Source: Candidatus Kuenenia stuttgartensis
Lineage (GTDB): Bacteria > Pseudomonadota > Alphaproteobacteria > SMXS01
Direction of reading: 5' to 3'
NCBI GenBank assembly: GCA_943329845.2
Contig: CALQFM020000041.1
Span: 1 to 36,226 of the forward strand
Length of the DNA stretch: 36,226 nucleotides
Shown here: piece after piece, positions 1-36,226 of the stretch
Layout of the letters: the number at the start of each line of letters is the position of its first letter
Position numbering within the stretch: the stretch's first letter is position 1
Notes under the pieces: generated by a model
Database searches by the model: none
Told to the model about the DNA's origin: nothing
What the model saw: only the letters and a program-made list of their open reading frames with translations
Program-made: the position numbers and the translations under genes

Positions 1-147
1 CAAGGCCTTGCTGAGGCACGAGCCCGCACGAACCGTCGATGCTCTGATCGAGCGCATCGGCAGCATGCTCGACCGCTTCCTTCCGGCCGAGTGCGCCAAC
101 TTCTTCCAGGCAGCCGGTTATCAACGCTCAAAGTGAAAATGCTCTAG
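1..147 (+). mobile_element. Right end of an IS630-family insertion sequence (remnant or cut by window edge)
   Basis: The window opens inside a transposase reading frame that stops at 134-136. Just beyond it, at 135-147, lies the short motif GAAAATGCTCTAG, which looks like the terminal inverted repeat ending in a TA dinucleotide. IS630/Tc1-mariner elements duplicate a TA target, so the element probably ends at the TA of 145-146. Similar sequences containing CTAGAGCATTTTC are common between genes in Rhizobiales-type genomes (recalled, not searched). The left end and most of the transposase lie outside the window, so whether the element is complete cannot be judged. Confidence 0.6.
2..136 (+). 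CDS. IS630-family transposase, C-terminal fragment
   Basis: An open frame enters from the left edge and ends in TGA at 134-136, giving 44 residues. It ends in AECANFFQAAGYQRSK. The pattern of an acidic/proline residue, then ECANFF, then an aromatic AAGY tail matches my recollection of the extreme C-terminus of IS630-family DDE transposases. The catalytic domain is not in the window. The 165 bp between this stop and the end of bolA at 301 hold no gene that I recognise. Confidence 0.65.
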   Translation, partial: KALLRHEPARTVDALIERIGSMLDRFLPAECANFFQAAGYQRSK

Positions 148-300
148 CCTCCTTTTCGTCCTCTTCCGGTCTGCGGGCCGGCAGCATCCCGCGCTTGCCA
201 TCGAGCGCCGGAAGCGCAGGGTTGCCGGCTGCGCGCTCGTGCGGGGCTAGTCAGGCTCGTTGCGGTGCCGTAAGCCGCCTCTCCCGGTCAGATACATCGG

Positions 301-588
301 TCATGATGTCGAGTTTCCCTTCGGGTCCCCCGGCGCGACCGTTTCCAGCGACAGGGCGTGCACCGGTCCGGCCAGTTCCTCGGCCAGGATCTTGTAAACC
401 AGGCGCTGGCGGGCGACGCGCATCATGCCGCTGAATTTTTCCGACGTGACCGCCACGTGGAAATGCGTCTCGCCCTCCGGCCGCGCGCCTCGGTGGCCCT
501 TGTGCTTGTGGGATTCGTCGACGACGTCCAGCGCCACAGGCGCCAGCGCCTCGGTCAGCTTGGTCCTGATACGGTCGGCCACGCTCAT
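301..588 (-). CDS. bolA: BolA family protein
   Basis: This 95-residue protein has the size and layout of BolA: an N-terminal helix (MSVADRIRTKLTEAL), then a histidine-bearing loop (DESHKHKGH), then a beta-alpha core (THFHVAVTSEKFSGM, RQRLVYKIL). BolA proteins pair with monothiol glutaredoxins, bind [2Fe-2S] clusters through conserved His residues, and act in iron regulation and cluster trafficking in the cytoplasm. The ATG at 588 was chosen because it follows GGAAAG and gives the usual length; the open frame continues upstream without BolA similarity. The gene is divergent from the J-domain gene, with 51 bp between the two starts that must hold both promoters. Confidence 0.9.
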   Translation of the reverse strand: MSVADRIRTKLTEALAPVALDVVDESHKHKGHRGARPEGETHFHVAVTSEKFSGMMRVARQRLVYKILAEELAGPVHALSLETVAPGDPKGNSTS

Positions 589-639
589 TCTTTCCGCCTT
601 GCCCTTTCCATCACGGTTGGACGCCACCATAATCCGGTG

Positions 640-1257
640 ATGACCGATGCGCACCACCATAGCAATGCTACCTACGAGGACAGCCGAGCCTGCGACTGGC
701 CCGGCTGCGAGGAGCATGGCGGGCACCGGGCGCCCAAGGGCCGAGATCGGCTGGAGGACTATTACTGGTTCTGCATGGGCCACGCCCGGGAATACAACCG
801 CTCGTGGGACTACTTCGCCGGGATGAAGCAGAACGAGTTCGAGACCATGCTGCGCTCGACCGCCACATGGGACCGTCCCACCTGGCCGCTGGGCGCCCGC
901 AGCGGCGACCGGAACGCCTGGCCGTACTGGGCCGCGAAAGAAGCGGTCGGGGCCTTCATGGACGATCCCGACGTGGGCACGCGCCCCCTCCACGAGCCCG
1001 AGCGCATCGCCACCAGGTCCCGGCCGAAGCGCCAGGACAGGCAGGCGCTGGCGACGCTGGAACTGCCGGAGACAGCGTCGTTGCAAGACATCAAGAAACG
1101 CTTTAAGCAGTTGGTGAAGCGATACCATCCGGACGCCACGGGCCCGGCGAGCAAGCCCAGCCGCGCCATCGAAGAGCGTCTCCGTAATGTGATACAGGCC
1201 TATTCCCACCTTGTGGACAGCGGCCTGTACAAGGACAGTGTGGAAGAAGGTCGATGA
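640..1257 (+). CDS. J-domain (DnaJ-like) protein upstream of cobS
   Basis: This 205-residue protein has its J domain at the C-terminus (about 137-195), with the HPD motif at 163-165 in [10 protein letters not shown] domains recruit DnaK-type Hsp70 and stimulate its ATPase. The N-terminal 130 residues carry C18, C23, C45 and H48 (ACDWPGC and WFCMGH), a spacing that could bind a metal. This inverted layout is typical of the small alphaproteobacterial J proteins encoded beside cobS and unlike canonical DnaJ. The stop overlaps the cobS start by four bases (ATGA), so the two are translationally coupled. That suggests, but does not prove, a chaperone role for the cobaltochelatase. The ATG at 640 was preferred because upstream codons overlap bolA and show no similarity. 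Confidence 0.87.
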
Positions 1258-2270
1258 CGTCGGAAAACAACATGCCCGGGCATAACGGGTTGCCGGACAC
1301 CAAGGTCTCGGTTCGCGAAGTCTTCGGGATCGACAGCGACATAACGGTGCCGGCGTTCTCGAGCGGCAACGAGTACGTGCCGCCGCGGGACGAAGCCTAC
1401 CTGTTCGATCCGGACACCACGCGGGTGATCCTGGCCGGATTCGCCCATAACCGCCGCGTCATGGTGCAGGGCTATCACGGTACCGGCAAGTCGACCCATA
1501 TCGAGCAGGTCGCGGCGCGCCTGAACTGGCCCTGCGTCCGCGTCAATCTGGACAGCCACATCAGCCGAATCGACCTGATCGGCAAGGACGCCATCGTCCT
1601 GAAGGACGGCAAGCAGATCACCGAGTTCCGCGAGGGCATCCTGCCCTGGGCGATCCAGAACCCCGTGGCGCTGGTATTCGACGAGTACGACGCCGGCCGC
1701 CCGGACGTGATGTTCGTGATCCAGCGCGTGCTGGAAGTGGAAGGCCGCCTGACGCTGCTCGACCAGAACAAGGTGATCCACCCGCACCCGTCTTTCCGGC
1801 TGTTCTCGACCACCAACACCATCGGCCTGGGCGACACCACCGGCCTGTATCACGGCACGCAGCAGATCAACCAGGGTCAGATGGACCGCTGGAACATCGT
1901 CACCACGCTCAACTACCTGTCGCACGAGGCCGAGGTCGGCATCGTGCTGGCGAAGGCACCGACCTACAACACCGCCGAAGGCCGCGACACGGTCAACCGG
2001 ATGGTGCGCATCGCCGACCTGAGCCGCGCCGGCTTCATGGCCGGCGACCTGTCGACGGTCATGTCGCCCCGCACGGTGATCACCTGGGCGCAGAACAACG
2101 AGATCTTCAAGGACCTAGCCTTCTCGTTCCGCGTGTCGTTCCTCAACAAGTGCGACGAGCTGGAGCGCCCGCTGGTCGCCGAATACTACCAGCGGGTGTT
2201 CGGCGTCGAACTGCCCGAGTCCGCCGTGGCCCAGGCCGCCGGCGCGGCCAAGAAGGTGGTCAACGCCTAA
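1254..2270 (+). CDS. cobS: Cobaltochelatase subunit CobS (AAA+ ATPase)
   Basis: CobS is the AAA+ subunit of the aerobic cobaltochelatase CobNST, which inserts Co(II) into hydrogenobyrinic acid a,c-diamide during B12 synthesis. The 338-residue protein shows Walker [10 protein letters not shown] at about 73-81, Walker B ALVFDEYD at 139-146, and the family N-terminal stretch with [10 protein letters not shown] and [11 protein letters not shown]. CobS forms hexameric rings with CobT, analogous to the I and D subunits of magnesium chelatase. Its start lies inside the J-domain gene, and cobT begins 9 bp after its stop, so the three genes form one operon. CobN, the large catalytic subunit, is not in this window. 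Confidence 0.96.
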
Positions 2271-2279
2271 GGGGTCCCG

Positions 2280-4136
2280 ATGGCCGCTCCCGAAAGCCCC
2301 ATAGAGCCGTTCAAGCGGGCCGTCGTCGGCGCGGCGCGGGCCATATCCGAGGACCGCGAGCTGGACCTGACGTTCAGCGCCCAGAACACCCCGGGTCCCG
2401 GCCGCCTGCCGACGCCGTCCCGCGACCTGACCGCGCGCGACGCGGCGCTGGTGCGCGGCGCGGCCGACGCCATCGCCCTGCGCATCAAGCACCACGACCG
2501 CAATGTCCATTCGGCGCTCCTGCCCGTCGGCAGCACGGCGCGCGGCATCTTCGACGCCGCCGAGCAGGCCCGCATCGAGGCGATCGGCGCCAAGACCATG
2601 GACGGCGTCGCCATGAACCTGGATGCCGCGCTGGCCGAGCGCTCGCGGATCAAGGGCTACGACCAGATCAGGACCACCGACGACGTGCCGCTGGCCGACG
2701 TGGTCGGCTTCATGGTGCGCGAGCGGCTGACCGGCGCGGTGCCGCCGGAAGGCGCGCGCGAGATGGTCGACCTGCTGCGCAGCATGATCGAGGCCAAGGC
2801 CGGCAAGGACCTGGACGAGCTCGACGGCACGGTCGCGGACCAGAAGCGTTTCGCCCGCATCACCCGCCAGATCATCGCCGACCTGGACCTGGGCGACGAA
2901 CTGGGCGACGACCGGGAGCAGGACGCCGAGGGCGAGGAGCAGACCGAGTCCCAGCAGATGCAGAAGGACGGGGACGGCGACAACTCCGAAGATTCGAGCC
3001 CCGACGGCAAGTCCGTGTCCGACGTGGAGATGCGCGAGCAGCTCACCGACGACGAATCGCTGGAGACGGTCACCATCGAGACCGAACAGCAGATGGACGG
3101 CGAGCAGGGCGACCAGGAGAACCAGGGCGAGGCGCCCTACCGTCCCGAGCACGGCCGCAACGACAAGCGCGACCGCGCCTACACCACCTTCACCGAGGAA
3201 TTCGACGAGGTCATCTCCGCCGAGGAGCTGGCCGACCCCGAGGAGCTGCACCGCCTGCGCACCCAGCTGGACCGCCAGCTCGACGCGCTGCAGGGGGCGG
3301 TCGCCAAGCTCGCCAACCGGCTGCAGCGCCGGCTGATGGCGCAGCAGAACCGCTCGTGGGAGTTCGACATCGAGGAAGGCATGCTCGATACGTCGCGGCT
3401 GACCCGCATCATCATCGATCCGTACTATCCGCTGTCGTTCAAGCGCGAGAAGGATACCGACTTCCGCGATACGGTGGTGACGCTGCTGCTCGACAATTCG
3501 GGTTCCATGCGTGGCCGCCCGATCACCATCGCGGCGATTTGCGCCGACATCCTGGCGCGCACCCTGGAGCGCTGCCACGTCAAGGTCGAGATCCTGGGTT
3601 TCACCACCCGCGCATGGAAGGGCGGCCAGTCGCGCGAGAAGTGGCTGGCGAACGGCAAGCCCGCCAATCCGGGCCGCCTCAACGACCTGCGCCACGTGGT
3701 GTACAAGAACGCCGACGCGCCGTGGCGCCGGGCGCGCAAGAATCTGGGCCTGATGCTGAAGGAAGGCCTGCTGAAGGAGAACATCGACGGCGAGGCGCTG
3801 CTGTGGGCGCATAACCGCCTGATGGCGCGCTCGGAGAACCGCCGTGTACTGATGGTGATTTCCGACGGCGCACCGGTCGATGACTGCACCCTGTCGGCCA
3901 ACCCGGCCAACTACCTGGAGCAGCACCTGCGCCACGTGGTGAACTGGATCGAGACCAAGTCGCCGGTGGAACTGATCGCCATCGGCATCGGCCATGATGT
4001 GACCCGCTATTACAAGCGCGCCGTCACCATCACCGACGCCGAGCAGCTGGGCGGCGCCATGACCGACCAGCTCGCCTCGCTGTTCGAGGAAGACAGCAAG
4101 CGCCCGAAGGACAAGGCCAAGCGCCGCGCGGCGTAG
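2280..4136 (+). CDS. cobT: Cobaltochelatase subunit CobT (VWA domain)
   Basis: CobT is the MIDAS-containing partner of CobS in the cobaltochelatase. The 618-residue length is normal for the family. The N-terminal region (1-199) is followed by a strongly acidic, low-complexity linker (about 200-290, rich in D, E and Q), then [18 protein letters not shown] near 299, and a C-terminal VWA domain whose MIDAS motif is DNSGS with D405, S407 and S409. Further family motifs are [23 protein letters not shown] and [10 protein letters not shown]. It sits directly after cobS and is probably co-translated. A shorter paralogue lacking the first 300 residues lies at 14618-15643. Confidence 0.96.
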
Positions 4137-4188
4137 TCCCTTCCCCCAATTCGCGCTATCCTCTCCGGCCAACATCCGGAGGATATCC

Positions 4189-4476
4189 ATGGGAAACAAG
4201 CACTTGAAACTGGCGGCAGGCGCGCTCGCCATGGCCGCCGCCATCGGCGCGGGGGCGCTGTGGACGCCCGGCAACGCCCAGTCGCCGGGCTCGCCCAACG
4301 CGGCGCTGGCATTTTCCAACGGCTGGATCCCGGTTGGCATGAACACGACCGGCGATCCCGCCGTCCCCAGCATCGCCTGGTTCTATAACCGCGACGACGG
4401 GCGTGTAGTGGTATGCCGGCACGGCGCCGACGAGGCCAAGTCGGCGACCTGCTCGCCCGCCACCCGTCTGCCTTAG
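4189..4476 (+). CDS. Small exported protein of unknown function
   Basis: I do not recognise a family. The 95-residue product begins with a typical Sec signal peptide (positive MGNKHLK, hydrophobic LAAGALAMAAAIGAGAL, probable cleavage after GNAQ near residue 31), leaving a mature part of about 64 residues. The mature part contains two cysteines (VVVCRHG and SATCSPA) that could form a disulfide in the periplasm. A GGAGG ribosome-binding site about six bases before the ATG supports the start. It follows cobT by 52 bp but need not belong to that operon. Its TAG overlaps the TAA of the convergent hydrolase gene. Confidence 0.72.
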   Translation: MGNKHLKLAAGALAMAAAIGAGALWTPGNAQSPGSPNAALAFSNGWIPVGMNTTGDPAVPSIAWFYNRDDGRVVVCRHGADEAKSATCSPATRLP

Positions 4477-5276
4477 CCCTTGGGCGCGAACAGCGTCTTG
4501 CCGAGGAACGTGGTCGTGCGCTCCCAGGCAAGTTTGGCGTCGGCCTCGTCGTAGCGGGCCGAGGTCGGGTTGGCGAAGGCGTGCTCGGCCTCGTACCAAT
4601 AGACCGCAGCCTCCTTGCCGGCCGCCTTCATATTGGCCTCGAAACCGTCGACCATGGGCTTGTTGATGAAAGTGTCCTTGGTGGCGAAATGCCCCATCAC
4701 CGGCCCCTTCAGCTGCTTCAGCCGGTCGACCGGCTGGTCCACCTTGCCGTAATAGACCACGGTCGCGTCGGTGCCGGCATCGATGCCGGTCTCCATGGAC
4801 CAGCCGCCGCCGAAGCACCAGCCGACCGAGCCGACCTTGCCGGTGGACTGCTTGTGCGCCGCCAGCCATCTGGCCCAGCTTACCAGCGTGTCGGTCGCCT
4901 CCTCGGGCTTCACCTGGCTCATGAAGCCGCGCGCCTCTTCCTGGGTCTTGCCGACCCGGCCGTCATAGAGGTCGACGGCCAGCGCCAGGTAGCCGAGCTT
5001 GCCGAACTCGACAGCCATGGACTTGATCTGGTCGTTCAGGCCCCAGAATTCGTGGATCAGGATCAGCGCCGGCGCCGGCGTGACCGCCGGAATGGCGAGG
5101 CTCGCCCTCACCGTCCTGCCCGAGGCAGTCTTGAGGGTCTGCTCGGCGGTCGTGGCGGCGGCCATCTCGGCCAGCGCCGGATTGGCGAGCACGGCGGCGA
5201 GCGGCAGGGCCGCTACCGTCTTCAGCAGGTCGCGCCGCAGCAGCATGGCATCGGTGTCGATTCGGTCTGCACCCAT
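4473..5276 (-). CDS. Dienelactone hydrolase family protein, exported
   Basis: This 267-residue alpha/beta hydrolase belongs to the dienelactone hydrolase family, which opens enol-lactones or related esters. The nucleophile is cysteine 154 in GWCFGGG, with the acid likely in ATKD and the histidine in EAEHAF. HEFWGLNDQI carries the family glutamate that tunes the cysteine. The N-terminus MLLRRDLLKTVAALPLAAV followed by ANPALA looks like a twin-arginine-type signal, so the enzyme is probably periplasmic. The start at 5276 follows an AAGGAG-like site; a second possible ATG ten codons later (5246) would begin right at the RR motif. The substrate cannot be told. Confidence 0.88.
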   Translation of the reverse strand: MGADRIDTDAMLLRRDLLKTVAALPLAAVLANPALAEMAAATTAEQTLKTASGRTVRASLAIPAVTPAPALILIHEFWGLNDQIKSMAVEFGKLGYLALAVDLYDGRVGKTQEEARGFMSQVKPEEATDTLVSWARWLAAHKQSTGKVGSVGWCFGGGWSMETGIDAGTDATVVYYGKVDQPVDRLKQLKGPVMGHFATKDTFINKPMVDGFEANMKAAGKEAAVYWYEAEHAFANPTSARYDEADAKLAWERTTTFLGKTLFAPKG

Positions 5277-5352
5277 TGGAAGCTCCTTCCCTTTTCCCCA
5301 AGCCGCTCCATAATAGCCGGCGCTTGATGCCGGCCACAAACGAGACATTCCC

Positions 5353-6378
5353 GTGACCTTGATGCGACACCTGATGCTGGGTGCTGCCGCACTGGCGGCA
5401 TGCGCCGCCTTCCCGGCCGCCGCGAAGGAAGCCAAGACGAGGACGCCGGAGGTCACGGTCGAAACGCTGGCCTTCGACCCCGACCATCCGGCCGAGACCC
5501 GCGTGGGCCGGTTGACCTGGCTGGGCGGCATCCGGCTGGCGTCGAAGCACTGGCTGTTCGGCGGATTCTCCAGCCTGGAGATCAGCCCCGACGGCACGAA
5601 GCTGTTCACCGCCAGCGACCGCGGCACCTGGTGGACCGCGGCGCTCGCGCTGAAGGATGGCATTCCCGTCGGCGTCGGCGAGACCACGCTGATCGACATT
5701 CCCGACGCTCAGGGCCAGGCGCTGGCCGAGGCAGATGCCGATTCCGAGGGCATGGCGGTTGCGCTGACCGGTACCGTCTATGTCTCGTTCGAGCGCAACC
5801 ACCGGATCGTCCGCTACATCCCGCCAGCGCCAGACGACGTGACATCGCTCAGGCACTCGCTGCCGGAAACCCTGCCCTCGCCTCCCGAACTCGCGGGAGC
5901 GCCGAACAATGCGGGGCTCGAGGCGATCGCCCTGATGGCCGACGGCACCCTGTTCGCGCTGAGCGAAAACTACCCCGCCGAGCAGGGCTACAACCGCGGC
6001 TGGCTGGTGCGAGGCAACGGCACCTGGGAGCCGTTCGAATACAAGCGCACCGAGCCCTACGACGTGACCGATGCCAAGCGCCTGCCCAATGGCGACATGC
6101 TGGTGCTGGAGCGCCGCTTCAGCATGCTGGGCGGTCTCGGCGCGCGGCTTTGCGTCATCGCCGGCACGACCATCAAGCCGGGCGCCAAACTGGAATGCCG
6201 GACGGTGGCCGACATGCAGCCACCCCATCCCATCGACAACATGGAAGGGCTGGCGGTGCGCCAGAACGAGAAGGGTGAGACCATCGTCTACATGATCTCG
6301 GACGACAATTTCTCGGCCATGCAGCGCACCGTGCTGCTGGTGTTCCGGCTGGAGCCCGAAGCCGCCGCCCGCAAATAG
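5353..6378 (+). CDS. Phytase-like, esterase-like exported protein
   Basis: The 341-residue product fits the esterase-like family related to phytases (PF13449 type), a beta-propeller fold with poorly defined substrates. Seen in the sequence: a signal peptide (HLMLGAAALAACAAFPAAAKE), a WLGGIRLASKHWLFGGFSSLEISPDG-type opening (positions about 56-80), acidic loops such as ADADSEGMA, NAGLEAIALMADG and the C-terminal NMEGLAV with MISDDNF. I chose the GTG at 5353, which has a GAGA element about seven bases upstream; an ATG at 5362 would only shorten the signal peptide by three residues. The gene starts divergently from the hydrolase and is convergent with the amidase, with two bases between their stops. 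Confidence 0.83.
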   Translation: MTLMRHLMLGAAALAACAAFPAAAKEAKTRTPEVTVETLAFDPDHPAETRVGRLTWLGGIRLASKHWLFGGFSSLEISPDGTKLFTASDRGTWWTAALALKDGIPVGVGETTLIDIPDAQGQALAEADADSEGMAVALTGTVYVSFERNHRIVRYIPPAPDDVTSLRHSLPETLPSPPELAGAPNNAGLEAIALMADGTLFALSENYPAEQGYNRGWLVRGNGTWEPFEYKRTEPYDVTDAKRLPNGDMLVLERRFSMLGGLGARLCVIAGTTIKPGAKLECRTVADMQPPHPIDNMEGLAVRQNEKGETIVYMISDDNFSAMQRTVLLVFRLEPEAAARK

Positions 6379-6380
6379 GG

Positions 6381-7781
6381 TCAGCCGAGGGACGGCCGCC
6401 GCTTGTGCCAGTCGGTCGCCGACTGGAAGGCGCTGCCCGCGCGCACCAGGTCCGCCTCGCCGAAATGGCGTCCCACCAGTTGCAGCGCCAGCGGCAGGCC
6501 GTCGTGAAAGCCCGCGGGCATGGTGATGCTGGGGCTGCCGGTGACGTTGAACGGCACGGTATAGGAAAATGCGCGGATCGCCGCCCCGAGGTCCTCGCCC
6601 ATCCCCGCTTCGATGACGCCGACCCCTGGTGTCAGCATCGGCAGCGCCGGGACCAGCAGCAGGTCAATGTCGTCGAACAGCGCCCGGATGCGCGCCTTGA
6701 CCAGGTCCGCGACGTTGATCGCCGCGGCTACGTCGATGCCGCTCACCGCCTGTCCCGCCTTTACAAGCCCGCCAAGTCCCGGCCCGTATTCGGCGGCTCG
6801 CGAGGGATACGTCGCGCGGTGCACATTGCCGATGCCGGCGACAACGAGCGTGAACAACTGCCCCCAATCGGTCTCGGGATAGACGATCTCGCGGATGCGG
6901 GCGCCGCGCGCGCGCAGCACGTCCGCCGCACCGCGCAGCGCCGCGGCCAGCGGTTCGGGCGCATCGGTCTCGATACGGCGCCAGTCGACGCCGATGGTCA
7001 GGCCGCTCAGGCTCGTGCCCGCGACCGCCAGATAGTCGGGCACAGGGGCCGTGGACGCTGTCTCATCCGCCGGGTCGGCGCCGGCGATCACGCCCAGCAC
7101 CGCCCCGGCGTCGGCGGCGCTGCGCGCCATGGGGCCGATGGTGTCGAGATACTCGACCAGCGGGAACACCCCTGCCCGGCTGACCCGTCCCCAGGTCGGC
7201 TTGATGCCGGTGCCCCCGTTGAACGCCGACGGGACGCGGATCGAGCCGCCGGTGTCCGAGCCCAGCGCCGCCGCGCACAGTCCCGCAGCCACGGCGACAC
7301 CCGAGCCACTGGAGGAATAGCCCGCCGAATGGGCGGCGCTCCAAGGGTTGAGCGGCGCCGGGATCGTCGGGTGGTGATAGTTGGTGGCGCCTTCGGTGGT
7401 CTTCAGCTTGCCCAGCACCACCGCGCCGGCCTCCCGCAGCCGGCGCAGCACCGTGCCGTCCGCCTCGGGGATGTGGTCAGCACGGATCGCCATGCCCGCC
7501 GCCGTCACCACGCCTTTGGAGTCGATCAGGTCCTTCACGCCGACCGGAATGCCGTGCAGCGGGCCGCGGTAGAGACCTGCCGCCATCTCCGCGTCGGCGC
7601 GTGCGGCTTCCTGCATGGCGCTGTCGCGCATCAGCCGGGCATAGGCGCCGGTCCGGCCGTCCAGGGCGTCGATTCGGGCAAGGAATGCGCCCGTCAGTTC
7701 GACCGCGCCGATTTCGCGGGTGCGCAGGCGCCGCGCGTTTTCGATCAGTCCCCCGAAGCAAAGGTCGTCGCTGGCCGGCAT
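6381..7781 (-). CDS. Amidase (amidase signature family)
   Basis: The 466-residue protein is an amidase-signature hydrolase, cleaving a C-N amide bond of an unknown substrate. The Ser-cisSer-Lys triad is visible: Lys83 in GIPVGVKDLID, the cis-serine near 157 in GYSSSGSGVAVAAG, and the nucleophile Ser180 in GSDTGGSIRVP. Length and motifs match stand-alone amidases rather than GatA, and no gatB or gatC lies nearby. The ATG at 7781 follows GGGGAGA by eight bases; the frame remains open 26 codons further upstream but without similarity. It is read in the same direction as rpmB but is separated from it by a strong hairpin. Confidence 0.9.
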   Translation of the reverse strand: MPASDDLCFGGLIENARRLRTREIGAVELTGAFLARIDALDGRTGAYARLMRDSAMQEAARADAEMAAGLYRGPLHGIPVGVKDLIDSKGVVTAAGMAIRADHIPEADGTVLRRLREAGAVVLGKLKTTEGATNYHHPTIPAPLNPWSAAHSAGYSSSGSGVAVAAGLCAAALGSDTGGSIRVPSAFNGGTGIKPTWGRVSRAGVFPLVEYLDTIGPMARSAADAGAVLGVIAGADPADETASTAPVPDYLAVAGTSLSGLTIGVDWRRIETDAPEPLAAALRGAADVLRARGARIREIVYPETDWGQLFTLVVAGIGNVHRATYPSRAAEYGPGLGGLVKAGQAVSGIDVAAAINVADLVKARIRALFDDIDLLLVPALPMLTPGVGVIEAGMGEDLGAAIRAFSYTVPFNVTGSPSITMPAGFHDGLPLALQLVGRHFGEADLVRAGSAFQSATDWHKRRPSLG

Positions 7782-7856
7782 GGCGAAGTCTCCCCATTGT
7801 CTCGACCGGACGGTAGGAGATTTCGCGGCGGGATCAAAGGCCCGCAGCCGGAAATG

Positions 7857-7890
7857 CATCAGGGCCCGCGTTCACACGCGGGCCCTGATG
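7857..7890 (-). terminator. Probable terminator after rpmB
   Basis: A perfect 14-bp inverted repeat (7857-7870 with 7877-7890) closes a six-base loop. It lies 25 bp beyond the rpmB stop and before the amidase start. On the minus strand it is followed only by a weak T run (GCATTTCC), so termination is likely but may be inefficient. Confidence 0.65.
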
Positions 7891-7915
7891 GCAAAATCAG
7901 AATGAAGCGGAAGAC

Positions 7916-8209
7916 TTAGGCGGCGGTCTCTTCCAGCTTCTTGCGCAGGCGGCGCTTCAGCAGTTGCGCGCCTTCCGACAGCTCGTCGGTATTCGCCTTC
8001 AGCAGGAACGAGTCCAGGCCACCGCGGTGCTCGACGGTGCGCAGGGCGTTCGCCGAGATGCGCAGGCGAACGGTTTCGTTCAGCGCGTCGCTGATCAGCG
8101 ACACGTGGCGCAGGTTCGGCAGGAACCGGCGGCGGCTCTTATTGTTGGCGTGGCTGACGTTGTTACCCGTCTGGACGCCCTTACCGGTCAGTTCGCAAAC
8201 TCGCGACAT
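7916..8209 (-). CDS. rpmB: Ribosomal protein bL28
   Basis: This is the large-subunit ribosomal protein L28, 97 residues long as in other alphaproteobacteria. The N-terminus [25 protein letters not shown] is diagnostic, followed by [15 protein letters not shown] and a basic C-terminal helix. It lacks the zinc-binding cysteine set found in some L28 proteins. A GGATT element precedes the ATG. The gene stands alone: it has its own sigma-70 promoter (8267-8295) and a hairpin terminator downstream. Confidence 0.98.
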
Positions 8210-8266
8210 CGGTCAATCCTCTAGAAACGATTGCGGCGCACTTCCGCGCGCCGGGTCAGGGCGTGG

Positions 8267-8295
8267 TGTATAGGACAGGCATTCCGCCCCGTCAA
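8267..8295 (-). promoter_or_regulatory. Sigma-70 promoter of rpmB
   Basis: Read on the minus strand, TTGACG (8290-8295) and TATACA (8267-8272) are separated by exactly 17 bases, which is close to the vegetative consensus. The start of rpmB lies about 58 bp downstream of the -10 element. The match is by eye only; transcription start mapping was not available. Confidence 0.72.
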
Positions 8296-8328
8296 GGCGG
8301 GAAAGCCCGGAAAACCCCGATCAAATCC

Positions 8329-9309
8329 TCAATCGGATTCGTGCCGGAAACGCTTCAGCAACTTGTCGGCGGCGGCGCCGGGCGTGATGCGGCCGGCAGC
8401 CACGTCGGCCTCGAACTTGTGGACCTTGGCGGCGATGGCGGGCTCGGCCTTGAATGCCTCTATCAGGCCTTCGCGGATCTCGTTCCACATCCAGGCGCGG
8501 GCCTGCTCCGAACGGCTGGTTTCCAGCTCGCCGGTGTCGAGCATGATCGTCTCGAAATTCGTCACCGCGTCCCAGACCTCGCCGATCCCCATGTTCGTCA
8601 GTGCCGAGGTCAGCAGCACGTGCGGCTTCCAGTTGGGGCTGCGCGGCCGCATCAGGTGCAGCGCCGAGACAAGCTGGGACCGGGCCAGCTTGGCGGGCTG
8701 CTCGAGCGCGCCGTCGGCCTTGTTGACCACGATCAGGTCGGCCAGTTCCATGATGCCGCGCTTGATGCCCTGCAGGTCGTCGCCGCCGCCGGGCGACTGC
8801 AGCAGCACGAACATGTCGACCATGTCGGCGACCGCCGTCTCGGACTGGCCGACGCCGACGGTCTCGATCAGCACCACGTCGAAGCCGGCCGCTTCCACCA
8901 GCAGCATGGCCTCGCGCGTGCGGCGGGCGACGCCGCCCAGGGTGACGCCGGCGGGCGACGGGCGGATGAACGCGTTGGGATCGCGCGACAGTTCCTCCAT
9001 GCGGGTCTTGTCGCCCAGGATGGAGCCGCCGGAGCGCGCCGAGGACGGGTCGACGGCGAGCACGGCCACCTTGTGGCCGAGACCGGTCACATGCTTGCCC
9101 AGCGCCTCGATGAAGGTGGACTTGCCGACGCCCGGCGCACCCGACAGACCGAGGCGGATCGCCTTGCCGGTGTCCGGCATGAGGGCGTCGAGCAGCTTCT
9201 GGGCCTCGTGCCGGTGGTCGGCGCGGGTCGACTCCACCAGCGTGATCGCCCGGGCCAGCGCCCGGCGCTCGCCGGCGCGGAGTTTGTCCAGAAGGTCATC
9301 GGCTTTCAT
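8329..9309 (-). CDS. meaB: Methylmalonyl-CoA mutase-associated GTPase MeaB
   Basis: MeaB (ArgK/MMAA family) is a cytoplasmic G3E GTPase that gates cofactor loading and protects the adenosylcobalamin-dependent methylmalonyl-CoA mutase. The 326-residue sequence has the P-loop GAPGVGKST (57-65), the [19 protein letters not shown] signature, ETVGVGQSE as the switch region, and VNKADG as the base-recognition motif. No mutase genes lie in the window, so it works with a partner encoded elsewhere. The gene is separated from the upstream kinase by a palindromic repeat and from rpmB by about 119 bp. It supplies a functional link to B12, together with cobS and cobT. Confidence 0.95.
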
Positions 9310-9378
9310 GGCCGGTGGATGCCATGAAAGGGGCGGAAATTAAAGCGGATTGTGCGTCGGGGAGTCTTGCGTGCGCAG

Positions 9379-9510
9379 TTCCCTCTCCCCTTGGGAGAGG
9401 GTCAGGGTGAGGGGCGTTCTATCGCCCGCTCCCGCCCTGTATCAGCAACGCCCCTCGCCCTCCCACGCGCTTTGCGCGCGGGTCCCTCCCTCTCCCAAAG
9501 GGCGAGGGAA
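9379..9510. repeat. Palindromic intergenic repeat, family A copy 1
   Basis: About 130 bp made of inverted blocks: CCCTCTCCCC/GGGAGAGGG hairpins, GAGGGGCGTT near 9411-9418 and its complement AACGCCCCTC at 9448-9457, and an inner CGCGC-rich hairpin near 9465-9480. A related copy lies at 11549-11652. It fills nearly the whole gap between meaB and the kinase gene. It resembles the REP/MITE-like elements common in alphaproteobacteria; no coding function is seen. Confidence 0.8.
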
Positions 9511-9513
9511 AGT

Positions 9514-10590
9514 TCACCCGACCGCGCCAGCCTTCTTGGCTTCTTCCCAGCCGGCGTCGCCCATGGGGCGGACGCGGGCGGCGTTGGCGGCGGCGTTCGG
9601 GTCGTTGGCCGTGCCGTCGCGGGCGCGGCCGACGATGCCCTGGACGATGGCCGCCAGGCGGAACAAATTGTACGCCTTGTAGAAGTGGACGTTCTCCAGC
9701 GGCGGGCGTCCCGCGCGCTCGCAATACAGGGCGACGTAGTCATCGAACGACGGGATGCCGAGCGCCTTGAGATCGACGCCCGACAGGTTCGGCCGGCCCG
9801 ATTGCGGCTTGGGTGCGTACCAGCCCAGCGTGTTGTAGGTCAGGTCGCCCAACGGGTGGCCCAGCGTGCTGATCTCCCAGTCGAGCACCGCCATCACCCT
9901 GGGCTCGGTCGGGTGGAACATGATGTTGTGGGGCGCGTAGTCACCGTGGACGATGGTGGTCTCGTCGCCCGCCGGGATATTGTTGGGCAGCCATTCCATC
10001 AGCTTGTTCATGGAGTCGATGGTCTCGGTCTCCGACGCCACATACTGCTTCGACCAGCGCGAGATCTGCCGGGCAAAGTAGTTGCCCGGGCGGCCGTAAT
10101 CCTCGAGGCCCAGCTTCACCGGGTCGTAGGAGTGCAGCTTGGCCAGGGTCTCGTTCATGCTATCGAACATCTTCGAGCGGTCCGACTTGGACACGTCGGG
10201 CATGCTCGGGTCCCAGAACACCCGGCCCGGCATGAAGCTCATGATGTAGAACGGCGTGCCGGTGACGGTCTCGTCCTCGCACAGCACATAGGCGCGCGGC
10301 ACCGGGAAGTCGGTCTGGTTGAGCGCCTTGATCACCCGGAACTCGCGGTCGACGGCATGAGCCGACGGCAACAGCTTCCCCGGCGGCTTGCGGCGCATCA
10401 CGTAAGAGCCCGACGGCGCGTCCAGGCGATAAGTCGGGTTGGACTGACCGCCGGCGAACTGGCCCACGGTCAGCGGGCCGCGGAAGCCCTCGACATGCTC
10501 CTCCATGTAGCGCTCCACCTTCTTCGCATCGAAGCGGTGGCGCTCGGCGACGTCGACGGTCTCGCCCTGGGTTACCTTCATCTCGCTCAT
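9514..10590 (-). CDS. APH/ACAD10-11-type kinase (phosphotransferase family)
   Basis: The 358-residue protein has the fold and motifs of the aminoglycoside-phosphotransferase superfamily: GQFAGGQSNPTYRL as the nucleotide-binding loop, YVMRRKP with the ATP lysine region, HGDYAPHNIMF as the catalytic Brenner motif and LDWEISTLGHPLGDL as the metal-binding segment. The specific form GGQSNPTY with DWEISTLGHPLGDL is that of the kinase domain of ACAD10/ACAD11 and bacterial LvaA, which phosphorylate 4-hydroxyacyl-CoA, not of antibiotic-resistance enzymes. It follows the luciferase-like gene by 17 bp, and an acyl-CoA dehydrogenase lies upstream. The 4-hydroxyacyl-CoA substrate is inferred. Confidence 0.87.
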   Translation of the reverse strand: MSEMKVTQGETVDVAERHRFDAKKVERYMEEHVEGFRGPLTVGQFAGGQSNPTYRLDAPSGSYVMRRKPPGKLLPSAHAVDREFRVIKALNQTDFPVPRAYVLCEDETVTGTPFYIMSFMPGRVFWDPSMPDVSKSDRSKMFDSMNETLAKLHSYDPVKLGLEDYGRPGNYFARQISRWSKQYVASETETIDSMNKLMEWLPNNIPAGDETTIVHGDYAPHNIMFHPTEPRVMAVLDWEISTLGHPLGDLTYNTLGWYAPKPQSGRPNLSGVDLKALGIPSFDDYVALYCERAGRPPLENVHFYKAYNLFRLAAIVQGIVGRARDGTANDPNAAANAARVRPMGDAGWEEAKKAGAVG

Positions 10591-10607
10591 GATCGCTCTC
10601 TCTTATC

Positions 10608-11516
10608 TCAGGCGAATGCCGCGAACAGTTCCTCGGCCGCCTTGACCATGCCGCCCGACACGGACGACGGCACCAGGATCGGCGTGGTGATGCCGGCCTC
10701 GCGCCACGCCTGCACGCCGTCGCGTACCTCGGCGGCGCTGCCGAACAGCGTGACGTCGGCCAGCCACCGGTCGCCGGCGATTTTCGCGATCTCGTCGCCC
10801 TTGCCCTCGGCCAGCGCCTTCTCGACGGCCGCCATCTCGGCCTCGTAGCCCGCCGCCTTCCAGTAATTCCGGTAATTCGGCAGGGTCAGGTACATGCGCA
10901 AGGTCTTGCGGTGGATTTCCTTGGCCGCTTCCTTGTCCTCGGAAATCACCGTCGGGATCATCACCGCCGTGGTGAAGCCGGCGATGCGGGCCGATTGCGG
11001 AATCTCGGCGATCTGGGTCGGCGTGTAGCTGCGCGCGGCGTTCGCCCAGACGGCGCCCTGCGCCACCTCGGCGGCGAGCGCCAGCATCTTCGACCGCAGG
11101 GTCGCGAGGATGATCGGCGGCAGCGGACCGGAATCCTTCTCGGCGGCGCGCATGGCGGCGACATAGTCGCGCATGTCGGAAACCGGCTGGTTGCGGCCCT
11201 CGACGCCGAACTGGACGCGCGACACCTCATGGCTGACGCCGAGGCCGAGGCGGAAGCGGCCATTGCCGACCTCGTGCAGATAGCCGGCGATGCGCGCCAT
11301 CTCGCGCGGGTTGATGTAGTAGATCGGCTGGATGGAGGTCGCCACCTCGATGGTCGAGGTCGCCTCCAGCACCGACTGGCAGAACTGGGTTGCGGCCGCC
11401 AGACTGGGCACGTAGATGCCGGTGAAGCCGCGCTTTTCGGCCTCCTGGCACAGCTCCACCATCTTGCCACGCCGCCCCGGCGTGGCGACGAGCGTGATCG
11501 CCGGCATTTGTGTCAT
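10608..11516 (-). CDS. Luciferase-like (LLM class) flavin-dependent oxidoreductase
   Basis: The 302-residue protein belongs to the bacterial luciferase-like superfamily, TIM-barrel enzymes using FMN or F420. Seen: MVELCQEAEKRGFTGIYVPS, TSIQPIYYINPREMARIAGYL, NGRFRLGLGVSHE (typical GRF-LGLG strand) and a C-terminal GSAAEVRDGVQAWREAGI helix. Which flavin cofactor is used cannot be told. GGGGAGA about five bases before the ATG supports the start. It is followed after 17 bp by the kinase gene and preceded, across a palindromic repeat, by the acyl-CoA dehydrogenase gene, so it probably serves the same catabolic route. Confidence 0.87.
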   Translation of the reverse strand: MTQMPAITLVATPGRRGKMVELCQEAEKRGFTGIYVPSLAAATQFCQSVLEATSTIEVATSIQPIYYINPREMARIAGYLHEVGNGRFRLGLGVSHEVSRVQFGVEGRNQPVSDMRDYVAAMRAAEKDSGPLPPIILATLRSKMLALAAEVAQGAVWANAARSYTPTQIAEIPQSARIAGFTTAVMIPTVISEDKEAAKEIHRKTLRMYLTLPNYRNYWKAAGYEAEMAAVEKALAEGKGDEIAKIAGDRWLADVTLFGSAAEVRDGVQAWREAGITTPILVPSSVSGGMVKAAEELFAAFA

Positions 11517-11548
11517 TGAAGTCTCCCCATTTTTGAGCGGCGGCGATA

Positions 11549-11652
11549 ACGCCCCTCACCCTAACCCTCTCCCAGAGGGAGAGGGGACGCCGCTTGAGCC
11601 TTCTCCCTCTGGGAGAGGGAGGGACCCGCGAAGCGGGAGGGTGAGGGGCGTT
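11549..11652. repeat. Palindromic intergenic repeat, family A copy 2
   Basis: About 104 bp bounded by AACGCCCCTCACCCT (11549-11563) and its complement ending at 11652. Inside are CCCTCTCCC/GGGAGAGGG hairpins and a GGGACCCGCG hairpin. The blocks match those of the copy at 9379-9510. It fills most of the gap between the dehydrogenase stop and the luciferase-like gene. Confidence 0.8.
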
Positions 11653-11670
11653 TTCTCCGCCCCTCAGGAC

Positions 11671-12963
11671 TCAGACGTGTTCGACTTCCCGCTCGATCAC
11701 GTCGGCATAGCGGCTCAGCGCTTCGGCGCGCTTGGCCGGGATGTGGGCGGTCGGGAACATGCCGTTGGTGCCGTTGTACTCGCGCAGGACCTGGCGGGCG
11801 ACGGTGACCTTGTGGACCTCGGTCGGGCCGTCGGCCAGGCCCATGTGGAAGCTCTCGGTGATCAGGTACGAGAACGGCATCTCGCCCGACACGCCGAGCG
11901 AGCCATGCACCTGCAGGGCGCGCGCGGCGACGTCATGCAGGACGCGCGGCATCATCGCCTTCACGGCGGCGATGTCCTTGCGGACCATCATGTAGTCCTT
12001 GTACCGGTCAATCTTCCAGGCGGTCTGCAGCACCAGCAGGCGGAAGGTCTGGATGTCGGTCCACGAGTCCGCGATCTTCTCCTGCACCATCTGCTTGTTG
12101 GCCAGCAGCTCGCCCTGCGTCTCGCGCGACAGCACGCGCTCGCACATCATGTCGAAGGCCAGCTGGGCCTTGCCGATGGTGCGCATGGCGTGATGGATGC
12201 GGCCGCCGCCAAGGCGGGTCTGCGCCACCGCGAACGCCTTGCCGCGCTCGCCCAGCAGATTCTCCCTGGGCACGCGGACGTTCTCGTAGCGGATATAGGC
12301 ATGGGTACCGGTCTCTTCGCCGCCGATGCCGACATTGCGGATGATGTTGACGCCGGGGGTGTCGGTCGGCACCAGGATCATGGACATCCGGTCATAGGGC
12401 TTGGCTTCCGGATCGGTCACCACCATGACGATCAGGAACTCGGCGTAGCGGGCGTTGGACGAGAACCACTTCTCGCCGTTGATCACCCATTCGTTGCCGT
12501 CAAGCACCGCGCGGGTCTGGAACACTTTCGGGTCGGCGCCGCCCTGGGGCTCGGTCATCGAGTAGCAGGAGACGATCTCGTTGTTGAGCAGCGGCTCCAG
12601 ATACTTCTTCTTCTGCTCCGGGGTGCCGAAATGGGCGAGAATCTCCGAGTTGCCGGTGTCGGGCGCCTGGGCGCCGAAGATGATCGGCGCGAACTTGGCG
12701 CGGCCGAGGATCTCGTTCATCAGGCCCAGCTTGACCTGGCCATAGCCCTGCCCGCCCAGATCCGGGCCCAGGTGGCAGGCCCACAGCTTGCGCTTCTTGA
12801 CCTCGGCCTGCAGCGGCTTGATCAGCTTGTTGCGCAGCGGATCCTTCATGTCGTTCGGATGCTTGATCACGTATTCGAGCGGCTCGATCTCGTGCTTCAC
12901 GAACTCAGCGATCCAGTCGAGTTCCTTCTGGAATGCCGGATCGGTTTCAAATTCCCATGCCAT
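11671..12963 (-). CDS. Acyl-CoA dehydrogenase, ACAD10/11 (LvaC)-like
   Basis: The 430-residue flavoprotein is an acyl-CoA dehydrogenase. The N-terminal helical part is followed by the FAD-binding signature CYSMTEPQGGADP, the strand INGEKWFSSNARYAEF, and the C-terminal helical domain with VHGSLGVSGEMPFSYLITESFHMGLADGPTEVHK. The latter closely resembles ACAD11-like enzymes, which act with an APH-type kinase to convert phosphorylated 4-hydroxyacyl-CoA toward the 3-hydroxy isomer. The ATG at 12963 follows GGGAGA. The gene lies downstream of the Rieske gene behind a terminator and upstream of the luciferase-like and kinase genes. An ordinary fatty-acyl-CoA dehydrogenase role remains possible. Confidence 0.9.
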   Translation of the reverse strand: MAWEFETDPAFQKELDWIAEFVKHEIEPLEYVIKHPNDMKDPLRNKLIKPLQAEVKKRKLWACHLGPDLGGQGYGQVKLGLMNEILGRAKFAPIIFGAQAPDTGNSEILAHFGTPEQKKKYLEPLLNNEIVSCYSMTEPQGGADPKVFQTRAVLDGNEWVINGEKWFSSNARYAEFLIVMVVTDPEAKPYDRMSMILVPTDTPGVNIIRNVGIGGEETGTHAYIRYENVRVPRENLLGERGKAFAVAQTRLGGGRIHHAMRTIGKAQLAFDMMCERVLSRETQGELLANKQMVQEKIADSWTDIQTFRLLVLQTAWKIDRYKDYMMVRKDIAAVKAMMPRVLHDVAARALQVHGSLGVSGEMPFSYLITESFHMGLADGPTEVHKVTVARQVLREYNGTNGMFPTAHIPAKRAEALSRYADVIEREVEHV

Positions 12964-13009
12964 GTGTCTTCTCCCTGAGACACCCGCGATCGGGCGCCGT
13001 CGTTTCCCC

Positions 13010-13043
13010 AAAAAAGGTCGCGCCCGACTTTACGCCGGGCGCG
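13010..13043 (-). terminator. Rho-independent terminator after the Rieske oxygenase gene
   Basis: On the minus strand an 8-bp GC-only stem (13036-13043 with 13019-13026) around a nine-base loop is followed by ACC and a run of six T (13010-13015). It lies 38 bp after the Rieske gene stop, so that gene is transcribed separately from the acyl-CoA dehydrogenase below it. Confidence 0.87.
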
Positions 13044-13080
13044 CGGAGGATTGCCAGCCCTTGTTACTGGGCGGGATGGA

Positions 13081-14457
13081 TCAGGCGTTGAGGTACTGAT
13101 CGAGCGTCTTGTGCAGCCGCCGGATGCGGATTTCCTGGTAGTTGCCAAGGGTCTGGGTCCGCTTGCGGCCGGCTTTGAAGCCCTTCTGCTGCATCTCCAG
13201 GTTGCCGGTATCCTGGTCGTAGACATGTCCGAGGAACGGACCGATGCCGGGCACCGACTCATAGGAGGTGCCGATGTCGATCTTGTAGGGCTCGGGTGCC
13301 TCGGGCCGCTCCTGGCCGGGCGCCAGCTCCTCGAGGAACAGCAGGTCGAAGATGGCGCTGTCCGGATCCATGCCGTTGGGCCGGAACCGGTAGACCATGG
13401 GCAGCGACACGCCGGGGAACAGGAACATGTTGGGGAACAGATGATACTCGATTGAATCCAGCATCTCGCTGTCCGAGCGCGTCGACAGGTCGATGCCCCG
13501 GTCCTCGCCCAGGCTCTTGCGGAAATAGGATGCGAGGAACGCGCGCGCGGTCATGCCGTCCGGCACCTTGGTGCCGGCGGGCAGCATGCCCATGGTGTCG
13601 AGCAGTTCCTGCTGTGTCTGCGGCTTGGTCCAGCTCGGGTCCGGGAAACCGAAGGTGTGGAAGAACCGGGTCACCCGCTCGCTGAAGATGTCGTACTGGG
13701 CGTTGAGGTTGGACGAGAACGGCATGGCGTGATGATGGGTCTCAAGGCTGTGATAGGCCTCGACGAATGCTTCCTGCGACGCCTTCCAGTTGGCCGGCAG
13801 GATCTTCTGGATGTGCAGCCGGACATAGCGGTTATCGAGCGGCCAGTTGGCGAAGTGCTCCATCAGCGGCCCGAGATACTCCTCGAGCGGCATGGCATTC
13901 TCGTCCATGTTGACGAAATAGAAGCCGCCCCATTTGGCGATCTTCACCTCGGGCAGCCTGAACTCCTCGTCGGTCACCTTCGGGAAATCCCAGCGGCAGG
14001 GGATTTCCTTCAGGCTGCCGTCCAGGTTCCAGGTCCAGCCATGGAACGGGCAACGGAAGTTCTGCACGCTGCCGGTCGAGTCGGACGGGCGCAGCTGGGT
14101 GCCGCGGTGCAGGCAGGAATTGACATAGGCCTTCACCTCATCCGGCGCGGCGCGCACGACGACGATCGAATACGGTCCGACGTCGTAGGTGTAGTAGTCG
14201 CCCACTTCCGGAATGTGCTCGTCGCGGCAGGCCCATTGCCACGTCTTGTTCCACATCTTCGTCATCTCGAGGTCGAAGAACTCCTTCGAGGTATAGCGGT
14301 CGAACGGGATGTCCTCGTCGCCCATGTAGACGTAATTCTCGGCCAGCAGCTGGGCCGGCAGCTCCCAGCCATCCGACAGCACCAGATCCCTGGTGCTCGG
14401 GCCCGGGCAGCGGGCCTCGCCCGGCTTCATGTTCGGCTGCGGATCGTAGATGTTCAT
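13081..14457 (-). CDS. Rieske [2Fe-2S] aromatic-ring-hydroxylating oxygenase, alpha subunit
   Basis: The 458-residue protein has the two domains of a ring-hydroxylating oxygenase alpha subunit. The Rieske ligands are CLHRG and CPFHGWTW (C-X-H and C-X2-H). The catalytic domain carries EAFVEAYHSLETHHH, in which the mononuclear iron histidines are expected. These enzymes use electrons from a reductase/ferredoxin to add oxygen to, or demethylate, an aromatic or other hydrophobic substrate. No beta subunit, ferredoxin or reductase gene is adjacent, so electrons come from elsewhere. It is divergent from the CobT-like gene with a 160-bp gap and ends in a strong terminator. The substrate is unknown. 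Confidence 0.93.
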   Translation of the reverse strand: MNIYDPQPNMKPGEARCPGPSTRDLVLSDGWELPAQLLAENYVYMGDEDIPFDRYTSKEFFDLEMTKMWNKTWQWACRDEHIPEVGDYYTYDVGPYSIVVVRAAPDEVKAYVNSCLHRGTQLRPSDSTGSVQNFRCPFHGWTWNLDGSLKEIPCRWDFPKVTDEEFRLPEVKIAKWGGFYFVNMDENAMPLEEYLGPLMEHFANWPLDNRYVRLHIQKILPANWKASQEAFVEAYHSLETHHHAMPFSSNLNAQYDIFSERVTRFFHTFGFPDPSWTKPQTQQELLDTMGMLPAGTKVPDGMTARAFLASYFRKSLGEDRGIDLSTRSDSEMLDSIEYHLFPNMFLFPGVSLPMVYRFRPNGMDPDSAIFDLLFLEELAPGQERPEAPEPYKIDIGTSYESVPGIGPFLGHVYDQDTGNLEMQQKGFKAGRKRTQTLGNYQEIRIRRLHKTLDQYLNA

Positions 14458-14617
14458 CGGTCTTCCCCGTTCTCATGTCTGATGCGGACGCCCTATCCCC
14501 AAGGCATCCCGGTCAGGCCGAACGCTAACACAATGGTCAGTTCGAGAGAAGCCACTGGTCGGCGCTGGATCGCCAGGCGTCAACTGCTCCATAGTGTGCG
14601 CAAACGAGGAGAGACTG

Positions 14618-15643
14618 ATGGACATGGCGGCCACGACCAAGGAGCTGGTGTTTCTGGGCACCATCGCCCTGATCGGGCTGGTCACGCTGTGGGATTATCG
14701 CAACCGCCGCCGCCGCCAACGCGTGAACGAGCCGGCCGCGGACTCTCCGGATACCGAGCCGTACAAGGTCTATACGCGCGACTACGATCTCGTCCTGCCT
14801 GCCGAGGAGGTTTCCGAGCGCCTGCCCGAAGCCAGCGACGACGCGTTCAACGGCAAGTCCGACCGGGGCGGCAAGGGCTGGCGGCAACGGGTCGAGTCGG
14901 CCAAGCGCTGGATGGCCGAGCATCCCCAGGCCATGGACATGGCGCAGCGTTTCGCGTCGGCGCTCCGGGCCGGCGGAATCGCCAGTCCGTCGGACGTTGC
15001 GATCACGCTGCTGATAGACCAGTCGGGTTCCATGCGCGGCGATCCCATGTCGGCAGCCTATGCCGCCATCGCCGGAGTGGAGTCGGCGATCAGCCGCGCC
15101 GGCGCGCGCATCGAAATCCTCGGCTTCTCGACGGCGGGATGGAATGGCGGTTTTACCCGCAAGAAGTGGCTGAAAGACGGACGGCCGCCGCGGCCCGGCC
15201 GGCTGTGCGCATTGCTGCACATCATCTACAAGACCCACGGCCAGCCCGAATGGGCGCGGGCGTCGCGCGAGGCCATGCTGCACCCTGACATCCTGCGGGA
15301 GAACATCGACGGCGAGGCGCTGGAGTGGGCTGCCGGCCGGCTGCGGGACATCGATGCGGCGACCAGGGTGTTATTGGTAATCTCCGACGGCGCCGCGGCG
15401 GACGACACCACCCTGATGCACAACGGGCCGGCCTATCTGGAGCGCCACCTGCGGAAGACCATCGCAGGGATCGAGGCGGAAGGCGTTATCCGGCTGGGCG
15501 GCCTGGGCGTGCGCCACGACGTGAGCCGTTATTTCCGACACAGCCGCAACGCCGGGCTGGAAAACCTGCCCGAGGACCTGCTCGCGCTGACGATGGACGT
15601 CGTCGCCGGAAAGCCGGCGCGGCACGAAACCCAGGCCGCCTGA
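14618..15643 (+). CDS. Membrane-anchored CobT-like VWA protein
   Basis: This 341-residue protein is homologous to the C-terminal half of CobT but lacks its first 300 residues and acidic linker. Instead it begins with one membrane helix (about 9-26, ELVFLGTIALIGLVTLW) followed by a positive stretch RNRRRRQR, which suggests the rest is cytoplasmic. Shared with CobT are the YTRDYDLVLPAEE block, the MIDAS motif DQSGS (D134, S136, S138), [35 protein letters not shown] and GVRHDVSRYF. The start at 14618 follows GAGGAG by about seven bases. Its role is unknown. It may be a partner of CobS or another MoxR-like AAA+ ATPase, but this is inference; no such ATPase is adjacent. Confidence 0.88.
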   Translation: MDMAATTKELVFLGTIALIGLVTLWDYRNRRRRQRVNEPAADSPDTEPYKVYTRDYDLVLPAEEVSERLPEASDDAFNGKSDRGGKGWRQRVESAKRWMAEHPQAMDMAQRFASALRAGGIASPSDVAITLLIDQSGSMRGDPMSAAYAAIAGVESAISRAGARIEILGFSTAGWNGGFTRKKWLKDGRPPRPGRLCALLHIIYKTHGQPEWARASREAMLHPDILRENIDGEALEWAAGRLRDIDAATRVLLVISDGAAADDTTLMHNGPAYLERHLRKTIAGIEAEGVIRLGGLGVRHDVSRYFRHSRNAGLENLPEDLLALTMDVVAGKPARHETQAA

Positions 15644-15721
15644 CCCAGCCAGCAGCCGAATGGGGCTTGGCGAGGTCTGTGGCCGCGTGACACTCTCGCT
15701 GGGAAAAAGGGGGAGACCGTC

Positions 15722-16774
15722 ATGGAATTCGGGCTGATGTCGCTGGGCGATCATTTGCCGGACCCGGCGACCGGGCGGCTGACGACCACGCAGGCCGAGC
15801 GGTTCCGCCAGATCGTCGACTACACGGTGCTGGGTGACCAGCTCGGCTTCGACGCGGTGCATCTGGGCGAGCATCATTTCAGCGGCTACATCGTCTCGGT
15901 GCCGCAGATGGTGCTGGCGTCCGTCGCCGAGCACACGAAGAAGGTCAAGCTGTCGACCGGCGTCACCCTGCTGCCCCACCACGACCCGCTGCGCATTGCC
16001 GAGGATTTCGCCACCCTCGACGTGCTGTCGGGCGGCCGTGCCGAAGTGGTGATCGGCCGCGGCGTGTTTCCGCACACCTACAGGCACATGGGCCAGGACA
16101 TCGAGCAGTCGCGCGCCATGACCGACGAAGGGCTGGACCTGCTGCGCCTGCTGTGGACCGGCGAGAACATCTCGTGGAGCGGCAAATTCCGCGCGCCGCT
16201 CGACGGCGTGACCCAGCAGCCGCGGCCGGTGCAGAAGCCGCATCCGGCCATCTACCTGTCGGGCAGCTCGCCCGACGCCGTCGACATGGCGGCAAAAAAG
16301 GGCCTGCCCATCGCCATCGCCGTGGTGTCGACCGGCTTCGGCAACATGAAGGACCTGATCGCCCGCTACCGCGAGCAGTACCGGGCCTCCGGCAACGACC
16401 TCGCGAACATGAAGGTGGCGGTCAGCTTCCACTGCCATGTGGACCGCGACGGAAAGAAGGCCCGCGACTATTTCGGGCCGCACCAGTTCGGCTATCTCAA
16501 CTGGGTGCTGCGCGAGATCGGTGTTGTCGGCCGGCAGTTCCCGCCCAGCCACATGACCTTGGGCAACCCGGACTGCATCGCCATCGCCGGCAGCCCCGTC
16601 GAGGTCACCGACGACCTGTGCCGCTGGATCGAAGCGGCCGGCGGCGTCGACCGGCTGATCATCCAGAGCGACCAGGGCGGCATGCCGTTCGACCAGGTCC
16701 GGGCATCGGTCGAGCTGTTCGCGGCCGAGGTGATGCCGGTGCTGGCGAAGCAGGCGAAGTCTGCCACCACCTGA
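15722..16774 (+). CDS. Luciferase-like (LLM class) flavin-dependent oxidoreductase
   Basis: The 350-residue product is a second luciferase-superfamily enzyme and is much closer to the LuxA/alkanal-monooxygenase type than the one at 10608-11516. Seen: MEFGLMSLGDH, LGFDAVHLGEHHF (the active-site histidine region), VSVPQMVLASVAEHTKKVKLSTGVTLLP (split here at about residues 60-87), and AEDFATLDVLSGGRAEVVIGRG, the usual phosphate-binding strand. It uses reduced FMN or F420 to oxidise an unknown substrate. A GGGGGAGA site precedes the ATG. It lies 78 bp after the CobT-like gene and may be co-transcribed with it. Confidence 0.9.
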   Translation: MEFGLMSLGDHLPDPATGRLTTTQAERFRQIVDYTVLGDQLGFDAVHLGEHHFSGYIVSVPQMVLASVAEHTKKVKLSTGVTLLPHHDPLRIAEDFATLDVLSGGRAEVVIGRGVFPHTYRHMGQDIEQSRAMTDEGLDLLRLLWTGENISWSGKFRAPLDGVTQQPRPVQKPHPAIYLSGSSPDAVDMAAKKGLPIAIAVVSTGFGNMKDLIARYREQYRASGNDLANMKVAVSFHCHVDRDGKKARDYFGPHQFGYLNWVLREIGVVGRQFPPSHMTLGNPDCIAIAGSPVEVTDDLCRWIEAAGGVDRLIIQSDQGGMPFDQVRASVELFAAEVMPVLAKQAKSATT

Positions 16775-16858
16775 CGAACTGTTCGTTGATGACGGTGGTC
16801 CGCAACCCGTGTCGGTGATGCGCCCCATTACATCGTTGCCCTCTCAGGATGCCGATCC

Positions 16859-19210
16859 GTGACCCGTTTCATTACAACAAGCGTAATCGCTCTGGCCTTG
16901 CAGGCTGCGCTGGCGGGTTCCGCAACCGCGGATGAACACCCCGGCGCCGAAGGGCAGATCGTGGTGATCGGCGTCTCGCCCGTTGGCGGCGCGCTCGACA
17001 GTGACACGGTTCCGGCCAACACCGAGACAGTCACCGGCGAGGACATCCAGCGGGCGGGCGGCTTCCTGAAAGCGCTCGACGGCGGCATCGGCGGCGTCGG
17101 GTTGGAGCACGCGCAGGGCAATCCGTTCCAGCCCAACGTGGTCTATCGCGGCTTCGAGGCGTCGCCGCTTGCCGGCAACGCGCAGGGACTGGCGGTCTAT
17201 GTGGAGGGCGGCCGGTTCAACCAGCCGTTCGGCGACACGGTCAACTGGGACCTGATCCCCGAGCAGGCCATCGACGACGCCGTGCTGCAGACCTCGAATC
17301 CCGCGTTCGGCCTCAACGCGCTGGGCGGCGCGCTGTCGGTGGGGCTGAAGGACGGCTTTTCGTATCAGGGCGCCGAGGTGGAGTTGAGCGGCGGCAGCCG
17401 GGGCAGCATCGAGGGTGCGCTGCAATATGGCGCCCAGAGCGGCCCGTTCGCGGCTTATCTGGCGGTGCGCGGCCTGCACGACCAAGGCTGGCGCGACCAT
17501 TCGCCGTCGGACCTGCGGCAGTTGTTCGCCGACATCGGCTGGCGCGGCGACCGGGCCGAAATCCATCTGGGCCTGCTGGGCGCCGACAACAAGCTGATCG
17601 GCAACGGCACGGCGCCGGTCGAGCTGCTGGAGGTCTCGCGCAAGTCCGTCTTCACCTATCCGGACGAGACCAGGAACCGGTTCGGGCGCATCAATTTCAA
17701 CGCCAATGTCCGGCTGAGCGACGAATGGTCGGTGCAGGCGAGCGGTTATGTGGGCCATCTGCGCCAGCGCACCCGCAACGGCGACGCCGCCGACGTGGAG
17801 CCGTGCGAGGACGATGACGCGCTGCTGTGCCTGGAGAACGGCGACGTGCTGACCGACCTGGCGGGCGACCCCATCGGCAATTTCACCACCGAGAGCCCCT
17901 ATGCGGAGCTTCCGGAGTTCGCGGAACGCTTCGAGGACGGCGGACCCTATGCCCAGCTCAACCGCACCGCGACGAACACCGACTCCTTCGGCCTCTCGGC
18001 GCAGGCGGCATGGGAGGGAACGATCGCCGGCATGAAAAACCAGCTCATGGCCGGCGCCGGCTATGATGGCGGCCGTACCGGCTTCACCGCGTCGTCCGAG
18101 ATCGGCGCGCTGGGCCTGGATCGCGGTTTCGAAGGGCCCGGCATCGTCATCTCCCAGCCCGACGGCGTGATCGCGCCGGTCTCGGTGCGCACCTCGGCGG
18201 ATTATCTGGGCCTGTTCTTCCGCGACACGCTCGACATCACCAGCGCGCTGTCGCTGTCGCTGGGCGGGCGCTACAACCACGCCGCGATCGACCTCGACGA
18301 CCAGATCGGCGCGGCGCTCAACGGCCGCCACCGCTTTCACCGCTTCAATCCGCAGGCCGGCGTCACGTACAGGATCACGCCGATCATCACCGCCTATGCG
18401 GGCTATGCCGAGGCCAACCGCGCGCCGAGCCCGGCGGAGCTGTCCTGCGCCGATCCGGAGGCGCCCTGCAGCCTGACCAATTTCTTCGTCGGCGACCCGC
18501 CGCTGGAGCAGGTGACCACCCGCACCGTCGAGGCCGGCCTGCGCGGACGGCTGCAAATCTCGCCCAGCTATTTCGTGTCAGCGAAGCTGGGCGTGTTCAC
18601 CACCACCAACCGCAACGACATCAGCTTCGTCGCCAGCGACGTCCAGGGCCGCGCGTTCTTCATGAATGTGGGCCGCACCCGTCGCCAGGGCATCGAGGCC
18701 GGCGCCGAACTGAGCTACGGCGCACTGCAGGCGTCGCTGGACTACGCCTATATGGACGCGACCTACCGCAACCCGCTGGTGCTCAACAGCACGGACAATC
18801 CCGGCGCCGACGACGAGGGCCAGATCTTCGTCGCGCGCGGCGACAATCTGCCCGGCATTCCGCGCCACCGGCTGAAGGCCCGGCTTGACTGGGACGTCAG
18901 CGACCGGCTGCGGCTGGGCCTCGACGCCCGGTTCGCCAGCGGCCAGTTCCTGTTCGGCGACGAGGCCAACGAGGCGCCCAAGACATCGTCCTATGTGGTA
19001 CTGGGCGCCAGCGCCAGCTACCGGATCGGCGAGCATGTGGAACTGTTCCTCGAAGCCGAGAACCTGCTGGATACGAAGTACGAAACCTTCGGCACGTTCT
19101 CGCCCACCGACGAGGTGCCGATCGTGCAGGTACCGGATGCGGTGGACCCGCGCAGTTTGAGCCCCGGGCCGCCGATCACGGTGTACTTCGGGATCAGGGT
19201 TTCGTTGTAG
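16859..19210 (+). CDS. TonB-dependent outer-membrane receptor
   Basis: The 783-residue protein has a signal peptide (ITTSVIALALQAALAGSATADE), a probable TonB box IVVIG just after it, a plug domain (about 35-165, with VVYRGFEASPLAGNAQGLAVYVEG and NPAFGLNALGGALSV) and a 22-strand-type beta barrel ending in YFGIRVSL. Such receptors import siderophores, B12, sugars or other large nutrients using TonB energy. Two cysteine pairs (PCEDDDALLC and SCADPEAPC) are likely loop disulfides. The GTG at 16859 is used, with AGGA nine bases upstream; a nearby ATG is out of frame. The 84-bp leader is too short for a cobalamin riboswitch, so a B12 role is not supported. The substrate is unknown. Confidence 0.92.
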   Translation: MTRFITTSVIALALQAALAGSATADEHPGAEGQIVVIGVSPVGGALDSDTVPANTETVTGEDIQRAGGFLKALDGGIGGVGLEHAQGNPFQPNVVYRGFEASPLAGNAQGLAVYVEGGRFNQPFGDTVNWDLIPEQAIDDAVLQTSNPAFGLNALGGALSVGLKDGFSYQGAEVELSGGSRGSIEGALQYGAQSGPFAAYLAVRGLHDQGWRDHSPSDLRQLFADIGWRGDRAEIHLGLLGADNKLIGNGTAPVELLEVSRKSVFTYPDETRNRFGRINFNANVRLSDEWSVQASGYVGHLRQRTRNGDAADVEPCEDDDALLCLENGDVLTDLAGDPIGNFTTESPYAELPEFAERFEDGGPYAQLNRTATNTDSFGLSAQAAWEGTIAGMKNQLMAGAGYDGGRTGFTASSEIGALGLDRGFEGPGIVISQPDGVIAPVSVRTSADYLGLFFRDTLDITSALSLSLGGRYNHAAIDLDDQIGAALNGRHRFHRFNPQAGVTYRITPIITAYAGYAEANRAPSPAELSCADPEAPCSLTNFFVGDPPLEQVTTRTVEAGLRGRLQISPSYFVSAKLGVFTTTNRNDISFVASDVQGRAFFMNVGRTRRQGIEAGAELSYGALQASLDYAYMDATYRNPLVLNSTDNPGADDEGQIFVARGDNLPGIPRHRLKARLDWDVSDRLRLGLDARFASGQFLFGDEANEAPKTSSYVVLGASASYRIGEHVELFLEAENLLDTKYETFGTFSPTDEVPIVQVPDAVDPRSLSPGPPITVYFGIRVSL

Positions 19211-19231
19211 CCCAACCCTAGATGGTGGGGT

Positions 19232-19259
19232 GGGAAGGGGAGCCGAAGCTCCCCTTCCC
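19232..19259. terminator. Bidirectional terminator between the receptor and osmC genes
   Basis: A perfect 12-bp stem (19232-19243 with 19248-19259) closes a CGAA tetraloop. It sits in the 55-bp gap between two convergent genes and can fold on either strand. No long T run follows on either side, so efficiency is uncertain. Confidence 0.68.
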
Positions 19260-19265
19260 TCAAGC

Positions 19266-19835
19266 TCACCCCACGACCAGCGTCGGCTCCAGCTTGATCG
19301 GACGGGACAGGTTGAAGTAATTGGGCGAGGTCTTCATCACCGTCTCGTGGATTGCCTGGAACTGCTCCGGCGTGCCGTCGCCCTTGATGCGAACGGTGTA
19401 GCGCATGGTGTCGTAGCCGGCCGGCACATCCGGGTCGATGCCGAGGAAGCCGCGCAGGTCGAGCTCGCCGTCGGTCTCGATCTCGACGCTGTCGAGCCGG
19501 ATGCCGTTGACCGAGGCGCCCGCCACGTAACCAACCAGCATGCAGGCGTTGAGCGCCGCCATCAGCATCTCCTGCGGGTTCGGTGCCGTGTTGGTGCCGA
19601 GCAGCTCGAGCGGCTCGTCGATCCGCATGGCGAACCGGCGCGGCACCGTCTGGCCGCCGATGCTGTAGGACTCGACGACGGACTCGCTCACCGTCTGGCC
19701 CTTCCAGGCCGACTTGACGTTGAAGGCGACGATGCCCTTGGCGTGGTCCTTCGTGACCTCGTTCACGACGCCGACGAGCGCGTCCACATCGATGCCGTTG
19801 ATCACGTTGGTCTGCTTCAGTGCTGCGTTCTGCAT
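19266..19835 (-). CDS. OsmC family protein
   Basis: The 189-residue protein belongs to the OsmC/Ohr superfamily, which includes thiol-dependent peroxidases. Typical features are PNPQEMLMAALNACM, the helix with the reactive cysteine, and the C-terminal MKTSPNYFNLSRP. Only one cysteine (in NACMLVG) is present, whereas OsmC and Ohr peroxidases use two, so classical disulfide-forming peroxidase chemistry is unlikely unless a partner thiol is used. The gene starts 30 bp after the stop of the diiron-protein gene and has a GAGAG site, so both form an operon. The AraC-type regulator upstream is the probable controller. Confidence 0.87.
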   Translation of the reverse strand: MQNAALKQTNVINGIDVDALVGVVNEVTKDHAKGIVAFNVKSAWKGQTVSESVVESYSIGGQTVPRRFAMRIDEPLELLGTNTAPNPQEMLMAALNACMLVGYVAGASVNGIRLDSVEIETDGELDLRGFLGIDPDVPAGYDTMRYTVRIKGDGTPEQFQAIHETVMKTSPNYFNLSRPIKLEPTLVVG

Positions 19836-19865
19836 GGTTCTCTCCTGTGTGTTGATAGGCCGGCG

Positions 19866-20777
19866 TCAGCAAAAGGCCGGCGCGACGGTTTCGATGCGGG
19901 CCCGCAGCTCGGGGCCCATGGCCTCGAGGCTGGCGAGGAAGTTGGGGTGGGTCATGCCGCTGCCGAGGAAGGTCCAGCGCATGGCCTGGTGCTGGACTTC
20001 GGCGGCGCGGGCGCGCTCCTCGTCCGACATCAGGCAGCCGGTGGCCTTCTGCAGCGCGTCCAGGTCGAACTCGACCTGCTGCTTCAGGCCGCCGTCGAGC
20101 ATGGCGCCGATCTTCAGGTAGCCGTCGACGGCATCACTCAGCGAGGCGGCGTCGCGGCCCTGCGCCAGCGCCTCGACCATCAGCGTGTCGAGCTTGGCGT
20201 GCTGGGCCTCCTCCATCCAGTGGTGCTTCAGCAGGCTCTTGAACTGGGGGCACAGGTCCCGGTCGTCGCGGACGCTGCCCACATAGTGAGCCTGGGTCAT
20301 CCATTCGAGCTGCAGGATGACCAGCGCCACCGACAGCGGGTCGTTGGCCAGCACCGCCTGGGCGATCGCCTCGGGCGGGCCGATCACGTCGACATGGGTG
20401 CCGAAGCGGTCGAGGAAATCCTGCCGGAAGCACTGGAACAGGTGGATGTGCTTGGCCTCCTCAGTGGCGAACTGGAGGAAGGCACGCAGCCGGTACATGT
20501 CGCCGACCAGCTGTGGCCGGGCATGGTCGAGCACGAAGGGCAGGATGAACTCCTCGACCAGCCCGAACAGGTACAAATAGTTGTGCCCGCGAAGCTGGTT
20601 GAGCACCATCCGCTCGTGGGCGGACAGGAAGTCCAGCCCGTCGGTGCGCGCGAAGGTCTCGGGCAGGAAGGGCCTGGAGAAATCGAGCGCCTTGTCGCCG
20701 CCGATCAGGTCCTCGACCCGCCAATGGACGCGCTCGGACGCCGCCAGCGTGTCCTTGAAGTTGAACTGGAACGTCAT
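19866..20777 (-). CDS. Ferritin-like diiron protein, possibly an oxygenase
   Basis: I do not recognise a named family, but the 303-residue helical protein shows a four-helix carboxylate diiron site: E75/E76 in FGLVEEF, E107 and H110 in TEEAKH, E158 in QLEWM, and E190 and H193 in EEAQHAKLD. Proteins with this layout include AurF-like N-oxygenases and R2-like oxidases, which use oxygen activated at two irons. The ATG at 20777 follows AGGAGAG; an earlier in-frame start 26 codons upstream has no similarity. The gene leads an operon with osmC and is divergent from an AraC-family regulator, with 102 bp between starts. A role in oxidising a toxic or small organic compound is a guess. Confidence 0.82.
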   Translation of the reverse strand: MTFQFNFKDTLAASERVHWRVEDLIGGDKALDFSRPFLPETFARTDGLDFLSAHERMVLNQLRGHNYLYLFGLVEEFILPFVLDHARPQLVGDMYRLRAFLQFATEEAKHIHLFQCFRQDFLDRFGTHVDVIGPPEAIAQAVLANDPLSVALVILQLEWMTQAHYVGSVRDDRDLCPQFKSLLKHHWMEEAQHAKLDTLMVEALAQGRDAASLSDAVDGYLKIGAMLDGGLKQQVEFDLDALQKATGCLMSDEERARAAEVQHQAMRWTFLGSGMTHPNFLASLEAMGPELRARIETVAPAFC

Positions 20778-20879
20778 GGTTCTCTCCTGTGGTATATTGC
20801 CGTTTCTCGTCCTGACCGCCGCCTGGAGACGACGCCTGACGATGAGCGAGACCATAACTTCGGCCTCGGGTCCGCAACC

Positions 20880-21875
20880 ATGACCGGGCCGCCGGATTCA
20901 TTTGCCGACACGCCGGAAGTGCCGGCCGAAGTGCTTTCCGAGATGCTGCGGGTATTGCGGCTGACCGGATCGGTATTCCTGAACGGCCATTTCTCCGAAC
21001 CCTTCGGCGTTGTCAGCCCGCGCCGCTGGGACGCCAGCGCGCCGCTCGCGCATCTTCGGCACATGAGCCTGTTCCACCTGATCGTATCCGGGGACTGCAC
21101 CATCACCGGCGAGGACGGCACCACTTGGGAGACCAGCGCCGGCGACATCGTGCTGATGCCCAATGCCATCGAGCACAGCCTGTGGCGCGGGCTTCCCGAC
21201 CGGTTCGTGCCTGGTCCCGACCTCATCAGCGAGGGGCCGATCAAGGGCTGCTCGGTGGTGCGTCACGGCGGCGACGGGCCGGACACCCGGATCGTCTGCG
21301 GTTTCATCGAGTCGGCCGAGCTGGTGGCGGCACCGCTGTTCCGCACCCTGCCTTCGACCTTGATCGAGCGGACCCGGGACAATCCCGTCGCCGGCATGCT
21401 CGCCTCGACAGCGGGCGAAATCCTGCGCCAGCTCGACGAGGCGCGCCCGGGCGCCGACCTGTTACTGGGCCGGCTGATGGAGATGCTGTTCGTCGAGGTG
21501 CTGCGCCGCCACGCGGCCAGCCTGCCGCGCGGCACCGTGGGCATGCTGGCGGCGCTGCGCGATCCGCTGGTGGCGCGCGCGCTGAAGTCGTTGCACGCCG
21601 ATCCGGCGCGGCACTGGACCGTCGACGAGCTGGCGCGCGAGGCCGGAAGCTCGCGGACCGTGATCGCCGAGCGGTTCAACGCGCTTCTGGGCAAGCCGCC
21701 GATCGAGTACCTCACCGGCTGGCGCATCCAGACCGCCGCTGAACGCCTGCGCAGCCGCGGCGATTCGCTCGCCCAGGTCGCCGAGGCTGTAGGCTATGAC
21801 AGCGAGGCCTCGTTCAGCCGCGCGTTCAAGCGCACCATGGGCATCAGCCCCGGCGCGTGGCGGAGCGCCGCGTAG
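20880..21875 (+). CDS. AraC family transcriptional regulator with N-terminal cupin
   Basis: The 331-residue product has a Cupin_6-type N-terminal sensing domain (about 30-200, with FHLIVSGDCTITGEDG and AGDIVLMPNAIEHSLW) and a C-terminal double helix-turn-helix AraC domain (about 225-331, ending in QVAEAVGYDSEASFSRAFKRTMGISPGAWR). Such regulators usually activate adjacent catabolic or detoxification operons on binding a small ligand. It starts 102 bp from, and divergent to, the diiron-osmC operon, the most likely target. The stop is five bases before the start of the exporter gene, so the two are co-transcribed. The first in-frame ATG is used; the open frame extends far upstream without similarity. 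Confidence 0.92.
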   Translation: MTGPPDSFADTPEVPAEVLSEMLRVLRLTGSVFLNGHFSEPFGVVSPRRWDASAPLAHLRHMSLFHLIVSGDCTITGEDGTTWETSAGDIVLMPNAIEHSLWRGLPDRFVPGPDLISEGPIKGCSVVRHGGDGPDTRIVCGFIESAELVAAPLFRTLPSTLIERTRDNPVAGMLASTAGEILRQLDEARPGADLLLGRLMEMLFVEVLRRHAASLPRGTVGMLAALRDPLVARALKSLHADPARHWTVDELAREAGSSRTVIAERFNALLGKPPIEYLTGWRIQTAAERLRSRGDSLAQVAEAVGYDSEASFSRAFKRTMGISPGAWRSAA

Positions 21876-21880
21876 GCCGC

Positions 21881-22816
21881 ATGAACCCCTTCCTGCTCGG
21901 CATCCTGCTGATGATCGCCACCTGCGCGGTGTGGGGGCTGGCGTTCGTCGCGCCCATCGCGCTGCCGAACGCCTCGGCCATCGAGGTGACGCTGGGGCGC
22001 ACCATCGCCTATGGCCTGATCTCGCTGCTGCTGTTTGACCTGCGCCGCGCCATCCGGCTGCCGCCAAGGGTGCTTTGGCGGGCCTTCGTCTACGCCATGA
22101 CCGGCAACGTGCTCTATTACTTCCTGCTGGTCATCGGCATGCAATGGGCCGGCGCGTCCATGGGCGTGCTGATCATCGGCATGGCGCCGGTGACGGTGAC
22201 GGTCGCCGGCCGGCTGCAGCAGGGCATCGGCGCGCTGAAGCCCCTCGCCTTCCCGCTGGTGCTGTTCGCGGCGGGCGTTGTGCTGGCCAACACAGCGAAA
22301 ACGGATTTCTCGGGCGCGTCCTCCGACCTGGCGCCGCTCGGCATGGCGGCCATCTTCCTCGCGCTGGTGATGTGGACCTGGTACGCCATCGTCAACGCCC
22401 GCTTCCTGCAGGAAACCCATCTGGTGACGCCGCAGGAATGGAGCTCGGTGGTCGGCCTGGTGTCGCTGGCAGCGGCGCTGGTCGCCCTGCCCATCGCCTG
22501 GGCGACGGGGCTCGCGCGGACGCCCACGGAAATCAGCGGCGGTGAGCTGGCCATGCTGGCGCTGTGGAGCGTGCTGCTGGGCGGCGGCTCCACCTGGCTG
22601 GGCACGGTGCTGTTCAACATGGCGTCGAAGGTGCTCGACCTGACCATCCTGGGCCAGATGATCATCTTCGAGGCGGTATTCGGGATGATCTACGTGTTCG
22701 TCGCCGTCGGCGAGGTGCCGACCGTGCAGGAGATGGCTGGGATCACAATCGCGCTGTTCGCGGTTTGGCTGTCGATCCGGAGGTTGTATGTGCCTGTGGC
22801 AAAGCACTCACCCTAA
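21881..22816 (+). CDS. DMT superfamily (EamA-type) transporter
   Basis: The 311-residue protein has about ten hydrophobic helices in two EamA-like halves, as in drug/metabolite exporters. Examples are FLLGILLMIATCAVWGL, VLIIGMAPVTVTVAG, MAAIFLALVMWTWYAIV and the closing GITIALFAVWLSIRRLY. It resides in the inner membrane and probably exports a small metabolite or toxic compound, but the substrate is not known. It starts five bases after the AraC-family regulator stop, so it probably shares its transcript and may respond to the same ligand as the neighbouring diiron-osmC operon. A GTG eight codons upstream lies inside the regulator gene; the ATG at 21881 is preferred. Confidence 0.9.
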   Translation: MNPFLLGILLMIATCAVWGLAFVAPIALPNASAIEVTLGRTIAYGLISLLLFDLRRAIRLPPRVLWRAFVYAMTGNVLYYFLLVIGMQWAGASMGVLIIGMAPVTVTVAGRLQQGIGALKPLAFPLVLFAAGVVLANTAKTDFSGASSDLAPLGMAAIFLALVMWTWYAIVNARFLQETHLVTPQEWSSVVGLVSLAAALVALPIAWATGLARTPTEISGGELAMLALWSVLLGGGSTWLGTVLFNMASKVLDLTILGQMIIFEAVFGMIYVFVAVGEVPTVQEMAGITIALFAVWLSIRRLYVPVAKHSP

Positions 22817-22817
22817 C

Positions 22818-22944
22818 TGTCACCCCGGACTTGTTCCGGGGTCTGTGTAGCAAACGAAGACTTGCAGACGTCAATTCACGGGCACATCCGCTGCATGAAG
22901 CCATCACGCGGCAAGACAGACCCCGGAACAAGTCCGGGGTGACA
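22818..22944. repeat. Inverted-repeat element, family B (29-bp perfect arms)
   Basis: Two perfectly complementary 29-bp arms at 22818-22846 and 22916-22944 flank a 69-bp centre. Each arm is itself nearly palindromic (CCCCGGA-CTTGT-TCCGGGG). The element nearly fills the gap between two convergent genes, the DMT transporter and typA. It looks like a MITE or REP-doublet and could also act as a bidirectional terminator. No transposase gene is present. Confidence 0.88.
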
Positions 22945-22963
22945 ACGAGGAGAGGGGAGAGAC

Positions 22964-24787
<1,824 letters not shown>

Positions 24788-24960
24788 AAGATATAGTTAT
24801 CCGAGTTTTGTGAACGCGCGGTTATATGGGGCGAAGTTCTTTAGCGCCATAGCGTTTTTTTCGTAGCTGCCAAGATATTACGCACGAAATCGGTGGCGCC
24901 GGCCCACGCGTGATGCTTTTCTGGGCACAATCAACAAGCCGATTAACGGGAGGGGATGGC

Positions 24961-26259
24961 ATGGCTCACGCGGGAGCCCAGGGGGGAACCATCGACGCGT
25001 CGACGCGGCGCTATACGTTGTTCCTGCTGGTCGTGGTCTATACCTCGAGCTTCATCGACCGCAGCATCATCAACATCCTGGTCCAGCCCATCAAGGCCGA
25101 GTTCGGCGTCTCGGATACGGCCATGGGGTTCCTCACCGGCTTCGCCTTCGCCGTTTTCTACGCCACCCTCGGCCTGCCCGTCGCCATGCTGGCCGACCGC
25201 TCCAACCGCCGCAACATCATCGCCTGGGCGGTCACCATCTGGTCGGGCATGACGGCGCTGTGCGGCGTGGCACAGAACTTCTGGCAGCTGGCGGCGGCGC
25301 GCATCGGCGTGGGCGTCGGCGAGGCCGGCGCCGGTCCGCCGTCGCATTCCATCATCGCCGACATGTACCCGATGGAACAGCGCACCTCGGCCATGGCCAT
25401 CTATTCCTGGGGCATTCATCTGGGCCTGATGTTCGGCGCGCTGGCGGGCGGCTGGATCGCCCAGTATTTCGGTTGGCGGACGGCATTCTTCGTGGTCGGC
25501 CTGCCCGGGCTGATCCTGGCGTTGCTGGTGCGCGTCACGCTCAAGGAGCCACCGCGCGGCGGCATGGAAAAGGCCGGCCACGACGTCTCGACACACAACA
25601 TTGCCGCCAGCTTCCGCCATTTGTGGGCGACGCGCAGCCTGCGCCATACCATCACCGGTTGCACCCTGGTCGCGTTCGTCGGCTACGGCATCTCGGCGTG
25701 GGGCGCGGCGTTCCTGATGCGCTCACACGGACTGTCCACCGGCGAGGTCGGCACGCTCACAGGCATCATCGGCGGCCTGATGGGCATCATCGGCGCACTC
25801 GTCGCGGGCAAGGTAGCGGACCGGCTGAGCGTGAAGGACCCACGCTGGACGCCCTGGGTCGTCGCCGTCTGCAAGGTGGTGACCATCCCGCTGGTGTTCC
25901 TGTTCTACCTGCCGGACAATCTTTGGATCGCCATGATCGCCTTCGTGCCGATGATCGCGCTGGCGGCAACCTATCAGGGCTCGACCTTCGCCATGGTCCA
26001 GACGCTGTCGCCGCTGGGCATGCGGTCGCAAGCGTCGGCGATCCTGCTGTTCATCATCAACCTGATCGGCCTGGGGCTCGGCCCGCTGTTCGTCGGCATC
26101 CTCAGCGACGCGCTCACGCCCTCATTCGGCACCGACGCGCTGCGCTACGCCATGCTGATCGTTTCGGTGTTGGGACTGTGGGGCGCATGGCACTATTACA
26201 TGGCTGGCCGCTACTACCGCGAGGACTTGGAGATCGCCCAGGGCAAGATTGCGGCATGA
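24961..26259 (+). CDS. MFS transporter (spinster-like)
   Basis: The 432-residue protein has the twelve-helix pattern of the major facilitator superfamily: YTLFLLVVVYTSSFIDRSI as helix 1, the MFS motif GLPVAMLADRSNRR between helices 2 and 3, GVGVGEAGAGPPSHSIIADM as the helix 4-5 region, and a central cytoplasmic loop at about 195-230. The spinster-like subfamily is often encoded near catabolic genes for aromatic or terpenoid acids. The ATG at 24961 follows a strong GGGAGGGG; a nearby ATG at 24956 is out of frame. A SnoaL-like gene follows after 36 bp, probably in the same operon. The substrate is unknown. Confidence 0.92.
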   Translation: MAHAGAQGGTIDASTRRYTLFLLVVVYTSSFIDRSIINILVQPIKAEFGVSDTAMGFLTGFAFAVFYATLGLPVAMLADRSNRRNIIAWAVTIWSGMTALCGVAQNFWQLAAARIGVGVGEAGAGPPSHSIIADMYPMEQRTSAMAIYSWGIHLGLMFGALAGGWIAQYFGWRTAFFVVGLPGLILALLVRVTLKEPPRGGMEKAGHDVSTHNIAASFRHLWATRSLRHTITGCTLVAFVGYGISAWGAAFLMRSHGLSTGEVGTLTGIIGGLMGIIGALVAGKVADRLSVKDPRWTPWVVAVCKVVTIPLVFLFYLPDNLWIAMIAFVPMIALAATYQGSTFAMVQTLSPLGMRSQASAILLFIINLIGLGLGPLFVGILSDALTPSFGTDALRYAMLIVSVLGLWGAWHYYMAGRYYREDLEIAQGKIAA

Positions 26260-26295
26260 TATGATTCGTTGCCATCAAGAAACGGGGAGATTGGC

Positions 26296-26790
26296 ATGAC
26301 GGAACTGACGGCAGAAGAAATCGGCCTGGTGCGCGAATTGCTGGAAGTCGAGGCCATCAGGAAGTTGATGGTCAAGTTCACCCAGCTCATGGACGCCAAT
26401 GATCTGGACCGGATGATCGCGCTGTTCCTGGCCGACGCGCGCTGCGAGTTCGGCCATTACGGAGTCTGGAACGGGCGCGACGAGATTCTCAATGGCTTCA
26501 AGGCGCGCGCCGAGGGCAATGGCTGGGTGCCGATGAAGGTGCTGCGCGCCAACACCAACCATTGGGTCGAACTGACCGGCGCGGACACCGCGGTGGGCCG
26601 CCGCTACCTGCTTAACGGCGCCAGCTTCAAGGAGCCGACGGAATCGCCGATCAACTATCTGGGCCTCTACGACGAGGACTACCGCAAGGTCGGCGGCAGC
26701 TGGAAGATCCAGCGCAGCAGCCTCTATTTCTTCTGGCCCACCCGCGAGGTCAAGGAAGGCTTCCCGGGCGAGTTTCCGCCTTCCGGGTAA
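26296..26790 (+). CDS. SnoaL-like/nuclear transport factor 2 fold protein
   Basis: The 164-residue protein fits the NTF2-like, SnoaL_4 type family: an N-terminal helix EVEAIRKLMVKFTQLMDANDLDRMIALF, then ADARCEFGHYGVWNGRDEIL, and later beta strands with NHWVEL and WKIQRSSLYFFWP. These small cone-shaped domains are isomerases, dehydratases or ligand-binding proteins. The start follows GGGGAGA. It trails the MFS transporter gene by 36 bp, which suggests a shared catabolic operon, and is convergent with the SDR gene across a palindromic repeat. No catalytic residues can be named with confidence. Confidence 0.85.
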   Translation: MTELTAEEIGLVRELLEVEAIRKLMVKFTQLMDANDLDRMIALFLADARCEFGHYGVWNGRDEILNGFKARAEGNGWVPMKVLRANTNHWVELTGADTAVGRRYLLNGASFKEPTESPINYLGLYDEDYRKVGGSWKIQRSSLYFFWPTREVKEGFPGEFPPSG

Positions 26791-26798
26791 CTACTTAG

Positions 26799-26891
26799 CC
26801 GTCATTGCGAGCGGAGCGAGGCAACTCAGGCGTTGATGCCGCTGCAAGGCCATTCTGGGTTGCCGCGCCGCTTCGGGGCTCGCAATGACGG
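26799..26891. repeat. Inverted-repeat element, family C (CGTCATTGCGAGC type)
   Basis: The left arm starting CCGTCATTGCGAGCGGAGCG at 26799 is imperfectly complementary to the right arm ending GCTCGCAATGACGG at 26891. The total of 93 bp fills the gap between the convergent SnoaL-like and SDR genes. CGTCATTGCGAGC repeats are widespread in bacterial intergenic regions. Confidence 0.82.
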
Positions 26892-26901
26892 AACTGAGAG
26901 T

Positions 26902-27663
26902 TCAATCCACCGCCGCGACCTGGCCGCCGTCGACGACGATGTGGGCGGCGTTGATCCAGCCGCCGGCGGGGCTGGCGACGAACGCGATCACCCGGGCCAG
27001 TTCCTCGCCGGTGCCGAGGCGGCCGAGCGGGATCGACTTCTCCACCGAGGCGTAGAACTCGGGCATTTCCGTCTTGCGCTTGTCCCACGAGCCGCCCGGG
27101 AACCACACGGCACCGGGCGAGATGGCGTTGGCGCGGATTTGCTTCTTGCCGTATTTCTGCGCCAGCTCGTTGGCGTAGACGCGCATGGCGCCCTTGGCCG
27201 GACCATAGGACGATGACCGGCCGAAATAGTATTTCGACGCCATGGAACCGATGAAGGTGATGCTGGCGGCGTCCGACTCGGTTAGCGCCGCCTCGCATTC
27301 CTCGACCGCGCGCACGCCGGCCATCATGTCGACCTGGAAGCTGCGCTCCCAGCCGGCCTCGCCGCCGGTCAGGTCGAAACCGCTGGCGTTGTGGATCAGC
27401 ATGTCGCAGCCGCCCAGAGCCTTCAGCGCGTCGCGGCAGAACTGCCGGGTCTCCTCGCCGTTCTCCAGGTTGGCCGGCGCGCCATAAACCGTGCCCGGGC
27501 CGACCGCCTGCAGCTTCTCGACCGCCGCGGTGACGCCTTCGGCGCCGCGCGCGCAGAACGCCACATCGGCACCCTCGCTTCGCAGCAACAGGCCGGTGTA
27601 CCAGCCCATGCCGCGGCTGCCGCCAAGGATGATCGCCTTCTTGCCCTTTACGCCAAGGTCCAT
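26902..27663 (-). CDS. SDR family oxidoreductase
   Basis: The 253-residue product is a classical short-chain dehydrogenase/reductase. The Rossmann glycine motif is GGSRGMG (14-20), HNASG is the NNAG-equivalent (91-95), and the catalytic set is S140, Y153 and K157 (SSYGPAKGA). The C-terminal INAAHIVVDGGQ is usual for the family. It oxidises or reduces an alcohol/ketone with NAD(P). In the 4-hydroxyacyl-CoA and aromatic pathways such enzymes act on 3-hydroxyacyl-CoA or diols, but no evidence ties it to one here. It is transcribed toward, and convergent with, the SnoaL-like gene. Confidence 0.92.
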   Translation of the reverse strand: MDLGVKGKKAIILGGSRGMGWYTGLLLRSEGADVAFCARGAEGVTAAVEKLQAVGPGTVYGAPANLENGEETRQFCRDALKALGGCDMLIHNASGFDLTGGEAGWERSFQVDMMAGVRAVEECEAALTESDAASITFIGSMASKYYFGRSSSYGPAKGAMRVYANELAQKYGKKQIRANAISPGAVWFPGGSWDKRKTEMPEFYASVEKSIPLGRLGTGEELARVIAFVASPAGGWINAAHIVVDGGQVAAVD

Positions 27664-27805
27664 GTCGCTCTCCCGTTGTCTGGTTCGCCGCCAGATTACC
27701 CGTTCGGCGGTCGGAGAAAAGGCCCCTTACCAGCACAACTGCATAAATTCTCCCGATTGATTTGCATCATGGCCGGCGGGCCGGTGACAGGAGAGGCTCG
27801 CTTCG

Positions 27806-28210
27806 GTGGAAATGACGAGCGCGATACTCATGCTCCGGCGACTGGCGACATGGCTGGCGATCTTCTCGCTGGTGCTGCAGGCGATGCTGCCGGCGATGGC
27901 GTCCGCGCGGCCGGCGCCGCCTCCAGAAGGCATGATCCAGGTCTGCACGCCGGCCGGAATCATTCTGGTTCCCGGCAACGCGCCCCCAGCCGGCGGCGGC
28001 GAGCGGAGCAGCGGCGCTCTCCACGGCAAGGCATGCCACGCCTGCAACCCCTGCGGCGGCGCCCGCCGGCGCCGTGGCCGCCGCCTGCCTAGAGCGCGCC
28101 GATATCGGCGGTTTCCAGGATGCGCCTCGGATAGCCTTCCCGCGCCACGCGAATCATGGCGCGTCCCACCTGTTCGGTGGTCACGATGCTGCCGGGCCAC
28201 AGCCACTTGA
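27806..28210 (+). CDS. Small exported cysteine-containing protein (possible DUF2946-like, C-terminus doubtful)
   Basis: The open frame codes 134 residues. It begins with a signal-anchor-like LRRLATWLAIFSLVLQAML and a signal end ASARP, then VCTPAGIILVPG, and a cysteine group ACHACNPCGG near 76-85. That pattern recalls short DUF2946-type proteins. After CGG the frame turns into an Arg-rich tail (GGARRRRGRRLPRARR) and runs 122 bases into the opposite-strand gene, which is unusual. A one-base frameshift near 28055-28065 would instead give an alanine-rich end. The start at 27806 (GTG) follows GGAGAGG by nine bases; ATG at 27812 is an alternative. Function unknown. Confidence 0.5.
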   Translation: MEMTSAILMLRRLATWLAIFSLVLQAMLPAMASARPAPPPEGMIQVCTPAGIILVPGNAPPAGGGERSSGALHGKACHACNPCGGARRRRGRRLPRARRYRRFPGCASDSLPAPRESWRVPPVRWSRCCRATAT

Positions 28211-28745
28211 TCGGCCCGATCAGCGGCGCCGCCAGGGTATAAACAGCCCGATACACCGCTGATTTCGGCCGGATACCGTGCAGCGGCTGGATGATACCGG
28301 GACGGAACATATAGGCCCTGAACGGCAGCTTGAGCAGCGCGTTCTCGACCCTGCCCTTGACCCGCGCCCACATGATGCGGCCCTGCTCGGTCGAATCAGT
28401 GCCCCTGCCGGAGACATAGACGAAGGTCATGCCAGGGTTGAGGGTGACCAGCGCGTAGGCGGCCGCCATGGTGTAGTCGTGGGTGATCCGGGCATAGCGC
28501 GCCTCGCTCATGCCCGCCGAAGATACGCCCAGGCAGAAGAAGCAGGCGTCAGCGCCGTCCATGGCGGGTTCAATGGCGGAGAAATCCGTGAAGTCCTGGT
28601 GCACGACCTCGCGCAACTTCGGATCGCCTAGCCCCAGCGGCGTTCGCAGAACGGCGACGATCTCCGTCACCGCCGGGTCGCGCAGGCACTCGCGCAGGAC
28701 CCCTTGTCCGACCATCCCGCTCGCACCGAACAGGATCACTTTCAT
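28089..28745 (-). CDS. NAD(P)-binding, atypical SDR-type protein
   Basis: The 218-residue protein starts with a Rossmann motif MKVILFGASGMVGQGVLREC, as in NAD(P)H-binding (NmrA/TIP30-like) extended SDRs. It lacks the YxxxK catalytic pair in the usual place and contains VYVSGRGTDSTEQG and FRPGIIQPLHGI. Such proteins are often redox sensors or epimerase-like enzymes; the substrate is unknown. The ATG at 28745 follows GGAGA at a good distance; an ATG two codons upstream overlaps the same GGAG site. The gene runs downstream of tRNA-Leu on the same strand. Confidence 0.87.
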   Translation of the reverse strand: MKVILFGASGMVGQGVLRECLRDPAVTEIVAVLRTPLGLGDPKLREVVHQDFTDFSAIEPAMDGADACFFCLGVSSAGMSEARYARITHDYTMAAAYALVTLNPGMTFVYVSGRGTDSTEQGRIMWARVKGRVENALLKLPFRAYMFRPGIIQPLHGIRPKSAVYRAVYTLAAPLIGPIKWLWPGSIVTTEQVGRAMIRVAREGYPRRILETADIGAL

Positions 28746-28849
28746 GGACATCTCCAGGCCAGGAACCACAGGGTCAGGAGTCTAGAGCCCGATCGGGAAG
28801 CCAGTAGGGCCAGTTTCGCCGGGCAGCCATGAGAGACCGCCGGGGACTT

Positions 28850-28936
28850 TGGTGCGAGCGGCGGGAATCGAACCCGCAAGCCCTGACGGGCGAGGGATTT
28901 TAAGTCCCTTGTGTCTACCAGTTCCACCACGCTCGC
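28850..28936 (-). tRNA. tRNA-Leu (UAA anticodon)
   Basis: Read on the minus strand, a 7-bp acceptor stem (GCGAGCG with CGCTCGC) is completed by discriminator A and an encoded CCA at 28850-28853. The anticodon stem AGGGA/TCCCT encloses the loop CTTAAAA, giving anticodon TAA. The long variable arm (CGCCCGTCAGGGCT) makes it a class II tRNA, as expected for leucine. The T arm is GCGGGTTCGATTCCCGC. The length is 87 nt including CCA. Confidence 0.96.
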
Positions 28937-28997
28937 GTGCCCGCAAACCTATGCGAGCGGCGCGGTGGCGTAAAGCGATGGCACTCGGTTGGCGCAA

Positions 28998-29110
28998 GGC
29001 CTGCCGGGGTCTGCCCTGAACGATGCCGCGCGCGGTCGGAGAGTGTGAGCGGGTCGGCTCCCCATCCGGCGCGTACCACGCGGCATGTTCAGGGCAGACC
29101 GCGGCAGGCC
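28998..29110. repeat. Inverted-repeat element, family D
   Basis: Arms of 24 bp at 28998-29021 and 29087-29110 are complementary with one mismatch (GTCTGCCCTGAAC and its complement are the core). The complementarity continues inward through TGCCGCG and CGCGGCA. The element is about 113 bp and lies just upstream of tRNA-Leu. It carries no open frame that I would support. Confidence 0.82.
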
Positions 29111-29146
29111 CGGACCTCTGACGTGAGAGATCTTGGGGGACTACCG

Positions 29147-29202
29147 GGACCGGAGCGGGCTCCGGTCCTTGGGCCGTCGTGGAACCGGAGCGGACTCCGG
29201 CC
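29147..29202. repeat. Two tandem similar hairpins
   Basis: Two near-identical 22-base palindromes occur in direct order: 29147-29168 with ACCGGAGCGGGCTCCGGT, and 29181-29202 with ACCGGAGCGGACTCCGG. Each folds into a CCGGAGC/GCTCCGG-type stem. They lie downstream of the lipoprotein gene (minus) and could end its transcript, but no T run follows. Confidence 0.6.
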
Positions 29203-29230
29203 CTGTCCTGTGTGTCGCTGGTGCCGGCGA

Positions 29231-29596
29231 TCAGCCGCAGATCCACCACTGGCACTTCACCGCGCGGGCCTGGGTCTCATTGGCGCCGCAGGTGTGGGCC
29301 ACTTCCTCGGCCATGCGCCAGTGCGCCTGCGGACCGGTCTGCGCCTTGCGGCCTTCGGCGGTCTTCGGGTCGAATTTGGCCGGCATCAGGATCGTGCCGC
29401 CCGCCATCGGGCCGGCGGGAGTCCAGGCGGCGCCTTCGCGGTTGCCGTACACGACGACCGGCTGGGCCGACGGGCACTGCAGACCGGTGACCTTGGTGGT
29501 CAGCGCCTGCATCTCGGCGATGTTGTTCGAGGCCGGGGTCTCGGCGCAGGCCGCAAGGAGGCTGACCGCCGCGAGGGCGGGAATGATCGTCTTCAT
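29231..29596 (-). CDS. Small putative lipoprotein
   Basis: I do not recognise a family. The 121-residue protein starts with a lipoprotein signal (MKTIIPALAAVSLLAACAE; lipobox LAAC, lipidated cysteine at residue 17). The mature part has cysteines in LQCPSAQ, HTCGAN, KCQWW and ICG, so two disulfides are possible. An AGGA element precedes the ATG. The upstream 5' region is long and structured (see 29724-29917). It probably resides in the periplasm, attached to a membrane. Confidence 0.77.
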   Translation of the reverse strand: MKTIIPALAAVSLLAACAETPASNNIAEMQALTTKVTGLQCPSAQPVVVYGNREGAAWTPAGPMAGGTILMPAKFDPKTAEGRKAQTGPQAHWRMAEEVAHTCGANETQARAVKCQWWICG

Positions 29597-30236
29597 GGTG
29601 TTGTCCTCGTCAGTTGCGGGCAGGCGGCGCCTGTCCGGTGTTGGTCGTTTCGGTCGCGTCTTGCGGGAAGCGTTGGCCCCGCCGTGCCCGCTCAGTGCGG
29701 ACAGTCGCCACCGACTTTTCGACCAACCTGCCCGCCGGTCGTAACGGCAGGCATCAGATGGATTTCATCCCTGCTCCGGTCCGGTGCGTTGGCACCGGCC
29801 CAAGCCCGAACGGGTCTGAAACTCGGGAGGTTACCGAACCCTGCCCCCATAGAGGAGGACCCTGTATCCCTTTGGAACCCGATGTGTTGGCCGTGGTGGC
29901 TCCGTGAGGACAGGTTGTAGAGAAACTTCAAATTTTATGTAACTTTAAATTGTGTCGGAATTTCGCCACATTCCCCAATTTGAGCCATACATCAAAAAAT
30001 ATGAATATTACCAATCATTTGACCATACAACCTGAAATTGATATCGGCTCATTTGCGACGAAATATGGCTCTCGTAAGGCGCGAACACTCACCGACCCGT
30101 GGTTGCAATAGCGCGCCTGAGGCTGCTGGAAGCACGAGATTCGGACTCGAATCGCCGTATGTGCGATGCGACTCGATCCAAAATTGCTGCGACGGCTGAG
30201 CGTCGATGCGTCGCCGGTCGACGAGGCTGTCCCGAC
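29597..30236. other. 640-bp gene-free region with hairpins and an AT-rich block
   Basis: No coding frame that I would support lies here. From 29600 to 29920 the sequence is GC-rich and full of short hairpins, such as CCGGTGC/GCACCGG at 29781-29798 and GGTT/AACC near 29830. From about 29925 to 30080 it turns sharply AT-rich. From 30085 to 30236 it returns to normal composition. The flanking genes, the lipoprotein and the cinA-like gene, are both on the minus strand. Confidence 0.7.
29724..29917 (-). ncRNA. Possible structured RNA of about 190 nt
   Basis: On the minus strand the segment opens with CAACCTG (29911-29917) and closes with CAGGTTG (29724-29730), a 7-bp closing pair that encloses several local hairpins. 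An AT-rich stretch with TAAAAT (29932-29937) lies just upstream and could serve as its -10 box, but no convincing -35 box is seen. I tested 6S RNA, tmRNA, SRP RNA, RNase P and cobalamin or SAM riboswitches by their known motifs and could not match any. It might equally be a long leader of the lipoprotein gene. Confidence 0.3.
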
Positions 30237-30998
30237 TCAGGCGGATTCCTCGAACTGGGGCTTCCCGCCCAGTGCATCGGCCATATCGAAGACCTCCTGC
30301 GCCAATCTGGCGTTGAGAGCCTCGTCAGTGGACCGGATGACGATGCTGGTGCCACCCTTGCCCTGCCGGTAGAACGGATACGAACCGATGTCCGCCGTGG
30401 GATTGCGGATCTGCATGTCCCTGAGACCCGCGGCGACGAGGCTTTCCGCCAGATGCAGCAGCACCGAGCGCGACCTGACGGGCAATCCGCCGGTCAGCCG
30501 GTGCTTCAGGCTTTCCAGCATCGCCTGCATGATCAGCGGGATGCCCGCGAGCACGAAGACATTCTCCATCTGGAAGCCCGGCGCCTTGGAGATCGGGTTA
30601 TCGACCAGCCTGGCGCCGCGCGGGGTGCACGCCATCCGGGCGCGCGCGGAGGTCAGACCTTCGGGGCCGTAATATTCCTTCAGGATCTCGTGCGCCTCGG
30701 GATGCAGCTCCCACGGCACGCCGAACGCCTTGGCGATCGATTCGGCGGTGATGTCGTCATGGGTGGGCCCGATGCCGCCGGTGGTGAACACGTAGTCGAA
30801 CTTCGGGCGCACCTCGTTCACCGTGCCAACGATGGTGTCCTCGATATCGGGGATCACGCGGGTCTCGGTGAGCTGGATGCCGCACTGGTCGTTCAGCCAC
30901 TTGGCCAGATACGCCAGGTTGGCGTCCTGGGTCCGGCCGGACAGGATTTCATTGCCGATGATGATCAGGCAGGCGGAGACTTTATTCGGTTCTGTCAT
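30237..30998 (-). CDS. Molybdopterin-binding (CinA N-terminal/MoCF) domain protein
   Basis: The 253-residue protein matches the N-terminal, molybdopterin-binding-like half of CinA: ACLIIIGNEILSGRTQDANL, then DYVFTTGGIGPTHDDITAESIAKAFG, and LAGIPLIM. The C-terminal nicotinamide-nucleotide deamidase domain of full CinA is absent, so it belongs to the short alphaproteobacterial competence/damage-inducible protein A-like group. Biochemical function is not established. No clear ribosome-binding site precedes the ATG at 30998. Divergent placement near sfsA is familiar for this protein, but here a VWA cassette lies between them. Confidence 0.9.
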   Translation of the reverse strand: MTEPNKVSACLIIIGNEILSGRTQDANLAYLAKWLNDQCGIQLTETRVIPDIEDTIVGTVNEVRPKFDYVFTTGGIGPTHDDITAESIAKAFGVPWELHPEAHEILKEYYGPEGLTSARARMACTPRGARLVDNPISKAPGFQMENVFVLAGIPLIMQAMLESLKHRLTGGLPVRSRSVLLHLAESLVAAGLRDMQIRNPTADIGSYPFYRQGKGGTSIVIRSTDEALNARLAQEVFDMADALGGKPQFEESA

Positions 30999-31036
30999 GC
31001 GGCATTTATATCAAGGCGCCGGTAACGGCGACACGG

Positions 31037-31067
31037 CAAAACGGCCGGAAGTATCACTTCCGGCCGT
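31037..31067 (-). terminator. Rho-independent terminator of the VWA lipoprotein operon
   Basis: A perfect 12-bp stem (31056-31067 with 31041-31052) and three-base loop are followed on the minus strand by four T residues (31038-31041). It ends transcription coming from the VWA lipoprotein gene before the cinA-like gene. Confidence 0.83.
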
Positions 31068-31070
31068 CCC

Positions 31071-31160
31071 ACATCATCCCGCTCCCGGATCAAATCCGAG
31101 AGCGGAAAGATGATGGTCTCCAGAACGAGCTAGAGCAGCTTGCCTTGCAAGCTGCTCTAG
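31071..31160. repeat. Two adjacent palindromes, one with 14-bp perfect arms
   Basis: A perfect inverted repeat at 31130-31143 and 31147-31160 (CTAGAGCAGCTTGC and its complement, with loop CTT) ends in CTAG on both sides. Next to it, 31071-31116 forms an imperfect stem (CATCAT...CGCTC with GAGCG...GATGATG). Together with the terminator at 31041-31067 there are three stems in 120 bp. The CTAGAGCA end resembles the IS630-type terminus at 135-147. Confidence 0.68.
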
Positions 31161-31206
31161 CGGGCGCGCGCCCCCGAGGGAGGGGGAAACAGAGGCGCGC
31201 TGAAAC

Positions 31207-33042
31207 CTAGTCGATCGGCGCCTGGCTCGTCTTCGTGCCGCCGTCGAGCGCGGCGGCGGTCTTCACCAGATTGACGAATTCAACGCGGTAGCCCTGGGAG
31301 TCGTTGCCACGGCCTTCCGAGGCCAGCGCCGCGATGCGCTCATAGCCGAAATCGCCCAGATAGGCGCCGTGGCGCAGTTTCTGGCCGAAGGCGGCGACGG
31401 CGGCGGCGAACTTGAAGTCGGGCGACGCCGGACCGGCCTTGTCCAGCATGGCGCGGGCCAGCGGGATCTCGATCAGCTTCGAGCTATCCTCGCTGGGCAG
31501 CTTGTAGCGCAGCTTGACGAAGGCGAACTCCTTGGCCGACGGCGCGGCCGCGGCGGTCGGCGTCGAATAGCGCAGCGGGTCCATCCTCAGGCCCTTGCCG
31601 CCCACCAGCGCGACCTCGTAGAGCGCGGTCACCGTGTGGCCGGCGCCGATATCGCCCGCGTCGATCTTGTCGTTGTTGAAGTCCTCGGTCTTCAGCATGC
31701 GGTTCTCGTAGCCGATCAGCCGGTACTCGGCGACGACCGCCGGGTTGAACTCGATCTGGATCTTGGTGTCCTTGGCGATGGTGAACAGGGTCGACCCGGC
31801 CTGCTCGACCAGCACTTTCCGCGCCTCCTGGATGGTGTCGATATAGGCGTAGGTGCCATTGCCGACGTTGGAGAGCTGCTCGGTCATCTCGTCGTTCAGG
31901 TTGCCGGTACCGAAGCCCAGCACCGACAGCGACACGCCCGTGGACCGCTGGCGCGCGACATAGTCCTTCAGCGTGTCGACGCGGGTGTCGCCGACGTTGA
32001 AGTCGCCGTCGGTCGCCAGGATGATCCGGTTGATGCCGCCCTTAATGAACGACTTCTGCGCCATGGCGTAGGCCAGGCTGATCCCCTGCCCGCCTGCCGT
32101 GGAGCCGCCGGCCTGCAGCTGCTCCAGCGCGGCGAGGACGGCGGCACGGTCGCTGCCCGGTGTCGGCTCGAGGACGACGCCGGCCGCGCCGGCATAGACC
32201 ACCATGGAGATGCGGTCATCGTCGCGCAGCTGGTTGGTGAGCATCTTCAGCGACGACACCAGCAGCGGCAGCTTGTCGGCCGAGTTCATGGAGCCCGACA
32301 CGTCGATCAGGAACACCAGATTGGCCGGCGGCCGCGCGTTCTTCGGCGCTTCGTAGCCTTTCAGGCCGACCTTCAGCAGGTAGGTCTCCGGATTCCACGG
32401 CGTGCGCGCCACCTCGGTGGAGACCGCGAACGGCCGCGACCTGTCGCCGGGCGGCTGGTAGGCGTAGTCGAAATAGTTGACCAGTTCCTCGACCCGCACG
32501 GCGTCGGCCGGCGGCAACGAGCCCTGGTTCAGGTAGCGGCGCACGTTGGAGTAGGCGCCAGTGTCGACGTCGACGCTGAAGGTCGAGACCGGCTCGGCCG
32601 CGGCCTGCTTCACCGGGTTGCCCTCCATGTGGGCATAGTTCTCGGTGTTCTGTGGCTGCTGCTGGTAACGGTAGAAGTCCGCCATGCTGCCGACCGCGAT
32701 GCCAGGCGCAGCGGCGACCTTGGCGCGCTTGTCATACATCCCGCCAAACTGGGGCTTGTAGTCGGGCGGAGGCGGTGGCGGCGCATTCGAGCGCTTGGCC
32801 TCGTTGGTGACGCTCTGGATCGCGGTGGTCGTGGGCGCCGACTGGAATGAAATCTCCGGTTCGGCGGGCGCCTCGGCCACCGGGCCGTCATCACGCCCGA
32901 CGGGAACGACTTCCTGCCGCGGCGGAGGCGTCGCGTCGGAGGCGGTTTCCTTGTCCTTCACCGAGCAGGCCGCGAGGCTGGCCACGCTGATGGAAAGGGC
33001 GAAGGCGAACGTAAGGCGGACGAAAGGATGGCGTTGGCTCAT
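31207..33042 (-). CDS. VWA-domain lipoprotein (YfbK-like)
   Basis: The 611-residue protein begins with a lipoprotein signal (LTFAFALSISVASLAAC, lipobox LAAC) and a proline-rich linker (APPPPPPDYKP near 90-100). The N-terminal YfbK-type domain shows FSVDVDTGAYSNVRRYLNQG. A VWA domain follows with MIDAS motif DVSGS (in VFLIDVSGSMNSADK), LATDGDFNVG and GTGNLNDEMTEQLSNVGNGTYAYID, and a C-terminal DUF3520-type region ends it. It is probably periplasmic, tethered to a membrane. I chose ATG 33042 because GGGGAG precedes it and the signal starts there; an ATG at 33108 after AAGGAG would add 22 residues before the signal. Two small membrane-protein genes lie upstream in the same direction. Function unknown. 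Confidence 0.9.
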   Translation of the reverse strand: MSQRHPFVRLTFAFALSISVASLAACSVKDKETASDATPPPRQEVVPVGRDDGPVAEAPAEPEISFQSAPTTTAIQSVTNEAKRSNAPPPPPPDYKPQFGGMYDKRAKVAAAPGIAVGSMADFYRYQQQPQNTENYAHMEGNPVKQAAAEPVSTFSVDVDTGAYSNVRRYLNQGSLPPADAVRVEELVNYFDYAYQPPGDRSRPFAVSTEVARTPWNPETYLLKVGLKGYEAPKNARPPANLVFLIDVSGSMNSADKLPLLVSSLKMLTNQLRDDDRISMVVYAGAAGVVLEPTPGSDRAAVLAALEQLQAGGSTAGGQGISLAYAMAQKSFIKGGINRIILATDGDFNVGDTRVDTLKDYVARQRSTGVSLSVLGFGTGNLNDEMTEQLSNVGNGTYAYIDTIQEARKVLVEQAGSTLFTIAKDTKIQIEFNPAVVAEYRLIGYENRMLKTEDFNNDKIDAGDIGAGHTVTALYEVALVGGKGLRMDPLRYSTPTAAAAPSAKEFAFVKLRYKLPSEDSSKLIEIPLARAMLDKAGPASPDFKFAAAVAAFGQKLRHGAYLGDFGYERIAALASEGRGNDSQGYRVEFVNLVKTAAALDGGTKTSQAPID

Positions 33043-33160
33043 GGCAAAACTCCCCAGCCACTCGATGGTGGCGTGATACCGCTCAATCCCCCGAGATGGA
33101 TGTGTCATCGGGTTGCTCCTTTTCCAGTGGGTGGGTGAAAGTCTTCCGAAATGTCATCGG

Positions 33161-33403
33161 TCATTCTTCGACCGTGACTTCTTGAGTGCCGGATAGCGGC
33201 ACTTTGAACTTCGGCGGATAGGGGAGTTCCGGCAGATCCCAAAATTCCGCACAGGAAAAGCGCGTGATTGGCAGGGGCTTCAATGGGTCTATCGCGGTTG
33301 GTATCTTGGCCGTGAGTGCAATACCCACAGGCATGGTCAGGGCCCAGACAGCCAGCGTTGCCATCAGACACATCTCCATCGCAGGCAGAATCGTGGTCCG
33401 CAT
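33161..33403 (-). CDS. Small membrane-anchored protein of unknown function
   Basis: I do not recognise a family. The 80-residue product has one hydrophobic helix (about 10-31: EMCLMATLAVWALTMPVGIAL) followed by a proline-rich exposed part (PLKPLPITRFSCAEFW, LPELPYPPKFKVPL). GGAGG with good spacing precedes the ATG, which supports translation. It lies between the VWA lipoprotein gene and another small protein gene, all in the same direction, so it is likely part of the same operon. It could be a partner or accessory of the lipoprotein. Confidence 0.67.
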   Translation of the reverse strand: MRTTILPAMEMCLMATLAVWALTMPVGIALTAKIPTAIDPLKPLPITRFSCAEFWDLPELPYPPKFKVPLSGTQEVTVEE

Positions 33404-33469
33404 CTCACCCTCCAGGCCTTTGTCTCGCTTGTCCCACGCGCTTAGGCGCGGGCAGGTTCGCTCGGTCGC

Positions 33470-33880
33470 TTACTGCGGCGTTGGCATTTCTCTCGGTTCC
33501 ATCAGGTAGGCGAACACGCCGACGGGCGGGGGATCGGCGATGGCCAGCCCGATCACCAGCACGGGCCATGCAATAATCAGAGTGATGAGACAGGAGCCGG
33601 CCGCCGAAACGATCGCCCGAAGCGGGCTGCCGGATACATCGTCATTCATCCGGAAGTTCCTATGCCGGGCCTGCCGGGCGGGGCGGCCGGGGTATTTCCA
33701 CCCCCGTCCGCCGCCGCCCCGCCTGCCCGCGGCCGGTGCGGTCTGGTGGCGGGCCTGTCCAAAGCCGCCGCCGGATGGGCTCGCCAATGAGCCCGCCGCA
33801 CCGGCTTTTGCGGCGACGGAAAATACGGTGCCGCCGCGCAGCCTGTTGGCTTGATGTGTGGTGTGTGAGAGTCTTTGCAT
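33470..33880 (-). CDS. Small protein with a C-terminal membrane helix
   Basis: The gene can code 136 residues. The N-terminal half is low-complexity and Gly/Arg-rich (GGGFGQARHQTAPAAGRRGGGGRGW), and the C-terminal part has one membrane helix (SCLITLIIAWPVLVIGLAIA) near 98-117. The start at 33880 follows a very strong GGGGAGGAG, but a shorter 59-residue version starting MNDDVSG at 33649 contains all of the plausible protein and may be the true product. It heads the VWA lipoprotein operon. No family recognised. Confidence 0.5.
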   Translation of the reverse strand: MQRLSHTTHQANRLRGGTVFSVAAKAGAAGSLASPSGGGFGQARHQTAPAAGRRGGGGRGWKYPGRPARQARHRNFRMNDDVSGSPLRAIVSAAGSCLITLIIAWPVLVIGLAIADPPPVGVFAYLMEPREMPTPQ

Positions 33881-34040
33881 CGGGTCTCCTCCCCAGGAGC
33901 CATTGCGCGTTAACATATTGAAAATGTTACTCCTCGCAGCGGCGCTTACCCGTTAACTCGGGTTCATGAAGGCCGTTTGCGGATTAATTCGCGTTCATGC
34001 CGGGATTGCGTGGCGCATCAGGCACTTATAGGGTTCCGGC

Positions 34041-34742
34041 ATGAAGTTTCATGCTCCCCTGGTGCGCGGCACCCTGGTCCAACGTTACAAAAGGTTCATG
34101 GCCGACGTGGTGCTCGACACCGGCGAGACCATCACCGCGCACTGCGCCAATTCCGGCGCCATGGCCGGGCTGAAGGCGCCGGGCTCCATCGTCTGGCTGT
34201 CGCCGGCCGCCAACCCGGACCGCAAGCTGAGATACTCCTGGGAACTGATCGAAGCCGATGGCGACCTGGTCGGCATCAACACCGCCTGGCCCAACCACAT
34301 CGTCGCCGAGGCGATCAAGGCGGGCGCCATCGAAGCGCTGTCCGGCTATGCGACCCTGCGCCAGGAGGTAAAGTACGGAAAAAACTCACGCATCGACATC
34401 CTGCTGGAAGACCCGGAAAGGCCGCCCTGCTACGTGGAGGTGAAAAACGTCCACCTGCGCCGTGACGGGACGCTGGCCGAGTTCCCCGACGCGGTGACCG
34501 AGCGCGGCGCCAAGCATCTTGTCGAGCTGGGCGACATGGTCGAGGCCGGACACCGGGCGGTGATGCTCTATCTGGTCCAGCGCATGGACTGCGACCGATT
34601 TGCAATCGCCGCCGACGTCGACCCGGCGTATGATAGGGGTTTGCGGGTGGCCCGCGAGCGGGGCGTTGAAGTGCTTTGCTATGCCTGCAGGCTGACCACC
34701 GACGAAATCACCGTTGACCGGGCGCTCGATCTCGCTATCTAA
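34041..34742 (+). CDS. sfsA: SfsA (sugar fermentation stimulation protein homologue)
   Basis: The 233-residue protein is a full-length Sfs[21 protein letters not shown] at the OB-like N-terminus, [28 protein letters not shown], and the nuclease-like core [15 protein letters not shown] with [25 protein letters not shown] and VLCYACRL. It was linked to maltose metabolism regulation in E. coli; the real biochemical role is uncertain, and the core resembles PD-(D/E)XK nucleases. The gene precedes map by 23 bp, an arrangement common in alphaproteobacteria (sfsA-map-radC). Confidence 0.95.
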
Positions 34743-34765
34743 GCGCTGGGTTTGAAGGGTACAGA

Positions 34766-35581
34766 ATGAACGACCAGAGAGTTGGCGAGATGCGCGCCGG
34801 CGGCATCAAGATCCACGGCCGCGAGGGCTTCGACGGCATGCGCGCGGCCGGCCGCCTGGCGGCGGAGACGCTGGATTTCATCACGCCCTATGTGATCCCC
34901 GGCGCGACCACGGAATATCTCGACAAGCTGTGCCACGACTTCATCATCGAGCGTGGCGGGATCCCCGCCCCTCTGGGCTATCGCGGCTTCCCCAAGAGCA
35001 TTTGCACGTCGATCAACCATGTGGTTTGCCACGGCATCCCCGGCGACAAGCAGCTGAAGGACGGCGACATCCTCAACATCGACGTGACGCCGACCGTCGA
35101 CGGCTGGCACGGCGATTCCAGCCGGATGTACCTGGTCGGCGACGTGTCGGTAAAGGCGCGCCGCCTGTGCGACGTCACCTTCGAGGCCATGTGGCGCGGC
35201 ATCCGCCAGGTCAAGCCGGGCGCGACGCTGGGCGACATCGGCCACGCGATCCAGAGCTATGCCGAGGCGGAGCGCTGCTCGGTCGTGCGCGACTTCTGCG
35301 GCCACGGACTGGGCAAGATCTTCCACGACGCGCCCAACGTGCTGCATTACGGCGAGCCTCAATCTGGCGTGATCCTGCGGCCGGGCATGTTCTTCACCAT
35401 CGAGCCCATGGTCAATCTGGGGCGCTACGACGTGAAGATCCTGTCGGACGGCTGGACCGCGGTGACCCGCGACCGGTCGCTGTCGGCCCAGTTCGAGCAT
35501 TCCATCGCCGTGACCGACAGCGGATTCGAAGTGTTCACCGCCTCGCCGCTCGGCCTGGACAAGCCGCCCTATATCGTCTGA
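34766..35581 (+). CDS. map: Type I methionine aminopeptidase
   Basis: The enzyme removes the initiator methionine from new proteins in the cytoplasm. The 271-residue sequence has the M24A fold with the five metal ligands in INIDVTPTVDGWHGDSS (two Asp), GHGLGKIFHD (His), FFTIEPMV (Glu) and FEHSIAV (Glu). IPGATTEYLDKLCHDF and GYRGFPKSICTSINHVVCHG are standard motifs. It is the only map gene in the window, so presumably essential. It follows sfsA by 23 bp and precedes radC by 26 bp, suggesting one operon. Confidence 0.97.
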   Translation: MNDQRVGEMRAGGIKIHGREGFDGMRAAGRLAAETLDFITPYVIPGATTEYLDKLCHDFIIERGGIPAPLGYRGFPKSICTSINHVVCHGIPGDKQLKDGDILNIDVTPTVDGWHGDSSRMYLVGDVSVKARRLCDVTFEAMWRGIRQVKPGATLGDIGHAIQSYAEAERCSVVRDFCGHGLGKIFHDAPNVLHYGEPQSGVILRPGMFFTIEPMVNLGRYDVKILSDGWTAVTRDRSLSAQFEHSIAVTDSGFEVFTASPLGLDKPPYIV

Positions 35582-35607
35582 GGGCGCATGCCGTCGGGTT
35601 GGGGGCC

Positions 35608-36135
35608 GTGACGGAAGAAAAACCACACCATCTGGGACACCGGCAACGCCTGCGCGACCGCTTCATGAGCGGCGGCGCCTCCTCCATGCCCGACTACGAG
35701 GTGCTGGAGATGCTGTTGTTCACCGCCCTTTCCCGCGGCGACACCAAGCCTCTCGCCAAGGCCCTGATCGACCGCTTCGGCAGCCTGGCCGACGTGCTGA
35801 GCGCGCCGCCGGAGCGGCTGGCGGAAGTCAAAGGCGTGGGCGACGGGATCATTGCGGCGCTCAAGCTGGTGCGCGAGGCAGGACTGCGGCTGACCCGGGC
35901 GCAGGCGCTCAATCGGCCGGCGCTGAGTTCGTGGAACGCCGTGCTCGAATACTGCCAGGCGGCCATGGCCTACGAGAACAGGGAGCAGTTCCGCATCCTG
36001 TTCCTCGACCGCAAGAACACCCTGATCGCCGACGAGGTGCAGCAGCAGGGCACCATCGACCATACGCCGGTCTATCCGCGTGTCAAGGGCGGTCGGATTC
36101 TAGGCCAGTGGGGCGGAGTAAAAACAGGCCATTGA
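35608..36135 (+). pseudogene. radC: radC (JAB/MPN domain protein), truncated C-terminus
   Basis: RadC proteins are about 220-240 residues with an N-terminal helix-hairpin-helix part and a C-terminal MPN/JAMM domain. Here GTG at 35608 starts HRQRLRDRFMSGG, MPDYEVLEMLLFTAL, the HhH loop EVKGVGDGIIAALK, and the MPN start FRILFLDRKNTLIADEVQQQG and TIDHTPVYPR. At that point, around 36080, similarity stops. The remaining 18 residues (starting VKGGRILGQW) come from IS-like sequence and end at TGA 36133-36135. The normal continuation with the HNHPSGDP metal-binding motif is missing, so the protein, if made, lacks its catalytic centre. Confidence 0.85.
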
Positions 36136-36137
36136 GC
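36081..36137. mobile_element. Probable IS21-family terminal remnant inside radC
   Basis: The foreign stretch begins TGTCAAGGGCGG exactly where radC similarity ends, and contains two related blocks, TTCTAGGCCAG (36097-36107) and AAACAGGCCATTG. A TGT tip with repeated GGCCA-containing blocks is the usual appearance of IS21-family ends, as I recall them. The istA/istB genes are not seen to the right within the window, so this is likely a fragment. Confidence 0.5.
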
Positions 36138-36145
36138 CGCGGCAT

Positions 36146-36189
36146 GACGATATGCAAAGGGCCCCGATCGGGGCCCTTTGCATATCGTC
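36146..36189. terminator. 44-bp perfect palindrome, probable terminator
   Basis: The 22-base left half (36146-36167) is exactly complementary to the right half. The core AAAGGGCCCC-GATC-GGGGCCCTTT is a common terminator form and works on both strands. It lies just after the radC fragment and just beyond the end of a possible minus-strand gene entering from the right edge. Confidence 0.68.
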
Positions 36190-36204
36190 TGCGTCCTTTC
36201 CCTA

Positions 36205-36226
36205 TCAGGGCGTGGTGATCTCGCCG
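36205..36226 (-). CDS. Possible C-terminal end of a minus-strand gene at the window edge
   Basis: On the minus strand the last bases read G-E-I-T-T-P followed by TGA at 36205-36207. Together with the terminator-like palindrome just downstream, this may be the end of a gene running in from the right. Only six codons are visible, so no product can be named. Confidence 0.25.

Follow-up and report, generated by a model that had tools for sequence, protein, structure and literature searches.

An orphan CobT_C protein with a predicted membrane anchor: a candidate co-chaperone for the CobS ring

Many VWA proteins work without an AAA+ motor. NorD, of the NorQ/NorD pair, does not; it belongs with CbbO and ViaA to the MoxR-associated VWA co-chaperones, and it acts on a membrane enzyme. 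Its VWA finger is modelled through the pore of the MoxR ring, and the MIDAS, on top, binds the enzyme (PMC9976466). The MIDAS is needed for action on the target and not for binding of the ATPase, the variable N-terminal part is proposed to set specificity, and NorD reduces the ATPase activity of its partner NorQ; VWAs without a motor have no finger (PMC9976466). CobT (TIGR01651) joins an N-terminal domain (PF06213) to a CobT_C VWA domain (PF11775) with a MIDAS, a finger region and the motif Y-x-x-[FY]-T-x-x-[FY]-D. Phages and plasmids encode long CobT-like proteins next to CobS-like ATPases (phrog_1576, phrog_17276), with a CobT_C-type VWA and a diverged finger. Finally, in the MoxR-vWA ternary conflict systems the vWA co-chaperones have swapped domains, TIR and TM included, and each system comes with a MoxR and a third core protein of its own (PMC7159879).

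How does the locus analysed here compare with these systems? The window (the whole stretch of DNA that was analysed, 36,226 nucleotides) contains cobS, cobT and, further along, a gene in which an earlier sequence-only reading had recognized a CobT_C VWA domain. The features to which we refer are as follows.

1254 to 2270, forward strand: cobS, AAA+ ATPase, the putative motor (TIGR01650, 605 bits against a cut-off of 558.55)
2280 to 4136, forward strand: cobT, full length (TIGR01651, 870 bits against a cut-off of 759)
13081 to 14457, reverse strand: Rieske ring-hydroxylating oxygenase, divergent neighbour, a marker of the insertion site (profile match, synteny)
14618 to 15643, forward strand: orphan CobT_C VWA gene, membrane-anchored, 341 aa (ORF, PF11775, BLASTP, orthologues, dN/dS)
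14645 to 14695, forward strand: predicted single membrane helix, residues about 10–26, then RNRRRRQR (hydropathy and AlphaFold2; predicted topology)
14762 to 14809, forward strand: CobT-like motif YKVYTRDYDLVLPAEE, residues 49–64 (BLASTP, alignments)
14993 to 15544, forward strand: CobT_C VWA domain, residues about 126–309 (PF11775; NorD VWA match, Z 19.7)
15017 to 15031, forward strand: MIDAS DxSxS (D134, S136, S138), with a second aspartate at D257 (invariant in alignments)
15116 to 15319, forward strand: CobT-type finger or insert, residues 167–234, a putative AAA+ docking element (CobT consensus retention; role of the NorD finger, PMC9976466)
15722 to 16774, forward strand: LLM-class monooxygenase, downstream (beside the orphan gene in three species; also present without it in G006)

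The ATG of the orphan gene is preceded by gaggagagactg, a good ribosome-binding sequence. Since dN/dS across three species is about 0.23–0.27, indicative of purifying selection, the gene is not a chance reading frame. Its product matches PF11775 with E 6.4e-43 (147 bits, gathering cut-off 21), and the domain call of the sequence-only reading stands, as does its statement that the MIDAS serines and aspartate are intact: D134-x-S136-x-S138, T172 and D257 are all present, and invariant across the related proteins aligned. The HDVxRY motif takes the form HDVSRY (residues 300–305). The core of the N-terminal helix is LVFLGTIALIGLVTLW (residues about 10–25), the most hydrophobic stretch of the protein. 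Its best 19-residue Kyte–Doolittle mean is 1.61, against 1.95 in the orthologue of 84% identity and a maximum of 0.99 in CobT; the score is borderline in two of the three species. AlphaFold2 predicts a helix at residues 3–37. By the positive-inside rule, the VWA domain would be cytoplasmic.

Is this protein a CobT? In BLASTP the CobT of the window aligns from its residue 301 onwards, with 36% identity across 282 residues (E 7e-52). The replacement of the first 300 or so residues of CobT by one membrane helix, as had been proposed, is thus borne out. PF06213 was not found in the orphan protein; the window CobT has both PF06213 and PF11775. Against the CobT equivalog model TIGR01651 the protein reaches 196.4 bits, well under the cut-off of 759, and covers profile positions 392–575 only. 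The original claim of an alignment running without interruption from the motif to HDVxRY was too generous. The motif, the VWA domain and HDVSRY do align, but the stretch between motif and VWA (62 residues, 63–124) keeps just 1 of 26 CobT-invariant positions, which limits the resemblance to CobT to the short motif and the VWA. An arginine of the finger region that is invariant in CobT is leucine in the window protein (R200L), a state shared by 10 of 14 orphan rows counted. In short, the orphan protein shares the CobT_C module and motif with CobT, but a membrane helix stands in place of the N-terminal half and of most of the linker; and its gene, unlike cobT, does not adjoin cobS and is independent of cobN.

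Where does the gene occur? Overlapping samples of 96, 387 and 397 genomes (surroundings, class and phylum), together with a peptide-pattern scan of genome contigs that finds close relatives only, yielded orthologues at 93% and 84% identity in just two further species, both from the genus of the window genome. All three carriers have the gene between the same Rieske oxygenase (reverse strand) and LLM monooxygenase (forward strand), 11 kb from cobST. In relatives within the genus that lack it, the site differs: G005 has a TonB receptor immediately after the Rieske gene, G003 has other genes there, and G006 shows the order Rieske–LLM–TonB, its VWA site being taken up by a short unrelated ORF, with no remnant of the VWA gene. 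These layouts indicate that the orphan gene was inserted or lost separately, and that the proximity of cobST may be coincidence. They also dispose of a fixed two-gene cassette of VWA and LLM, as G006 has the LLM gene without the VWA and G005 neither. The short ORF of G006 (L166:3441-4160) resembles NTF2/SnoaL by eye, and the Rieske gene is duplicated in that genome. The base composition of the orphan gene is ordinary (GC 68% against 66%), which removes foreign composition as a sign of origin. The earlier remark that no ATPase is adjacent holds locally; cobS, the nearest AAA+ gene among those recognized, is nevertheless on the same contig, 12.3 kb away. As for the conserved linkage to one AAA+ gene that had been anticipated, nothing was found beyond the synteny common to the one genus.

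The window gene is one of a sparse, previously unnamed family of stand-alone CobT ends with different front parts. Such orphan CobT_C genes were found on alphaproteobacterial chromosomes, plasmids and prophages, and their N-termini comprise a TM helix, a TIR domain, a short helix or a Cys-rich domain. The combination of TM helix and CobT_C that had been suggested for searching was recovered in three species of the window's genus; among the orphan proteins examined the membrane helix was seen there alone, the related proteins having other N-termini. A tblastn search of plasmids found solitary short genes in Pararhizobium (307 aa, L053) and R. leguminosarum (320 aa, L051), and on an Agrobacterium plasmid a TIR–CobT_C fusion of 490 aa (L052:3338-4810; TIR_2 E 8e-8, CobT_C E 1e-49) with a ThsB-like TIR gene and one of GmrSD type next to it. 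Where a genome had two CobT_C matches, the search yielded two intact genes from one genus (L087, 337 aa; L086, 341 aa) and L092, which is frameshifted. Six of 394 Rhizobiaceae genomes had two matches, and the three checked were orphan genes (L133, L134, L165); that of genome G957 (L165:7725-9005, 426 aa) has about 120 extra C-terminal residues. Viral contigs supplied a 286-aa gene between prophage tail genes on the opposite strand (L114:4986-5846), which is a cargo-gene position, another TIR fusion, at a prophage boundary (L113:3996-5816; TIR, CobT motif and CobT_C VWA), a 577-aa protein in which a Cys-rich region that no Pfam domain matches precedes CobT_C (L112:3927-5660), and a bare 280-aa CobT_C (L111). 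Two frameshifted genes, L092:1504-2461 (G375) and L096:7950-8860 (a Sinorhizobium fredii plasmid), show that decaying copies exist.

In the stretches read, none of the orphan CobT_C genes had a CobS- or MoxR-like neighbour; at L111 an AAA-type ATPase, its class unassigned, lies 0.9 kb downstream. Every carrier genome examined has a full-length CobT, so that the gene is not confined to genomes devoid of CobS or MoxR ATPases, an outcome that would have counted against the earlier proposal. In each neighbourhood read, CobS adjoined CobT, and we assumed the same of the remaining carriers. High amphipathic-helix scores were found for 5 of 6 short rhizobial-type N-termini, a subset chosen post hoc, against 21% of controls, a hint that an N-terminal amphipathic membrane helix may be general among the orphan proteins. 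How is the family related to CobT? In a tree of 24 rows, eight short non-TIR orphan proteins stand apart, on long branches, from a group formed by CobT together with the single TIR fusion (94/93). Placing all orphan rows in one clade was not rejected (p-AU 0.363), and a larger tree gave no resolution. Recent duplication of the local cobT in place was considered and set aside (46% to its own CobT, against up to 52% to other alphaproteobacterial CobTs). A tree joining the window group with the CobTs of its host family is 9.6 log-units worse yet not rejected (p-AU 0.205), which makes such a duplication unlikely. In the papers searched no mention of PF11775 was found, and the sole paper combining CobT, TIR domain and vWA did so through Salmonella cobT, in its references.

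If the protein is a co-chaperone, which motor does it serve? We delimited the finger region (residues 167–234) from the alignment and scored it against the alphaproteobacterial CobT consensus, with the rest of the VWA as comparison. Retention is higher in the finger than in the rest of the VWA in all 12 orphan CobT_C proteins measured (ratios 1.17–1.61); in three plasmid or phage CobT-like proteins encoded beside their own CobS/MoxR-type ATPase it is lower (0.63–0.71). Taken by itself, the window protein shows no significant difference, with 37/64 against 53/110 (0.58 against 0.48; p 0.27). The AlphaFold2 model has a pLDDT of 74, with residues 175–179 of the finger region under 50. Its best structural match (Foldseek, VIA-align) is the NorD VWA bound to NorQ (Z 19.7 over 218 residues, rmsd 2.8); the next unrelated VWAs give Z about 15–16, and integrin-type domains about 15 with some 165 residues aligned. 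By the model the two proteins probably share a MoxR-type VWA fold with an extra insert, and both have a MIDAS and a variable N-terminal part. On the other hand, their sequence identity is only 17%, and NorD, a soluble protein, is paired with norQ. Like the known MoxR-associated co-chaperones, then, the orphan protein has a VWA with an intact MIDAS, but its gene is not next to that of an AAA+ partner. Neither does it resemble the phage CobST pairs, being short, with no adjacent CobS-like gene and no phage-type finger. Among the AAA_5 matches of the genome that were read, the only ones recognized as MoxR-type ATPases are CobS and a CoxD-like protein (contig C72, L064), and the latter adjoins its own CoxE-type VWA gene. 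Resident CobS is the likeliest engine, because the CobT finger is kept, the modelled fold is NorD-like, CobT is present in the carriers examined and the other recognized MoxR has a VWA of its own. Since CobT and CobS occur in most of the class, their co-occurrence with the orphan gene says little.

The best reading of the gene is that it encodes a real, conserved, membrane-anchored CobT_C co-chaperone of the MoxR-VWA kind. Judging from the sequence and structure comparisons, we lean towards a tethered co-chaperone that docks on the resident CobS ring and remodels a membrane target. The helix, oriented N-out/C-in, would hold the VWA domain in the cytoplasm, and the finger would enter the pore of the hexameric CobS ring. 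Through its metal, the MIDAS would engage an acidic residue on some membrane-associated target, which ATP hydrolysis by CobS would then remodel. In this scheme the TM helix would substitute for the N-terminal half of CobT in setting both location and target. No membrane target linked to the orphan gene was found, which weighs against this scheme, as do R200L in the finger region, the loss of the CobT linker and the borderline hydropathy of the helix. The remodelling by CobS or a MoxR ATPase that the sequence-only reading had envisaged is supported in part: the CobT-type finger, the NorD-like modelled fold and the presence of CobT in every carrier examined point that way, though conserved AAA+ linkage did not materialize.

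Might the protein instead restrain the motor? An orphan VWA could occupy the CobS ring, divert it from CobT or hold it at the membrane, and so tune or block CobST. Retention of the finger without the CobT N-terminal half would suit such a decoy, as would the family's sparse and mobile distribution, prophage-like contigs included, and the lowering of NorQ ATPase activity by NorD (PMC9976466). A pure decoy, however, would not need a MIDAS, and the MIDAS is invariant in all aligned orphan proteins; we think this role rather unlikely.

Less probable still is that the partner is not CobS but another ATPase of the MoxR clade, namely the CoxD-like one, or that there is no ATPase at all and the protein is a membrane adhesion module, as the motorless way of working of many VWA proteins would allow. 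The lack of an adjacent ATPase gene and the presence of a second MoxR-type ATPase in the genome agree with one or other version. But the CoxD-like ATPase already has its CoxE-type partner next door and the orphan finger is of the CobT type, while motorless VWAs lack a finger (PMC9976466) and the model's match to the NorD VWA is longer than its match to integrins.

Could the gene be a domesticated prophage or plasmid conflict gene, working with CobS as an effector or immunity module, as the TIR–CobT_C fusions may do? Those fusions (L052 on a plasmid, L113 on a viral contig) have the same motif and CobT_C module without the CobT N-terminal half, and likewise no CobS-like neighbour was seen. TIR-vWA fusions are known from the MoxR-vWA conflict systems (PMC7159879), whose domain swapping the orphan family shares, and one orphan gene sits among prophage tail genes (L114). 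Unlike those systems, the orphan CobT_C genes do not encode a MoxR or a third core protein of their own. Yet the window protein carries a membrane helix where the fusions have TIR and is without an effector domain; no PADLOC family matched it at E 0.001; its gene has no mobile-element or defence neighbours and its GC content is unremarkable; and the TIR fusion in the tree groups with CobT, not with the short orphan proteins. We consider a conflict role very unlikely.

What of cobalamin? Co-occurrence with cobN, proposed earlier as a check, failed: cobN (PF02514) is absent from the carriers G000 and G001, both of which have missing parts, and present in the third, G002, and also in G003, a relative without the orphan gene, so a link between the two genes was discarded. 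An accessory or alternative subunit of the aerobic cobaltochelatase of vitamin B12 synthesis, suggested by the CobT family domain and by cobS and cobT on the same contig, is hardly credible when CobN is missing from two of three carriers and present in relatives without the gene. We conclude that the orphan protein is not a CobT and is not tied to B12 synthesis. CobN was found in 4 of the 17 CobT-bearing genomes of the sample near the window; the other 13, the window genome included, are without it. In these 13, which are among genomes G000–G020, cobS and cobT, at 1254 to 4136 in the window, are kept nonetheless. For Caulobacter, a fitness benefit of cobT under copper stress is cited, and the gene was an exception in the EDTA screen (PMC12004947).

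Since the same module recurs with other N-termini in other bacteria and in prophages, it would seem to serve CobS as a plug-in adaptor. We suggest tentatively, as a possibility short of a probability, that the orphan CobT_C proteins at large are such adaptors, commandeering the conserved CobS ring of the host for a new job set by the swapped N-terminus: targeting to the membrane in the window protein and, on plasmids and prophages, TIR effectors among other domains. If this is true, one AAA+ ring would serve several adaptors encoded elsewhere, unlike the usual dedicated MoxR-VWA gene pair, and CobS would be a shared, general-purpose motor, also in the many alphaproteobacteria that have CobS and CobT but no CobN. 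The role of CobS and CobT in such genomes would become testable through the front parts of the orphan CobT ends.
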